From NCBI RefSeq assembly GCF_000787815.1, contig NZ_BBPO01000047.1:1-58614 (forward strand): a DNA stretch of 58,614 bases, in the 5' to 3' direction. Position 1 is the stretch's first letter, and the number at the start of each line of letters is the position of its first letter. This DNA comes from Streptacidiphilus neutrinimicus (lineage in GTDB: Bacteria > Actinomycetota > Actinomycetes > Streptomycetales > Streptomycetaceae). The notes beneath the pieces are model-generated. The model saw only the letters and a program-made list of their open reading frames with translations. It ran no database searches and was not told the DNA's origin. Shown here one piece after another: positions 1 through 58,614 of this stretch. The position numbers and the translations under genes were made by a program.

Positions 1-2
1 AG

Positions 3-629
3 GACGACCACGGCTTGCAGGTGCTGGCTGCTCTTCAGCGAAGCGCCACGGAGGCGCGGCGCCTGATCGACGACTGCCCCGACCCGGAGTGGCGCGGCTC
101 CGCGGCGGGTATGAAGGCCGAACTGCCGGTGCTCATGGGGGAAGGCCGCTACCGCGAGGCGGCGACGGTCGCAGAGAGCTTGGCCCAGGCGCCTGGGGTC
201 TCCGCGGCGGAACGCATGGGCGCCTGGCTCCAGCTTGCGCGGGCGCTCGCCTACGCGATGGAGTCGACGCCGGCTGGGCCGGGCGAGCGCGAGCGGTTCC
301 TCGAACTGTGCCGGGAACTACGCGACGCCCCGCCTCAGTTGACCTCCGGCAGTGATCTGCGAAGCCTGTACTACCAGATCACGGGTGATGCGGAGTTGGC
401 CGTGGACGAGGCCAGGACCGCCGCCCGCGTCGGAAGCGCGCCTCTCCGGCGTTCCATGGCTTACTGCACCCTGGCTATGGCCCTCATGGGCGCTGGACGC
501 AGAGAGCAGGCCCAGAAGGCGCTTCGCCTTGCGATGAGCCAAGGCTCCGACAATGCGCGCATCGCCTTCGTTGCCGCAGTTGTGGTGCCCGATGGGCGGT
601 CCACACCGGTCTCCGCTGTCGGCAGCTGA
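3..629 (+). CDS. C-terminal part of a TPR-like helical protein (cut by window edge)
   Basis: The reading frame is open to the left edge of the window, so the true start lies outside. The 204 or so visible residues are Ala/Arg-rich amphipathic helices in helix-turn-helix pairs, as in tetratricopeptide repeats. Examples are the stretches around GEGRYREAATVAESLA and MALMGAGRREQAQKALRLA. In Streptomyces such tails usually belong to XRE-type regulators, but no DNA-binding domain is visible here. The last 20 residues (after SDNARIAFV) lose the repeat pattern and may be a frameshifted end, which would fit the decayed region just downstream. Function unknown. Confidence 0.5.
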   Translation, partial: DDHGLQVLAALQRSATEARRLIDDCPDPEWRGSAAGMKAELPVLMGEGRYREAATVAESLAQAPGVSAAERMGAWLQLARALAYAMESTPAGPGERERFLELCRELRDAPPQLTSGSDLRSLYYQITGDAELAVDEARTAARVGSAPLRRSMAYCTLAMALMGAGRREQAQKALRLAMSQGSDNARIAFVAAVVVPDGRSTPVSAVGS

Positions 630-805
630 GTTTTCGACCACGCAACGCAACTGGGATTGGTGTCAGCTCCATCGTGTCGGCAAGCCGGTTTAGCAAGGAA
701 GGACAGCTGCGCGTGTTGCGGCCGGCACCGTGATCTTCCCAGGCGCGGCGAGCGCAGCGCCTCATCAACGGAGCCAGGAGTTGTGCGATGCCCAGGGAAT
801 GGGAC

Positions 806-1207
806 TTACCCCCATGAATCCAGTGAGACGCTTGGTCCGCCGGTGAGGTAGCTGAGCAAGGCAGCATCAGTCGTGGACACAAAATTGCGAGGGATGCGAT
901 CGGTGTTGACCCACGCTACCTCGGAGTGCTTGTCCGGTTCCCCGTTGGTCAGTTCACCCGACCAGCGGTGCGCCGCGAACACGATGGTGAGAAAGCCGTT
1001 GGGAGCTTCGACGCCCCGGGCTCCGTGGATCACGTGGACGAGTCGGAGATCCTCAGGGGAGACGACGAGACCGGTCTCTTCCTTCAGTTCGCGGACTGCG
1101 GTCTCCGTGATCGGCTCTCCCGGCTCGCTCTTGCCGACGGGGAGGTCCCACATGCCCTGGGCGAACGCCCCGACCGGCGACGGCTCCTCGGTGTGGCTGT
1201 TCAGCAC
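806..1207 (-). CDS. Nudix hydrolase, probably lacking its N-terminus
   Basis: The 133 residues contain a complete Nudix box: the G of GKSEPGE, then E, then REL-K-EE-T-GL, matching GX5EX7REUXEEXGU. The Mg2+-binding glutamates are therefore present, and a nucleoside-diphosphate-X pyrophosphohydrolase activity is expected from the family; the substrate is unknown. The only available starts are GTG at 1207 or downstream, and the frame is closed by a stop at 1262-1264. This leaves about 24 residues before the Nudix box, so most of the first beta-sheet strands that usually precede it are missing. No Shine-Dalgarno sequence is evident before 1207. The missing 5' end abuts a fragment of an unrelated gene on the other strand, suggesting a recombination joint near 1210. 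Confidence 0.6.
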   Translation of the reverse strand: MLNSHTEEPSPVGAFAQGMWDLPVGKSEPGEPITETAVRELKEETGLVVSPEDLRLVHVIHGARGVEAPNGFLTIVFAAHRWSGELTNGEPDKHSEVAWVNTDRIPRNFVSTTDAALLSYLTGGPSVSLDSWG

Positions 1208-1217
1208 GACCGAACGC

Positions 1218-1430
1218 GCCTGGGCCTGCGCCGAGTTCCCTGACGATGGAGAAACGGTCGTCTACCAGGACGGTCCTAGACGGTTGTGGGACGAGGTGGA
1301 ACGCGCGCTCGGCTGGTGGGCCGACCAGCAGCGCCCGCCGTTGGATTGCTTCGGGCTCTCGGTGTCGTCCGAGGGCGAGTTGCGGCCCTGGCTGGCCGAC
1401 CGGAGCAACCCTGTGCCGTCCTTCGCCTGA
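1218..1430 (+). pseudogene. Remnant: C-terminus of a protein-L-isoaspartate methyltransferase-like gene
   Basis: In this frame the peptide WACAEFPDDGETVVYQDG followed by RRLWDEVERALGWW and ending ...NPVPSFA-stop resembles the C-terminal tail of actinobacterial Pcm/FxlM-type methyltransferases, in my recollection of that family. The SAM-binding domain is absent. Upstream the frame runs through antisense of the Nudix gene and has no matching sequence. It looks like the last 70 codons of a gene whose front was deleted. The call rests on motif memory only; no alignment was possible. Confidence 0.4.
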
Positions 1431-1569
1431 TGCTTGGCTTCCTGATCGCCTAGCCCCATTGCCCCGCGCCGAACTGGTGTCGGGGCGCTGGGCATTTGCG
1501 GCGGTCGACTCGCCCATTGGCAAGACCCCGCGGTGCTACACGAACAGGAGATCCGTGGCTAGTCGGCTT

Positions 1570-1800
1570 CTACTTGGTCCGTGGCTGGTCCGGATCTCGG
1601 TCCGTCTGGGCCGTCCGTAGCCGCTTCCCGCGCCTCAAGATCTCGGCCGTGGACAGGCCGAGGGTGCCGCCGATCGCCCATGCCGCTGTGGTGTCCGCAA
1701 GACTGCCGGCGCTGGCGCCGTGGACCACGCTGAGGAAAACGAGAACGGTGAGGCCGACGAACGCCCCGAAGGCCCGCTCTGCCTGCGGCTGCGCTGGGCG
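1570..1800 (-). pseudogene. Remnant: C-terminal membrane segment of an unknown protein
   Basis: On the minus strand an open frame ends at TAG 1570-1572 and encodes AFGAFVGLTVLVFLSVVHG followed by a second small hydrophobic stretch and a basic tail ending DQPRTK. This looks like the end of a membrane protein with one or two transmembrane helices. No ATG, GTG or TTG in frame precedes the hydrophobic segment, and the frame closes at 1885-1887, so the N-terminus is lost. Unrecognised family. Confidence 0.35.
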
Positions 1801-1915
1801 CGCGGGTTCGTGACGGCGCCGGAGGTGCTCGGCGAGGGCGGGGACGAGGCCGGGACGTGGATCCCCCGACGCAGAGCGGATCGGCTACTACCGCCTGCTC
1901 TGGGATCTGGGCTAG
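1783..1915 (+). pseudogene. Remnant: aminoglycoside phosphotransferase (APH)-like gene with internal deletion
   Basis: From 1783 the frame reads LRLRWARGFVTAPEVLGEG then DEAGTWI, which resembles the N-lobe strand region of APH(3')-type kinases (R-L-x-W-A...VPxVL...GsWL). From 1868, in a different frame, DAERIGYYRLLWDLG-stop resembles the extreme C-terminus of the same family. The kinase core (HGD...N, IDxGR) that should lie between them is missing. This is what an internal deletion leaves. The recognition is from motif memory; a translated search of 1700-1930 would settle it. Confidence 0.4.
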
Positions 1916-1934
1916 CCGAGGGCTGGCCGCCCGC

Positions 1935-2528
1935 CTACGCGGTGGTGGGCAGCGGCGGCAGCGGGAGCGGGAGGCCGGGCAGGCCGTCGATGCTGTGCTC
2001 GATGTGCTCCTTCTTGTGGAAGTACGTGTCCAGGCTCTCGTCCGTCTCGCGTTCGAAGCGGGACCGGTGCAGCGGCCGGTCCTCGTCGTAGGTCATGAAC
2101 GGCACGGCGTACCCGCAGGTGTCGCGGACCAGCTCCGCGGTCACCACGATGATCGCGCGCGGGCCGTGCGGGGCGGGGTCGATCGCGGGGAAGTGGGAGA
2201 CCAGCTCCGGCCAGCGCGGGTCGTCACGGAAGACGGGCTCGCCACGCCCGTGCACGCGCACGATGTTCGGCGGGCCGTCGAAGGCGCACCACATGAGCGT
2301 GATGCGGCCGTTCTCCCGCAGGTGGGCGATGGTCTCGGCATTGCTGCCCGCGAAGTCGAGATAGGCCACGGTCCGCTCGTCGAGCACGGCGAACGAGCCG
2401 GTGAGGCCCTTGGGGGAGAGGTTCACGGTACCGTCGCCCGAGAGCGGCGCGGTGGCGGTGAAGAACATGTGCTGCGCCTCGATGAAGTCCCGCAGCCGGC
2501 CGTCGATGCGTTCATACGTCTTTCCCAT
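1935..2528 (-). CDS. Pyridoxamine 5'-phosphate oxidase (PPOX) family protein
   Basis: A 197-residue protein of the split-barrel flavin-binding PPOX class, which includes FMN or F420-dependent oxidoreductases. Typical elements are FIEAQHMFFTATAP near the start, VNLSPKG (about residue 38), VAYLDFAGSNAETIAHLREN, ITLMWCAFDGPPNIVRVHG and CGYAVPFM near residue 150. The start ATG at 2528 gives the usual family N-terminus (MGKTYERID); a longer frame to 2603 has a basic, atypical extension. Substrate unknown. It is divergent from the lipoprotein gene at 2613, leaving 84 bp for shared regulation. Confidence 0.8.
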   Translation of the reverse strand: MGKTYERIDGRLRDFIEAQHMFFTATAPLSGDGTVNLSPKGLTGSFAVLDERTVAYLDFAGSNAETIAHLRENGRITLMWCAFDGPPNIVRVHGRGEPVFRDDPRWPELVSHFPAIDPAPHGPRAIIVVTAELVRDTCGYAVPFMTYDEDRPLHRSRFERETDESLDTYFHKKEHIEHSIDGLPGLPLPLPPLPTTA

Positions 2529-2612
2529 GGGGTCATGATGCGCAGGACAGGGATCTTCCGTCCGGGTTTTTCGACCGCGGAACCGGGACGCGCCCGCCGG
2601 CATCCAAGGGAC

Positions 2613-3068
2613 ATGCGACGTGAGCGGACGACGTGTGTGGCGGGGGCCGTTCTCGCGGGCCTGCTACTGGCCTCCTGCGGTTCCGGACCCTCCGACTCGC
2701 CGACGCGGACGCCGACGCCGCCCACGCCGAGCACGCCCGTGCCGGGCGCGCCGACGGCGAGCGCGCCTGCGGCGGTGCATGTCCCGATCGACGCCGTCGC
2801 TGTGACGGACGGCGGCCTCGGGCTCGCCGTCCAGGCCCTCGGCGGCGGCTGCCGCCGACTCGCTCTCCAGGCTCAGGAGTCCTCCGCGGAGGTCCGGTTG
2901 ACCCTGACGGTGACCCGTCCGCCCGGGATCTGCCCGCCCTACGTCACGCTCGTCGAGGTGACCACGACCCTCCATGCGCCCCTCGGCGACCGCCGTCTCG
3001 TCGACACCGCCACCGGCCGGACGATCCTTCCCCAGACGCCATCCGGTGTGCCGTCGCACATGGGCTGA
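2613..3068 (+). CDS. Small secreted lipoprotein, function unknown
   Basis: A 151-residue protein with a basic start (MRRER), a hydrophobic segment (VAGAVLAGLLLASC) and a lipobox LLAS-C, so Cys22 should be lipidated and anchored outside the membrane. A Thr/Pro-rich linker (about 28-60) follows. The remaining domain of about 90 residues contains two further cysteines (GGGC and GICPPY) that could form a disulphide. The ATG at 2613 follows AAGGGA with very short spacing. No family recognised. It is divergent from the PPOX gene. Confidence 0.7.
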   Translation: MRRERTTCVAGAVLAGLLLASCGSGPSDSPTRTPTPPTPSTPVPGAPTASAPAAVHVPIDAVAVTDGGLGLAVQALGGGCRRLALQAQESSAEVRLTLTVTRPPGICPPYVTLVEVTTTLHAPLGDRRLVDTATGRTILPQTPSGVPSHMG

Positions 3069-3130
3069 GCTCTCTTCGGGTGGCAGCATGTGCGATGACG
3101 CCCCGGCACATGCGAAAGAGGGAAAGCACG

Positions 3131-3637
3131 ATGAAGTTTCTGATGCGCGAGCGGGTCTTCGGTATCGGCGACGACCACTGGATCACCACCGAGCACGGCG
3201 ACAAGGCGTTCCTCGTCGACGGCAAGGCCCTGCGCATCCGGGAGACGTTCGAGCTGAAGGACCACCACACCGGCGAGATCGTCGCCGTGATCAAGAAGAA
3301 GATGATCGCGGTCCGCGACACGATGATGGTCGAGCGGGACGACGAGCGCATCGCCACCGTCAAGAAGAAGCTGATCACCGTCTTCCGCGACAAGTACCTC
3401 GCGGAGCTGGGGGGCGCCGTCGGCGGCGGCGAGATCGAGATCCACGGCAACTTCACCGACCACGAGTTCACCATGGAGCAGGACGGGCGCCGGATCGCCC
3501 AGGTCAGCAAGAAGTGGTTCTCGGTCCGCGACACCTACGCGATCGACGTGGCCGACGACCAGGACGTGCCGCTGCTGCTCTCGATCGCCGTCTGCGTCGA
3601 CCACCTGCACGCGGAGGAACACCCGCACGAGGTGTGA
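3131..3637 (+). CDS. LURP-one-related / scramblase-like protein
   Basis: A 168-residue protein beginning MKFLMRERVFGIGDDHWI. Its pattern of short beta strands (AFLVDGKALRIRETFELKD, IVAVIKKKMIAVRDTMMVE, WFSVRDTYAIDV) is typical of the LURP-one/Tubby-like 12-stranded barrel family, common in actinobacteria as YxjI-like proteins. There is no signal peptide or transmembrane helix, so it is cytosolic or membrane-peripheral. The ATG is preceded by GGAAAG. The stop codon lies inside a 12-bp tandem repeat. Function in bacteria is unknown. Confidence 0.8.
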   Translation: MKFLMRERVFGIGDDHWITTEHGDKAFLVDGKALRIRETFELKDHHTGEIVAVIKKKMIAVRDTMMVERDDERIATVKKKLITVFRDKYLAELGGAVGGGEIEIHGNFTDHEFTMEQDGRRIAQVSKKWFSVRDTYAIDVADDQDVPLLLSIAVCVDHLHAEEHPHEV

Positions 3638-3674
3638 CACGAGGTGTGACACGAGCTGTGACACGAGGTGTGAG
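3629..3674 (+). repeat. 12-bp tandem repeat across the LURP-one stop codon
   Basis: Nearly four copies of GAGGTGTGACAC (3629-3640, 3641-3652, 3653-3664 with GAGC, partial 3665-3674). The first copy supplies the last codon and TGA of the LURP-one gene. Each unit carries TGA in that frame, so slippage would not extend the protein. Confidence 0.85.
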
Positions 3675-3702
3675 CCGATTCGCACCGACGGCTGCGCGGA
3701 AG

Positions 3703-3723
3703 GTTGAGTGGAATAGACTCAAC
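3703..3723 (+). promoter_or_regulatory. HAIR operator (HspR-binding inverted repeat) upstream of clpB
   Basis: GTTGAGT, a 7-nt spacer (3710-3716), then ACTCAAC: a perfect inverted repeat matching the HAIR consensus CTTGAGT-N7-ACTCAAG except for the outermost base pair. HspR represses dnaK and clpB through this site in Streptomyces. It lies 78 bp before the clpB start, so clpB here is predicted to be heat-shock induced by release of HspR. A TTGACA at 3735-3740 may be a -35 element, but no good -10 follows. Confidence 0.85.
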
Positions 3724-3800
3724 TTATGTCATGCTTGACAGAGCAGACATAGCGCAGGCACAGGCGAGCCCGGGCGCGACCGGAGGAGGACCGAACACAC

Positions 3801-6398
<2,598 letters not shown>

Positions 6399-6418
6399 CG
6401 CCACCGGCGTCCATCCGA

Positions 6419-6450
6419 GGGCCCCGCACGCTCCGGCGCGCGGGGCCCTT
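6419..6450 (+). terminator. Rho-independent terminator after clpB
   Basis: Perfect 9-bp stem GGGCCCCGC / GCGGGGCCC (6419-6427 and 6440-6448) with a 12-nt loop, 20 bp after the clpB stop. It is followed by only two T, as is common in this group. Confidence 0.8.
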
Positions 6451-6730
6451 CGCGTCGTCGCCACCGCCGCAGCCCGCTCAGACTCGCTCAGGCCCGCTCG
6501 CGCCCACCCCCCCTCGCTCCGGCCGGGCGAAGTATGCCGCTGCCGGGCCGGTGACGCGTGGTCATCTCCCTTTCCCTTGTGGCCCATGGGGTCCTCAGGG
6601 ATCCTGGTGCCCGGCGGCGTCGCGGGGGGAACGAGGGCCCGTCGGCGCCCGGAGCATGCCGCACCGCCGAGGTCCCAGGGCTCCGACCGGTGCCCGCCGC
6701 GGCGGGCGCGCCGAGGGGGGAGTCCTCTTC

Positions 6731-8488
6731 ATGTCCTCGTCGTATCCCTTGCTGCCGCCCTCCGGCTCCGCCGCGCGGGCGTTATCCGGTCAGCGGCCGC
6801 TCCGGAGGAGGAGCAGCGCCGCCGGAGCCGTGCCGTCGGGCCGGCGGACGACGGGCGTGCTGTCGGCGGTCGTCGGCCTCGCGTTGGCCGGAGCGCTCGG
6901 CGGCAACGTGCCCGCCGCGCAGGCCGCCGCCGCGTCCCCTTCCGGCCCGGGCGGTGTGACCACCGCCTACGTCGCCGACGCCGGGAGCAACTCCGTCTCC
7001 GTGGTCGACGTGGCCACGGGCGCGCTCAAGGCCACCGTCGCGAACGTGGGCTACGGCCCGCAGGGCGCGGCCGCGGCCCCCGACGGCGGGCACGTCTACG
7101 TGCCGAACATCGGCTCCAACAACGTCGCCGTCGTCGACACCCGCAGCAACTCCCTGGTCGCGGACGTCGCCGTGGGCGCGAGCCCCACCGCCGCCGTGGT
7201 CGCTCCGGACGGCACCCGCGTCTACGTGGCGAACCAGGGGACCGACACGGTCTCCGTGATCGACACCGCGCGCGACTCGGTGGTGGGCACGGTGACGGTC
7301 GGCGCAGGTCCGGACGCCCTCGCGGTCAGCCCTGACGGCAGCCGGGTCTTCGTCGCGGACAGCGGCGCGGGCGGCGCGCTGTCGGTGATCGACACGGCCA
7401 CGGACGCGGTGACCACGACGCTGCCGACCGGCGGCGTGCCGGTGGCCCTCGCGCTGACGCCGGACGGCTCCCGCCTCTACGTCGCGGACCACGGCTCGGC
7501 CGCGCTCGACATGGTGGACGCCGTGGGCGACGCGGTCGTCGGCACGGTCGCCGTGCCCGCCGCCCCCTACGCCCTCGCGCTCTCCCCGGACGGGTCGCGG
7601 CTCTACCTGGCGGACGGGCCCGCGAACAGTGTGGCCGTGCTGGACACCGCGTCCGGGACGACCACGACGATCCCGGTGGGCGGCGACCCGCAGGGTGTGG
7701 CGGTGACGCCGGACGGCTCCCGGTTGCTGGTCACCGACCTCGGTGCGGCCTCGGTCTCCACCGTCGACACCGGCGACGACCAGGTGGTGGGCGCCACCTC
7801 GGTCGGGGCGGACCCGGCCGGAGTGGCCGTCGCCCTGACCGCGCCCGCGCCCGTGGTGACGGGAGTCAGCCCGGCCTCGGGGCCGCCCGGAGGCGGCACG
7901 GCCGTCACCGTCTCCGGCAGCCACCTCTCCGGCGCGACCGGGGTCGACTTCGGTCCGGGCAAGCCCGCCACCTCCTTCAGCTGCGGCGACCAGAGCTGCA
8001 CCGCCGTCTCCCCGCCCGGCGTGGTGGGGACGGTGGACGTCCAGGTCACCACCCCCGGCGGGACCAGCGCCTCGAGTCCGGCGGACCAGTTCGCCTACGC
8101 CGCAGCCGATGTGGGCGTCACCCTCGTGGCCACGCCCCGCCCGGCGCTCCTCGGCGGCTCGATCGTCTACACGGTGAAGGTCACCGACCACGGCCCCTCC
8201 GCGCTGACCTCGGCCACGGTCGACGCGCTGCTGCCCAGCCCGATGGCGGCCGCGTCCGGGAACTGCACGGTCAGCGGGCGGTCCGTCACCTGTTCCGTCG
8301 GCGCGTTGGCCGTCGGCGCGAGCGCGACCCGGCAGTTCACCGTCCCGGTAGGCCTGCTCACCCTGGGGCTGCCCTACACGGTGACGGTCGGCCGCTCGGC
8401 CAGCAGCCCCGTGGACCTGAACCCGGCGAACGACACGGCGAGCCGGGCCTGCACCGTGGTCACCTCGCTGCTGGTCGACTGCCCGTAG
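6731..8488 (+). CDS. Secreted YVTN beta-propeller protein with IPT/TIG and DUF11-like domains
   Basis: A 585-residue protein. After a long basic N-region comes a hydrophobic segment (GVLSAVVGLALAGALGG) and a likely signal cleavage after AQAAAA. From about residue 75 there are eight or so repeats of about 42 residues of the form PDGSRLYVAD...SVSVIDTATD.VVGTV.VG..P.A.A, the YVTN family propeller. An IPT/TIG immunoglobulin-like fold follows (VTGVSPASGPPGGGTAVTVSG, about 375-460), then a DUF11-like domain (VGVTLVATPRPALLGG..., about 465-575) ending in a cysteine pair. There is no LPXTG or C-terminal anchor, so it is probably secreted. The ATG follows a G-rich SD at 6715-6722. Role unknown; adhesion or surface binding is likely. 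Confidence 0.85.
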   Translation: MSSSYPLLPPSGSAARALSGQRPLRRRSSAAGAVPSGRRTTGVLSAVVGLALAGALGGNVPAAQAAAASPSGPGGVTTAYVADAGSNSVSVVDVATGALKATVANVGYGPQGAAAAPDGGHVYVPNIGSNNVAVVDTRSNSLVADVAVGASPTAAVVAPDGTRVYVANQGTDTVSVIDTARDSVVGTVTVGAGPDALAVSPDGSRVFVADSGAGGALSVIDTATDAVTTTLPTGGVPVALALTPDGSRLYVADHGSAALDMVDAVGDAVVGTVAVPAAPYALALSPDGSRLYLADGPANSVAVLDTASGTTTTIPVGGDPQGVAVTPDGSRLLVTDLGAASVSTVDTGDDQVVGATSVGADPAGVAVALTAPAPVVTGVSPASGPPGGGTAVTVSGSHLSGATGVDFGPGKPATSFSCGDQSCTAVSPPGVVGTVDVQVTTPGGTSASSPADQFAYAAADVGVTLVATPRPALLGGSIVYTVKVTDHGPSALTSATVDALLPSPMAAASGNCTVSGRSVTCSVGALAVGASATRQFTVPVGLLTLGLPYTVTVGRSASSPVDLNPANDTASRACTVVTSLLVDCP

Positions 8489-8506
8489 GCGAGCGGCTCC
8501 CGGGGG

Positions 8507-8592
8507 GCTTCCCCGATGGCCTTCTCGGTGGCTTCCCGGGCGCCTTTCGGATGGGTTCCCGGGCGGCTTCCGGAGCGGCTTCCGGGCGGCGT
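8507..8592 (+). repeat. Degenerate GGCTTCCCGGGCG-type short repeats
   Basis: Imperfect 13-18 bp units built on GGCTTCCCGGGCG recur about six times between the propeller gene and the YbjN gene. No coding capacity is supported. The rest of 8489-8747 shows no other structure. Confidence 0.5.
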
Positions 8593-8747
8593 GCGGCCGT
8601 CCCGGGAGCCCGTCCGTCGCCCCGGCCCCGGCCCGTGCGCCAGGCGGCCTGTGAGTGCACGCCCGAGGCGGCGACACTGGGCGCGGCGCCCCCGGGTGAG
8701 GCAGGATGAGTGATGGCAAGCCGTAATCCCCGAAGGGAACCCCTGTC

Positions 8748-9311
8748 GTGAGCATCGACCCGTCCGCCATCCCCAACTTCGGCGGGCAGTCCCCGCAGCC
8801 TCCGCAGCCGCAGGGGCCGCCGCCGGTGATCATCCCGGACGCGGAGCTCGTCAAGCAGCTGCTGGACCAGATGCAGCTGAAGCACGGTGAGGACGCCGAG
8901 GGCGACGTCGTCGCACCGTGGGAGGAGTTCCAGGTCTACTTCATGTTCCGCGGTGAGCAGAAGGAGCTCTTCGCGGTGCGTGCCTTCTACGCGCACGCGC
9001 ACGAGCTCGCCGCCAAGACCGCGCTGCTCGAGGCGCTGGACGAGTGGAACCGCGAGACCCTGTGGCCGAAGGTCTACACGCAGACCACCGACGAGGGCGA
9101 GCTCCGCATCGTCGGTGAGACGCAGATGATCGTCGGCATGGGCGTGAACATCAACTACTTCGCGGCCATGGTCGTGAACTGGGTTCAGGCCGCCGTGACC
9201 TTCAACCAGTGGATCAACGAGCGACTTGGCCTGGTCAAGGACGTCGACGACAAGCAGGCCGACGACGAGACCGACGGCGGCGCCGAGGGCGGCGACTCCG
9301 CCGAGTCCTAA
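8748..9311 (+). CDS. YbjN-domain protein
   Basis: A 187-residue protein with a Pro/Gln-rich N-terminal tail (about 1-28), then a YbjN/type III chaperone-like fold: LVKQLLDQMQLKHG, WEEFQVYFMFRGEQKELFAVRA, ALLEALDEWNRETLWPKVYT, GMGVNINYFAAMVVNWVQAA. It ends in an acidic tail. The family is cytosolic and modulates stress responses in enterobacteria; in actinobacteria the role is not known. GTG at 8748 follows GAAGGGAAC. It is transcribed alone. Confidence 0.85.
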   Translation: MSIDPSAIPNFGGQSPQPPQPQGPPPVIIPDAELVKQLLDQMQLKHGEDAEGDVVAPWEEFQVYFMFRGEQKELFAVRAFYAHAHELAAKTALLEALDEWNRETLWPKVYTQTTDEGELRIVGETQMIVGMGVNINYFAAMVVNWVQAAVTFNQWINERLGLVKDVDDKQADDETDGGAEGGDSAES

Positions 9312-9422
9312 TCTTGACCTTGGCTTTACATGACGCCTGCAACCGCTTGCGTAGGGTTCCGACTCTCTGGACTTGTTGAAATCGTCCAGTGATGACGAAG
9401 TGACGCGAGCGGAGCAGGTGGC

Positions 9423-10433
9423 GTGGGGCGCGTGGGGCGGATCAGGAACGGAATCGGGATAGCACTGCTGGCGGGTGCGGTGGCCTTCGGGGCGAGCGGC
9501 TGCGGGGGCACGGCCTCGGCGACCTCGGCCAAGGCGTCGGACTCACCGGTCGCGACCGGCGGCAGCTCGTCAGCGAGCGCAAGCCCTTCGGCGAGCCCCT
9601 CGCCTACGCATCCGGCAGGCCCCCCGGTCCAGCTGGACTCGATCTATCCCCTCAGCGGCGAGACCGTGGGCGTGGCGCAGCCCATATCCATCGTCTTCAC
9701 CCACTCCGTCGCCGGCTCGGCGCGCAAGGCCGTCGAGCAGGCCCTGAAGGTGACCACCTCCGTGCCGATGACCGGCGCGTGGCACTGGTTCGGGGACCGC
9801 CGCGTCGACTGGCGTCCGCAGAACTACTGGGCGTCCGGGACCAAGGTCTCCGTCGACGCCGACCTGAACAACGTCACCGACGGCAACGGCCGCTGGGGCA
9901 CGCACGACTATCACCACAGCTTCACCATCGGCGCCGACATCGAGTCCAAGGTCAGCGTTCCCGGCCACTGGATGAAGGTCTACAAGAACGGCTCGCTGAT
10001 CAAGACGATGTCGATCGACGCCGGCAGCCCGACCTTCCCGTCCTGGAACGGCACCATGGCCGTGATGGACAAGCAGGCCGAGGTCCGCATGACCTCCTGC
10101 AGCGTCGGCATCAGCTGCGACAAGAGCAGCCCCAACTACTACGACATCACCCTGCCCTGGGACGTCCACCTGACCCAGTCGGGCACCTACGTGCACTACT
10201 CCACCGGCGACCCGTACCCGGGCCACAGCTACGGCTCGCACGGCTGCGTGCACCTGTCGCTGGACGACTCGAAGTGGTTCTACAACCTCACGCAGCCCGG
10301 CGACCCGGTCACCATCACCGGCTCCTCGCGGGCCACCGTCTCCGGCGACAACGGCTACGCCGCCTTCACGCTGAGCTGGTCCGACTGGCTGTCGGGCAGC
10401 GCGGCGGGCGCGCTGCCGACGAACGTCGGCTGA
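9423..10433 (+). CDS. L,D-transpeptidase lipoprotein (YkuD family, Ig-like N-domain)
   Basis: A 336-residue cell-wall enzyme forming 3-3 peptidoglycan cross-links. It has a lipoprotein signal with Cys at about residue 27 (AFGASGC), a Ser/Ala-rich linker, an Ig-like domain (SIYPLSGETVGVAQPISIVF...) and a YkuD catalytic domain from about 175. The catalytic motif GSHGCVHLS has its Cys at residue 275, and the partner His lies in VHYS. This layout matches LdtMt2-type enzymes of actinobacteria. Two in-frame GTG starts (9423, 9432) are possible; the first is used here. A terminator follows. Confidence 0.93.
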   Translation: MGRVGRIRNGIGIALLAGAVAFGASGCGGTASATSAKASDSPVATGGSSSASASPSASPSPTHPAGPPVQLDSIYPLSGETVGVAQPISIVFTHSVAGSARKAVEQALKVTTSVPMTGAWHWFGDRRVDWRPQNYWASGTKVSVDADLNNVTDGNGRWGTHDYHHSFTIGADIESKVSVPGHWMKVYKNGSLIKTMSIDAGSPTFPSWNGTMAVMDKQAEVRMTSCSVGISCDKSSPNYYDITLPWDVHLTQSGTYVHYSTGDPYPGHSYGSHGCVHLSLDDSKWFYNLTQPGDPVTITGSSRATVSGDNGYAAFTLSWSDWLSGSAAGALPTNVG

Positions 10434-10465
10434 GCGGTCGCATCAGCGGCAGGATTCGGCAGCAT

Positions 10466-11755
10466 TCAGGACGGCCGGTGCGGAGTCGCACCGGCCGTTC
10501 CGTGTGCCTGGGCGTGCGGCTGGAGTGCCGCGTACTGGCGGCGCAGCGCGGCGGCGACGGGGGAGTCGACGCCGTGCCGCGCCTCGGCCGTGCGCAGAGC
10601 GCTGCCGAGCAGCCCCAGGGCCTGGCTGATCCGCCCGACGGCGAGCAGACGGCGGGCCTCGTCGACGGTCGCGGCGAGCAGGTCGGCCTCGGGACCGGGC
10701 AGGGGAGTCCCGCTCACGGGCGCGGGCGGAGGCGGCGGCCCGGGAGCGAACACCGCCGCCGGCGCCGGCACGACCGGGGGTGCGGGCGCGGTGGCCCGGT
10801 CCGGCCAGGGCGCGAAGGGCAGCCGGAAGGGACGCGTCGGATCGCACAGGCCCGGCCCGGCCGGGGAGTACGCGGGCGGCAGCGGAAGCAGCGGCGCCAG
10901 CGCCTGGTGGACGGCGTGGGCGTCCGCGGGCCGCTGTGCCGGATCCTTCGCCAGCAGCCGCAGCACCAGAGCCTCCAGCGCGGGCGGCAGTTCCGGCCGC
11001 AGCCGCCGCAGCGGGGTCGGCGGCTCGTGCAGGTGCCTGTGGAGCGTGCCCAGCGCCGAGGATCCCTCGAACGGGATGGCGCCGCTGAGCAGTTCGTGCA
11101 GCACGACGCCGAGCGAGTAGAGGTCGCTCGCCCGACCGACCGGGCTGCCCATCGCCTGTTCCGGCGACATGTAGGCCGGGCTGCCGACGGGGGAGCCGGT
11201 CGCGGTGACCCGGGTCGTGTCCGTGCCCAGCACCGCCGCGACGCCGAGGTCCAGCACGACCAGGGTGCCGTCGTGACGCAGCATCAGGTTGCGCGGCTTC
11301 AGGTCCCGGTGGACGACGCCCGCCTCGTGCACGGCGGCGAGGACGGCGCACAGCTGCGCCGCCACGGCCACCGCCCACGGCCACGGGTACGGGTCGTTCT
11401 CGGCGAGGTGGTCGGCCAGGTCGGTGCCGCGCACGTACTGCATGACCAGGTAGAGCTCGTCCCCGTCGGTCCCGGCGTCGTGCACGGTGACCAGCCCGGG
11501 GTGGTCGACCCGCGCGGTGACCCGTGACTCGCGTTCGAAGCGGCGGCGCAGCTCGTCGGTGTGCGTGCCGCCCGGCGCGGCGGCGCGCAGCAGCTTGACC
11601 GCGACCTCGCGGCCGAGCAGCAGGTCGCGCGCCGTCCAGACCTGGCCCATGCCGCCCTGGCCGACGAGCGCGGCCAGCTCGTAGCGGCCGCCGACGGTGC
11701 GGCGGCCGGCGCTGCCGCCGGTGCCTGCGTTCGTGGCGCGGGCCGGGGCGGTCAC
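10466..11755 (-). CDS. Soluble Ser/Thr protein kinase (Hanks type)
   Basis: A 429-residue kinase. Visible elements are the Gly-rich loop GQGGMGQV (32-39), ATP lysine in EVAVKLL (K54), HRDLKPRN with catalytic D151, DLG (169-171) in place of the usual DFG, and SPAYMSPEQ in the activation segment. The kinase domain ends near 285. A Pro/Ala-rich linker follows, then a short helical tail that may be a TPR-like pair. There is no transmembrane helix, unlike PknB. Its GTG start overlaps the stop of the upstream membrane-protein gene (GTGA), so the two are translationally coupled; that partner may anchor or feed it. The final codons contain a perfect 12-bp hairpin shared with the convergent gene's terminator. 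Confidence 0.92.
   Translation of the reverse strand: MTAPARATNAGTGGSAGRRTVGGRYELAALVGQGGMGQVWTARDLLLGREVAVKLLRAAAPGGTHTDELRRRFERESRVTARVDHPGLVTVHDAGTDGDELYLVMQYVRGTDLADHLAENDPYPWPWAVAVAAQLCAVLAAVHEAGVVHRDLKPRNLMLRHDGTLVVLDLGVAAVLGTDTTRVTATGSPVGSPAYMSPEQAMGSPVGRASDLYSLGVVLHELLSGAIPFEGSSALGTLHRHLHEPPTPLRRLRPELPPALEALVLRLLAKDPAQRPADAHAVHQALAPLLPLPPAYSPAGPGLCDPTRPFRLPFAPWPDRATAPAPPVVPAPAAVFAPGPPPPPAPVSGTPLPGPEADLLAATVDEARRLLAVGRISQALGLLGSALRTAEARHGVDSPVAAALRRQYAALQPHAQAHGTAGATPHRPS
10471..10498 (+). terminator. Bidirectional terminator hairpin
   Basis: Perfect 12-bp stem (10471-10482 with 10487-10498) and a GAGT tetraloop. It follows the L,D-transpeptidase stop by 37 bp and lies inside the last codons of the convergent kinase gene. 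Confidence 0.8.
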
Positions 11756-12399
11756 GGGGCGGGCCGCTCGTGCTGGTGCAGCAGCGCGCTCAGCTCGTCG
11801 AGCTCCGCCTGCAGTTGGCCGAGCGGGACGAGCGGCGTCGGCTGCGCCGCGGGTCCTGACGGCGGCACGGACCAGTACGGGTGGGCCATCGGGTACGGCG
11901 CGGGCGGCGAGAACGGCTTCCGTACCTCCCCGACGACGTAGTAGACGGTGGACGTCGCCATCATGAGGAGCAGGAACAACCCTCCGATGTCGGACGCGTC
12001 GGTGTCCCTGTCGTCCGGAGCCGAGCCGACCAGGAAGAAGCCCAGGGTGCACAGCACCACGGTCGCCGCGAGCACGATCCAGTCGGCCGTACGGCGTCGG
12101 ACGAGCGCGGTGCGCACCAGCGGGACCCAGGCGAGGACCCCGATCGAGACGATCGGGATGCAGGTGAGCAGGACCCGGAGGAGGAAGAGTCCGGCGCGGG
12201 CGGCGGTGTACCCCTGCCGCTGCGGCGCGACGGGGTGACCGTAGCCGAACCAGTCGTCCGGCCGGGACGGGAAGGGCGCGGCGGCCGGCCCGGCGGTGGC
12301 GTAGAAGCCCGGATCCATGTGCGGGTACGCGTACGGATCCGGCTGCGGGGCGGCGGGCGGCGTGTACGGCGGCGTCGGTCCGGTGGCGGGGCCGTACAT
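11752..12399 (-). CDS. Four-helix membrane protein coupled to the Ser/Thr kinase
   Basis: A 215-residue protein with a Pro/Tyr-rich cytosolic N-tail (1-65: TPPYTPPAAPQPDPYAYP type), hydrophobic segments AGLFLLRVLLTCIPIVSIGVLAWVP (one or two helices), WIVLAATVVLCTLGFFLVG and IGGLFLLLMMATSTVYYVVG, and a C-terminal tail with a short coiled coil (LQAELDELSALLHQHE). No enzyme signature is seen. ATG at 12399 follows AGGAG. A minus-strand -10 candidate TACGCT lies at 12439-12434. The stop overlaps the kinase start by four bases. A substrate or anchor role for the kinase is inferred from coupling only. Confidence 0.75.
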   Translation of the reverse strand: MYGPATGPTPPYTPPAAPQPDPYAYPHMDPGFYATAGPAAAPFPSRPDDWFGYGHPVAPQRQGYTAARAGLFLLRVLLTCIPIVSIGVLAWVPLVRTALVRRRTADWIVLAATVVLCTLGFFLVGSAPDDRDTDASDIGGLFLLLMMATSTVYYVVGEVRKPFSPPAPYPMAHPYWSVPPSGPAAQPTPLVPLGQLQAELDELSALLHQHERPAP

Positions 12400-12484
12400 G
12401 CGCAGCTCCTGGGATCGGGCTCGGGTCGTCGGTAGCGTACCGTCGCCCGGGCCACGCCCGGCAGGTCCCTTCGGCGGCTCTCTT

Positions 12485-12510
12485 CGGCCAGGTCAAACGG
12501 CCAGGTCAAA
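12485..12510 (+). repeat. 13-bp direct repeat
   Basis: CGGCCAGGTCAAA occurs twice head to tail (12485-12497, 12498-12510), just beyond the 3' end of the methylase gene and before the promoter region of the membrane-protein/kinase pair. It could be an operator; no protein is known to bind it. Confidence 0.6.
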
Positions 12511-12540
12511 CGGCCCGATCCGAGCCGTCGGCGGTACCCC

Positions 12541-14514
12541 TCACACCCCGCCCGGTCCGCCCTCCGCCAGGCCGTCGTAGAGGCCCTGCGCGAACTGCTC
12601 GCCCAGCCGGGCGGCTTGGCGCAGCGCCTGCTCGAACTCGGCCACCGCGCGGAAGCGTGCGCCGTAGCGCTGCTGCTCGGCCAGGGGCAGCCGCGGAAGG
12701 TGAAGGCGACGAGCGTCGAGGCGGGTGGAGGTGCCGGTGAACGTGGACGCCTGGCGGCTGTTGGCGGTGGAGCGCAGGAAGCCGGCGAGGAACCACGGGT
12801 CGACCGCATCGGGCGACGGGCGCAGCAGCTGGTGGCCGCGCTCCAGCGGCACTCCGGCGTCCGCCGCGCCCACGACGTGGACGGCGGCGCCCTCCTGGCC
12901 GTGCACCGGCACGATCACGTCGCCGGCGCGGGTCAGTGGCGCGTCCCCTGACGTGGCGGTGCCCGAGGCGGCGACGGTGAGCAGGGTGAGTGCGCCCGCG
13001 CGGGTGAGCTCTCCGACGCTGGTGACGGGCCATCCGCCGGGCCGGGGGGCGCCGACGGCGGCTTCGACGGTCTCGCCGGTCGCGGGCAGCCGCGACGCCC
13101 GCCCGAGCGCGTCGACGAGCTGTTCGCGCAGGTCGTCCAGCCCGACGGCGCCGCCGTCCACGGCGGTCGGCGGCAGGTGGCGCGCCGGGGTGAGGTCCAC
13201 CTCGTCGTCCAGCAGCTCGACGACGGGCACGATCCGGCTCAGCCCCGGCCGCTCGACGCTCTCCTGCGCCGCGGTCCCGAGCGCGGCGCCCGCCGCCTCG
13301 TCCCGTGTCGCCTGCCACGCCGTGAGAGCGGCGTCGCGGGCCTCGGGCCAGGGCAGGGCGCCCGTCTCGACGAGGAGCAGGCCCTGCCCGGTCGGGGCGC
13401 TCGCGGTGAGCGGGCGGCGCAGGATCCAGATGTGCAACGGGATCCCGTACGGCGGGGCGACTCCCGCGGGGAGGGCGACGACGGCGCGCAGCGCGCCGCG
13501 ACGCAGCAGGTCGGCGCGGACGCGGCGGCCGGAACGCCGGGACGCCGTGGCCGGGGGCATCAGCACCACGACCGTGCCGCCCTCGCGGGCGTGGGCCAGC
13601 GCGTGCTGCACCCACGCGAGTTCGGACTCGGTGCGCGGCGGCAGGCCGTACTCCCACCGGGAGTCGTAGGCGAGTTCCTCGTGGCCCCAGTTCCGTTCGT
13701 TGAACGGCGGATGGCACAGCACCAGGTCGGCGCCGGGGGCGTGCGGCGGGCGGTCGAACGCGTCCGCCCGCAGGCTGTCGCCCGTTCGGACGTCCACCGA
13801 GCCGCGCGGAACGGCCGTGCCTCCGGAGCCCCGCCGGGAGCGCCCCTCGGGGCCCCGCCCGGAGCCCTCTGCGGCGAGCGTCAGACGGAGTTCGGCGAGG
13901 GCGGCCAGCTCCGCTTCCGCGTCCTGGCCGCACAGGCGCGCGTCGGGGTTCTGCGCGCGGGCGGCTTCGAGGAGACCGCCGAAGCCGCACGCCGGGTCGA
14001 GCACCTCGGCCGCCGGTCCGCCGAGCTCGGCCATCAGCGCCGCCAACTCGGGCGGGGTGGAGGCGTACTGGCGCGACACGGAGTCGAGTTGACGGCCGAG
14101 CAGGAAGGCGAACGCCTCGGCGGGGCCGAGCTCCTCCGCCAGCTCCAGGCCGGTCGTCAGCAGCGGGTTGTCCGCCGCGGCCGGGTCGGGGCCGAGGGTG
14201 AGCGCGGAGCCGAGGCGGATCAGGGCGGCGGAGGGGCCGATCGGGTACTGCTCGACCTCCTGCCAGGCCCGTTCGCGCAGGGGGACCTCGGTGAGCTTGC
14301 CCTGCGCGCGCAGCCATCCCTCCACCTCGACCAGGGCGAAGGTCGGGCTGCTGGGCGTGCCGCCGACGGGCTTGGGAAAGTCGGCGTGGCGGCGGCGCCA
14401 GTTGCTGACCGCGGCCGGGCCCACGCCCGCGAGGCGGGCGATCGCCGTCGCGGTCACCTCGGCCTGTCGCGGCGTCTCGTGTGCGGGCAGACGGGCCTTG
14501 CGCTGTCGGGCCAT
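12541..14514 (-). CDS. HTH + N-6 DNA methylase-like + HsdS-like single polypeptide
   Basis: A 657-residue protein. Residues 20-70 form a helix-turn-helix (TAIARLAGVGPAAVSNWRRR). A helical N-domain like HsdM follows, then SAM motif I DPACGFGG (173-180) and the motif IV position LCHPPFNERNW (268-271 HPPF). The C-terminal 200 residues resemble a type I specificity half-subunit (WPVTSVGELTRAG, GDVIVPV, WFLAGFLRS, then LPRLPLAEQQRYG and a coiled coil). In active N6-adenine methylases motif IV is N/D-PP-F/Y/W; here it is HPP-F. No restriction subunit is nearby. SD AAGGAGG precedes ATG 14514. It may be an orphan modification enzyme or a catalytically dead DNA-binding regulator. Confidence 0.8.
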   Translation of the reverse strand: MARQRKARLPAHETPRQAEVTATAIARLAGVGPAAVSNWRRRHADFPKPVGGTPSSPTFALVEVEGWLRAQGKLTEVPLRERAWQEVEQYPIGPSAALIRLGSALTLGPDPAAADNPLLTTGLELAEELGPAEAFAFLLGRQLDSVSRQYASTPPELAALMAELGGPAAEVLDPACGFGGLLEAARAQNPDARLCGQDAEAELAALAELRLTLAAEGSGRGPEGRSRRGSGGTAVPRGSVDVRTGDSLRADAFDRPPHAPGADLVLCHPPFNERNWGHEELAYDSRWEYGLPPRTESELAWVQHALAHAREGGTVVVLMPPATASRRSGRRVRADLLRRGALRAVVALPAGVAPPYGIPLHIWILRRPLTASAPTGQGLLLVETGALPWPEARDAALTAWQATRDEAAGAALGTAAQESVERPGLSRIVPVVELLDDEVDLTPARHLPPTAVDGGAVGLDDLREQLVDALGRASRLPATGETVEAAVGAPRPGGWPVTSVGELTRAGALTLLTVAASGTATSGDAPLTRAGDVIVPVHGQEGAAVHVVGAADAGVPLERGHQLLRPSPDAVDPWFLAGFLRSTANSRQASTFTGTSTRLDARRLHLPRLPLAEQQRYGARFRAVAEFEQALRQAARLGEQFAQGLYDGLAEGGPGGV

Positions 14515-14728
14515 CCTCGCGCCTCCTTCGGGATCCCCCCGTGGATCCGCGGCGATCATACACAGCGCACCTTGAGTTTGGGCTTCACACACGCAAGACA
14601 TGTTGACTGACTTAACAGGCCATGCTGTGATTCTCCCGCTGCACAGCCGAGGCCGCGCGAAGTGGTGTCCACGGCGTGTGTTCTGCGTCCTCGTCTGCCA
14701 TCCCCCAGCTCGGAAGAGGCGTCCCACC

Positions 14729-15466
14729 ATGACCCCCCACCTCCGTCGCGCGTTCGCCGCCGCCCTCTGCGCCGGAGCGGCCCTGGCCCTGACGGCCTGC
14801 TCCTCCGCCGACGGCAGCCCGACGACCGCCGCAGCGGCCGGATCGGCCGTCGCCACGCCTTCCCCCGCCGACCCCAACGCGGGGCTGCCCAACGGCACGA
14901 AGATGACCGGCTGGCTGCTGCCGGCGGGCGTGGTCCCGAAGCTCAAGGCCGACAGCCAGGCCGTGGACAACTCCGGCGACGTCTACCTGCAGCCGGCCGA
15001 CAAGACGATCCCCAAGGCGCAGGCCTGCGATCAGCTGGGCCAGACCGACTGGATGGACGCGGGCGGCATCGGCCCCTCCGCCGCGGCGGGCGACGACTTC
15101 GCCGACGCCTACGGCAACGAGTACTACCAGCAGGTCAACGCCTACCAGACCACTCGCGCCGCCCAGGAGTTCGCCGCCCTGGAGAAGGTGTTCGCCGAGT
15201 GCAAGGCCTACCCGACCAAGATCAGCGGTGCGACCTACACGATGCACGTCAAGGCCAAGCCCGTCGCCGGCCTGGGCGATGAGGCCGTGGCCGCGACCCT
15301 GTCCTCGCCCGACATCCGCGGCGGCGAAACGCTGGTGATGATCCGCTCAGGCCGGATCCTGGTCACGACCATGTACGACGACCAGAGCGGCTCCGGCGCC
15401 CAGGCCCTGACGCTCGCACGCCGTCTGCTGAAGAACGTCCCGGCGGCACCGGCCGAGGCCGGCTGA
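14729..15466 (+). CDS. Secreted lipoprotein, function unknown
   Basis: A 245-residue protein with a lipoprotein signal peptide ending LALTAC (Cys24), then a Ser/Thr/Ala-rich linker and a globular domain of about 190 residues. The domain contains two cysteines (AQACDQL and AECKAYP) that could pair, and a regular pattern suggesting the sensor-like fold common in Streptomyces lipoproteins. SD GGAAGAGG precedes ATG 14729. It is divergent from the methylase gene. A TTGACT (14602-14607), 17 nt, TGTGAT (14625-14630) arrangement is a possible promoter. Confidence 0.75.
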   Translation: MTPHLRRAFAAALCAGAALALTACSSADGSPTTAAAAGSAVATPSPADPNAGLPNGTKMTGWLLPAGVVPKLKADSQAVDNSGDVYLQPADKTIPKAQACDQLGQTDWMDAGGIGPSAAAGDDFADAYGNEYYQQVNAYQTTRAAQEFAALEKVFAECKAYPTKISGATYTMHVKAKPVAGLGDEAVAATLSSPDIRGGETLVMIRSGRILVTTMYDDQSGSGAQALTLARRLLKNVPAAPAEAG

Positions 15467-15478
15467 CGGGCCGGGCAG

Positions 15479-15513
15479 CCGTCCTGAGCGCGCGGGGGTT
15501 GCGCTCAGGACGG
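15479..15513 (+). terminator. Terminator after the lipoprotein gene
   Basis: Perfect 13-bp stem (15479-15491 with 15501-15513) and 9-nt loop, 12 bp after the stop codon. Confidence 0.85.
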
Positions 15514-15690
15514 CGGGTCCGCGGAGCCGCCCGCACGGGGTCTGCCCAGCGACCAGGCTTCCGAGCGACGCGCGGTCCGCGCCCGCCCCGACCGCCGTCA
15601 CCACATCGGTCACCGTCCGGCTCGTCGCCCCCTGTTCCGGGCCGTCCCGCCTGCCGGTCCGTCCCGCCTGCCGTTCCGGCCCGTTCCGTT

Positions 15691-15728
15691 CCGGCCCGGC
15701 CCGGCCCGGCCCGGCCCGGCCCGGCCCG
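15691..15728 (+). repeat. CCGGC pentamer tandem repeat
   Basis: Seven and a half perfect copies of the pentamer CCGGC lie about 70 bp before the aminotransferase start. Such a run is prone to slippage and may vary in copy number between isolates. Confidence 0.9.
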
Positions 15729-15784
15729 CGTCCGTGCCCGGGTCCGCGTCAGCCGAAACCGATCACCGGCGCGAACCGACCGCC

Positions 15785-15790
15785 TATGCT
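15785..15790 (+). promoter_or_regulatory. Candidate -10 box (leaderless) for the class I aminotransferase
   Basis: TATGCT ends 6 nt before ATG 15797, so transcription would begin at or next to the start codon. No Shine-Dalgarno sequence is present between them and no clear -35 box. Confidence 0.45.
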
Positions 15791-15796
15791 GCGGTC

Positions 15797-16966
15797 ATGA
15801 GCGACAGGCCGCTGTTGAACCGCCGACTGGCGGGCATGGGGACGACGATCTTCGCGGAGATGTCCGCGCTCGCCACCGCGACGGGCTCGATCAACCTGGG
15901 CCAGGGCTTCCCGGACACCGACGGTCCGCGGGAGATCGCCCAGGCCGCCGCGGACGCGGTGCTGTCGGGGCGGGGCAACCAGTACCCGCCGGGGCCCGGC
16001 ATCCCGGAGCTGCGCGCCGCCGTCGCCGAGCACCAGCAGCGCTTCCACGGCCTCGGCTACGACCCCGACACCGAGGTGCTGGTCACCGCCGGCGCGACCG
16101 AGGCCCTCGCCGCCGCGCTGCTGGCCCTGCTGGAGCCGGGCGACGAGGTGATCGCCTTCGAGCCCTTCTACGACTCGTACGCCGCCTGCATCGCCATGGC
16201 CGGCGCCACCCGCGTCCCCTTGACGCTGCGCGCGCCGTCCTTCCGTCCGGACCTGGACCGGCTCCGCGCGCTGATCACCCCGCGCACCCGGCTGCTGCTG
16301 CTCAACTCCCCGCACAACCCGACCGGCATGGTGCTGACCGGCGAGGAACTCGCCGTCATCGCCGAACTCGCCGTCGAGCACGACCTGCTGGTCGTCACGG
16401 ACGAGGTCTACGAGCACCTGGTGTTCGCCCCGTCCACGCACCGGCCGCTTGCCTCGTTCCCCGGCATGCGCGAGCGCACGGTGTGCGTCTCCTCGGCCGG
16501 CAAGACCTTCTCGTTCACCGGCTGGAAGGTCGGCTGGGTCACCGGGACCCCCGAACTGGTAACCGCGGTCCGCGCGGCCAAGCAGTACCTCACCTACGTC
16601 AGCGCCGGTCCCTTCCAGTACGCCGTCGCGGACGCGCTCCGCCTGCCGGACTCCTACTTCGCCGACTTCCGCGCCGACCTCCAGCGCAAGCGCGACCTCC
16701 TCGCGAGCGGCCTGCGCGCCGCCGGCTTCGAGGTGTACGAGCCGCAGGGCACGTACTTCATCACCACCGACATCGCCCCCTTCGGCGAAACGGACGCCTA
16801 CGCGTTCTGTCGCGAGCTCCCGGCACGCTGCGGCGTGGTGGCCATCCCCAACTCCGTCTTCTACGACGACAAGGAGGCGGGCGCGACGCAGGTCCGCTTC
16901 ACTTTCTGCAAGCGGGACTCCGTCCTTCAAGAGGCCGTCAGCCGTCTGCAGAGCCTCACGCCCTGA
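15797..16966 (+). CDS. Class I/II PLP-dependent aminotransferase
   Basis: A 389-residue fold-type I aminotransferase. The PLP lysine is K236 in SSAGKTFSFTGWKVGW. Other signatures are LGQGFPDTDGP at the start, NSPHNPTG, VVTDEVYEHLVF and the C-terminal arginine in QVRFTFCKRD. It is most like the methionine/kynurenine aminotransferase and DapC (N-succinyl-diaminopimelate) groups, which cannot be separated by eye. The ATG at 15797 is preferred over a longer frame from 15734, because a -10 hexamer sits 6 nt upstream. Monocistronic. Confidence 0.9.
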   Translation: MSDRPLLNRRLAGMGTTIFAEMSALATATGSINLGQGFPDTDGPREIAQAAADAVLSGRGNQYPPGPGIPELRAAVAEHQQRFHGLGYDPDTEVLVTAGATEALAAALLALLEPGDEVIAFEPFYDSYAACIAMAGATRVPLTLRAPSFRPDLDRLRALITPRTRLLLLNSPHNPTGMVLTGEELAVIAELAVEHDLLVVTDEVYEHLVFAPSTHRPLASFPGMRERTVCVSSAGKTFSFTGWKVGWVTGTPELVTAVRAAKQYLTYVSAGPFQYAVADALRLPDSYFADFRADLQRKRDLLASGLRAAGFEVYEPQGTYFITTDIAPFGETDAYAFCRELPARCGVVAIPNSVFYDDKEAGATQVRFTFCKRDSVLQEAVSRLQSLTP

Positions 16967-16994
16967 CGCGCCGACGGCCAGCAGAAAGCTGCGG

Positions 16995-17201
16995 ATGCAC
17001 GTGCTGAAGCGCGACGCCTTCCGGTGCGTGATCTGTGGCCGCAAGGCCAGTGACCACACGGAAATCGAACTGCACGTCCACCACCCGGCGGCGGGTCTGG
17101 ACCGAGGCAACGCGGAATTCGACGAGGAGATCACTCGCTGTCGCGAGCTTGTGGCACATCATCTGACCTGCGTGCCGGATTCTGGAATCCGCCGGCAGTA
17201 G
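16995..17201 (+). pseudogene. HNH-endonuclease-like fragment
   Basis: A 68-codon frame reads VLKRDAFRCVICGRKA then ELHVHHPAAG, the beginning of an HNH nuclease domain with the first CxxC zinc knuckle and the HH pair. The usual continuation (N...LCxxCNxxKG) is replaced by an unrelated tail (ITRCRELVAHHLTC). It has no clear SD and starts 28 bp after the aminotransferase. Probably a truncated remnant; a very small active protein cannot be excluded. Confidence 0.45.
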
Positions 17202-17257
17202 GCGCGTCGTGGCTGGCGACGCGAGTCCGGGCCCCGGGGCCCCGGGCCCCGGCCGCG

Positions 17258-18700
17258 TCAGCGGGCGATGTTGTCCGCCTGGCCCGCGGGCGCGCCGGCC
17301 GCCGAGGAGGTCGCCACCGGGTGGGCCAGGGCGGTGGTGTGGGGGCGACGCACCGCGGTGAGGACCAGGACGCCCGCGACGAGGCCGGTGACGCCCGCCG
17401 TCAGGAAGACCGGGTGGAGCCCGGCGGCGAAGGCCGCGCGCGCGGAGTGGCCGTGGGCGTGCTGCTGGAAGATCGTGCCGAGAACCGCGATGCCGAGGGC
17501 GTAGCCGAGCTGCCGGGAGGTGTTGAGAGCGCCGGAGGCCATGCCCGCGCGCTGCGGCGCGACGGAGCCCAGGGCGGTCGCCATCAGCGTCGGCGTGGAC
17601 AGGCCGACGCCGACCCCGGTGACGAGCATGCCGGGCAGCAGCGCGGACCAGCCGGACGTCGCGGAGACGGCGGTGAGCAGCAGCGTGCCGGTGCCGATGA
17701 ACAGCAGGCCCACGCCGATGGGGAGTTGCGGCGGGAACCGGTGCAGGGAGCGGCCGGTGCCCAGGGCGACGACGAAGGCTGTCGCGGCCATCGGCGAGAC
17801 GGCCAGGCCCGCGTCCAACGGCGAGAGGCCCAGGGCCTGCTGGAGCCAGAGCGAGGTGTAGGTGAGCTCGGCGAACGCCGCCGCGTTCATCAGCAGACCG
17901 CCGACCAGCAGGCCCGTGAAGCTGCGGTTGCGCAGCAGCGAGAGGTCCAGCAGCGGGCGGCGGACCCGCAGTTCGACCACGGCGAAGACGATCAGCGCCG
18001 CGGCGGCGCCGCTCAGCGGGACCTGGACCACGGTGCTGCCCCAGCCGTGCGAGCCGCTCTCGATCAGCCCGTAGGTCAGCGCGGCGGCGAAGACGGTGAA
18101 GGCGAGCGCGCCGGCGGCGTCCACGCGGCCCTCGACGGCGTGCGGTCGCGGCAGCCGCAGGCCCTTGCCCAGCGTCATGGCGAGCGCGACGGCCGCGATC
18201 GGCAGGTTGACCAGGAAGATGGAACGCCAGCCGAACTGGTCGGTGAGCAGCCCGCCGAGAACCGGGCCGATCGCGGCCGCCGCACCGTTGACGGCGCCCC
18301 AGACGCCGAACGCGGCGCCCCGGTCGCGGCCCTGGTAGGCGCCGGCGATCAGCGCGGTGGTGGACGTCATCATGGTTGCGCCGCCGACACCCTGGGCGGC
18401 GCGGGCGGTGATCAGCGTGGCTGCGTCCGGGGCGAGCGCGCACACCAGCGAGGCGGCCGCGAAGAGCACCAGACCGCAGAGGTAGAGCCGGCGGTGGCCG
18501 AGCCGGTCGCCGAACGAGCCGCAGACCATCAGCAGCGCAGCCAGGGTCAGGGCGTAGATGTCCACCACCCACTGCAGGGAGGTGAACGACGAGTTCAGGT
18601 CGGCGGACATCTTGGGCAGCGCGACGTTCACGATGCTGACGTCGACGAGCAGCATGAAGGCGCCGAGGCAGATGGCCGCGAGTGGTATCCACTTACGCAC
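17258..18700 (-). CDS. MFS drug exporter (DHA2, 14-TM type)
   Basis: A 480-residue major facilitator protein of the EmrB/QacA drug:H+ antiporter family. Motif D1 is LLVDVSIVNVALPKM, motif A is GSFGDRLGHRR and motif C is GAVNGAAAAIGPVLGG, with GWRSIFLVNLPIA after helix 6. Hydrophobicity supports about 14 helices. It probably exports a hydrophobic or cationic compound. GTG start at 18700. It is divergent from an Lrp/AsnC-type regulator with 183 bp between the starts, so the regulator may control it. Confidence 0.92.
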   Translation of the reverse strand: MRKWIPLAAICLGAFMLLVDVSIVNVALPKMSADLNSSFTSLQWVVDIYALTLAALLMVCGSFGDRLGHRRLYLCGLVLFAAASLVCALAPDAATLITARAAQGVGGATMMTSTTALIAGAYQGRDRGAAFGVWGAVNGAAAAIGPVLGGLLTDQFGWRSIFLVNLPIAAVALAMTLGKGLRLPRPHAVEGRVDAAGALAFTVFAAALTYGLIESGSHGWGSTVVQVPLSGAAAALIVFAVVELRVRRPLLDLSLLRNRSFTGLLVGGLLMNAAAFAELTYTSLWLQQALGLSPLDAGLAVSPMAATAFVVALGTGRSLHRFPPQLPIGVGLLFIGTGTLLLTAVSATSGWSALLPGMLVTGVGVGLSTPTLMATALGSVAPQRAGMASGALNTSRQLGYALGIAVLGTIFQQHAHGHSARAAFAAGLHPVFLTAGVTGLVAGVLVLTAVRRPHTTALAHPVATSSAAGAPAGQADNIAR

Positions 18701-18883
18701 GTTGGGCTCCGGTTGACGGACTGGGGCTGGCGGGACTGGGCTGGGGATCGGTCACGAGGATCTGGTCGGACCCGTCTGGTCCGTACGACCGGCCCCGGGT
18801 CTCAGCGTGCGCCCGGCCGGGGCTGCCGGCCTCGTCATCGCCCACTACTGCGGTGGATCTCGACATTGTCTAGGCTGGAAAGG

Positions 18884-19966
18884 GTGGAATCCGACAACGC
18901 GACGACGGTACGCCCGGGCGCCTTCGACCCGCTCGACCGCCAGTTGATCCAGGCGCTGCAGCTCGACGCGCGGGCGCCCTTCAGCCGTCTCGCCGAGCTG
19001 CTCGGCGTCTCCGACCAGACCGTCGCCCGGCGCTACGCCCGGCTGCGGGCCACCGGGCTGCGGGTGCTGGGCCTCAGCTCTCCTGAGGCCCTCGGCGAGG
19101 TGCGCTGGATGGTGCGGGTGCAGTGCGCGCCTGCGGCGGCCATGGACCTGGCGGAGGCGCTGGCCCGGCGCCCGGACACGGCCTGGGTCAACGTCTGCTC
19201 CGGGGGCGCGGAGATCAACTGCTCCACCCGCGCGCACCCGGACCGGCAGGACGACCTGCTGCTGCAGCGGCTGCCGCGGACGTCGGCCGTGGTGGGCATC
19301 GTGGCGCACTGCGTCCTGCACACCTACTTCGGCGGGGCGCAGAGTCTCGCGCTCAAGTCCGGCGCCCTGGGCGCCGAGCAGGTCGCCTGGCTGCGTGCGC
19401 GGTCCGACGTGCCGGATGTCGTGCCGGCCCCGTCCGCCCTCGGGCCGCGCGTGACGCTGGACGCCGGTGACCGCCGGTTGTTCGCCGCTCTGGCCGCCGA
19501 CGGCCGTGCGGGCTTCCCCGAGCTCGCGGCCGCCACGGGCTGGTCGGCCAGCACGGTGCGCCGCCGGATGGACGAGCTGTACCGCTGCGGCGCGCTCTAC
19601 TTCGACCTGGACCTCGACTGGCGGCGCTTCGGCGTGCAGGCGGTGACGGAGCTCTGGCTCGACGTCGCCCCGGCCGAACTGGCCGCCACGGGTGAGGCTT
19701 TGGCAGCCCACCCCGAGATCGGCTACGTCGCGGCGGTCACCGGGCCGAGCAACCTCAACGCAGTCGTGCTCGGCGCGGACGTGCAGGCCCTCTACACCTA
19801 TCTGACCACCAGGATCGCCGCGTTGCCGGCCGTGCGGCGGATCGAGTCGGCGCCGGTGATGCGCACCGTGAAGGGCCCGGGGCCGATCGTCACGCCGACG
19901 CGGCCGAGCCGTCCGCGAACGGTGCGCCCCCGCGCGGCACACCCGTCACGGCGAGCCGAAAGCTGA
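18884..19966 (+). CDS. Lrp/AsnC-family regulator with two HTH/RAM halves
   Basis: A 360-residue protein made of two Lrp-like units. The first HTH is FDPLDRQLIQALQLDARAPF...VSDQTVARRYARL (about 12-60) and the second is LDAGDRRLFAALAADGRAGF...SASTVRRRMDEL (about 195-245); each is followed by a ligand-binding RAM-like domain. The GTG at 18884 follows GGAAAGG and a -10 candidate TAGGCT (18871-18876). It probably controls the divergent MFS exporter in response to a small ligand. Its last 77 bp overlap antisense with the convergent FHA gene. Confidence 0.88.
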   Translation: MESDNATTVRPGAFDPLDRQLIQALQLDARAPFSRLAELLGVSDQTVARRYARLRATGLRVLGLSSPEALGEVRWMVRVQCAPAAAMDLAEALARRPDTAWVNVCSGGAEINCSTRAHPDRQDDLLLQRLPRTSAVVGIVAHCVLHTYFGGAQSLALKSGALGAEQVAWLRARSDVPDVVPAPSALGPRVTLDAGDRRLFAALAADGRAGFPELAAATGWSASTVRRRMDELYRCGALYFDLDLDWRRFGVQAVTELWLDVAPAELAATGEALAAHPEIGYVAAVTGPSNLNAVVLGADVQALYTYLTTRIAALPAVRRIESAPVMRTVKGPGPIVTPTRPSRPRTVRPRAAHPSRRAES

Positions 19967-20558
19967 CGGACCCGAAGCTGACCCGGTCGCCCGCTCGGAC
20001 CGGGACGGTGCCGATCACCCGCCAGCCGTTGACCTGCGTGCCGTTGGTCGAGCCGAGGTCGCGCAGCAGCCAGACGCCGCCCTCCAGCCGCAGTTCGGCG
20101 TGGACGCGGGAGACCGACTCGTCGCCGAGCTTGAGGTCGCACCCGGGCAGCCGTCCGATCTTCACCGGCCCGGACGGGTTGCGCGGCAGCGGAAGCGCGG
20201 GCAACTGCGGTGTGCGCCACGCGTTGTCGAGCCGCACTTTGAGGGTGGCGACGGCCGCGACGGCCTTCGTCAGCGCGCGCACGACCCGCCCGTCGGTGGG
20301 CAGGTCGGCGGTGAGGGCGTCGAGTTCGTGCCTGGCGCGGGCGGCGAAGGCCAGCTCCATCCGCCGCAGGAAGGTGTCCTGGGAGAGCCGACCCTGCACC
20401 GCGTGCTCGCGCAGGCGCTCGACCACCCGCTCCCGGTCCGCGTCGGAGAGGCGCTCGCCGGGAAGGTGCTCCTCCGGCAGGCTCTCCGAGAGGAGTTCGT
20501 CCATGCGGAGTACGGCGGTGCGCTGTTCCGGTTGCGGTCGCGCGGCGGGGTCGCTCAT
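19890..20558 (-). CDS. DUF1707 + FHA domain protein
   Basis: A 222-residue cytosolic protein. The N-terminal third holds a DUF1707 helical domain (LSDADRERVVERLREHAVQG through FLRRMELAFAARARHELDAL). The C-terminal 100 residues are an FHA phosphothreonine-binding domain with the hallmarks GR (IGRLPGCDL), SRVHAEL and STNGTQVNG. It should bind phosphoproteins made by Hanks-type kinases. ATG 20558 is chosen; an in-frame ATG at 20573 is also possible, and neither has a strong SD. The 3' end overlaps the convergent Lrp gene. Confidence 0.88.
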   Translation of the reverse strand: MSDPAARPQPEQRTAVLRMDELLSESLPEEHLPGERLSDADRERVVERLREHAVQGRLSQDTFLRRMELAFAARARHELDALTADLPTDGRVVRALTKAVAAVATLKVRLDNAWRTPQLPALPLPRNPSGPVKIGRLPGCDLKLGDESVSRVHAELRLEGGVWLLRDLGSTNGTQVNGWRVIGTVPVRAGDRVSFGSVSFRLAVTGVPRGGAPFADGSAASA

Positions 20559-20963
20559 GAAGCAGATTGTCATCTCTGCCGCCGGGGCCGTCCAGATCCG
20601 TCGAAGGAGCGAGCGGCCGTGGTCCGGCTGACGACGCGTGGCCCCGTTCGGGTGGCACACGGACGGGTGATCCTCAGGAGCCGGAATATGCCGGATATGC
20701 CCACCGAATGATCGCCCGGCACATGTCACCGAGACCGCGGGTGAGTTCACCGGGAATCGCGGCACGTCAAAGCCGTCTTCACCAGGATGCCAGGAAACTC
20801 GTTCCATTTGCGCGCCGGATGGGGGACCGGTGGCGAAAATGGGTAAATCCCCTACGGACACGGAGCATTCGTGCTTCGCTGCTTCCTGAGTCCCCGAATG
20901 TCTCTCCGCCGCGGTGCCCTTCGGTCCGTTCATGCCATTCATGCCGTTGACATGTCACTTCTT

Positions 20964-20988
20964 TGCCGTGTCGCGCCGTGACACGGCA
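20964..20988 (+). promoter_or_regulatory. Perfect 9-bp dyad upstream of the DUF2617 gene
   Basis: TGCCGTGTC, 7-nt spacer, GACACGGCA. It lies 54 bp before ATG 21042 in the 483-bp interval 20559-21041, which otherwise shows no gene. Centre-to-centre half-site spacing (16 bp) would suit a dimeric repressor; a structural RNA hairpin is the alternative. TTGACA stands at 20947-20952 without a convincing -10. Confidence 0.5.
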
Positions 20989-21041
20989 TGCCGGGGCCGC
21001 GCCCCGGCGTTGTCGAGTGACCCGAGTACGCGGAGCCGAGA

Positions 21042-21560
21042 ATGCTCACCACTCTCAACACGACCTACACCGACACCCGTGCCGGCGATCTGGCTTGGTG
21101 CCTCGGGAGCGGCCTGCTCCCGGCCCTCGCCGTGCTGGACCTCGAACTCGGCCCGGGCAGCCTCCAACTGCGCCTTCTCGGCGCCTCCCACCAGGTCGTC
21201 CTGGACCACAGCGAGGAGGGGCAGGACGCCTGCGTGGAGACGGTCGCCTGCATGCCGGGCCGCCGCACCCCGCTTCCGGCCCGCGCCGCGGAGCGCGTAC
21301 GCGGGTGGGAGTACGAATTCGCTGCACGCATCGAAAAACTGACGAAACATGATTTCGACTGTCGGGCCCAGGAGTTGCTGGCCTTGGTCGAGAACCACCC
21401 GCACGGGCTGGCCGGAGTCTTCCCCGGTGACCCGAATGCGTTCACCGCGCTGCTCGCCGGCGGTGACGAGGAAGGCATCTTGTGGCGTACCTGGCACGCC
21501 TATCCGCAGGAGGGCAGATTGGTCTGCACGCGATCGACTCTGCGCCGCCGTGACTGGTAG
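21042..21560 (+). CDS. DUF2617 family protein
   Basis: A 172-residue soluble protein beginning MLTTLNTTYTDTRAGDLAW, with the conserved pattern LPALAVLDLELGPGSLQLRLLGASHQVVL, CVETVACMPG, and a C-terminal WRTWHAYPQEGRLVCTRS. I recognise it as the DUF2617 family, which in Streptomyces commonly stands before a membrane aminopropyltransferase gene, as here. Biochemical role unknown; a polyamine-related function is inferred from the pairing alone. Confidence 0.8.
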   Translation: MLTTLNTTYTDTRAGDLAWCLGSGLLPALAVLDLELGPGSLQLRLLGASHQVVLDHSEEGQDACVETVACMPGRRTPLPARAAERVRGWEYEFAARIEKLTKHDFDCRAQELLALVENHPHGLAGVFPGDPNAFTALLAGGDEEGILWRTWHAYPQEGRLVCTRSTLRRRDW

Positions 21561-21672
21561 TCCGCTGGTAGTCCGGACGGCTCGTCGGATGATTGGGTCA
21601 GTTGTCCGCCACGTCAATGTGACGATCTGCGGATCACCCGTCCGGGCGCAGAACCCGGACGGGTCCTTCGCC

Positions 21673-21678
21673 TAGCGT
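21673..21678 (+). promoter_or_regulatory. Candidate -10 box (leaderless) for the aminopropyltransferase
   Basis: TAGCGT ends 6 nt before GTG 21685, with no SD between. Confidence 0.4.
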
Positions 21679-21684
21679 TTCTGC

Positions 21685-23187
21685 GTGATCAACCCCACCC
21701 CTCGGGCCGCCCGCTTACTGGTGCTGCTCGCGGCCTTCGTCTGCGCCGCCTGCGGGTTGGTCTACGAGTTGGAACTGGTCGCCCTGGGCAGCTACCTGCT
21801 GGGCGACTCCGTCACCGAGGCCTCCGTCGTCCTCTCCGTGATGGTGTGCGCCATGGGCGTCGGCTCCCTGTTGGCCAAGCGGTTCACCCTGCGACCGGCC
21901 GCCTCCTTCGCCCTGGTGGAGAGCCTGCTCGCGCTCGTCGGCGGCCTCTCCGTGATCGCCCTCTACGGCTGCTTCGTCTGGCTCGGCCACTACCAGGCCG
22001 CCCTCGCCGGCTTCGCCTCCCTGATCGGTCTGCTGATCGGCGCCGAGATCCCGCTGCTGATGACGCTGATGCAGCGCATCCGACGGCAGGAGGCGGGCTG
22101 CGCCGTCGCCGACCTGTTCGCCGCGGATTACGTCGGCGCGCTGGTCGGCGGGCTCGCCTTCCCGTTCCTGCTGCTGCCGACCCTCGGTCAGCTGACCGGA
22201 GCGCTGCTGACCGGCGTCGTCAACACCGTCGCCGGCGGGCTGATCGCCTTCTGGCTCTTCCGCGCCGAGCCCGCGCCGCGGGAACGGCTGCTGCTCGGCT
22301 TGTGCAGCGGCGCCGTGGTGCTGGTGCTCGGCGCCGCCTGGGCCGGCAGCGGCGCGTTCGAGCGCGCCGCGCAGCGACGGCTGTACGGGGCGCCGGTCCG
22401 GGTCAGCGCGCAGAGCAGGTTCCAGCAGATCGTCCTCACCGGTGGGCCGCCGGGCGGGCCTGGCGGCCCCGGCGGTGGCGAGGGCACGGCGCGGCTCTAC
22501 CTCGGCGGACGCCTCGCCGTCTGCGGCCGCGACCAGGCCGCGTACCACGCGGCCCTCACCGACCCCGCGCTGCACGGGGGAGGCCGCGCCCGGGTGCTCG
22601 TCCTCGGCGGCGGCGACGGCCTGGCCGCTCGTCACATCCTCAAGACGCCCGGCGTCCGGCGCGTCACCGTCGTGGAACAGGACCCGGTGCTGCTCCACCT
22701 CGCCACCGAGGACCCGGTGCTGCGGGCCCTGAACGGCGACGCGCTGCACGACCCGCGCGTCCGGACCGTCACCTCGGACGCCTTCGGCTGGCTCCGCACC
22801 GCGCCTCTTCAGGAGCACCCCTACGACGTGATCGTCGCCGACCTGCCCGCCGCCGGGCTCGACGCCGCCGACAAGCTGTACACCCGCGAGTTCTACGGCC
22901 TCGTCCGCCGGATGCTGGCGCCCGGCGGACGCCTGGCCGTTCACGCCGGGGACCGCCTCTGGTCCGTCGCGGACACCCTGCGCGCCGCGGGCCTCACCCC
23001 GTACGGCTACGCGGCGACCGGCCGGGACGCCGCGGGGTGCGGCGAACCGGCGACGGGGGACGCGTCGTGGCACTTCGTCCTGGCCTCGGCGGCACCCCTG
23101 GCCCCGGGCTCCTTCGGCGGCATGCAGCGCCTGCGGGAGCCCGTGGGCGCTCCGGCGCGCGTCGCGACCCTGCTGGGGCCGCTCTGA
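21685..23187 (+). CDS. Membrane-bound polyamine aminopropyltransferase (spermidine synthase-like)
   Basis: A 500-residue two-part protein. Residues 1-215 hold about seven transmembrane helices (LLVLLAAFVCAACGLVYELELV and following). Residues 230-500 form a spermidine-synthase-type Rossmann domain: LVLGGGDGLAARHILK for nucleotide binding, VTVVEQDP with the acidic ribose ligand, DVIVADLPAAG near the catalytic Asp, and LYTREFYGLVRRML. The domain normally transfers aminopropyl from decarboxylated SAM to a polyamine; membrane-fused versions are widespread in actinobacteria with uncertain substrate. It follows the DUF2617 gene by 124 bp. Confidence 0.88.
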   Translation: MINPTPRAARLLVLLAAFVCAACGLVYELELVALGSYLLGDSVTEASVVLSVMVCAMGVGSLLAKRFTLRPAASFALVESLLALVGGLSVIALYGCFVWLGHYQAALAGFASLIGLLIGAEIPLLMTLMQRIRRQEAGCAVADLFAADYVGALVGGLAFPFLLLPTLGQLTGALLTGVVNTVAGGLIAFWLFRAEPAPRERLLLGLCSGAVVLVLGAAWAGSGAFERAAQRRLYGAPVRVSAQSRFQQIVLTGGPPGGPGGPGGGEGTARLYLGGRLAVCGRDQAAYHAALTDPALHGGGRARVLVLGGGDGLAARHILKTPGVRRVTVVEQDPVLLHLATEDPVLRALNGDALHDPRVRTVTSDAFGWLRTAPLQEHPYDVIVADLPAAGLDAADKLYTREFYGLVRRMLAPGGRLAVHAGDRLWSVADTLRAAGLTPYGYAATGRDAAGCGEPATGDASWHFVLASAAPLAPGSFGGMQRLREPVGAPARVATLLGPL

Positions 23188-23267
23188 GGCCGGCCCGCCC
23201 GGCAACCGCGCGCACCACGGGTGCGAATCCCCGCGTGCGAATCGGCTCCTACGGCCCGAGGGCTCGG

Positions 23268-23273
23268 TAGGCT
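23268..23273 (+). promoter_or_regulatory. Candidate -10 box (leaderless) for the CoxG-like gene
   Basis: TAGGCT ends 8 nt before ATG 23282; no SD between. Confidence 0.45.
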
Positions 23274-23281
23274 CACCAGGC

Positions 23282-24199
23282 ATGGAGCATGAGGTTCTGG
23301 TACCACTCTCGCCGCAGGCATTCCGGCGGTCCATGGACCGGCCCGAGCTGCTGGGTGTGTGCCTGCCCGGCTTCACGGCCGACGAGGGCGGGGAGAGCCC
23401 CCTCGCAGGGCGGCTGAAGCTGCGGATCGGCAGCACCTCCATCACCTACCGCGGCGAGCTGCACCGGCTCGACGCGGGCGACGACCCGGAGGAGTTCCTC
23501 TTCGCGCTGGACGGCCGCCAGGCCGTCGGCACCGGGAGCGTCGCGGGGACGGTGCGCCTGCGCCTGGACGCCGACACCGACGAGCCGGGGCTGGAGACGC
23601 GGGTGACGTTCCTGACGTCCCTGCAGGGGACCGGCAGGATCGAGGAACTGTCCGCCGGGGCCGTGCACACCGCGATCCGCCGTCTGCTGGACCGCTTCTG
23701 CCTCGAACTCGCCGAGCGCGGGGACGACGAGGTCACCCTGGACGGCGCGCGGGAGGGGACCGAGGGCCTCACAGACACCTCCGAGTTCTTCCTGGTCGAG
23801 GGCCTGGGCGACCTCAACGACCTCGGCCCGCTCGAGGACGAGCTGCAGGACCTCGCGGGGCTGCCCGAGTTCTCCGAGCTGGACGACCTCGCCGCGCCCG
23901 CGGGGGCGACCGCGGACGCGTCCACGGGAGCGACGGCCGATCCGGCCCGGCGCCACATCGTGGGCCGCTCCGCCGAGGAGGTGGACCACGCCCCGCCCCG
24001 CGGCCGCTACGCGCCGGCCCTGCCCGCGCGTAGCGCGCGCTCCCGCGCGTCGGCGCGCTGGGGCGGCCCGGAGCCGCGGATGGGGGAGCCGCCCCACGTC
24101 GCGCCGGAGCGCATCCCCACGCCGTGGCTGGTCGGCGGCGGGGTGGTGCTGCTCGGCGGGGCCGTCGTGCTGGTCCGTGCCCTGCGCCGCTCCCGCTGA
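23282..24199 (+). CDS. SRPBCC / CoxG-like protein with C-terminal membrane anchor
   Basis: A 305-residue protein. Residues 1-155 form a START-like (SRPBCC) domain of the CoxG type: MEHEVLVPLSPQAFRRSMDRP, LLGVCLPGFTAD, GRLKLRIGSTSITYRGEL and the closing helix AIRRLLDRFCLELAER. An acidic, low-complexity linker follows. The C-terminus has one transmembrane helix (WLVGGGVVLLGGAVVLVRAL) and a basic tail, so the domain faces the cytosol at the membrane. CoxG itself anchors CO dehydrogenase, but no such genes are near. Ligand unknown. Confidence 0.8.
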   Translation: MEHEVLVPLSPQAFRRSMDRPELLGVCLPGFTADEGGESPLAGRLKLRIGSTSITYRGELHRLDAGDDPEEFLFALDGRQAVGTGSVAGTVRLRLDADTDEPGLETRVTFLTSLQGTGRIEELSAGAVHTAIRRLLDRFCLELAERGDDEVTLDGAREGTEGLTDTSEFFLVEGLGDLNDLGPLEDELQDLAGLPEFSELDDLAAPAGATADASTGATADPARRHIVGRSAEEVDHAPPRGRYAPALPARSARSRASARWGGPEPRMGEPPHVAPERIPTPWLVGGGVVLLGGAVVLVRALRRSR

Positions 24200-24322
24200 C
24201 GCGGCACCGCCCCTCGCGCACCTGAACGCGTGGGCACGCCACGCGCGTGAACGCGCTCCGAGCGCACCTGAAGGCGCGTGCACGCGTCCGAACGCCCGAA
24301 CCTCCGGAAGGAAGAACCACCC

Positions 24323-25168
24323 GTGCTCGACCTCGCCCCCGTCCTGCTCTCCGCGGGCGACGCCGCCGTGACCGTCCTGCCCGAGGCGGGCTGCCGCCTC
24401 GGCAGTCTGCGCGTCGGGGCGGTGGAACTGCTGCGCACCGCGCAGGACATCGCGGACCCGGCTGGCGACGTGTTCGGGTACGGCTCCTTCCCGATGACGC
24501 CGTGGGCGGGCCGGGTGGACCGGGGGCGGTTCAACAACGGCCCGGTCCGGCACCAGCTGCCCCTGGACCTCGTCCCGCACGCCGCGCACGGCACCTCGCT
24601 GCGCAGCCGCTGGCGCGTCGCCGCCGCGCCGGCCGTCACCGACACGGGGATGACCGCGGCCTTCGTCCACGAGCTCGCCGAGCCGTGGCCCTATCCGGGC
24701 CGGGTCTCCCAGCTGTTCGAGCTCTCCCCGGACCGGCTGCGGATGACCCTCGTGGTGGAGGCGACGCGGGACTCGTTCCCGGCGCAGGCCGGCTGGCATC
24801 CGTGGTTCCGCAAGCGGCTGCGCGAGGACGGGCCGCACGCCGTGCTGGACTTCGAGCCCGCCTGGCAGGAGGAGCGCGGCGCGGACCATCTGCCCACCGG
24901 GCGGCGCATCGAGCCGACGCCCGGCCCCTGGGACGACTGCTTCGGCTTCCCCGACGGCGTGGAGGCGACCCTCCGCTGGGGCGACGAGCTGGCGCTGCGC
25001 ATCTCCAGCGACTGCGGCTGGGCTGTCGTCTTCGACGAGCAGGCCGACGCGCTGTGCGTCGAGCCCCAGTCCGGCCCGCCCAACGGACTGAACACCGCCC
25101 CGCACCTGGTCACCCCGATCGAGCCGCTCGAGGTCACGACCACCTGGAGCTGGGCTCACACCGGTTAG
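24323..25168 (+). CDS. Aldose 1-epimerase family protein (GalM-like)
   Basis: A 281-residue enzyme of the galactose mutarotase fold, interconverting anomers of hexoses or hexose phosphates. Visible signatures are FGYGSFPMTPWAGRVDRGRF, HAAHGTSL, the substrate-binding GWHPWFRK, and ending PHLVTPIEPLEVTTTWSW. GTG 24323 is chosen over an upstream ATG at 24278, because GGAAGGAAG precedes it by 8 nt and it gives the normal N-terminus. Its stop codon TAG is the first half of the predicted pyrE -10 box. Confidence 0.88.
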   Translation: MLDLAPVLLSAGDAAVTVLPEAGCRLGSLRVGAVELLRTAQDIADPAGDVFGYGSFPMTPWAGRVDRGRFNNGPVRHQLPLDLVPHAAHGTSLRSRWRVAAAPAVTDTGMTAAFVHELAEPWPYPGRVSQLFELSPDRLRMTLVVEATRDSFPAQAGWHPWFRKRLREDGPHAVLDFEPAWQEERGADHLPTGRRIEPTPGPWDDCFGFPDGVEATLRWGDELALRISSDCGWAVVFDEQADALCVEPQSGPPNGLNTAPHLVTPIEPLEVTTTWSWAHTG

Positions 25169-25171
25169 GCT
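25166..25171 (+). promoter_or_regulatory. Candidate -10 box (leaderless) for pyrE, overlapping the upstream stop codon
   Basis: TAGGCT starts with the TAG stop of the epimerase gene and ends 8 nt before the pyrE ATG; no SD between. Confidence 0.5.
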
Positions 25172-25179
25172 GGAGCCTC

Positions 25180-25716
25180 ATGAGCACCTCACGTGACGCG
25201 CTTCTCGAAGAGATCAAGACCAAGGCCGTCGTGCACGGCAAAGTGACCCTCTCCTCCGGCCTGGAGTCGGACTACTACATCGACCTTCGGCGCGTGACGC
25301 TGGACGGCGTGGCCGCGCCGCTCGTCGGCCAGGTGATGCTCGACCTCGCCAAGGACCTGGACTTCGACGCCGTCGGCGGGCTCACCCTCGGGGCCGACCC
25401 GGTCGCCACCGCGATGCTGCACGCCTCCGCCGCGCGTGGTCAGCGGCTGGACGCCTTCGTCGTACGCAAGGCACAGAAGGCCCACGGCATGCAGCGCCGG
25501 ATCGAGGGTGCGGACGTCAAGGGCCGTCGCGTCCTGGTGGTCGAGGACACCTCGACCACCGGTGGCTCCCCGCTGACCGCGGTCGAGGCCGTGCGCGAGG
25601 CCGGCGGAGAGGTCGTGGCCGTGGCCACCATCGTCGAGCGCAGCGCCGCCCAGGCGATCGCGGACGCGGGCCTGCCCTACCTCTTCGCCTACCAGCTGAG
25701 CGACCTGGGGCTCTGA
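25180..25716 (+). CDS. pyrE: Orotate phosphoribosyltransferase
   Basis: A 178-residue enzyme converting orotate and PRPP to OMP in pyrimidine synthesis. The PRPP-binding signature is VLVVEDTSTTGGSPLTAVEAV (about 115-135), with Glu in place of the first Asp in the usual VVDD. The start region GKVTLSSGLESDYYIDLRR and the flexible-loop lysines in VVRKAQKAHGMQ are intact. The rest of the pyr genes are not nearby, which is normal for this group. Short family form, complete. Confidence 0.93.
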   Translation: MSTSRDALLEEIKTKAVVHGKVTLSSGLESDYYIDLRRVTLDGVAAPLVGQVMLDLAKDLDFDAVGGLTLGADPVATAMLHASAARGQRLDAFVVRKAQKAHGMQRRIEGADVKGRRVLVVEDTSTTGGSPLTAVEAVREAGGEVVAVATIVERSAAQAIADAGLPYLFAYQLSDLGL

Positions 25717-25730
25717 CGCGCCGACGCGCG

Positions 25731-25756
25731 GGGCGTCACCGCCTGCGGTGACGCCC
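25731..25756 (+). terminator. Bidirectional terminator between pyrE and dedA
   Basis: Perfect 12-bp stem (25731-25742 with 25745-25756) around CT. It follows pyrE by 14 bp and overlaps the last codons of the convergent DedA gene. Confidence 0.75.
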
Positions 25757-26464
25757 ACCGCGGCCCGAGCCCTGCCCGGCCGTGACCGCGGACGGGCCCT
25801 CCGCGAGCGCCGCCGCGCCCTCGCGGCGACCGCGCACCATCTCGATGACGATCGGGATCACCGAAAGCAGCACGATCAGCAGCACCGCCGGGATCAGGTA
25901 CTTGTCGATCACGGGGGCCATCGAGTCACCGAACTTGTAGCCGATCAGCAGCATGATCTCGGTCCAGACCAGGCCTCCGACCGCGTTCCACAGCAGGAAG
26001 GTGCGGGCGGGCATCTCCAGCGTCCCGGCCACCGGGTTCAGGAACGTGCGCACCACCGGCACGAAGCGCGCCATCACCACGGCCTTGGCGGGGCCGAAGC
26101 GGTTGAAGTACTGCTCGGCCTTGACCACGTGGTCCCGCTTGAACAGCTTCGAATTCGGCCGGTCGAACATCCGCGAGCCGACCTTCGCGCCCAGCAGGTG
26201 ACCCAGCTGCGCGCCCGCGATCGCGCAGATCGGCGCGCCGACCAGCAGCGTCCCGATCGGCATCTGCGTGCCGAGCAGCGCCTTGCCCGCTCCGGAGGCG
26301 GCCACGCCGCCCAGGATCAGCAGCGAGTCGCCGGGCAGGAAGAAGCCGATCAACAGGCCCGTCTCGGCGAAGACGATCGCCAGCAACCCGTAGACGCCGA
26401 CCTGCGCGATCAGCGCCTTGGCGTCCAGCAGGGTGCTCAGGTTGAGCGCGAGATTCTGGGTCAC
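25736..26464 (-). CDS. DedA/Tvp38-family membrane protein
   Basis: A 242-residue integral membrane protein with the DedA signatures ETGLLIGFFLPGDSLLILGG and a re-entrant-loop region FGPAKAVVMARFVPVVRTFLNPVAG, followed by WNAVGGLVWTEIMLLIGY. DedA proteins are implicated in lipid-carrier or phospholipid flipping and in membrane homeostasis. GTG 26464 is preferred to the upstream frame extension, because the sequence then begins MTQNLALNLSTLLDAKALI as in homologues. The C-tail is basic. TACTCT at 26476-26471 lies 6 nt before the start. Confidence 0.9.
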   Translation of the reverse strand: MTQNLALNLSTLLDAKALIAQVGVYGLLAIVFAETGLLIGFFLPGDSLLILGGVAASGAGKALLGTQMPIGTLLVGAPICAIAGAQLGHLLGAKVGSRMFDRPNSKLFKRDHVVKAEQYFNRFGPAKAVVMARFVPVVRTFLNPVAGTLEMPARTFLLWNAVGGLVWTEIMLLIGYKFGDSMAPVIDKYLIPAVLLIVLLSVIPIVIEMVRGRREGAAALAEGPSAVTAGQGSGRGGRHRRR

Positions 26465-26470
26465 CCGCGC

Positions 26471-26476
26471 AGAGTA
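26471..26476 (-). promoter_or_regulatory. Candidate -10 box (leaderless) for dedA
   Basis: TACTCT on the minus strand ends 6 nt before GTG 26464; no SD between. Confidence 0.4.
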
Positions 26477-26678
26477 GCGGGCGCAGGTGTACGGCCGCTG
26501 TGCCGCCCGCCGCCCCGCGAGGACCTCCCGATCCCGCCCGGCCTGCCCCGTGACCTGCCGCCCGGCGGGATGAGGGGCTTGCGCCGCAGTGCGAGAATGG
26601 CGCACGGTGCCCGGTCGACGACGTCCGGCGTCAGCACCTTTTCCCATGCGTAGACGCCCACGACAGGAGCGGATTCGA

Positions 26679-27701
26679 ATGCCTATCGCAACGCCCGAGG
26701 TCTACAACGAGATGCTGGACCGGGCCAAGGCAGGCAAGTTCGCCTACCCCGCCATCAACGTCACCTCCTCGCAGACCCTGCACGCGGCCCTGCGCGGCTT
26801 CGCGGAGGCCGAGAGCGACGGCATCATCCAGATCTCGACCGGCGGCGCCGAGTTCCTGGGCGGCCAGTACAGCAAGGACATGGTGACGGGCGCGGTGGCC
26901 CTCGCCGAGTTCGCCTACATCGTCGCGACGAAGTACGACGTCAACATCGCGCTGCACACCGACCACTGCCCCAAGGACAAGCTGGACGGCTACGTCCGCC
27001 CGTTGCTGGCGATCTCCGCCGAGCGCGTGGCCCGCGGCGAGAACCCGCTCTTCCAGTCGCACATGTGGGACGGCTCGGCCGAGACCCTGAACGACAACCT
27101 CGCCATCGCCGAGGAGCTGCTGGCCCAGGCCCGCGCCGCCAAGATCATCCTCGAGGTCGAGATCACCCCGACCGGCGGCGAGGAGGACGGCGTCTCCCAC
27201 GAGATCAACGACTCCCTTTACACCACGGTCAACGACGCCGTCCGCACCGCCGAGGCCCTGGGCCTGGGCGAGAAGGGCCGCTACCTGCTGGCCGCCTCGT
27301 TCGGCAACGTCCACGGCGTCTACAAGCCGGGCAACGTCGTGCTCAAGCCGGAGCTGCTGCGCGAGCTGCAGGACGCGATCGGCAAGCAGTACGGCAAGAC
27401 CGATCCGTTCGACTTCGTCTTCCACGGCGGCTCCGGCTCGACCGTCGAGGAGATCGAGACGGCGCTGGAGAACGGCGTGGTCAAGATGAACCTGGACACC
27501 GACACCCAGTACGCCTTCACCCGCCCCGTGGTGGACCACATGTTCCGCAACTACGACGGCGTCCTGAAGGTCGACGGCGAGGTCGGCAAGAAGTCCACCT
27601 ACGACCCGCGCACCTGGGGCAAGCTGGCCGAGGCCGGCATGGCCGCCCGCGTGCTCGAGGCCGCGAAGCAGCTGCGCTCGGCGGGCAACAAGCTGAAGTA
27701 G
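26679..27701 (+). CDS. fba: Fructose-bisphosphate aldolase, class II
   Basis: A 340-residue Zn-dependent aldolase cleaving fructose 1,6-bisphosphate in glycolysis. HTDHCPKD contains the catalytic Asp95 and a zinc His96. Other Zn/phosphate elements are ASFGNVHGVYKPG and VFHGGSGS, and the loop VKMNLDTDTQYAFTRP is intact. SD AGGAG (26665-26669) precedes ATG 26679 by 9 nt. Start MPIATPEVYNEMLDRAK is the standard actinobacterial N-terminus. A strong terminator follows; single-gene unit. Confidence 0.96.
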   Translation: MPIATPEVYNEMLDRAKAGKFAYPAINVTSSQTLHAALRGFAEAESDGIIQISTGGAEFLGGQYSKDMVTGAVALAEFAYIVATKYDVNIALHTDHCPKDKLDGYVRPLLAISAERVARGENPLFQSHMWDGSAETLNDNLAIAEELLAQARAAKIILEVEITPTGGEEDGVSHEINDSLYTTVNDAVRTAEALGLGEKGRYLLAASFGNVHGVYKPGNVVLKPELLRELQDAIGKQYGKTDPFDFVFHGGSGSTVEEIETALENGVVKMNLDTDTQYAFTRPVVDHMFRNYDGVLKVDGEVGKKSTYDPRTWGKLAEAGMAARVLEAAKQLRSAGNKLK

Positions 27702-27730
27702 GCCCGGCAGCGCGCACCCCGCGTGCACGA

Positions 27731-27770
27731 CGAGGGCCCACGGAACCGCCAGTCGGTTCCGGGGCCCTCG
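27731..27770 (+). terminator. Terminator after fba
   Basis: Long hairpin: CGAGGGCCC plus GGAACC on the left (27731-27747), GGTTCC plus GGGCCCTCG on the right (27755-27770), with an AC/G internal mismatch. It serves fba and possibly the convergent DUF3151 gene. Confidence 0.8.
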
Positions 27771-27800
27771 TCCTTGCTGTCGGCCGGCTATCGCTGTCGG

Positions 27801-28220
27801 CTACTGCTTGAGCTCGGTGTAGGCCTCGGGGCTGCTGTCCTTCAGGAACTGCCAGCAGCGCGCCGCCTCGTCGGTCTCGCCGATGGAGTCCGCCGCGCGG
27901 GCCAGCGCGGCCAGGCAGCGCAGGAAGCCGCGGTTGCCGCGGTGCTCCCACGGGACCGGCCCATGGCCCTTCCACCCGGCGCGACGCAGCTGGTCGAGGC
28001 CGCGGTGGTAGCCGGTGCGGGCGTAGGCGTAGGACTCGACCACCCGGCCCGCGGCGAAGGACTCGTCCGCGAGCTGCGCCCAGGCCAGGGAGAAGGTCGG
28101 GTGCGCCGCCGCGATCTGCGCGGGGGAGGCGGACTGCTCTGCCATCTGCTGGTACGGCTGCTCGTCCTCGGGCAGCAAGGTCGGCTCCGGCCCGCCGAGC
28201 AGGTTCTCGTGAATGGACAT
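27801..28220 (-). CDS. DUF3151 family protein
   Basis: A 139-residue cytosolic protein starting MSIHENLLGGPEPTLLPED and containing HPTFSLAWAQLADESF, YAYARTGYHRGLDQLRR and the ending CWQFLKDSSPEAYTELK. This is the DUF3151 family, conserved near fba in actinobacteria. Its TPR-like helices suggest a binding role, but no function is established. Confidence 0.85.
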   Translation of the reverse strand: MSIHENLLGGPEPTLLPEDEQPYQQMAEQSASPAQIAAAHPTFSLAWAQLADESFAAGRVVESYAYARTGYHRGLDQLRRAGWKGHGPVPWEHRGNRGFLRCLAALARAADSIGETDEAARCWQFLKDSSPEAYTELKQ

Positions 28221-28680
28221 GGCTGCCAGTCTGCCACTTCGGCGCTGGGCGGATCGATGTCACGGCTCAACGACGGTTCGCATGCGATGGGAACACGTCG
28301 GTCCGGGGCGGCATCCTCCGTTCCGCCGCCACGTCACCGCACGTCTTGAGGGACGACCGTGGGCGGGAGGACCGCGCTGGCCGGCGGCGTTCGTCGTCGC
28401 GTTCTGCGCGTTCGTGGGCGGGGACTGGGCCGTCGCGACGACGACGTGGTCGAGTGCCGCGGCCGATGCCGCGGCTCCTGTCGCCGCGCCAACGACCAGG
28501 ACGCCCGCGCCGACGCCCTCGTCCACGCTGCCGCGGCACGCGGTGACGCAGTCGGGAGGCGTGCTGAAGGTGGCGGCGAAACCCGAGCAGCACGGGCCGA
28601 TGGCCGGCCCGAGGACCGTGTCCGTGGCCCGGCCCGGCCCGGCCCGGCCTGAGGACCGTGTCCGGGGAGCGGCCGGGCTG
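28221..28680 (+). other. Interval without a supported gene
   Basis: A plus-strand frame here contains a hydrophobic stretch (RWPAAFVVAFCAFVGG) and an Ala/Thr/Pro-rich tail like a small secreted protein. However, it has no good start or SD, and it continues through the antisense of the next gene without a local stop. Short GGCCC runs occur near 28630-28650. I do not call a gene. Confidence 0.3.
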
Positions 28681-29472
28681 CTACCCCGGCACCCGCAGGG
28701 ACCAGGCGGACGGCTCCACCGTCCAGGTGCGCTCGCGCACGGGCGCGCTCAGCGCGTGGTCCGCCTCGTAGGTGAAGACGGAGCCGCCGACGGTGACGCG
28801 GCGGGCCTGGACCGGGACGGCGGCGTCGATGCGCAGTTCGGCCGCGCCGTCGTGGCTGGAGAGGGCCAGTGCCCGGATGGGGTGCGTGAGATCGGCCAGA
28901 ATCTGGCCGTCCGCCTCGACCCGGAGTGGCTGCGGTTCGGGGAGCGCCCGGGTCGTAAGGGCCATGGCGACCCGTCCGGCGAGATCTGTCCACCAGGTGG
29001 ACTGAGTCCTGTTCGCCCTGGGCGAACGCTGCCCGGGGATCCGGACGCCGCCGATCACGACCCCTCCGCCGTCGTCGACGAGCAGGTCGAGCAGCCGGTC
29101 CGCGCCGCTGACAACGGCGCGTGCCGCCTGCACCGGACGGACGTCCGCTCCGAGCGCTCGGGCCAGCTCGGTGCGCGGTCCGCGGCCGACGGGGATGACG
29201 GCGACGGGGGCTGCGGCCAGCGTGGCCTGCTGATGGAGAAGTTGAACGACGAGTTGCAGATATCTGTCATCGCCGATCACGACAGGCCGCCTGCGGCCGC
29301 GGCGCGCCAGCAGCCGATCGAGATCAGACAGGCTCTCCGGGACGGCCGTCTTCACCGTCAGAGCGGCGCCGAGCACGTCCTTGGCGACCCGCACCGACTC
29401 GCCGTCCAGGGCCAGCGCCGCAGGGGAGACCAGGACCAACACGGGCTCGCCCCCCGAACGCTCTGCCGACAC
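28681..29472 (-). CDS. Diacylglycerol-kinase-like (DAGK catalytic family) protein
   Basis: A 263-residue protein with the layout of a shortened lipid kinase: an N-terminal ATP-grasp-like half (VLVLVSPAALALDGESVRVAKD..., RRRPVVIGDDRYLQLVVQLLHQ, VAVIPVGRGPRTELARALG) and a C-terminal beta-rich half (PLRVEADGQILADL...). The usual GGDGT nucleotide motif is IGDD and the GTxND motif is GRGPRTE, so catalytic competence is doubtful. GTG start at 29472. It is divergent from purA, with 132 bp between the starts. Confidence 0.65.
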   Translation of the reverse strand: MSAERSGGEPVLVLVSPAALALDGESVRVAKDVLGAALTVKTAVPESLSDLDRLLARRGRRRPVVIGDDRYLQLVVQLLHQQATLAAAPVAVIPVGRGPRTELARALGADVRPVQAARAVVSGADRLLDLLVDDGGGVVIGGVRIPGQRSPRANRTQSTWWTDLAGRVAMALTTRALPEPQPLRVEADGQILADLTHPIRALALSSHDGAAELRIDAAVPVQARRVTVGGSVFTYEADHALSAPVRERTWTVEPSAWSLRVPG

Positions 29473-29489
29473 CGTGGTCCTTCCTCGGG

Positions 29490-30888
<1,399 letters not shown>

Positions 30889-30905
30889 TAGTGACTTCTG
30901 ATCAG

Positions 30906-30935
30906 GCCCTCGCCCCATTCGGGCGGGGGCTTTTT
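30906..30935 (+). terminator. Rho-independent terminator after purA
   Basis: 10-bp stem (30906-30915 with 30921-30930, one T-G wobble), loop CATTC, then TTTTT. Confidence 0.92.
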
Positions 30936-31006
30936 CATGCTCGCGCAACCTTCCCTCCCGGTTTGTACTAAGACAAATATTGATTGCTTCTAGTGCAAAG
31001 CGCGGC

Positions 31007-31012
31007 TATGTT
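31007..31012 (+). promoter_or_regulatory. Candidate promoter (leaderless) for the GNAT pair
   Basis: TTGCTT (30984-30989), 17 nt, TATGTT, then 6 nt to ATG 31019. A short dyad TTTGT-N6-ACAAA lies at 30962-30977 just upstream. The segment is AT-richer than its surroundings. Confidence 0.5.
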
Positions 31013-31018
31013 TCGAGC

Positions 31019-31615
31019 ATGACCGCGAAGACCCCTCTCCCCGTCGTGCTCACCGGACACCACGTCCGTCTGGAGCCGCTCACCCTCGACCACGTGCCGG
31101 CCCTGTGGGAGGCGCTGGAGCCGGCCGCCGACGAGGTCTTCCGCTGGATCCGGCCGACGCCGCGCAGCGCCGGGGACCTGGCCGGGCTCGCCGACGACCT
31201 GCTGCACGGGCCGACGCGCTACCTCGCCTTCGCCGTCGTCGACCTGGCGTCCGGCCGGCCCTTCGGCTGGACCACCTACCTGGACATCCAGGAGGAGCAC
31301 GAGCGCCTGGAGATCGGGTGGACCTGGTATGCCCGCTCCCACTGGCGCACCGCCGCCAACACCGAGGCCAAGCTGCTGCTGCTCACGCACGCCTTCGAGG
31401 AGCTCGGCTACGGCCGGGTCCAGTGGAAGACGGACGTCAACAACGAGCGCTCGCAGACCGCCATCGCCCGCCTGGGCGCCCAGCGGGAGGGTGTGCTCCG
31501 CCGCCAGGTGCGGCGCGGCGACGGGAGCTGGCGCGACAGCGTCTACTTCGGCATGAACATCGAGGAGTGGCCGGCGGCGAAGGCGCGGCTCACCGAGCGA
31601 CTCAGGAAGGGCTGA
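31019..31615 (+). CDS. GNAT acetyltransferase, RimJ/RimL type
   Basis: A 198-residue N-acetyltransferase of the RimJ/RimL group: VRLEPLTLDHVPALWEAL at the start, FGWTTYLDI, EIGWTWYARSHWRTAANTEAKLLLL (acetyl-CoA loop region), VQWKTDVNNERSQTAIARLG and the closing DSVYFGMNIEEWPAAK. The usual acceptor is a protein N-terminus, but small molecules are also known. The start ATG 31019 sits 6 nt after a -10 box. It is followed by a second GNAT gene after 11 bp, so the two form one transcript. Confidence 0.88.
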   Translation: MTAKTPLPVVLTGHHVRLEPLTLDHVPALWEALEPAADEVFRWIRPTPRSAGDLAGLADDLLHGPTRYLAFAVVDLASGRPFGWTTYLDIQEEHERLEIGWTWYARSHWRTAANTEAKLLLLTHAFEELGYGRVQWKTDVNNERSQTAIARLGAQREGVLRRQVRRGDGSWRDSVYFGMNIEEWPAAKARLTERLRKG

Positions 31616-31626
31616 AGGTCATCACC

Positions 31627-32073
31627 ATGGCTGACATCACCATCTCCGCCCCGACGGAAGCCGACTACCCCCGCTGGCGGGAGCTGTTCACCGGCTATGC
31701 CGAGTTCTACCACGTGGAACTGACGGAGGAGCGCTTCGCGGAGTCCTGGGCCTGGATCCACGACGCAAACCACCCTGTGGAGTGCCTTCTCGCGCGCGAC
31801 GTTGACGGAACGCCCATCGGGCTGGCCCACTTCAGCCCGGACCACTCGCCGCTGCGCGGCACCCGCGGCTTCCTGCACGACCTCTTCGTCGACCCCGCTC
31901 GTCGCGGCGGCGGCACCGTCGACGCGATCCTCGCCGAGCTGCGCCGGCTCGGCCGGGAGCGCGGCTGGTACCAGATCCGCTGGAACACGGCCGACGACAA
32001 CTACCGCGCCCGCGCCGTCTACGACCGCAACGGCGAGAAGACACCGTTCCTGCTCTACGCCATGCCCTGCTGA
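31627..32073 (+). CDS. GNAT acetyltransferase
   Basis: A 148-residue single-domain acetyltransferase: MADITISAPTEADYPRWREL, IGLAHFSPDHSPLRGTRGFLHDLFVDPARRGGG (acetyl-CoA-binding segment; the Q/RxxGxG/A pattern is RRGGG), WNTADDNYRARAVYDRNG and ending PFLLYAMPC. Closest in style to small diamine or phosphinothricin acetyltransferase-type GNATs; substrate unknown. Cotranscribed with the preceding GNAT gene. Confidence 0.88.
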   Translation: MADITISAPTEADYPRWRELFTGYAEFYHVELTEERFAESWAWIHDANHPVECLLARDVDGTPIGLAHFSPDHSPLRGTRGFLHDLFVDPARRGGGTVDAILAELRRLGRERGWYQIRWNTADDNYRARAVYDRNGEKTPFLLYAMPC

Positions 32074-32082
32074 GGGGCGACT

Positions 32083-32124
32083 GACAGGCTGTCGCCCCAC
32101 CCCCGGATCGCCAGACAGGCTGTC
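32083..32124 (+). promoter_or_regulatory. Two identical GACAGGCTGTC palindromes 31 bp apart
   Basis: GACAGGCTGTC occurs at 32083-32093 and again at 32114-32124, exactly three helical turns apart, just before the -10 (32151) of the class III aminotransferase gene. Each copy sits within a larger dyad (GGGGCGAC...GTCGCCCC at 32074-32098; CCCCGGA...TCCGGGG at 32101-32134), so the first may also act as terminator of the GNAT unit. Paired operators for a dimeric regulator are likely; the GntR protein encoded downstream is one candidate. Confidence 0.55.
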
Positions 32125-32150
32125 GGTTCCGGGGGTGCCGCGTCCGAAAA

Positions 32151-32156
32151 TACGCT
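32151..32156 (+). promoter_or_regulatory. Candidate -10 box (leaderless) for the class III aminotransferase
   Basis: TACGCT ends 7 nt before ATG 32164; no SD between. Confidence 0.45.
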
Positions 32157-32163
32157 GGCGGGC

Positions 32164-33519
32164 ATGACGATCTCCCCAGACCCCGTTGCCGGCCAGGCGG
32201 TCAAGGCTGCCGACCGAGCCCACGTCTTCCACTCGTGGTCCGCGCAGTCCCTGATCGATCCCCTCGCCGTCGCCGGGGCCGAGGGCTCGTACTTCTGGGA
32301 CTACGAGGGCAAGCGCTACCTCGACTTCTCCTCCCAGCTGGTCAACACCAACATCGGGCACCAGCACCCCAAGGTCGTCGCCGCGATCCAGGAGCAGGCC
32401 GCCAAGCTCTGCACCTTCGCGCCGGCCTTCGCCATCGAGGCCCGCTCCGAGGCCGCGCGCCTGATCGCCGAGCGCACTCCTGGCGACCTCGACAAGATCT
32501 TCTTCACCAACGGCGGTGCCGAGGCCAACGAGAACGCCATCCGCATGGCGCGTCTGCACACCGGCCGCCAGAAGGTGCTCTCCACCTACCGCTCGTACCA
32601 CGGCGCCACCGCCAACGCGATCGCCCTGACCGGCGACCCGCGCCGCTGGCCGAACGAGACCGGGGTCTCCGGCATCGTGCACTTCTGGGGCCCGTACCCC
32701 TACCGCTCCAACTTCCACGCCGAGAACGAGGCGCAGGAGTGCGAGCGCGCGCTGGCGCACCTCGAGGCCACCCTCGCGTTCGAGGGTCCGCAGACCGTCG
32801 CCGCGATCATCCTGGAGACCGTCGTCGGCACCGCCGGCATCCTGATCCCGCCGGCCGGTTACCTCGCGGGTGTCCGCGAGATCTGTGACCGCCACGGGAT
32901 CGTCTTCATCCTGGACGAGGTCATGGCCGGCTTCGGCCGCACCGGCGAGTGGTTCGCCGCCGACCACTGGGGCGTCACCCCGGACCTGCTGACCTTCGCC
33001 AAGGGCGTCAACTCCGGCTACGTGCCGCTGGGCGGCGTCGCGATCAGCGGCGAGATCGCCGCGACCTTCGCCGAGCGCCCCTTCCCCGGCGGCCTGACCT
33101 ACTCGGGCCACCCGCTGGCCTGCGCCTCCGCCGTGGCGACGATCAACGCCATGGCCGAGGAGGGCATCGTCGAGAACGCCAAGCACATCGGCGAGACGCT
33201 GATCGGCCCCGAGCTGCGCGCCATGGCCGAGCGCCACCCGTCCATCGGCGAGGTCCGCGGGCTCGGTGTCTTCTGGGCCGTCGAGCTGGTCAGGAACCGC
33301 GAGACGCGCGAGCCGCTCACCCCCTACAACGCGGTCGGCGCCGCCAACGCGCCGATGGCCGAGCTGGCGGCGGAGTGCAAGAAGCGCGGTCTGTGGCCGT
33401 TCACCAACATGAACCGGTTCCACGTCGTGCCGCCGTGCACGGTCTCGGAGGCCGAGGTCAAGGAAGGCCTCGCCATCCTCGACGAGGTGCTGACCCTCAC
33501 CGACCAGCACACCGTCTGA
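32164..33519 (+). CDS. Class III PLP-dependent aminotransferase
   Basis: A 451-residue fold-type I omega-aminotransferase. FFTNGGAEANENAIRMAR binds the cofactor phosphate, FILDEVMAGFGRTG carries the PLP Asp, and LLTFAKGVNSGYVPLGG carries the Schiff-base lysine (about K280). GLTYSGHPLACA is the conserved Thr loop. Such enzymes act on beta-alanine, GABA, taurine or pyruvate pairs; the exact amine donor is not readable. It is probably regulated at the paired palindromes upstream and may be linked to the GntR gene that follows. Confidence 0.92.
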   Translation: MTISPDPVAGQAVKAADRAHVFHSWSAQSLIDPLAVAGAEGSYFWDYEGKRYLDFSSQLVNTNIGHQHPKVVAAIQEQAAKLCTFAPAFAIEARSEAARLIAERTPGDLDKIFFTNGGAEANENAIRMARLHTGRQKVLSTYRSYHGATANAIALTGDPRRWPNETGVSGIVHFWGPYPYRSNFHAENEAQECERALAHLEATLAFEGPQTVAAIILETVVGTAGILIPPAGYLAGVREICDRHGIVFILDEVMAGFGRTGEWFAADHWGVTPDLLTFAKGVNSGYVPLGGVAISGEIAATFAERPFPGGLTYSGHPLACASAVATINAMAEEGIVENAKHIGETLIGPELRAMAERHPSIGEVRGLGVFWAVELVRNRETREPLTPYNAVGAANAPMAELAAECKKRGLWPFTNMNRFHVVPPCTVSEAEVKEGLAILDEVLTLTDQHTV

Positions 33520-33571
33520 GAGCGCGTCGGACGGCCCGCGTTATCGGCCCGTCACCTGGTCTATACCTTTT

Positions 33572-33609
33572 CGGCCCCGCGCCCCCTCCGATCGGGGGGT
33601 GCGGGGCCG
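33572..33609 (+). terminator. Terminator after the class III aminotransferase
   Basis: 9-bp stem CGGCCCCGC / GCGGGGCCG (33572-33580 and 33601-33609) extended inward by a C-run/G-run pairing; 52 bp after the stop. Confidence 0.8.
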
Positions 33610-33648
33610 TACCATTGGGGGGCTCGGACCGGCAGTATGCGGATGAAA

Positions 33649-33677
33649 TCCCGACAGTCGGGACGTCATTGATCAAT
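33649..33677 (+). promoter_or_regulatory. Palindromes upstream of the GntR gene (autoregulatory operator candidate)
   Basis: TCCCGAC-A-GTCGGGA (33649-33663) is a perfect 7-bp dyad, followed 4 bp later by ATTGATCAAT (33668-33677), also perfect. Both lie between a possible -10 (TATGCG, 33636) and the GntR start at 33707. GntR regulators usually bind dyads of this size and control their own genes. Confidence 0.5.
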
Positions 33678-33706
33678 CCCGACGAATCCGGAGTGGAGGA
33701 GCCGCC

Positions 33707-34513
33707 ATGCCGTTCGGGGCCGCCGCCTCCGGCCGTCACCTCACCGGTCCCCCGGTCGTCCAGCGCAGCTCTCTGCGCGAGCAGGTCGCGGCGGCGCTGC
33801 GCGACGAGCTGATGGCCGGCCGCCTGGGCGCGGGCCGTCACTTCACCGTCAAGGAGATCGCCGAGCTGTACGGCGTCTCCGCGACGCCGGTGCGCGAGGC
33901 CCTGGTGGACCTGGCTGCGCAGGGCATGCTCGTCGTCGAACCTGGCCGGGGCTTCTCCGTGCCCCAGTTCACCTGGGACGACTTCGTCGACATCGTCGAG
34001 GCCCGCTCGCTCGTCATCGACGGCATCTTCCGCCGTCTCACCGGACGCCCCGCCGCGCTCGCCCCCGCGGTCGCCGCCTCCCTGCGGCTCCGCGCCGACG
34101 CCGCCGTCCGTGCCGCCCGCGCGGGCCGGCTCGACGTGCTGGTCGGCTGCGACCGCCGCTTCTGGGCGGAACTCGGCGCGTTCGCGGGCAACCACCGCAT
34201 CAGCGACTACCTGGACTGGCTCCGGGTCCAGTACTGGATCTTCGCCGCCGGCTATCTGCGCGGCCGCGACGACGTGGCGAGGTTCTGCTGGTCCCGTCAC
34301 CTGGAGCTGGTCGAGCTGATCGAGGCCCGCGACCAGTCCGGCGTGCACGCCATGCTGCTCGCCTACAACCAAGAGTCCCTGGAACAGATGTCCGCCCTGT
34401 GCGGGCGCCCCCTGCCGGAGCCGCCGACCGGCGCGGACAAGGCGTCCCGGCAGCAGCCCGGCCAGGTCCCGCCCCCGCGGGAAGCCGACCCGCGGCCTGC
34501 GGCGACGCAGTAG
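33707..34513 (+). CDS. GntR-family regulator (FadR/FCD type)
   Basis: A 268-residue regulator. The winged HTH is at about 20-88: SLREQVAAALRDELMAGRLGAGRHF, then VKEIAELYGVSATPVREALVDLAAQG and LVVEPGRGFSV, the classic GntR pattern. Residues 90-225 form an all-helical FCD-like ligand domain (SLVIDGIFRRLTGRP, ..., FCWSRHLELVELIEARDQSGVHAMLLAYNQ). SD GGAGTGGAGGAG precedes ATG 33707. It may control the aminotransferase upstream. The ligand is unknown. Confidence 0.9.
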   Translation: MPFGAAASGRHLTGPPVVQRSSLREQVAAALRDELMAGRLGAGRHFTVKEIAELYGVSATPVREALVDLAAQGMLVVEPGRGFSVPQFTWDDFVDIVEARSLVIDGIFRRLTGRPAALAPAVAASLRLRADAAVRAARAGRLDVLVGCDRRFWAELGAFAGNHRISDYLDWLRVQYWIFAAGYLRGRDDVARFCWSRHLELVELIEARDQSGVHAMLLAYNQESLEQMSALCGRPLPEPPTGADKASRQQPGQVPPPREADPRPAATQ

Positions 34514-34588
34514 GGTGGATCACCCGGAACACCACCGCGCACCGCCGCCGCGCGTCCTGCCGCGCACACCACTGGTCTGGAGAGTGTC

Positions 34589-35236
34589 TTGGCTTGTGAC
34601 ATCTGGCTCGTCCCCTTGGTCGACCTGCTGGTGCTCAGCCCGGACAACCCCTTCGCCGAGGACCTGGCGATCTACAACGCCTCCCTGCACGCCGCCGGTC
34701 TGCCGCAGCTCCCGGTCTTTCCGTACATGCCCGGCCTGAGCGGGGACGTCGAGCCGGTCGCGGCCTTCGACTACGACTCGCTGCACTTCCTGCGCCGCGC
34801 CTACCTGCTGCAGCTGACCGGCCTGGACGTCACGCCCGTCGACGAACTGGGCGGCGACTACGAGCAGTTGCTGGAGATGTTCGAGGCCACGGCGGAGCAG
34901 AGCCACCTGGTGTGGCACTTCGACCACGCCGGCGCGTACGTCCCCCTGGACTTCGAGACCCCCGTCGTCGACGACGCCCTGTTGGCGACCGGCGGCCCGC
35001 TGGGCTCGGTGCAGCGGCTCCTCAAGGAACTGGAGGCCGTCGCGCCGCACATCGGCATCGACTACCAGCTGCCCCCGGTCCCGGTCCGCCCGGTCGCCCC
35101 GACGACTCTGGAGGGCCCGGCGTACCCGCCTCCCGGCCAGGACGGACCGTACGCCCGCGAGCGCCACGCCTGGGTCGGCCTCTACGCGGCGGCAACGAGG
35201 GCCCTGGCCCAGGGATCGATGATCGTCTTCGCCTGA
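34589..35236 (+). CDS. Conserved hypothetical protein
   Basis: A 215-residue cytosolic protein with no recognised domain. Features are a hydrophobic start (ACDIWLVPLVDLLVLS), LPQLPVFPYMPGLSGD, FDYDSLHFLRRAYLLQLTGLDV, VWHFDHAGAYVPLDFE and an acidic, aromatic-rich composition. TTG 34589 is chosen as the start, because GGAGAG (34577-34582) precedes it; the next ATG would remove a third of the protein. Codon usage is normal for the window, so it is a real gene. Function unknown. Confidence 0.65.
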   Translation: MACDIWLVPLVDLLVLSPDNPFAEDLAIYNASLHAAGLPQLPVFPYMPGLSGDVEPVAAFDYDSLHFLRRAYLLQLTGLDVTPVDELGGDYEQLLEMFEATAEQSHLVWHFDHAGAYVPLDFETPVVDDALLATGGPLGSVQRLLKELEAVAPHIGIDYQLPPVPVRPVAPTTLEGPAYPPPGQDGPYARERHAWVGLYAAATRALAQGSMIVFA

Positions 35237-35248
35237 GCCGTCGTACGA

Positions 35249-35283
35249 CGAGGGGGTGCGGGGCTCGGCCCCGCACCCCCTCG
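35249..35283 (+). terminator. Bidirectional terminator
   Basis: Perfect 15-bp stem (35249-35263 with 35269-35283) and CTCGG loop, between the convergent hypothetical and SLATT genes. Confidence 0.9.
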
Positions 35284-35336
35284 TGCCTGCTCGGTCAGTA
35301 CAGCGCCCAGTAGATGTTCCACGGTTCCGCCCGCGC

Positions 35337-36128
35337 TCAGCGCAGCGGGGACTCCGGCGGCCGCTGGCGGGGCATGGTGGGGCGGCTGCCGACAGAGGGG
35401 AGCACGCGGACCTGCGCGCCGGTGCCCTCGGCCCGGCCGCCCCAGGTACCCGCCGCCTGGGTGGGGAGCTGGGTCATGGACGCGCGGAAGGCGAGCATCC
35501 ACTCCGAGGTCTCGGTGCGGACCATGTCCGAGACGTCCTCGCAGAAGCGGCGCAGGACGCCGAGGCAGCGCTCGGCGGCCTCGCTCGCGGTGCCCTCCGT
35601 GGGGCCCAGCACCTCGCGCACGCACTCCGAGGCCCAGTCGAACTGGAACGCCTCGAGCCGGCGCTGCAGGGCCTGGGCGGTGGAGACGTCCCGCATCCAG
35701 CCGCTGGTGAGGCCGAAGACCCGGTCGGCCAGCAGGCAGCACCCGGAGAGCACCAGCAGCACGTAGCCCCAGTCCTGGCCGGCCTTCCAGGTGCCGGTCA
35801 GGGCGACCAGCGGCAGCACCGCGCCGCCCATGCCGAGCAGGGTGGCCAGCACGCGCAGGAACCGCGCACCGCGGCGCTTCCAGCGGCGGTCGCGGTGGTA
35901 CCAGTCGATGGCCTCGACGGCGCGCTCCTCGGACCAGCGGTAGAGCTCCTCCAGCCGCTCGGCCGGCTCGCCCCAGTCGCCCAGCGGGAACTGCCGCACA
36001 CTCAGGTCGCGCCCCGGGCGCGACTCGCGGGGCGCGGGCACCGCCGGAGCGGCCGGGGCTGACGTGTCCTCAGCCCCGGGCTCCTTGCCCCAGGGTGTCT
36101 CCTCGGGCTGCATCTCCGGCTGGCTCAC
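35337..36128 (-). CDS. SLATT-domain two-helix membrane protein
   Basis: A 263-residue protein. After an acidic/Pro-rich N-tail (1-45) comes the SLATT core: LEELYRWSEERAVEAIDWYHRDRRWKRRGARFLR, two transmembrane helices (FLRVLATLLGMGGAVLPLVAL and WGYVLLVLSGCCLLADRVFGL), then a long helical segment (AQALQRRLEAFQFDWASE) and a Ser/Arg/Pro-rich tail. SLATT proteins are predicted pore-forming effectors, often paired with SMODS-type nucleotide cyclases. No such partner is encoded here, so this is a solitary chromosomal member with an unknown role. GTG start at 36128. Confidence 0.8.
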   Translation of the reverse strand: MSQPEMQPEETPWGKEPGAEDTSAPAAPAVPAPRESRPGRDLSVRQFPLGDWGEPAERLEELYRWSEERAVEAIDWYHRDRRWKRRGARFLRVLATLLGMGGAVLPLVALTGTWKAGQDWGYVLLVLSGCCLLADRVFGLTSGWMRDVSTAQALQRRLEAFQFDWASECVREVLGPTEGTASEAAERCLGVLRRFCEDVSDMVRTETSEWMLAFRASMTQLPTQAAGTWGGRAEGTGAQVRVLPSVGSRPTMPRQRPPESPLR

Positions 36129-36408
36129 CGTGGAACTCCCTGTCCTTCGGCCGGTCCTTCGGCCTCGCTGGCTTCCAAGAGCTACTTCTTACCGCCAAAT
36201 GGCTGACCGTGGTGGCGGTTCGAGCCGGATTGTTGTGCGAAACGGTGAGGGTTTCGCAAGTGGGCAGCTGTTTCCGGCCCTCCGTCACCGATTCAAATCT
36301 CACTCCTACGAGTGGGTGCTTCCGGGGAGCCGATCTGACCCGTGGTCGAATTGTTGCCAAATATGCCATTCGTCGTTACTGATCCGGTTCGGGAGCCCTG
36401 CCCGTCCC

Positions 36409-36491
36409 GCCGTCCGTCCCGGGGGCCGCCCTGTGGTCCGTCCCGCGGTCCGTCCCGGGGCGCGCCCAGTGGTCCGTCCTGTGGTCCGCGG
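36409..36491 (+). repeat. Degenerate GTGGTCCGTCCCG repeats upstream of purD
   Basis: Five to six imperfect 12-13 bp units (GCCGTCCGTCCCG, TGTGGTCCGTCCC, GCGGTCCGTCCCG, AGTGGTCCGTCCT, GTGGTCCGCGG) lie within the 400-bp gap 36129-36528. No gene is supported in that gap. Confidence 0.75.
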
Positions 36492-36514
36492 AAGCCCTCT
36501 CCCGGGGCAGGCAC

Positions 36515-36520
36515 TAGGCT
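36515..36520 (+). promoter_or_regulatory. Candidate -10 box (leaderless) for purD
   Basis: TAGGCT ends 8 nt before GTG 36529; no SD between. Confidence 0.5.
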
Positions 36521-36528
36521 CTAGAACC

Positions 36529-37785
36529 GTGAAGGTCCTTGTCATCGGCGGCGGCGCCCGCGAACACGCCCTGTGCCGAGCGCTCTCGCTCGATCCCGAA
36601 GTCACCTCTCTGCACTGCGCGCCCGGCAACGCCGGCATCGCGTCGGTCGCCCAACTCCACCCCGTCGATCAGCTCGACGGCCGGGCCGTGGCCGACCTGG
36701 CGGTCGAGCTCGGCGCGGAGTTCGTCGTCGTCGGCCCGGAGGCCCCCCTCGTCGCCGGCGTCGCGGACGCCGTGCGCGAGCGCGGCATCCCCGTCTTCGG
36801 CCCGAGCGCGGAGGCCGCGCAACTGGAGGGCAGCAAGGCGTTCGCCAAGGACGTCATGGCGGCCGCCGGCGTCCCGACCGCGCGCTCCTACGTCTGCACG
36901 ACCGCCGAGGAGGTCGCCGAGGCCCTGGACGCCTTCGGCGCGCCCTACGTCGTCAAGGACGACGGCCTCGCGGCCGGCAAGGGCGTCGTCGTGACCGACG
37001 ACCTCCAGGCCGCCGTCGACCACGCCGCGGCCTGCGACCGCGTGGTCATCGAGGAGTACCTCGACGGACCCGAGGTCTCCCTCTTCGCGGTCACCGACGG
37101 CACGACGGTCGTGCCGCTGCAGCCCGCGCAGGACTTCAAGCGCGTCGGCGACGACGACGCCGGCCCGAACACCGGCGGCATGGGCGCGTACTCGCCGCTG
37201 CCCTGGGCCGACCCCAAGCTGGTCGAGGAGGTCCTCGACTCCGTCCTCCAGCCCACCGTCGACGAGCTGCGGCGCCGCGGCACGCCGTTCTCGGGCCTGC
37301 TCTACGCCGGCCTGGCGATCACCTCGCGCGGCGTGCGGGTGATCGAGTTCAACGCGCGGTTCGGCGACCCGGAGACGCAGGTCGTGCTTGCCCGCCTGCG
37401 GACCCCTCTCTGCGGCCTGCTCCACGCCGCGGCCACGGGCCACCTGGCGGACTTCCCCGAGCTGAGGTGGCACGACGGCGCGGCCGTCACCGTCGTGGTC
37501 GCCTCCGAGGGCTACCCGGCCGCGCCGGTCTCCGGCGACCCGATCCTGGGCCTCGCCGAGGCCGAGGCCGAGGACGGCACGGCCTACGTGCTCCACGCGG
37601 GCACCCGTCTCGCGGACGACGGCGAGACCGTGCTCAGTGCGGGCGGCCGCGTCCTGTCCGTCACGGCCACCGGCAATGACCTCACGCAGGCCCGGAACCG
37701 CGCGTACGCGGCCGTCGACAAGATCACCCTTCGCGGCAGCCACCACCGGGGCGACATCGCCCTGAAGGCGGCCGACGCGGAGTAG
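36529..37785 (+). CDS. purD: Phosphoribosylamine-glycine ligase (GARS)
   Basis: A 418-residue ATP-grasp ligase making GAR from phosphoribosylamine, glycine and ATP, step 2 of purine synthesis. Signatures are [14 protein letters not shown] at the start, [36 protein letters not shown], the GARS motif [24 protein letters not shown] and RFGDPETQV near the metal site. GTG 36529 gives the normal start MKVLVIGGG. Complete, single gene. Confidence 0.97.
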
Positions 37786-38418
37786 CGCGCGCACCGACCC
37801 GGGGCGCGCAGAACCGTTGCAGCGCCGTTCGAGGGGCGCGGGACCGGGCGACCGGCCATCACCAGGTGGCCGCTCGCCCGGCGCCCGCGCCCCTCGGCGT
37901 TCGGTCGAAGCCCGGTCGAAGTTCGGCCGGCGCGGAGCTGGCAGGGAGCCGGCGTGGGGGCCAGCACGGAGCCGGCATGGGGGCCAGCACGGAGCCGGCA
38001 TGGGCCCGGCTTTCGGTCGCCTGCCGTTGGGCAATTGCAACCGTCCCCCGTGCGGAGGGGCCCGGCCCCGCACGGCTCAATCGCCACGACCCAAGCAGAT
38101 TCGCCGCTGTTCCGCAGCGTTTGCCGTACCCGCACATTCCTTCGGGTGATGGCGGGGGCATCCGCCTGACGTATCCCGGCCTCCGGCCGTATCGTGCCCA
38201 GGACCGGCGCACTCGTCCCGGGAGCGCGCAGACGCTGCGCAGGTGCGGCCACCTGCCAAGGGGGAAGCTGCGGTCCACGGGGAATCACCGATCCGAGTGG
38301 TTCCGGACCTCGGCAGGAACACCGGACGGGGCTCGTGCGTCGGACCGGACAGGGGCTGAAGAAGTGCGGAAGTGCGACAGCGGTCGGTTTCGGTAGGCGA
38401 CAGGGGGTGAACCGATCC
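37786..38418 (+). other. 633-bp interval with a 23-bp tandem repeat, no gene
   Basis: Between purD and the M48-like gene I find no supported coding region. The unit GGCATGGGGGCCAGCACGGAGCC occurs at 37951-37973 (one mismatch), 37974-37996 and partly at 37997-38009, with a decayed copy before it. GTAGGCG at 38393 precedes a possible GTG start at 38407. Confidence 0.6.
37951..38009 (+). repeat. 23-bp tandem repeat
   Basis: About 2.5 copies of a 23-bp unit (37951-37973, 37974-37996, partial 37997-38009), nearly identical. Confidence 0.85.
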
Positions 38419-39957
38419 ATGCGAGGAGACTCGGCGAACAACGCGATCGCGGACGCCGCCGGCACCCGCGCCGGAGCGATCCTGCGGCTGCGCGGGTTCG
38501 CGCTCGCCGTGGCCGCCGTGCCGGCGGCCGTCGGGGCCGTGCTGTGGGCGGGCCGGTTCACCGGTCGCCTGGGCGCGTCCGGAGCGCCGGACGCGGGGGT
38601 CTGGGACGCGGCCCGCTGGGCCGTCACCGCCGTCGCGCTGCTGACGCTCGCCTGGGCCGCCGCCTTCGCCGTCGCGCTGCGCCGCGCGCGCCCGTACCGG
38701 ACGCCCAACGTCCCGCTCGCCGAGCGGGACGCCCCCGAGCTGTACCGGCTGGTGCGGGATCTCGCGGGGCGGATGGAGGTGCCGCCGCCCGGCGCCATCG
38801 CGCTGACGCCGGACTGCGACAGCTGGCTCGAGGACGAGAGCACGACCTCCGGGCGCGAGCCCGCGCCGCCGACGCTGGTGGTCGGCTCCCCGTTCCTGTG
38901 GTGGATGCGCGTGGCCGAGCTGCGGGCCCTGCTCGCCCCCGTCGCGGCTGGGGCGGCCTGCGCGATGGATCCGGAGATCTCCGCGGCCCGGCGTTTCACG
39001 CACGGCCTCGACGCCGTCATCGCCGCGCACCCCGGTCGGGGCGGCGCCTGGGCCTCCATACCCGCGGGTTCGCTGCTGCGCCGCTCGCGCGGCCACGCGG
39101 CGGAGATGGAGCGCGCCGTCGCCGCGTGGGCGTCCGAGCGCGCACGACAGGTCGACTACGGGCAGCGGATCGTCGCGCAGGAGCAGGTCGGCCTCGCCTA
39201 CGCGGGGTGGGACCGGCTGCTGACCAGGGTCGCCCTGCCCGCCTGGCGGCTCGGCCGGACGCCGACGAGGCTCAACGCGGGCGTGGTCTCCGCGCTCACC
39301 GAGCTCTCCCGGCGCGACCGGCTCGCCGCCGAGGGCTTCGAGACCCGTCTCGGTGAGCGCCCGGCCTGCGACCTGCTGGAGGAGCCGGGCCGGATTGACG
39401 AGGCCGCCTCGCGGCTGGCCGCCCGTCTCTTCTACGCCGGGCCGCCCGTCGCGCCCCAGTCGGCCGGCGGCGACACGGCGCTGGACTGGTCCGCCTACCC
39501 GGACGAGGTCGTGGTGGGCCAGTGGCGTCACCAGTCCTCGGCGCTGCTCGCCGTGCTGCGGCTCTCGCTGGAGACGGCGCCGCTCGCCGCCCTGGGGGTG
39601 GCCCTGCGGACGCTGCGCGAGCCCGGCGCCCGGCTCGGTGCCGAGACGCTGGCGGCCCGGCTGGAGGCTCAGGCCCAGGCGCAGCGCGGGGTTCCCGCCC
39701 TGCGCACGGGCAAGGACGCGCTCAGCGACGGCCTCCACGCGCTGGCCTGCCGCGCCGCGGTCGCCTCGGGGCACGCCGAGCCGGGGCTGGACTGGCTGGA
39801 CGGCCCGGTGCTGCTTGTCGACGGGGTCCGCCGCACGGACCTCGGGGCGCCGATCGCGCTCGCGGTCGAGCACGGCGACGAGAAGCCGCTGCGCGCCTGG
39901 CTGGAGGAGCTGGGCATCCCTGTGGACCGCCTTGACCGACCGGCCCGCCTGCGGTGA
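38419..39957 (+). CDS. Membrane protein resembling M48 peptidase but without HEXXH
   Basis: A 512-residue protein with two N-terminal transmembrane helices (about 27-46 and 66-88). The region PELYRLVRDLAGRMEVPPPGAIALTPDCDSWLED...PTLVVGSPFLWWMRVAELRALLA then follows, which resembles the segment leading to the zinc site of M48 (HtpX/Ste24-like) peptidases. At the place where HELAH is expected (about 173-177) the sequence is APVAAG, and no other HEXXH occurs. The rest is helical, with a closing GVRRTDLGAPIALAVEHGDE. It may be a pseudo-peptidase with a binding or scaffold role. ATG 38419 is used; GTG 38407 in frame is an alternative. Confidence 0.65.
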   Translation: MRGDSANNAIADAAGTRAGAILRLRGFALAVAAVPAAVGAVLWAGRFTGRLGASGAPDAGVWDAARWAVTAVALLTLAWAAAFAVALRRARPYRTPNVPLAERDAPELYRLVRDLAGRMEVPPPGAIALTPDCDSWLEDESTTSGREPAPPTLVVGSPFLWWMRVAELRALLAPVAAGAACAMDPEISAARRFTHGLDAVIAAHPGRGGAWASIPAGSLLRRSRGHAAEMERAVAAWASERARQVDYGQRIVAQEQVGLAYAGWDRLLTRVALPAWRLGRTPTRLNAGVVSALTELSRRDRLAAEGFETRLGERPACDLLEEPGRIDEAASRLAARLFYAGPPVAPQSAGGDTALDWSAYPDEVVVGQWRHQSSALLAVLRLSLETAPLAALGVALRTLREPGARLGAETLAARLEAQAQAQRGVPALRTGKDALSDGLHALACRAAVASGHAEPGLDWLDGPVLLVDGVRRTDLGAPIALAVEHGDEKPLRAWLEELGIPVDRLDRPARLR

Positions 39958-40248
39958 CGGCCCGACGACGGCGACGGATCGGCGCGGTCGCCGATCCACG
40001 ACGGCGCGGCGCCGATCCGCGGCGGCGAGTGCGACGGCGAGTGCGACGAGAACGAGCATGACGGAGCGTCAACAGCAGGGCCGACCCCTGATGCGATGAC
40101 GTGCCAGTGCCTACGATGGTGATGCACGTCCGGTGAGATCCTGGACGCGTACCGTGACGGAACACGGGACGGCAGTTCGGTCGCCGAGCCGCCCGCCCGC
40201 ACCGTGACGGTTCGTCAGCAGGCAGGTCCCAGGAGGGGGTCGGGGGCA

Positions 40249-41745
40249 TTGGGTGCAGAGCAGACCCGCCGTTGGGAGTCCGGCGCGCTCGCACACGGGG
40301 TGACCGATCCGTTCGGGCTCGGCCCGCTGCCGTGGCTGCGCGGCACCGACCAGTACTTCGACGACACTGGTCTGATGGTGCCCTGGTACGTCGACCCGGC
40401 ACTGCTGCCCGGCGCCCGGCGGCCACCGGAACAGGACCCCAGGCCCGCACTCGGGCGGCCGCGCACCTCCGAGGACGTGGGCGGCCAGATCAAGGGCTTC
40501 GCGGCGGGCGCCACCGACCTCGGCGGCTCGCTGGACCTGCGGGTCAGCGTCAATCCGCCGCAGGAGTTCACCGTCGACGTCTACCGCATCGGCCACTACG
40601 GCGGGGCCGGCGCTCGGCACGTCGCGGCGAGCCCGCGCGTCTCCGGGCTGGTTCAGCAGTCCCCGCTCGTCGCCGGGCGGACGGTCTCCTGCCACCACTG
40701 GTGGATGTCCTGGCGGCTGCAGATCCCCGCGCACTGGACGCCCGGCGCGCACGTCGCCGTGCTGACCACGGCCGACCACCGCTACCGCAGCCACATCCCG
40801 TTCACCGTCCGCGCCGGGCGCACCGCCGACCTGCTGCTGCTCCTGCCGGACGTGACCTGGCAGGCCTACAACCTCTACCCCGAGGACGGCCGCACCGGCG
40901 CCAGCCTCTACCACGCCTGGAACGAGAAGGGCGAGCTGCTCGGCGAGGAGGCGGCGGCCACCACCGTCTCCTTCGACCGCCCTTACGCCGGCGCCGGGCT
41001 GCCCCTGCACATCGGCCACGCCTACGACTTCATCCGCTGGGCCGAGCGCTACGGCTACGACATCGCCTACGCCAACGCCACCGACCTGCACGCGGGCCGG
41101 ATCGACCCGACCCGCTACCGGGGCATCGTCTTCCCCGGCCACGACGAGTACTGGTCCGTGCCCATGCGCCGGGCCGTCGAGCGGGCCCGCGACGGCGGCA
41201 CCTCCCTGGTCTTCCTCTCCGCCAACACCATGTACTGGCAGGTCCAGCTCTACCCCGGCCCCGACGGCCAGCCCGACCGGCTCCTCACCTGCGCCAAGCG
41301 CCAGGCCGACACCCCGCCCAGCGTGCTCTGGCGCGAGCTCGGCGAACCCGAGCAGCAGTTGCTGGGCATCCAGTACGCGGGCCGGGTCCCCGAGCCGGTG
41401 CCGATGGTCGTCCACAACACCGACCACTGGCTGTGGGAGGGCACCGGCCTGCGCGACGGCGATCCGGTGCCGGGCCTGGTGGCGGGGGAGTCGGACCGCT
41501 ACTACCCGCGCGTCCCGCTGCCGGAGTCGACGGAGCGCGTCCTCCTCGCCCACTCGCCCTACCGGGACGCGAAGGGCGCGCCGCGGCACCAGGAGACCTC
41601 GCTCTACCGGGCGGCCAGCGGCGCCTACGTTTTCGCCAGCGGCACCTTCGCGTGGTCCCCGGCGCTGGACCGTCCGGGCCATACCGACGAGCGCATTCAA
41701 CGCGCCACGGCCAACCTGCTGGATCGTATCTGCAAGGTGCACTGA
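40249..41745 (+). CDS. N,N-dimethylformamidase large-subunit-like protein
   Basis: A 498-residue protein related to the large subunit C-terminal domain of N,N-dimethylformamidase: FTVDVYRIGHYGGAGARHV, SWRLQIPAHWTPGAHVAVLTT, VTWQAYNLYPEDGRTGASLY, FDRPYAG and YRGIVFPGHDEYWSVPMRRAVE (a ThuA/glutamine-amidotransferase-like fold). In known enzymes this chain carries the iron site, but whether this protein hydrolyses amides is unknown. A longer frame from GTG 40204 exists, but AGGAGGGGG (40231-40239) placed 9 nt before TTG 40249 decides the start. It follows the M48-like gene and may be part of the same cell-surface function. Confidence 0.75.
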   Translation: MGAEQTRRWESGALAHGVTDPFGLGPLPWLRGTDQYFDDTGLMVPWYVDPALLPGARRPPEQDPRPALGRPRTSEDVGGQIKGFAAGATDLGGSLDLRVSVNPPQEFTVDVYRIGHYGGAGARHVAASPRVSGLVQQSPLVAGRTVSCHHWWMSWRLQIPAHWTPGAHVAVLTTADHRYRSHIPFTVRAGRTADLLLLLPDVTWQAYNLYPEDGRTGASLYHAWNEKGELLGEEAAATTVSFDRPYAGAGLPLHIGHAYDFIRWAERYGYDIAYANATDLHAGRIDPTRYRGIVFPGHDEYWSVPMRRAVERARDGGTSLVFLSANTMYWQVQLYPGPDGQPDRLLTCAKRQADTPPSVLWRELGEPEQQLLGIQYAGRVPEPVPMVVHNTDHWLWEGTGLRDGDPVPGLVAGESDRYYPRVPLPESTERVLLAHSPYRDAKGAPRHQETSLYRAASGAYVFASGTFAWSPALDRPGHTDERIQRATANLLDRICKVH

Positions 41746-41790
41746 ATCCGTCGGGACGACGACATGAAAGACTCGGTGCGGTCATCCAAC

Positions 41791-41820
41791 TTCCCCCAGC
41801 CTTCGGCCGGGGGCGCCCCC
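41791..41820 (+). repeat. Dispersed hairpin repeat, copy 1 (before purC)
   Basis: TTCCCCCAGCCTTCGGCC followed by GGGGGCGCCCCC: a CCCCC/GGGGG stem enclosing GCC-TTC-GGC, then a second C run. A close copy lies before purM at 52954-52983. This resembles the short palindromic repeat common in Streptomyces intergenic regions. Confidence 0.8.
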
Positions 41821-41855
41821 ATGACGGCCACGTCGCGAAGTCCGAGGGAACCATC

Positions 41856-42761
41856 TTGAGCGGATTTGTCGAGAAGCCCCAGCCGGTGCAGGTGCCCGGC
41901 CTGATCCACCTGCACACCGGAAAGGTGCGCGACCTTTATCGGGACGAGGCCGGTCGGCTGGTGATGGTCGCCAGTGACCGCACGTCCGCCTTCGACTGGG
42001 TGCTGCCGACGGACATCCCCGGCAAGGGCAAGATCCTCACCCAGCTCTCGCTGTGGTGGTTCGAGCGTCTGGCCGACCTGGTGCCCAACCACGTCGTCTC
42101 CACCGAGGTCCCGGCCGGCGCCCCCGCCGACTGGGAGGGCCGCACGCTCATCTGCCGTAACCTGCGGATGCTGCCCGTCGAGTGCGTCGCCCGCGGCTAC
42201 CTGACCGGGTCCGGCCTGGTGGAGTACGACCAGCAGCGCACGGTCTGCGGCATCACCCTCCCCGAGGGCCTGGTCGACGGCTCCGAGCTGCCCGCACCGA
42301 TCTTCACGCCCGCCCTGAAGGCCGAGGTCGGCGAGCACGACGAGAACGTCCCCTACGAGGAGGTCGCCCGCCGCGTCGGCGCGGAGACCGCCGCCCAGCT
42401 GCGGCAGACGACGCTGGCCGTCTACGGCCGCGCCCGTGACATCGCGCGCGAGCGCGGGATCATCCTCGCGGACACCAAGTTCGAGTTCGGTCTGGACGAG
42501 GACGGCGAGACCCTGGTCATCGGCGACGAGGTGCTGACCCCGGACTCCTCCCGCTTCTGGCCCGCCGACGAGTGGGAGCCGGGCCGGGCGCAGGCCTCGT
42601 TCGACAAGCAGTTCATCCGGGACTGGCTGAAGTCCCCGGAATCCGGCTGGGACCCGAAGTCCGAGACTCCGCCGCCGGCGCTGCCCGAGGCGATCATCGA
42701 GCAGAGCCGCGCCCGCTACGTCGAGGCCTACGAGCGCCTCGCCGGTCTGGCCTGGGGCTAG
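41856..42761 (+). CDS. purC: SAICAR synthetase
   Basis: A 301-residue enzyme (phosphoribosylaminoimidazole-succinocarboxamide synthase) condensing CAIR with aspartate. Signatures are HTGKVRDLY, VASDRTSAFDWVLPTDIPGKG, LPVECVARGYLTGSG, ADTKFEFGLDEDG and DEVLTPDSSRFWP. TTG 41856 is taken as start: it follows GAGGGAA and yields MSGFVEKPQPVQVPGL, the standard N-terminus of Streptomyces PurC. Convergent with the tRNA-Gly cluster. Confidence 0.96.
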   Translation: MSGFVEKPQPVQVPGLIHLHTGKVRDLYRDEAGRLVMVASDRTSAFDWVLPTDIPGKGKILTQLSLWWFERLADLVPNHVVSTEVPAGAPADWEGRTLICRNLRMLPVECVARGYLTGSGLVEYDQQRTVCGITLPEGLVDGSELPAPIFTPALKAEVGEHDENVPYEEVARRVGAETAAQLRQTTLAVYGRARDIARERGIILADTKFEFGLDEDGETLVIGDEVLTPDSSRFWPADEWEPGRAQASFDKQFIRDWLKSPESGWDPKSETPPPALPEAIIEQSRARYVEAYERLAGLAWG

Positions 42762-42862
42762 GCCTGGCGGGAGCCGTCGGCCCGGAACCGGCGCAGCCGC
42801 CCGGGGGTGCGGGATTCCGCGCCCCCGGAGGACTCGGCGGCGCGGCGCTGCCCGGAAACGCC

Positions 42863-42890
42863 GAAGGGCACCTCCGAAGAGGCGCCCTTC
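42863..42890 (+). terminator. Bidirectional terminator between purC and tRNA-Gly
   Basis: GAAGGGC (42863-42869), A/C mismatch, CCTC, CGAA loop, GAGG, GCCCTTC (42884-42890). Placed 100 bp after purC and 8 bp beyond the 3' end of the first tRNA-Gly on the other strand. Confidence 0.75.
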
Positions 42891-42897
42891 TCGCAAG

Positions 42898-42970
42898 AGC
42901 GGACGACGAGATTCGAACTCGCGACCCTCACCTTGGCAAGGTGATGCTCTACCAACTGAGCCACGTCCGC
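42898..42970 (-). tRNA. tRNA-Gly (anticodon GCC), copy 1
   Basis: 73 nt without CCA. Acceptor stem GCGGACG/CGTCCGC with discriminator T, D stem GCTC/GAGC, anticodon stem TCACC/GGTGA with loop TTGCCAA (GCC), and a normal GGTTCGAAT-type T arm (GAGTTCGAATCTC). Identical to copy 2. Confidence 0.95.
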
Positions 42971-43012
42971 ACGCTTGGTGATCGGAAACAGCAAAAGAGA
43001 TGCTCCGACTGG

Positions 43013-43085
43013 AGCGGACGACGAGATTCGAACTCGCGACCCTCACCTTGGCAAGGTGATGCTCTACCAACTGAGCCACGTCCGC
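43013..43085 (-). tRNA. tRNA-Gly (anticodon GCC), copy 2
   Basis: 73 nt, identical in sequence to the copy at 42898-42970 and separated from it by 42 bp. Canonical cloverleaf with GTTCGAA in the T loop. The two copies and the unusual third tRNA-Gly probably share a transcript read on the minus strand. Confidence 0.95.
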
Positions 43086-43178
43086 AGGTACTCCGGGACC
43101 CTTGGGCCTCGGCGTGCAATCCACTCTACCTCATCGCCAGGAGTGCTTTCGCAACCCTCGGCAAGGCCGGGTGAACAG

Positions 43179-43250
43179 AGCAGGTGACAGGGATCGCACA
43201 CTGTGCCTTCCCTCTGGAAGAGGGACGCTCTACTACTGAGCTACACCTGC
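43179..43250 (-). tRNA. Atypical tRNA-Gly (anticodon TCC) with GTGC in the T arm
   Basis: 72 nt, minus strand. Acceptor GCAGGTG/CACCTGC with discriminator T, D stem GCTC/GAGC with loop AGTAGTA, anticodon stem TCCCT/AGGGA with loop CTTCCAG (TCC), variable AGGC. The T arm is ACAG(T)G-TGCGATC-CCTGT: a 5-bp stem with one bulged T, and G53-T54-G55-C56 instead of the near-universal G-T-Psi-C. In the D loop position 18 is A instead of G, so the G18-Psi55 pair is lost on both sides, while G19-C56 remains. Glycine identity (U73, C35, C36, G1-C72, C2-G71) is kept. Probably charged with glycine but poorly suited to translation. Confidence 0.75.
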
Positions 43251-43392
43251 GAGAGCCGCCCCGCTGACCTGGCCTTTCGGCTTCTGTCTGCGGTGCGTTC
43301 CGCTGAGAAGAACATTAGCCCATCTCGCGGGCCGTGATCACCACGGCGGGGCGGTATGTCCGTATTGTCCGGAAAGTCGCCGAGGAAGCGCC

Positions 43393-43722
43393 TCAGCTCG
43401 CCTGTGCGAAGGCCTCGTAGACGTGCTTGGGCAGGCGCCCGCGGGCCGGCAGGTCGATTCCGCGCGACTGGGCCCAGGCGCGGACCGTCGCGGGGTCTGG
43501 CGCGATCTCGGTCCGGCGCGGGTGGGCCTTCAGGGCCGCCGCGGCGCGGGCCTGCTTCCGGCCCGCCTGTACATACGGAGCGAGCGCGGCGCGGAGTTTT
43601 TCCGCGTTCTCGGCGGACAGGTCGATCTCGTACGACTTTCCGTCCAGACCGAACTGGACCGTTTCCTCGGCGACGCCTCCGTCCAGATCGTCGGAGAGCG
43701 TGACCACAACGCGCTGAGCCAT
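43393..43722 (-). CDS. lsrL: Lsr2-like nucleoid-associated protein (LsrL)
   Basis: A 109-residue H-NS-like protein. N-terminal dimerisation domain: QRVVVTLSDDLDGGVAEETVQFGLDGKSYEIDLS...LRAALAPYV. C-terminal DNA-binding domain: VRAWAQSRGIDLPARGRLPKHVYEAF, with the RGR AT-hook-like motif that inserts in the minor groove of AT-rich DNA. The position next to purSQL matches my recollection of the Streptomyces Lsr2 paralogue LsrL rather than Lsr2 itself. ATG 43722 follows GAGAGGA; a TTG at 43731 is an alternative. Divergent from purS by about 370 bp. Confidence 0.88.
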   Translation of the reverse strand: MAQRVVVTLSDDLDGGVAEETVQFGLDGKSYEIDLSAENAEKLRAALAPYVQAGRKQARAAAALKAHPRRTEIAPDPATVRAWAQSRGIDLPARGRLPKHVYEAFAQAS

Positions 43723-43731
43723 GGAAGCCAA

Positions 43732-44096
43732 TCCTCTCGGGCTTTGCCGTGCGACCGCAGGTGCTGGCCGCGACCGGCGTTGCCATTCTGCCCTCCGGGA
43801 GCCCCGGAATCGAAGAGGCAGGTTTTTAGGTCTCTATTTCCGTGTCGTTTCGGTACCGCGCCGATACCGGTGCGAAACCTCAGAATCGTGCATTTTCGGC
43901 AGGCGTGTCGCCGCAGTTCGGGGGCTCCGGGGAGGCCGGTCGGTCGTGGGCGGATGCCGGGCCGGGGGCGGGGTGTTTGTGTGAACCTCCGCACGATGCC
44001 TGGATCTACGCGCGTCACGCTGGATGAGTCTCCAAGATCGCATTTTCGCCCCGGTAGGCTGGGAACTCCCCGCACCACTTATCACCGGGAGTACCC
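43732..44096 (+). promoter_or_regulatory. Divergent lsrL/purS intergenic region
   Basis: No gene. A T-rich patch (43824-43860) and an imperfect dyad TTTCGGTACCG...ACCGGTGCGAAA (43847-43876) are visible. TAGGCT (44055-44060) is a candidate -10 for purS, followed by a 30-nt leader with SD CCGGGAG before GTG 44097. Confidence 0.4.
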
Positions 44097-44348
44097 GTGG
44101 CACGCGTCGTGGTCGACGTCATGCTCAAGCCCGAGATCCTCGACCCGCAGGGCCAGGCGGTGCAGCGCGCACTGCCGCGCCTGGGCTTCGAGGGCATCGC
44201 CGATGTTCGGCAGGGCAAGCGTTTCGAGCTCGAGGTGGAGGGTCCGGTCGACGACGCCGCGCTCGCCCGCATTCACCAGGCAGCCGAGACCTTCCTCGCC
44301 AACACCGTGATCGAGGACTTCGTGGTCCGCGTCGAGGAGGGCCAGTGA
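44097..44348 (+). CDS. purS: FGAM synthase subunit PurS
   Basis: An 83-residue subunit that bridges PurL and PurQ in the multisubunit FGAM synthase. [37 protein letters not shown] and [13 protein letters not shown] are conserved. GTG start with SD CCGGGAG. Its stop overlaps the purQ start (GTGA), so expression is coupled. Confidence 0.95.
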
Positions 44349-45025
44349 CCGCCCGCGTCGGCGTCGTCACCTTCCCCGGCAGTCTCGACGACCGTGACGC
44401 ACTGCGCGCGGTGAAGCTGGCCGGCGCGGAGCCGGTCGCGCTCTGGCACCGCGACAAGGACCTGCACCAGGTCGACGCCGTGGTTCTGCCGGGCGGCTTC
44501 TCCTACGGTGACTACCTGCGGGCCGGCGCCATCTCCCGCTTCTCGCCGGTGATGGAGACGATCATCGAGCAGGCCAAGGCCGGCATGCCGGTCCTCGGCA
44601 TCTGCAACGGCTTCCAGGTGCTGACCGAGTCGCACCTGCTGCCGGGCGCGATGCTCCGCAACAACCACCTGCACTTCGTCTGCAAGGACCAGAAGCTGCG
44701 GGTCGAGAACAACACGACCGCCTGGACCAGCGACTACGCGCAGGGCCAGGAGATCATGATCCCGCTCAAGAACATGGACGGCCGGTTCACCGCGGACCGC
44801 CGCACCATCGACGAGCTGGAGGCCGAGGGCCGGGTCGTCTTCCGTTACCTGGACGGCAACCCCAACGGCTCGATCGACGACATCGCCGGCATCACCAACG
44901 CCGCCGGCAACGTCGTCGGCCTGATGCCGCACCCGGAGCACGCGGTCGAGCCGATGATCGGCACCGGCGGCACGGACGGCACCGGCTTCTTCACCTCGAT
45001 CATCAAGCGGCTGGTGAATGCGTAA
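44345..45025 (+). CDS. purQ: FGAM synthase glutaminase subunit PurQ
   Basis: A 226-residue class I glutamine amidotransferase supplying ammonia to PurL. The nucleophile is Cys87 in [10 protein letters not shown]; the His/Glu pair lies in [25 protein letters not shown] is the oxyanion region. Overlaps purS by four bases and purL by one (TAATG). Confidence 0.96.
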
Positions 45026-47280
45026 TGACGCTGGACACGGTTAAGAACGCCTCGGAGACCCCCGACGTCGAGCTCCCCTGGGCCGCGCTCGGTCTCAAGG
45101 AGGACGAGTACCTCAAGATCCGCGAGATCCTGGGCCGCCGTCCCACCGGCGCCGAGCTGGCCATGTACTCGGTGATGTGGTCCGAGCACTGCTCCTACAA
45201 GTCGAGCAAGGTGCACCTGCGCCAGTTCGGCGAGAAGGCCCCGCAGTCCGACGCCATGCTCGTCGGCATCGGCGAGAACGCCGGCGTCGTCGACGTGGGC
45301 CAGGGCTACGCGGTCACCTTCAAGATCGAGTCCCACAACCACCCGTCGTACGTCGAGCCCTACCAGGGCGCGGCCACCGGTGTCGGCGGCATCGTGCGCG
45401 ACATCATCTCCATGGGCGCCCGCCCGGTCGCCGTGATGGACCCGCTGCGCTTCGGCGCGCCGGACCACCCGGACACCAAGCGCGTCCTGCCCGGCGTCGT
45501 CGCCGGCATCGGCGGCTACGGCAACTGCCTGGGCCTGCCGAACATCGGCGGCGAGGTCGTCTTCGACTCCTGCTACCAGGGCAACCCGCTGGTGAACGCC
45601 CTCGCCGTGGGCGTCATGAAGCACGAGGACATCCACCTGGCCAAGGCGTCCGGCGCCGGCAACAAGGTCGTCCTCTACGGCGCCCGCACCGGCGGCGACG
45701 GCATCGGCGGCGCCTCCATCCTGGCCTCGGAGACCTTCGAGGGCGGCACGCCCACCAAGCGTCCCGCGGTCCAGGTCGGAGACCCGTTCCAGGAGAAGCT
45801 GCTGATCGAGTGCACCCTGGAGGCCTTCCGGGCGCAGCTCGTCGTCGGCATCCAGGACCTCGGCGCGGCCGGGCTCTCCTGCGCCACCAGCGAGCTGGCC
45901 TCCAACGGCTCCGGCGGCATGCGCTGCGACCTGGACGACGTGCCGCTGCGCGACGCGACGCTCACTCCTGAGGAGATCCTCATGAGCGAGTCGCAGGAGC
46001 GCATGTGCGCGGTCGTCGAGCCCGAGAAGATCGACGCCTTCCTCGCGATCTGCGAGAAGTGGGACGTCACCGCGACCGTCATCGGCGAGGTCACCGACGG
46101 GGACCGTCTGGAGATCTTCTGGCACGGCGAGAAGATCGTCGACGTGGACCCGCGCACCGTCGCCCACGACGGCCCGGTCTACGAGCGCCCGTACCACCGC
46201 CCGAGCTGGCAGGACGCCCTGCAGGCCGACGCCCCGACCGCGGAGCGCCTGGCGCGCCCGGCCGACGGGGACGCGCTGCGCGCGGCCGTGCTCCAGCTGG
46301 TCGGCTCGGTCAACCAGGCCGACAAGAGCTGGATCACCTCGCAGTACGACCGCTTCGTGCTCGGCAACACGGTGCTGGCCATGCCGGAGGACTCCGGCAT
46401 GATCCGCGTCGACGAGTCCACGAACCTGGGCGTCGCCATCGCCACGGACGGCAACGGCCGCTACACCAAGCTCGACCCGTACACCGGTTCGCAGCTGGCG
46501 CTGGCCGAGGCCTACCGCAACGTCGCCGCGACCGGCGCCAAGCCGCTGGCCGTCTCCGACTGCCTCAACTTCGGCTCCCCGGAGGACCCGGAGGTCATGT
46601 GGCAGTTCGCCGAGGCCACCCGTGGTCTCGCGGACGGCTGCCTCGAGCTCGGCACCCCGGTCACCGGCGGCAACGTCTCGCTCTACAACCAGACCGGCTC
46701 CGAGGCGATCCACCCGACGCCCGTCGTCGCCGTGCTCGGCGTGATCGACGACGTCACCCGCCGCACCCCGATGGCGTTCACGGAGGAGGGCCAGCTGGTC
46801 TACCTCCTCGGCGACACCCGGGACGAGCTCGGCGGCTCGGCGTGGGCGCAGGTGGCCCACGACCACCTCGGCGGTCTGCCGCCGAAGCTGGACCTCGAGC
46901 GCGAGAAGCTGCTCGCCGAGATCCTGATCGCCGCCTCGCGCGACGGCATGATCGACGCGGCGCACGACCTCTCCGACGGCGGCCTGATCCAGGCCGCGGT
47001 GGAGAGCGCCCTCAAGGGCGGCCAGGGCCTGCGCCTGATCGTCCCGGACGGTCTGGACCCCTTCGTGTTCCTGTTCTCCGAGTCGGCCGGCCGCGCGATC
47101 GTCTCCGTGCCGCGCAGCGAGGAGCTCCGCTTCACCGAGATGTGCGGCGTCCGGGGTCTCCCGGCCACCCGCATCGGCGTCGTCGACGGCGACGTCATCG
47201 AGCTCCAGGGCCAGTTCACCCTGCCGCTCGCCGAGCTCCGCGAGGCGAACACCGGCGTGATCGAGGCGCTGCTCGCGTAG
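45025..47280 (+). CDS. purL: FGAM synthase large subunit PurL (small type)
   Basis: A 751-residue ATP-dependent amidotransferase converting FGAR to FGAM with PurS and PurQ. Signatures are [12 protein letters not shown] near the start, [52 protein letters not shown] and [15 protein letters not shown]. The length matches the short bacterial PurL that requires PurS. ATG overlaps the purQ stop by one base. A 17-bp terminator follows. Confidence 0.97.
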
Positions 47281-47293
47281 TCGAGAGCCTTTG

Positions 47294-47332
47294 CTGCGGC
47301 CCTTGGTGACACCTTGTCGCCAAGGGCCGCAG
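47294..47332 (+). terminator. Terminator after purSQL
   Basis: 17-bp stem (47294-47310 with 47316-47332, one T-G wobble) and a 5-nt loop, 14 bp after the purL stop. Confidence 0.9.
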
Positions 47333-47528
47333 TCGTTGCCCGAGGGGGTGACTTTTCGTCACGCCAGCATGTTGAACGGGTGTGACGCACCGGCGGATGC
47401 GGTCTGGCTGTATCGGTCTAAGACGCGTCCGGGATGCGGCCTGAGCTGAGGGCCCGAGAGGCCTGCATGCGAGCCGTCTTCGCATCGGTGGTGGACTCCA
47501 GGGCTCTGCGTCTCGTCGTGGAGGTCAT

Positions 47529-47660
47529 GTGTCGCGCTACGACCTGATGCGGGCCCGCGAAGAGAATCTGCCGGCGATCCCGGACGTCTTCGCTTGGCGC
47601 TGGGCGAAGGGCGGCGACTGGCGGGCGAGAATCCAGCTCGGGACCGAGGAGGTGTGGAAG
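47529..47660 (+). pseudogene. Unrecognised gene fragment
   Basis: In the 540-bp gap after purL (47340-47880), one frame encodes a well-formed peptide MSRYDLMRAREENLPAIPD then VFAWRWAKGGDWRARIQ before degenerating into low-quality sequence. It looks like the tail of a larger protein, possibly from a mobile element, but I cannot name the family. No SD. The remainder of the gap shows no gene apart from the promoter candidate at 47807. Confidence 0.3.
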
Positions 47661-47806
47661 CTCCCACAAAGCGTGAAACCCGGCTCGCCAACCGTCCGGA
47701 TGGCTGCCGGGCCCACTGCGCGAGGCGACGGCCTCGCGCTCGTTCGGGTTGGCGCGCGGCGCCCGATGCCAACCGAGTGTGGCAGTTCGATTGCGGAGCG
47801 TATTGA

Positions 47807-47833
47807 TGTCACGTTCTCGGCGGACCGGCTGTC
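47807..47833 (+). promoter_or_regulatory. Candidate ECF41-type promoter
   Basis: TGTCACG, 16 nt, TGTC. ECF41 sigma factors recognise TGTCACA and CGTC at this spacing. The site is 47 bp before the carboxymuconolactone-decarboxylase gene that is coupled to the sigma gene, so autoregulation is predicted. Confidence 0.55.
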
Positions 47834-47880
47834 TCCTCTCTGGAAGCCGAAAACCGGCTCGCAGGAAGGCGGAAACGACC

Positions 47881-48438
47881 ATGGCCCGCATCTCGCTCAC
47901 CCCGCCCCGGACGATCGTCTACCGGATCGCGGAATGGTACTCCAAGCGCGTTTACGGTGACGTGCTCGACCCCGGGAAGGTGTACGGGCACAACACCAGG
48001 GTGTTGCTGGCCTACGCCGGGTTCGAGCGGAAGGTCGCGAAGTGGAGGGCGCTCGACCCGCAGCTCAAGGAGCTGGCCGTGATGGCGGCCGCCGCGCGGA
48101 TCGGGTGCTCGTGGTGCATGGACTTCGGTTACTGGGAGGCGCACAAGCTGGGCCTCCCGCAGGAGAAGCTGCGGGCCGTGCCGGTGTGGCGGGAGCGGCG
48201 GGAGGTGTTCACGCCGCTGGAGCTGTCCGTGCTGGAGTACGCGGAGGCGATGACCGAGACCGAGCCGACCGTCACCGACGAGATGGCCGCGGCGCTGCTC
48301 AAGCTGCTGGGGGAGGCGGCGTTCGTCGAGCTGACCGCGATGGTGGCCGTGGAGAACCTCCGATCCCGCGTCAATTCCGCTGTCGGGCTCGTGGGGCAGG
48401 GGTTCAAGGACCGATGCGCGGTACCGTCGAAGGCGTGA
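47881..48438 (+). CDS. Carboxymuconolactone decarboxylase (AhpD-like) family protein, ECF41 partner
   Basis: A 185-residue all-helical protein of the CMD/AhpD family: AYAGFERKVAKWRALDPQLKELAVMAAAARIGCSWCMDFG, with a CxxC pair, then SVLEYAEAMTETEPTVTDEM and FVELTAMVAVENLRSR. AhpD-type proteins have E-x3-CxxC-x3-H; here the CxxC is present, but the His three residues later is not. SD AGGAAGG precedes ATG 47881. Its stop overlaps the start of the ECF41 sigma gene (GTGA), the standard ECF41 arrangement. Substrate unknown. Confidence 0.9.
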   Translation: MARISLTPPRTIVYRIAEWYSKRVYGDVLDPGKVYGHNTRVLLAYAGFERKVAKWRALDPQLKELAVMAAAARIGCSWCMDFGYWEAHKLGLPQEKLRAVPVWRERREVFTPLELSVLEYAEAMTETEPTVTDEMAAALLKLLGEAAFVELTAMVAVENLRSRVNSAVGLVGQGFKDRCAVPSKA

Positions 48439-49349
48439 CCGACAGCGCGGTTCTCACGACCTTCGAGGAGCACCGTCCCACGCTCTTCGGCATCGCCTAC
48501 CGCATGCTCAGCAGCGTGGCGGACGCCGAGGACATCGTGCAGGACGCGTGGCTGAAGTGGAGCGCCGTCGATGTTGAGAAGATCGCCCAGCCGCGCGCCT
48601 ATCTGGCGCGGACCGTCACCAACCTCTCCCTCAACCGGCTGCAGTCCGCGGCCGTGCAGCGCGAGTCCTACGTCGGTCCGTGGCTGCCGGAGCCCCTGGT
48701 GACCGCGCCCGACGCAGGCGGCGGCGTCGAGCAGGAGGAGACCGTCTCGCTGGCCATGCTCGTCGTGCTGGAGACGCTCTCGCCGCTGGAGCGGGCGGTC
48801 TTCCTGCTCAAGGAGGTCTTCGGCTTCTCCTACGCCGAGATCGGGGAGATGACGGACCGCTCCGAGACCGCGGTCCGACAGGTCGGCAGCCGCGCCCGCT
48901 CCCATGTGCGGGCGAGGCGGCCTCGTTACGACGCCCCGGCGGAGACGCGGCGGAAGGCGACGGAGGAGTTCCTCGCCGCCTGCCTCGGCGGGGACCTGAA
49001 CCGGATGATGGAGCTGCTCGCCCCCGACGTCACGGTCTGGTCCGACGGCGGCGGCAAGATCCGTGCGGCGCTGCGTCCGCTGCACGGCGCGGACAAGGTC
49101 TCCCGCTGGATCCTGGGCATCATCGAGCGCCACCTGCCGGAGGACCTCGGCGTCCACCCGGTGGACGTCAACGGCAGGTTCGGCCTGTTGCTCACCACCG
49201 CGGGCGTCCCCGACGACGTGTTCACCGTCGAGTTGGACGAGAACGGCCTGATCGCGGAGGTCCGCCTGGTCCGCAACCCGGACAAGCTCCGGCACGTCAC
49301 CGTGCCGGAGGAGAGCCACTCGGACCACGCGGAGCCGGGCGCCGGGTGA
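48435..49349 (+). CDS. ECF41-group RNA polymerase sigma factor
   Basis: A 304-residue sigma factor. Region 2 is FEEHRPTLFGIAYRMLSSVADAEDIVQDAWLKW and region 4 is LSPLERAVFLLKEVFGFSYAEIGEMTDRSETAVRQ. The linker holds WLPEPL (83-88). The C-terminal SnoaL-like extension contains DGGGK and ends with NPDKL (281-285). These are the ECF41 hallmarks; the extension both activates and restrains the sigma factor in place of a separate anti-sigma. GTG 48435 (coupled to the CMD gene) is preferred over ATG 48414. Confidence 0.93.
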   Translation: MTDSAVLTTFEEHRPTLFGIAYRMLSSVADAEDIVQDAWLKWSAVDVEKIAQPRAYLARTVTNLSLNRLQSAAVQRESYVGPWLPEPLVTAPDAGGGVEQEETVSLAMLVVLETLSPLERAVFLLKEVFGFSYAEIGEMTDRSETAVRQVGSRARSHVRARRPRYDAPAETRRKATEEFLAACLGGDLNRMMELLAPDVTVWSDGGGKIRAALRPLHGADKVSRWILGIIERHLPEDLGVHPVDVNGRFGLLLTTAGVPDDVFTVELDENGLIAEVRLVRNPDKLRHVTVPEESHSDHAEPGAG

Positions 49350-49368
49350 GGTGCAGCGCCGGGTGAGC

Positions 49369-50346
49369 TCAGCGCCGCGTGAAGCGGGCCACCGCCACGC
49401 CGCCGAGGCACAGCGCACCGCCGCCGACGGCGACCCACGTCGGCGCCTCGCCGAGGATCAGCCAGCCGAGCAGGATCGAGATCGGGGGCACCAGGTAGGT
49501 CGTCACGCCGAGCTTGCCCGCCTTGGTGCGGGCCAGCGCGTAGGCCCAGGTGGTGAAGGCGATCGCGGTCGGCGCGGCGCCGAGGTAGACCGCCCAGGCG
49601 ATCGCCGAGGCGTGCGCCTTCGGCATCTCGTGCGCCAGCTGCGGCGCGAAGGGCAGGCACGCGATCATGCCGACGGCGCAGGCGAGAAACGTCATCTGCA
49701 GCGCGGACACCCGGCTCAGCACCGGCTTCTGGATGATCGTCGCGGTGGCGTAGGCCACGGCTGAGGCGAAGCAGAGCAGCGCGCCGAGGAAGTCCGCTCG
49801 GCCGTGGTGCGAGGACCCGAACCCGATGACCAGGACGCCGGTGAACGAGACCAGCATCCCGAGCAGCAGCGACCTGGGCAGGCCCTCCTTCAGCACCAGG
49901 CCGGCGATCACCGCGATCAGGATCGGGCTCACATTCACCAGCATCGAGGCGGTGCCCGCGTCGACGCGCTGCTCGGCGGCGTTGAGCATCACGTTGTACG
50001 CGCCGAACCACAGCACGCCGACGATCACGATCCGCGGCAGGTCGCGTCGCGCGGGCCACGCCTCGCGGCGGGCCAGCACCATCGCGCCGAGCAGGACCGT
50101 CCCGACAGCGAGCCGCAGCAGGGCCAGGGGCCCGGCGGAAAGGTCGTGACCGGCGGACCGGATCCCGACGAAGGCGGAGGCCCATAGCACGACGGTCACG
50201 CCGGCCGCGGCGGCGGCGAGGCGCGCCGGCTGGGCGGAGGCTGCGGACGCTGCGGCGGATTCGGCGACTGGGGAATCGGCGACAGCGGATTCGGCGACGG
50301 CGGATGCGGCGACGGCGGGTGATGGGGCGGTGCTTTCGGTGCTCAC
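49369..50346 (-). CDS. EamA/DMT-family transporter
   Basis: A 325-residue drug/metabolite transporter with ten predicted helices in two EamA repeats: VTVVLWASAFVGIRSAG...GPLALLRLAVG for the first and GALLCFASAVAYATATIIQKP for the second, ending PPISILLGWLILGEAPTW. The first 40 residues are a repetitive AVAES-type extension encoded by a 15-bp tandem repeat. GTG start at 50346; a start inside the repeat is possible. Convergent with the ECF41 gene. Substrate unknown. Confidence 0.88.
   Translation of the reverse strand: MSTESTAPSPAVAASAVAESAVADSPVAESAAASAASAQPARLAAAAAGVTVVLWASAFVGIRSAGHDLSAGPLALLRLAVGTVLLGAMVLARREAWPARRDLPRIVIVGVLWFGAYNVMLNAAEQRVDAGTASMLVNVSPILIAVIAGLVLKEGLPRSLLLGMLVSFTGVLVIGFGSSHHGRADFLGALLCFASAVAYATATIIQKPVLSRVSALQMTFLACAVGMIACLPFAPQLAHEMPKAHASAIAWAVYLGAAPTAIAFTTWAYALARTKAGKLGVTTYLVPPISILLGWLILGEAPTWVAVGGGALCLGGVAVARFTRR
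50255..50314 (-). repeat. 15-bp in-frame tandem repeat at the 5' end of the EamA gene
   Basis: Four units of GCGGATTCGGCGACG type (50255-50269, 50270-50284, 50285-50299, 50300-50314), encoding a five-residue AVAES/VADSP-like repeat in the cytosolic N-tail. Unit number could vary without a frameshift. Confidence 0.85.
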
Positions 50347-50445
50347 GCCTCAAGGGTTCCGGCGGGGGCCGGGATGCGGCAAGCGGTAAACCGCCATGAC
50401 ACTACTGACATCCCGCCAACCGGCTCCGGTGTCGGTGCGGGTCAC

Positions 50446-50451
50446 TAGAGT
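50446..50451 (+). promoter_or_regulatory. Candidate -10 box (leaderless) for the MDMPI-like gene
   Basis: TAGAGT ends 7 nt before ATG 50459; no SD between. Confidence 0.45.
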
Positions 50452-50458
50452 GCCGACC

Positions 50459-51262
50459 ATGCCGCCATCCTCGCGTTCCCGTGCCCGGACCTACGACCGG
50501 CTCAAGTCCCGCGCCGCGCTGCGCGCGCAGGCGGGGGCGATCGCTTCCGTCGTGGCGGGCCTGGACGACGCGCAGTTGGATCTGCCGACCCGCCTCGGAG
50601 GCTGGCGGGTGCGGGAGCTCGTGGTGCACCTGGCCGGCGCGCTGGACGCGCTGCCGCGGTTCCTCGCCGCGCCCGACGACGGGGGGCCCGCGTCCACGGT
50701 CGCGGACTGGGCCGCGGGCACCCGCGCGGGGGCCGCCGCGATCGAGGCGGACGCGTTCGAACGGGCCGCCGCCTCGGGGGACCCGCGGGAGGGGTTCGCG
50801 GGGGCCGTCGACGCCGCGCTGGCCGTCGTGGACGCCGAGCACGCGCCGGAGCGGCGGATCGTCCACCGCCGCGGCGCCATGCTGCTCGACGACTACCTGG
50901 TCACCCGCCTCGTCGAGACGGTCGTCCACGCCGACGACCTCGCCGACGCGCTCGCGCTGGCCGCCTTCCCGCACGACCGGCACGCCCTCGCGTCCGCCTG
51001 CCGGGTCCTCGCCGACGCCCTCGCGACGAAGGCGCCCGGCGGGGCTGTGGAGCTGCGGGTGCCGCCCTTCGCGGTCGTGCAGTGCGTCGAGGGCCCGCGT
51101 CACACCAGGGGCACGCCGCCCAATGTCGTGGAGACCGCGCCGCTGCCCTGGATCCGGCTCGCGACCGGGCGTCTGACCTGGGCGGACGCGTTGGACGTGG
51201 CGGAACTCACGGCCAGTGGTGAGCGCAGCGATCTGTCCTCGCTACTGCCTGTGATGACCTGA
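50459..51262 (+). CDS. Maleylpyruvate-isomerase/DinB-like family protein
   Basis: A 267-residue protein with an N-terminal DinB-like four-helix domain (LRAQAGAIASVVAGLDDAQLDLPTRLGGWRVRELVVHLAGAL, with the metal-binding His in VVHLAG and further His in VVHADD) and a C-terminal sterol-carrier-like domain (AVELRVPPFAVVQCVEG ... TWADALDVAELTASGERSDL). This is the TIGR03083/MDMPI-like family, often linked to mycothiol-dependent chemistry. It lies 90 bp before purF in the same direction. Confidence 0.8.
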   Translation: MPPSSRSRARTYDRLKSRAALRAQAGAIASVVAGLDDAQLDLPTRLGGWRVRELVVHLAGALDALPRFLAAPDDGGPASTVADWAAGTRAGAAAIEADAFERAAASGDPREGFAGAVDAALAVVDAEHAPERRIVHRRGAMLLDDYLVTRLVETVVHADDLADALALAAFPHDRHALASACRVLADALATKAPGGAVELRVPPFAVVQCVEGPRHTRGTPPNVVETAPLPWIRLATGRLTWADALDVAELTASGERSDLSSLLPVMT

Positions 51263-51339
51263 GGCCGGTCTACGCGCGTCCGCGGGGGCTCCGGGTTCGC
51301 GGCGATCACCGCCCGGCGGCCCGGCGTGTCGACCTGCCC

Positions 51340-51345
51340 TAGACT
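51340..51345 (+). promoter_or_regulatory. Candidate -10 box (leaderless) for purF
   Basis: TAGACT ends 7 nt before GTG 51353; no SD between. Confidence 0.5.
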
Positions 51346-51352
51346 CGGTGTC

Positions 51353-52930
51353 GTGCCACGCGGTGACGGACGACTCAGCCATGACCTCCTCCCCGGCGAG
51401 AAGGGCCCGCAGGACGCCTGCGGAGTCTTCGGAGTCTGGGCCCCCGGTGAAGAGGTAGCCAAGCTCTCTTACTTCGCCCTTTACGCTCTGCAGCACCGCG
51501 GACAGGAGTCCGCGGGCATCGCGGTGAGCAACGGCTCGCAGATCCTGGTCTACAAGGACATGGGCCTCGTCTCCCAGGTGTTCGACGAGACCTCGCTCAA
51601 CTCCCTCCAGGGCCACATCGCGGTCGGCCACTGCCGCTACTCCACGACCGGCTCCTCGGTCTGGGAGAACGCCCAGCCGACCTTCCGCGCGACCGCCCAC
51701 GGCAGCCTCGCGCTCGGCCACAACGGCAACCTGGTCAACACCGCCGAGCTGGCGAAGCTGGTCGCCGAGCTGCCCGGCGAGGAGCACGTCTCCCGCTCCG
51801 GCCGCCCGGTCGTCACCAACGACACGGACCTGCTCACCGCGCTCGTCGCGGGGCAGCCGGACCTCTCCGTCGAGGAGACCGCGCGCGAGGTCCTGCCGAA
51901 GGTCAAGGGCGCCTTCTCGCTCGTCTTCATGGACGAGCAGACCCTCTACGCGGCCCGCGACCCGCAGGGCATCCGTCCGCTCGTCCTCGGCCGCCTCGAG
52001 CGCGGCTGGGTCGTGGCCTCGGAGACGGCCGCCCTCGACATCGTCGGCGCCTCCTTCATCCGTGAGGTCGAGCCCGGCGAGCTCATCGCCATCGACGAGA
52101 ACGGCCTGCGCACCTCGCACTTCGCCGAGGCCGCGCCCAAGGGCTGTGTCTTCGAGTACGTCTACCTGGCCCGGCCGGACACCACCATCGCCGGCCGCAA
52201 CGTGCACCTCTCCCGCGTGGAGATGGGCCGCACGCTGGCCAAGGAGGCCCCGGTCGAGGCCGACCTGGTGATAGCGACCCCGGAGTCCGGCACCCCGGCC
52301 GCCATCGGCTACGCCGAGGCCAGCGGCATCCCGTTCGGCTCCGGCCTGGTCAAGAACGCCTACGTGGGCCGGACCTTCATCCAGCCCAACCAGACCATCC
52401 GTCAGCTCGGCATCCGGCTCAAGCTGAACCCGCTCAAGGACGTCATCCGGGGCAAGCGCCTCGTGGTCGTGGACGACTCGATCGTCCGCGGCAACACCCA
52501 GCGCGCCCTGGTCCGGATGCTGCGCGAGGCGGGCGCGGCCGAGGTCCACATCCGGATCTCCTCGCCGCCGGTCAAGTGGCCCTGCTTCTACGGCATCGAC
52601 TTCGCCACCCGCGCGGAGCTGATCGCCAACGGCCTGTCGGTCGACGAGATCGCCGCCTCGCTGGGCGCGGACTCGCTCGCCTACATCTCCATCGACGGCA
52701 TGATCGCCGCCACCGACCAGCCCAAGGACCGGCTCTGCCGGGCCTGCTTCGACGGGGCGTACCCCGTCGAGCTGCCCGACCCCGAGCTGCTGGGCAAGCA
52801 CCTGCTGGAGGCGGAGATCTCCGCCGCGAAGCAGCCCCCGGCCACCCGCGGCGGCAACCGCTCGGACGTCGACGGCGTGCAGACGCTGATCGGCGGCCCC
52901 GGCGCGGCGGACGCCCTGCGGCGGCCGTGA
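51353..52930 (+). CDS. purF: Amidophosphoribosyltransferase
   Basis: A 525-residue enzyme catalysing the first committed step of purine synthesis (PRPP + glutamine to phosphoribosylamine). A 22-residue propeptide precedes the catalytic Cys23 (QDACGVFG), so the enzyme is of the processed type. The Ntn glutaminase half has YALQHRGQESAGIAV and HNGNLVNT; the PRPP motif is LVVVDDSIVRGNTQ. Cysteines in PKGCVFEY, WPCFYGID and LCRACFDG suggest the [4Fe-4S] cluster of the Bacillus-type enzyme. GTG 51353 gives the usual MPRGDGRLSHDLLPGEKG start; an upstream GTG 51326 is rejected. Confidence 0.96.
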   Translation: MPRGDGRLSHDLLPGEKGPQDACGVFGVWAPGEEVAKLSYFALYALQHRGQESAGIAVSNGSQILVYKDMGLVSQVFDETSLNSLQGHIAVGHCRYSTTGSSVWENAQPTFRATAHGSLALGHNGNLVNTAELAKLVAELPGEEHVSRSGRPVVTNDTDLLTALVAGQPDLSVEETAREVLPKVKGAFSLVFMDEQTLYAARDPQGIRPLVLGRLERGWVVASETAALDIVGASFIREVEPGELIAIDENGLRTSHFAEAAPKGCVFEYVYLARPDTTIAGRNVHLSRVEMGRTLAKEAPVEADLVIATPESGTPAAIGYAEASGIPFGSGLVKNAYVGRTFIQPNQTIRQLGIRLKLNPLKDVIRGKRLVVVDDSIVRGNTQRALVRMLREAGAAEVHIRISSPPVKWPCFYGIDFATRAELIANGLSVDEIAASLGADSLAYISIDGMIAATDQPKDRLCRACFDGAYPVELPDPELLGKHLLEAEISAAKQPPATRGGNRSDVDGVQTLIGGPGAADALRRP

Positions 52931-52953
52931 GCACCGCGAGTTTCGTGCCCGCC

Positions 52954-52983
52954 CTCCCCCAGCCTCCGGCCGGGGGGACCCCC
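52954..52983 (+). repeat. Dispersed hairpin repeat, copy 2 (before purM)
   Basis: CTCCCCCAGCCTCCGGCC followed by GGGGGGACCCCC, differing from copy 1 (41791-41820) at a few positions. Like copy 1 it lies in the 60-120 bp leader before a purine gene. A small GGCGC-TTC-GCGCC hairpin follows at 53006-53018. Confidence 0.8.
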
Positions 52984-53048
52984 GTCCACCGCCACCCTTG
53001 TTCGAGGCGCTTCGCGCCGCACCTCCCGTGACCCGAAAGGGCCGTCCC

Positions 53049-54125
53049 GTGTCTGACCAGTCCACCGGTGCCACCTACGCCGCCGCCGGCGTCTCCATCG
53101 AGGCCGGGGACCTGGCCGTCGAGTTGATGAAGAAGTGGGTCGGCAAGACCAAGCGCCCCGAGGTCGTCGGCGGCCTCGGCGGTTTCGCCGGCCTCTTCGA
53201 CGCCAGCGCCTTCAAGCGCTACGAGCGCCCGCTGCTCGCGACGGCCACGGACGGCGTCGGCACCAAGGTCGCGCTGGCCGCGGCGATGGACAAGCACGAC
53301 ACCATCGGCCACGACCTGGTCGGCATGGTCGTCGACGACCTGGTGGTCTGCGGCGCCGAGCCGCTGTTCATGACGGACTACATCTGCGTCGGCAAGGTCC
53401 ACCCGGAGCGGGTCGCGCAGATCGTCAAGGGCATCGCCGAGGGCTGCGTCCTGGCCGGCTGCGCGCTGGTCGGCGGCGAGACCGCGGAGCACCCGGGCCT
53501 GCTCGGCCCGGACGAGTACGACGTGGCGGGCGCCGGCACCGGCGTCGTCGAGGCCGACCAGTTGCTCGGCCCGGACCGGGTCCGCGCGGGCGACGTGGTC
53601 ATCGCGATGGCCGCCTCCGGTCTGCACTCCAACGGCTACTCGCTGGTCCGGCACGTCCTGCTGAACCAGGCCGGCTGGCAGCTGGACCGGGAGGTCCCGG
53701 AGTTCGGCCGCACGCTGGGCGAGGAGCTGCTGGAGCCCACCCGCATCTACTCGCTCGACTGCCTGGCGCTGACGCGGGCCACCGAGATCCACGCCTTCTC
53801 CCACGTCACCGGCGGCGGTCTGGCGGCCAACCTGGCCCGGGTCATCCCGGACACCCTCCACGCCCGCCTGGACCGCGGCACGTGGACCCCGCTGCCGGTC
53901 TTCCAGACGGTGGCCGAGGTCGGCCGGATGGAGACGCTGGAGATCGAGAAGACGCTCAACATGGGCGTCGGCATGGTCGCCGTGGTGCCGCAGGAGTCCG
54001 TCGACGCCGTCCTCGCCGTCCTGGAGGACCGCGACGTGGAGGCCTGGATCCTCGGTGACATCGTCGAGCGCACCGGCGACTACGCGAAGGCGGGCGGCGC
54101 CGCCCTGTACGGCGCGTACGCCTAG
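53049..54125 (+). CDS. purM: AIR synthetase
   Basis: A 358-residue ATP-dependent phosphoribosylformylglycinamidine cyclo-ligase. Signatures are YAAAGVSIEAGDLAVELMK, GGFAGLFD, LLATATDGVGTKVALA, DLVGMVVDDLVVCGAEPLFMTDYI, VGGETAEHPG, AASGLHSNGYSLVR and HVTGGGLAANLARV. GTG 53049 follows GAAAGGG and gives the normal family start. It follows purF by 118 bp, separated by the hairpin repeat, and probably shares the purF transcript. Confidence 0.97.
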   Translation: MSDQSTGATYAAAGVSIEAGDLAVELMKKWVGKTKRPEVVGGLGGFAGLFDASAFKRYERPLLATATDGVGTKVALAAAMDKHDTIGHDLVGMVVDDLVVCGAEPLFMTDYICVGKVHPERVAQIVKGIAEGCVLAGCALVGGETAEHPGLLGPDEYDVAGAGTGVVEADQLLGPDRVRAGDVVIAMAASGLHSNGYSLVRHVLLNQAGWQLDREVPEFGRTLGEELLEPTRIYSLDCLALTRATEIHAFSHVTGGGLAANLARVIPDTLHARLDRGTWTPLPVFQTVAEVGRMETLEIEKTLNMGVGMVAVVPQESVDAVLAVLEDRDVEAWILGDIVERTGDYAKAGGAALYGAYA

Positions 54126-54191
54126 GAACCAACCCCTCCGGGGCGCGGACCACTCCGTGCCCCGGAACGGGCGGCACAACCCGACGTGGTG

Positions 54192-54237
54192 ACGACGAAG
54201 GGCCGACCCGGTCAGACCGGATCGGCTTCGTCGTTTT
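54192..54237 (+). terminator. Terminator after purM
   Basis: Outer stem ACGACGAAG/CTTCGTCGT (54192-54200 with 54226-54234), inner CCGA/TCGG and CCGG/CCGG stems, then TTTT (54234-54237). It can also serve the convergent DUF3073 gene. Confidence 0.9.
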
Positions 54238-54252
54238 CAGGGTGTGGTGACG

Positions 54253-54501
54253 TCAGGCCCGTTTGCGCGAGGGACTCTCGTCCACGTCCTCGTCGTCGTC
54301 CACGTCGTTGTATAGCTGTGCGTACGAGGCGTACGGATCGTCGTCCTCGTCCTCGTCGTCGAACGGCTCCGGATTGACCGTGTCGTTCGTATCCGACACG
54401 CCCAGCTCATTAGCCAGGCGTGACGCGTCGAAGCCGCCGCTGTTGTACTTCAGCTGGCGGGCGACCTTTGTCTGCTTGGCCTTGGCCCGGCCGCGCCCCA
54501 T
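54253..54501 (-). CDS. DUF3073 family protein
   Basis: An 82-residue small protein starting MGRGRAKAKQTKVARQLKY, very basic at the N-terminus, followed by FDASRLANELG and a strongly acidic C-terminal half (DDEDEDDDPYASYAQLYND). This is the actinobacterial DUF3073 family. The charge split suggests nucleic-acid or protein binding; function unknown. ATG 54501. Confidence 0.9.
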   Translation of the reverse strand: MGRGRAKAKQTKVARQLKYNSGGFDASRLANELGVSDTNDTVNPEPFDDEDEDDDPYASYAQLYNDVDDDEDVDESPSRKRA

Positions 54502-54865
54502 GGCTCGACCCCCTCAACGACGGAGCCTCTGGCTCCGAGTCTTGTCACGCGTTCATGATTCGGAACGGCTCCTCGCCGAAGATGAGAGAGCCGGTCCTTA
54601 GAGCAACAACGGTACCTGCTTACAGCGCCGTACGGTACGCCGCCTGTGCGACGTGGCGCACGCCACCCCGGGTTGTGACCATATTGATGCAGGTCAGAGC
54701 CGTAAAAAGGGCGATGAGCGGCGGTGTGGACCGCGTGCCCCAAGTGACCGTTCCGACACGATTGTCCCCCGTACGGGCAAGGGGTATCCCCCGGACGGGG
54801 GCTTCAGGTGAGAACGCCGTTCCCGTCCGGGGGTATCCCTTCACCGGGATTCGTGACGCCGTGAG
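54502..54865 (+). other. Gap between DUF3073 and vdh
   Basis: No gene seen in 364 bp. It holds the DUF3073 upstream region and, at 54779-54841, a long inverted repeat downstream of vdh. Confidence 0.6.
54779..54841 (-). terminator. Long inverted repeat after vdh (terminator candidate)
   Basis: Perfect 12-bp core CCCCCGGACGGG (54788-54799) and CCCGTCCGGGGG (54822-54833), flanked by GGGGTATC and GTATCCCTT so that each arm carries a near-palindromic GGGTATCCC. The loop is 22 nt. It begins 25 bp beyond the vdh stop. It may end vdh transcription; no T run follows on the minus strand. Confidence 0.6.
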
Positions 54866-55993
54866 TCAGCGCGAACGCGGCAGCAGGATCGTCCGGAGGC
54901 GGCCGACCTCGGCCATCCGGCGCTCGGCGAGCCGGTCCGCGGCGACGGCCGGCGGGACGCCGTCCGAGTCGGCGAGGGCGAAGATCTCCAGAGTGGTGTC
55001 GAAGATCTTCGACGCCTTGGCCTTGGCCCGGTCGAAGTTGAAGCCCTCGATCTCGTCCGCCACCTGAATCACGCCACCGGCGTTGATCACGTAGTCGGGC
55101 GCGTAGAGGATGCCGCGGTCGGCGAGGTCCTTCTCGACGCCGGGGTGCGCCAGCTGGTTGTTCGCGGCGCCGGCGACGATCTTCGCGGTCAGGGCCGGGA
55201 CCGTCACGTCGTTCAGCGCGCCGCCGAGCGCGCAGGGGGCGTAGACGTCCAGGTCGGCGCGGATCAGGGCGTCGGTGTCGGCGGCGACCTCGACGCCCGG
55301 GTGCGCGGCGCGCACGCGGTTGACCGCGTCCTCGCGCACGTCGGTCACGACGACCTGCGCGCCGTCCTCGATCAGGTGCTCGACCAGGTAGTGGCCGACC
55401 TTGCCGATGCCGGCCACGCCGACGCGACGGCCCTCGAGGGAGGGGGAGCCCCACTTGTGCTGCGCGGCGGCGCGCATGCCCTGGAAGACGCCGAAGGAGG
55501 TGAGGACGGAGGAGTCGCCCGCGCCGCCGTACTCGGGGGAGCGGCCGGTCACGAAGTCGCACTCGCGGGCGATGACGTCCATGTCGGCGACGAAGGTGCC
55601 CACGTCGCAGGCGGTGACGTAGCGGCCGCCGAGGGACTGCACGAAGCGGCCGTAGGCGCGCAGCAGCGCCTCGGTCTTGATCTTGTTCGGGTCGCCGATG
55701 ATGACGGCCTTGCCGCCGCCGAGGTCGAGCCCGGCCATGGCGTTCTTGTAGGACATGCCGCGGGAGAGGTTGAGGGCGTCCTGGACGGCCTCTTCCTCGG
55801 TCGCGTAGGGGTGGAACCTGGTGCCGCCGAGGGCGGGGCCCAGGGCGGTGGAGTGGATCGCGATGACGGCCTTCAGGCCGGTGTCGCGGTCGTGGCACAG
55901 GACGACCTGCTCATGGCTGTCGCCGGGCGCCGCATCGGGGTCGTTCGCGAAGATCCGGCGCAGTACGCCGGAACGCTCACTGACATCAGTCAC
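54866..55993 (-). CDS. vdh: Valine (branched-chain amino acid) dehydrogenase
   Basis: A 375-residue NAD+-dependent Glu/Leu/Phe/Val dehydrogenase, deaminating valine and relatives to 2-oxo acids. Signatures are [19 protein letters not shown], the catalytic-lysine region [15 protein letters not shown], the Rossmann motif [17 protein letters not shown], and [17 protein letters not shown] 55993 follows GGAG and gives [11 protein letters not shown]. In Streptomyces this gene supplies acyl-CoA precursors for polyketides. Its place beside purFM and bldC is conserved. Confidence 0.93.
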
Positions 55994-56305
55994 GGTGGTG
56001 ACTCCATTGTCGACTGGCGTCCGCTTGCTGTGGTGCGGACGTTCTGTCTGAAGCGTAGGACGGCCGCCCGGCAGTGCGGTACGGGGTCCGGCTGGCGGAC
56101 AGTCGTGCCGTGGTCGCGACCCGGTCGCCGCGCTGCTCGCGGGCCGGTTCGTGCGGTCGGCGGGTGGTCGGCGGGTGGTCGGCGCGGGCTCGACCGCGCC
56201 GCCGGGGCGGTCCCGGCGAGGCAGCGGTCGGCCTCGGGGACGGGCCCGGGAACGGACCCCGTGCTTCCGGGGCGCCGGAGGGGCAGGGCGTGCGACGATG
56301 CCAAG

Positions 56306-57295
56306 GTGCCTACCTTGCGGACCTCGGTGCATCCCCCCTACGCCGCCTACTTGCGCGTCTACGAGCCGCTGGCCGCGTTCGCGGAGCCGGAGCGCTCGTA
56401 CTGGCAGAGCTACGCCGCGGAGGGCCCGAGGCTGACCGCGGTCGACGAGCACCGGGGGCGGCTGGCCGACCTGACCGCCGTACCGCCGCTGGCCGTCCCG
56501 GAGCAGGAGAGCCGCGACGCGTTCGTGCACGAGGCCGACGGCGTCCTCTATCTCTGTCCCTGGCGCACCCGGCTGCGCAGCTGGCTCGCGCTGGCGGAGC
56601 TGCGCGAGGAGCTGCCCGCGCCGTTGCTGGACGCTGCGGTGCCGCCGGTGGTGCGGGCCCAGGCCGAGGCGGACTGGGACAGCTGGCGCACCCGGCACCC
56701 TGACGGCCGCCCGTGGATCCTGACCAGCACCTGGAGCATCCCGGTGCGCTGGTTCCTGCTCTTCGGCGACGAGGAGCGCGAGTACATCCCCTCCCGCTCC
56801 GAGCTTGCCGTCGAGGGCACGGACGGCCACCCCGACGGCCTCCGTGACAGCCGCGGAGAGGGCCAGGACGGCCCTGGGGAGGACGCCTCGGCGGACGGAC
56901 GGGAGGAGGCGGATGCTCGGCAGCAGAACGACGGCGCGAAGCGGCGCCCCGCGCCGGTGCTGCGCTACCGCACGCCGATGGCCCAGGCCCGCCGCCGGGT
57001 GGCTCGCGGCTTCCGGGTGCTGCGCGAGACGCTCGACGCGGGTCCGCTGGTCGACGGCGTCGAGGAGGTCGGGCGCTGGCTGGAGGAGTTCCACCCGCGC
57101 TCGCTGGTCGAGCTGGACTACGGCGGCCTGGTCCACGCGATCCCCGAGCAGGGGCTGGCGGGGGACCGCTCGGCCGAGGAGGTGGCGGAGGGCGTCGCCG
57201 CTCTGCGCGCCGGCGATCCGGTCCGGGCCGGGCGCTGCTACCGCGCGCTGACCGAGCGGTGGCGTCGGGTGCAGGAGCTGCAGTACGCGAACTGA
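56306..57295 (+). CDS. Conserved actinobacterial protein, function unknown
   Basis: A 329-residue soluble protein. The N-half ([70 protein letters not shown]) and C-half ([60 protein letters not shown]) are well conserved in style. They are joined by a low-complexity acidic linker (about 175-225). No known domain. The position between vdh and bldC is conserved in my recollection. GTG 56306 has no SD; GACGAT 6 nt upstream may be a -10. Confidence 0.75.
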
Positions 57296-57970
57296 CCCGG
57301 CTGAGCTGCGAGAGCCCTCTCCGGAGCCGGTCCTGAGGAGCTGTCACCACTCCCAATGGTCACAACAACAGCACAGCTCAGAGGCGGGTCGGCCACGGCC
57401 GATCGGTCTACGCGCGTCCGGCCTTGGCGGAGTTCCGCCACGACGGATCACGCCATGGACGGCCCCCGGACCAGTCGGACATGCGTGGCACCATCTCCTC
57501 AGACGTCACAGGGGTGCTTATCCCGTCTCCACATGGGACCTAGGTCCCAGATCGGGTCAATCCCCCATCAACGTGATGTGACTCACCGTTGACGCGAAGG
57601 TCGCACTGGGTGTCAAAATAGGACAACCAGCCTCACTCAGCACCACTCTGCCCACGCAAGAGTGGTTCTGCGGACATCGGGGGCCTTCGCGGGGGAAGCG
57701 GGGGCTCTTGATGACGTGACGGGGGGTCGCTTTGCGGTGACTGTCCGTTATGACATGGTCCATCGTCATCCGTCGACCTTGGCCCCTCAGGGGTCAATTC
57801 CGCCGGTTTGGCTGATTGGACTGGACGGATGGTGTAGTTGTAGTGCCAAGGACAAGCCGTTCGTCCTATTACCGACTTGGTAGGCGGTGGCCATTTCGGA
57901 CATCGCACACCAAGGTGCAGAATTTCTAGGAAAGAACCGTGTTGGTTCGGTTCTCCCGAGGAGGCCGCTC
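57296..57970 (+). promoter_or_regulatory. 675-bp bldC upstream region
   Basis: No gene seen. It contains a perfect palindrome (57534-57549), several GTGACTCA/TGACGC-like motifs, and AGAACCG-N8-CGGTTCT (57933-57954) immediately before the bldC SD (GAGGAGG, 57958-57964). The length suggests complex control of bldC. Confidence 0.5.
57534..57549 (+). promoter_or_regulatory. Perfect 16-bp palindrome TGGGACCTAGGTCCCA
   Basis: Uninterrupted palindrome, about 430 bp before bldC and 240 bp after the preceding gene. A dimeric regulator site is likely; no matching factor is known to me. Confidence 0.55.
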
Positions 57971-58177
57971 ATGACCGCTCGTACCCCTGATGCCGAACCC
58001 CTGCTGACGCCGGCCGAGGTCGCCACCATGTTCCGCGTTGACCCGAAGACGGTCACTCGCTGGGCCAAGGCTGGCAAGCTCACCTCGATCCGGACGTTGG
58101 GGGGTCACCGCCGCTACCGCGAGGCGGAGGTGCGCGCCCTGCTTGCGGGTATTCCGCAGCAGCGCACGGAGGCCTGA
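57971..58177 (+). CDS. bldC: Developmental regulator BldC
   Basis: A 68-residue MerR-like winged-HTH protein that binds direct repeats head to tail and represses early sporulation genes in Streptomyces. LLTPAEVATMFRVDPKTVTRW forms the HTH and LTSIRTLGGHRRYREAEVRALL the wing and recognition extension. The length and near-whole sequence match the S. coelicolor protein as I remember it. SD GAGGAGG; ATG 57971. A strong terminator follows. Confidence 0.97.
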   Translation: MTARTPDAEPLLTPAEVATMFRVDPKTVTRWAKAGKLTSIRTLGGHRRYREAEVRALLAGIPQQRTEA

Positions 58178-58199
58178 GAGGGCTTCGAGTAACAGCTTG

Positions 58200-58241
58200 G
58201 AACTGCACTGGACTCCGCCGGGTCCGGTGCAGTTCTTTTTT
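58200..58241 (+). terminator. Rho-independent terminator after bldC
   Basis: 14-bp stem (58200-58213 with 58222-58235, one T-G wobble), 8-nt loop, then TTTTTT. Confidence 0.95.
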
Positions 58242-58270
58242 GTTCTTGGAATCCCTTTTCGGGATGTGCA

Positions 58271-58286
58271 ATTTTACATATAAAAT
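58271..58286 (+). promoter_or_regulatory. AT-rich dyad ATTTTA-CATA-TAAAAT
   Basis: Perfect 6-bp inverted repeat in an unusually AT-rich patch (58236-58290) between bldC and tRNA-Asp. It could be a repressor site or an Lsr2-type nucleation point. Confidence 0.4.
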
Positions 58287-58397
58287 GAGCGAGTGCCCCG
58301 ACGTGCCGAACGTGAGCAGTCGTCAAGAAAAGTTAAGTGACTCGCGTCACATGCGTCACATCCCCCACGCGGAACCCACACATCGTGCGGACAAACA

Positions 58398-58431
58398 GAT
58401 CAGCCCGGATCCGATTGGATCCGGGCTGATC
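58398..58431 (-). terminator. Terminator of tRNA-Asp
   Basis: Perfect 15-bp stem (58398-58412 with 58417-58431) and GATT loop, 7 bp beyond the tRNA 3' end. Confidence 0.9.
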
Positions 58432-58438
58432 GTGCAAG

Positions 58439-58512
58439 CGACCCCGACGGGACTTGAACCCGCGACCTCCACCTTGACAGGGTGGCGAGCTAACCAACTG
58501 CTCCACGGGGCC
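58439..58512 (-). tRNA. tRNA-Asp (anticodon GTC)
   Basis: 74 nt without CCA. Acceptor GGCCCCG/CGGGGTC with discriminator G, anticodon stem CCACC/GGTGG and loop CTGTCAA, T arm GCGGGTTCAAGTCCCGT. A -10 candidate TAGAGT lies at 58531-58526 on the minus strand. Confidence 0.95.
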
Positions 58513-58614
58513 TTGTGCGAGTGAGACTCTACTGCATGCCGACCGCCCTGGTCGAATCGCCCTTCGAGTGCCGTTCGGGCCGAGGACCCCAGGTGAGCTG
58601 GGTGGTCGTCAGGA

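What the first reader, a model, noticed from the sequence alone, without database searches (positions are those of the whole stretch)
43179..43250. tRNA-Gly(UCC) with GUGC in place of G-T-Psi-C and altered D loop: a candidate cell-wall tRNA
The sequence folds as a glycine tRNA with intact Gly identity elements. However, T-loop position 55 is G (GTGC), D-loop position 18 is A (loop AGTAGTA), and the T stem has a bulged T. The conserved 18-55 tertiary pair is lost on both sides, which looks like coordinated change rather than random decay, because all stems remain paired. In Staphylococcus, tRNA-Gly isoacceptors used for the pentaglycine bridge and not for translation carry GUGC and a changed G18G19. 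Streptomyces peptidoglycan has a single-Gly bridge made by a FemX-type aminoacyl-tRNA-dependent enzyme, so a dedicated glycine donor is plausible.
Basis: partly seen in the sequence, partly recalled or inferred. Interest (0 to 1): 0.85.

Follow-up and report, generated by a model that had tools for sequence, protein, structure and literature searches.

The report
Odd conserved glycine tRNA in streptomycetes
Streptomyces and most of the related genera sampled keep, next to ordinary glycine tRNAs, a second oddly built glycine tRNA that looks made to avoid the protein-making machinery and may instead supply glycine for building the cell wall.

Summary
Window 43179-43250 (-) encodes a tRNA-Gly(UCC) with A18, U54-G55-C56 and a bulged U in the T stem. 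Of the genome's 71 tRNAs, only this one lacks a 5-bp T stem and UUC. A canonical tRNA-Gly(UCC) exists elsewhere.

It is not decay. By pattern, 131 of 200 family genomes carry it, against 0 of 354 sampled genomes of other families. All 21 stem pairs stay paired in 25 aligned sequences, 7 with compensatory changes. Locus and promoter are largely conserved.

The other five tRNA-Gly here have G49-U65 and G51-C63.

Against FemX coupling: genus g14 (most likely Kitasatospora, 63 of 63) and g11 (3 of 3) lack it yet have FemAB.

Most likely it is a translation-avoiding glycine donor, probably for the FemX bridge. It works like the S. aureus cell-wall tRNAs but has a T-stem bulge. Charging, EF-Tu affinity and FemX use are untested. 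The window is most likely Streptacidiphilus.

The parts
43179..43250 (-). variant tRNA-Gly(UCC), 72 nt without encoded CCA
43231..43237 (-). D loop AGUAGUA; A18 at 43234, G19 kept
   Evidence: family states
43216..43218 (-). anticodon UCC
43200..43200 (-). bulged U in the T stem between positions 52 and 53
   Evidence: U in 66 of 66 named copies, C in one unnamed relative (L067)
43192..43198 (-). T loop UGCGAUC; G55 at 43197
   Evidence: UGC in 65 of 66 named copies
43187..43204 (-). T arm with A49-U65 (43204/43187), C50-G64 and A51-U63 (43202/43189)
   Evidence: compared with PMC4052509 passages
43013..43085 (-). canonical tRNA-Gly(GCC), downstream neighbour
42898..42970 (-). canonical tRNA-Gly(GCC), second downstream neighbour
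43312..43317 (-). promoter -10-like hexamer TAATGT in a conserved upstream block
   Evidence: GCTAnnGT-type site in 62 of 63 named loci, 59 of the 62 at 55-63 nt upstream; 53 of 3150 mononucleotide shuffles; motif chosen after seeing the alignment
43271..43281 (-). 5' leader GCCGAAAGGCC in the precursor, recurrent in relatives
   Evidence: a similar motif in 54 of 63 named loci

Best explanation
It is a functional but specialised tRNA-Gly(UCC), the first gene of a tRNA-Gly group beside the pur genes. It is transcribed from a conserved promoter (inferred), charged by GlyRS through intact Gly identity elements (inferred), and poorly captured by EF-Tu because of A51-U63 (plus A49-U65 here) and a bulged U in the T stem (inferred). 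Its elbow is also altered by the paired change A18/G55. Kept out of translation, its Gly-tRNA is available to tRNA-dependent transferases, most likely FemX, which adds the single Gly of the LL-diaminopimelate-Gly peptidoglycan bridge (wall type recalled). Shown here: the anatomy, conservation with stem covariation, the canonical UCC tRNA in the same genome, the conserved locus and promoter, no match in the sampled genomes of other families, and absence in two nested genera. Not shown: every biochemical step.
For: Canonical tRNA-Gly(UCC) elsewhere in the genome. Variant in 14 of 14 genomes of the genus, 131 of 200 family genomes by pattern (63 of 63 in Streptomyces, g9), 63 of 80 named purL loci. 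All 21 pairs formed in all 25 aligned sequences (of 29 distinct ones in hand), 7 pairs with two-sided changes. A51-U63 in 66 of 66 named copies against 0 of 5 other tRNA-Gly of the genome and 0 of 20 tRNA-Gly read from other families. A49-U65 plus A51-U63 in the window are the substitutions reported for S. aureus non-proteinogenic tRNA-Gly (PMC4052509, passages). Bulge kept even where 18/55 are canonical (7 of 131 genomes) and where its place moves by one (G022). Two FemAB proteins in the genome. Promoter and leader recur.
Against: Genus g14 (most likely Kitasatospora, 63 of 63) and g11 (3 of 3) lack the tRNA but have FemAB, so FemX does not need it; G033 has the tRNA but no FemAB match (410 contigs, so a gap is possible). 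No relative was found in 354 sampled genomes of other families in the class, although other actinobacterial lineages also have Gly bridges (recalled). G49-U65, the strong pair, is kept in 65 of 66 named copies. G19 is kept. A51-U63 occurs in 16 of the 70 other tRNAs of this genome, so the pair alone does not mark a non-translating tRNA. 3 of 66 named copies have an unpaired stem position.
Confidence: 0.48

Rival explanations
1. It is an auxiliary translational tRNA-Gly for rare GGA codons, unusual in its elbow but still used by the ribosome, perhaps at certain stages or stresses.
For: The UCC anticodon, U33 and a paired anticodon stem are kept, with all five stem pairs showing two-sided changes, although a pure donor tRNA would need the anticodon only for GlyRS. 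GGA is rare in the one gene counted (1 of 83 Gly codons in PurL).
Against: A canonical UCC tRNA is present in 14 of 14 genomes checked, including those without the variant, so GGA is already read. A bulged T stem and loss of G18-Psi55 are not expected in a translational tRNA: 70 of 71 tRNAs here have a full T stem and UUC. C35 and C36 are also part of bacterial Gly identity (recalled).
Confidence: 0.2
2. It is a glycine donor for another tRNA-dependent enzyme, such as a FemABX-like natural-product transferase or a lipid or protein glycyl transferase, rather than FemX.
For: Streptomyces encodes Gly-tRNA-dependent FemABX-like enzymes such as DhpK and Orf11 (PMC12945691, passages). The window's genome carries two FemAB proteins and many family genomes show more than two matched stretches.
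Against: Those enzymes belong to particular biosynthetic pathways, whereas the tRNA is in 63 of 63 Streptomyces (g9) genomes and in 14 other genera of the sample.
Confidence: 0.15
3. It is a regulatory or decoy tRNA (for example a target for nucleases or a source of fragments) with no aminoacyl donor role, like the B. cereus pseudo-tRNA that affects the cell wall.
For: The B. cereus tRNAOther precedent (PMC3399842, start of abstract in search listings only). Odd T arm.
Against: U73 in 66 of 66 named copies, acceptor and anticodon kept; stems under compensatory selection.
Confidence: 0.1
4. It is a decaying duplicate of a tRNA-Gly gene.
For: Low Rfam score (52.1 bits); ARAGORN detects it in only 14 of 63 named loci; absent in g14 and g11.
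Against: Conserved across most of the sampled genera with 100% paired stems in 25 aligned sequences, near-invariant odd positions, synteny and promoter. Tandem duplications of up to 4 copies.
Confidence: 0.02

Closest known systems
Non-proteinogenic tRNA-Gly isoacceptors of Staphylococcus aureus (Giannouli et al. 2009, not seen; known here only through passages of PMC4052509, PMC3656896 and PMC9976931)
   Same: Extra tRNA-Gly(s) beside canonical ones; A49-U65 and A51-U63 in place of G49-U65 and G51-C63 (both in the window; A51-U63 in 66 of 66 named copies); position 18 changed; proposed to escape EF-Tu and feed Fem transferases.
   Different: G19 kept (UU/CU at 18-19 in S. aureus); a U bulge in the T stem is not mentioned in the passages seen; 65 of 66 named copies keep G49-U65; another lineage and a one-Gly bridge (recalled); no biochemistry.
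Canonical actinobacterial tRNA-Gly(UCC), e.g. G000:C147:50927-50997
   Same: Anticodon, acceptor ends, 7-nt D loop.
   Different: 49 identities, 21 mismatches and 3 gaps in a global alignment; 5-bp T stem with UUC, G18, G51-C63; encodes CCA.
Bacillus cereus pseudo-tRNA tRNAOther (PMC3399842, start of abstract in search listings)
   Same: Odd tRNA outside translation linked to the cell wall.
   Different: Flanks a pathogenicity island in one strain; its amino-acid identity was not looked at here.

Membership tests
functional tRNA-Gly gene | cloverleaf held by compensatory change, Gly identity (G1-C72, C2-G71, U73, C35C36; identity set recalled) | tested here: met
functional tRNA-Gly gene | standard 5-bp T stem with U54-U55-C56 and G18-U55 | tested here: not met
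   the only exception of 71 tRNAs in the genome
S. aureus-type non-proteinogenic tRNA-Gly | extra isoacceptor beside a canonical tRNA of the same anticodon | tested here: met
S. aureus-type non-proteinogenic tRNA-Gly | A49-U65 and A51-U63 replacing G49-U65 and G51-C63 | tested here: met
   both in the window; among named copies A51-U63 in 66 of 66 but A49-U65 only in 1 of 66, S. pinicola, so the family as a whole meets half of it
S. aureus-type non-proteinogenic tRNA-Gly | G18G19 replaced by UU or CU | tested here: not met
   A18 but G19 kept
   UGC at 54-56 in 65 of 66 named copies
S. aureus-type non-proteinogenic tRNA-Gly | charged by GlyRS, weak EF-Tu binding, Fem donor | not testable with these tools
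   needs biochemistry
S. aureus-type non-proteinogenic tRNA-Gly | common descent with the S. aureus genes | not tested
   no Staphylococcus sequence was fetched; 0 of 354 sampled class genomes outside the family have it, so separate origin is inferred

The most novel reading that the evidence does not exclude
The Streptomycetaceae carry a tRNA lineage that has left translation: a tRNA-Gly with a built-in T-stem bulge, an EF-Tu-weakening pair and a co-evolving A18/G55 elbow, kept in Streptomyces as a dedicated glycine donor for the wall and lost in Kitasatospora, whose wall chemistry differs. It would be an independent reinvention of the staphylococcal cell-wall tRNA by another structural route.
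Probability: 0.4. Interest if true: 0.85.

Novelty: new variant of a known kind. Interest (0 to 1): 0.74.

Why it matters
How Gly-tRNA is shared between ribosome and cell wall has been addressed mainly in Staphylococcus (PMC4052509, passages, says the diversion is unclear in most cases). If this tRNA is the Streptomyces counterpart, the partition of aminoacyl-tRNA becomes testable in a genetically tractable antibiotic producer, with natural comparison lineages that lack the gene. It would also show that a bulged T stem is tolerated, even selected, in a real tRNA, and give a target tied to peptidoglycan cross-linking. In practice the gene is probably absent from many annotations: ARAGORN as run here finds it in 14 of 63 named loci.

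Tried and rejected
Alternative hairpin in the T arm (GCAC-AGU-GUGC): it is part of the minimum-energy fold of the window strand but appears in only 9 of 27 distinct sequences (printed as 10 of 28 because the window's sequence was folded twice), so I treat it as incidental. FemX co-occurrence: does not track the tRNA. Promoter search with a strict TTGAC-N16-19-TANNNT pattern: 1 of 35 upstream regions; the conserved part is the TAnnGT hexamer and leader. BLAST with one sequence under-counts: 122 of 200 against 131 of 200 by pattern. Direction of the 18/55 change: left open, because the PurL tree puts an A18/G55 genus (g8) outermost in the family while G18/U55 genera form one clade, and PMC6113628 (passages) places S. 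scabrisporus (now Embleya, recalled) before Kitasatospora and Streptacidiphilus. That tree is one gene, has long outgroup branches, leaves many forks open and does not keep g1 or g9 together, so the number of losses is uncertain. G039 lacks the tRNA but also lacks a PurL match, so its pur region may be missing from the assembly and I do not count it as a loss; G137 is 71% complete. A link to meso-diaminopimelate in Kitasatospora is not clean: PMC6113628 (passages) says Streptacidiphilus too was reported with both isomers, and Streptacidiphilus keeps the tRNA. Papers: PMC4052509, PMC9976931, PMC6113628, PMC12945691 and PMC3656896 seen as passages only; all others as search listings; Giannouli 2009 not seen. 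Searches for a report of this tRNA in Streptomyces; I saw none in those listings of an open-access library.

Full report
Observation. The feature is a real tRNA gene at 43179-43250 on the minus strand (ARAGORN; Rfam RF00005, 52.1 bits, E 2.3e-8). Its sequence has D loop AGUAGUA, with A at 18 and G19 kept, and a T arm whose 5-bp stem is interrupted by a U between 52 and 53, with loop U54-G55-C56-G57-A58-U59-C60. Against the genome's own tRNAs this stands out: of 71 Rfam tRNAs, 70 have all five T-stem pairs and UUC at 54-56, and this is the only exception.

Where it is. The window lies most likely in Streptacidiphilus: its PurL is 98.7% identical to that of Streptacidiphilus pinicola, against 86.2% for the next of the 80 named loci, and the S. 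pinicola tRNA is identical. The variant is upstream of two canonical tRNA-Gly(GCC) genes on the same strand and about 1.8 kb from purL.

Is it the only UCC tRNA? No. A canonical tRNA-Gly(UCC), with G18G19, UUC and encoded CCA, lies at G000:C147:50927-50997. In 14 genomes checked across eight genera, all 14 have a canonical tRNA-Gly(UCC), with or without the variant.

Distribution. BLAST finds the variant in 14 of 14 genomes of the genus, its own included, and in 122 of 200 family genomes. A structural pattern that leaves positions 54 and 55 free finds it in 131 of 200 family genomes and 15 of 17 genera, 63 of 63 in g9; G081 has it too, one base shorter, which makes 132. g9 is Streptomyces: contig G085:C15 and the named S. 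griseoaurantiacus contig have the same length, 113363. A class-wide GUGC pattern finds 40 of 394 genomes, all in the family, 0 of 354 elsewhere; the 40 family genomes of that sample are the window's own and 39 of g9. The covariance model R1 agrees: the 40 family genomes score 95.7 bits or more, and 30 others reach the threshold with 75.3 bits or less, all at 71 nt (stricter filters, so weak matches may be lost). Twenty of those outside matches were read and 20 of 20 are ordinary tRNA-Gly (15 UCC, 5 CCC) with GG at 18-19, UUC, G49-U65 and G-C or C-G at 51-63.

Absences. R1 finds nothing at E 1e-16 in 63 of 63 genomes of g14, 3 of 3 of g11, G039 and G137, while five controls ring at 86.4 to 100.7 bits. 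g14 is most likely Kitasatospora: PurL of G026 hits four named Kitasatospora loci at 93-96%, next Streptomyces at 88%, and those four loci also lack the variant. At the purL side, 6 of 7 loci of g14 and g11 keep two tRNA-Gly(GCC) genes without the variant; the seventh is cut by a contig end and shows one, and R1 finds only those GCC genes there. On a PurL tree the g14 and g11 absences need two changes, but that single-gene tree does not keep g1 or g9 together. G039 also lacks a PurL match and G137 is 71% complete, so neither is counted as a loss. Of the 80 named loci, 63 have the variant; the other 17 are the 4 Kitasatospora loci and 13 distant ones, some with little sequence upstream.

Selection. 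In 25 aligned sequences, chosen by hand from 29 distinct ones, all 21 pairs are formed in every sequence; 7 pairs show changes on both sides, with 37 such cells against a shuffled mean of 9.4. In a separate set, 3 of 66 named copies have an unpaired stem position. Among 66 named copies in 63 loci, A18 occurs in 65, G19 in 66, the bulged U in 66, UGC at 54-56 in 65 and U73 in 66. The exception is Yinghuangia (L278), where 18 and 55 are both canonical while the bulge stays; its contig has the same length, 122101, as G014:C35, so g2 is Yinghuangia. Across the 131 genomes, as I read its list, 124 are A18/G55 and 7 (genera g2 and g4) are G18/U55, with no mixed case; six of the seven are in the PurL tree and form one clade (100/99), so this may be one coordinated change, its direction open. 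In one relative the bulged base is C (L067) and in G022 the bulge has moved one place. The gene is tandemly duplicated in some genomes, up to four copies. Upstream, a GCTAnnGT-type -10 site lies in 62 of 63 named loci, 59 of the 62 at 55-63 nt before the tRNA, against 53 of 3150 mononucleotide shuffles (motif chosen after seeing the alignment), and a leader motif recurs in 54 of 63. CCA is encoded in 7 of 66 named copies.

Mechanism. PMC4052509 (passages) states that the three S. aureus non-proteinogenic tRNA-Gly replace the strong EF-Tu pairs G49-U65 and G51-C63 by A49-U65 and A51-U63, and GG at 18-19 by UU or CU. The window tRNA has exactly A49-U65 and A51-U63; the other five tRNA-Gly of the genome have G49-U65 and G51-C63. 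A51-U63 holds in 66 of 66 named copies; A49-U65 in 1 of 66, S. pinicola. A51-U63 is also found in 16 of the 70 other tRNAs of the genome, none of them a tRNA-Gly, so it matters because glycine, a weakly bound residue, needs a tight tRNA body (recalled). A bulge in the EF-Tu-facing T stem should weaken binding further (inference). The genome has two FemAB proteins. I therefore favour a translation-avoiding Gly-tRNA that feeds FemX. The same review names FemX and VanK of S. coelicolor as aminoacyl-tRNA users.

What speaks against it. FemAB proteins occur in 199 of 200 family genomes, so FemX works without this tRNA in g14 and g11; the one genome without a FemAB match, G033, has the tRNA, though its assembly has 410 contigs. 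The tie to wall chemistry is only suggestive: Kitasatospora was reported with both diaminopimelate isomers, but so was Streptacidiphilus (PMC6113628, passages). Other Gly-bridge Actinobacteria exist (recalled), and the class sample shows no such tRNA outside the family. No expression or biochemical data exist here.

Verdict. Observation confirmed and more interesting than stated. The widely conserved, structurally covarying, non-canonical tRNA is established by these calls; its role as cell-wall glycine donor is the most likely of several, near one half. It resembles the S. aureus cell-wall tRNAs in EF-Tu determinants but fails one listed feature (G19 kept) and adds one (T-stem bulge), so I call it a new variant of a known kind rather than a member of that set. 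I saw no report of it in the listings; most subscription papers are not in that library.

Noticed in passing
L256 (Streptomyces sp. I05A-00742), upstream of purL: Four tandem copies of the variant tRNA; G151 has three and G097, G141, G195 and G027 two each.
   Followed up: partly
63 named loci between L236 and L309 that hold the variant: ARAGORN as run here detects the variant in only 14 of 63 loci, so it is probably missing from many annotations.
   Followed up: partly
G000:C88:19927-20078 (own genome, outside the window): Two adjacent tRNA calls Leu(GAG) and Leu(CAG) of 73-74 nt without a class II variable arm; odd or mis-called tRNAs on a 22-kb contig.
   Followed up: no
G000:C149:824-896 (own genome, outside the window): Low-scoring tRNA (34 bits) next to tRNA-Pro with a four-base anticodon call (Ser|Val)(cgac).
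   Followed up: no
window 11654-11750 (+): ARAGORN tRNA-Arg(ccg) of 97 nt is not matched by Rfam; probably a false positive.
   Followed up: no
L300 and L304: Loci titled Streptomyces sp. SID13031 and Bifidobacterium breve (MAG) have PurL only 72% and 71% like the window's, as distant as Kribbella; probably mislabelled records.
   Followed up: no
PurL tree: PurL of the window (g1) groups with a g9 genome and PurL of G001 (g1) with g14, so purL may have been exchanged between genera or the signal is weak.
   Followed up: no
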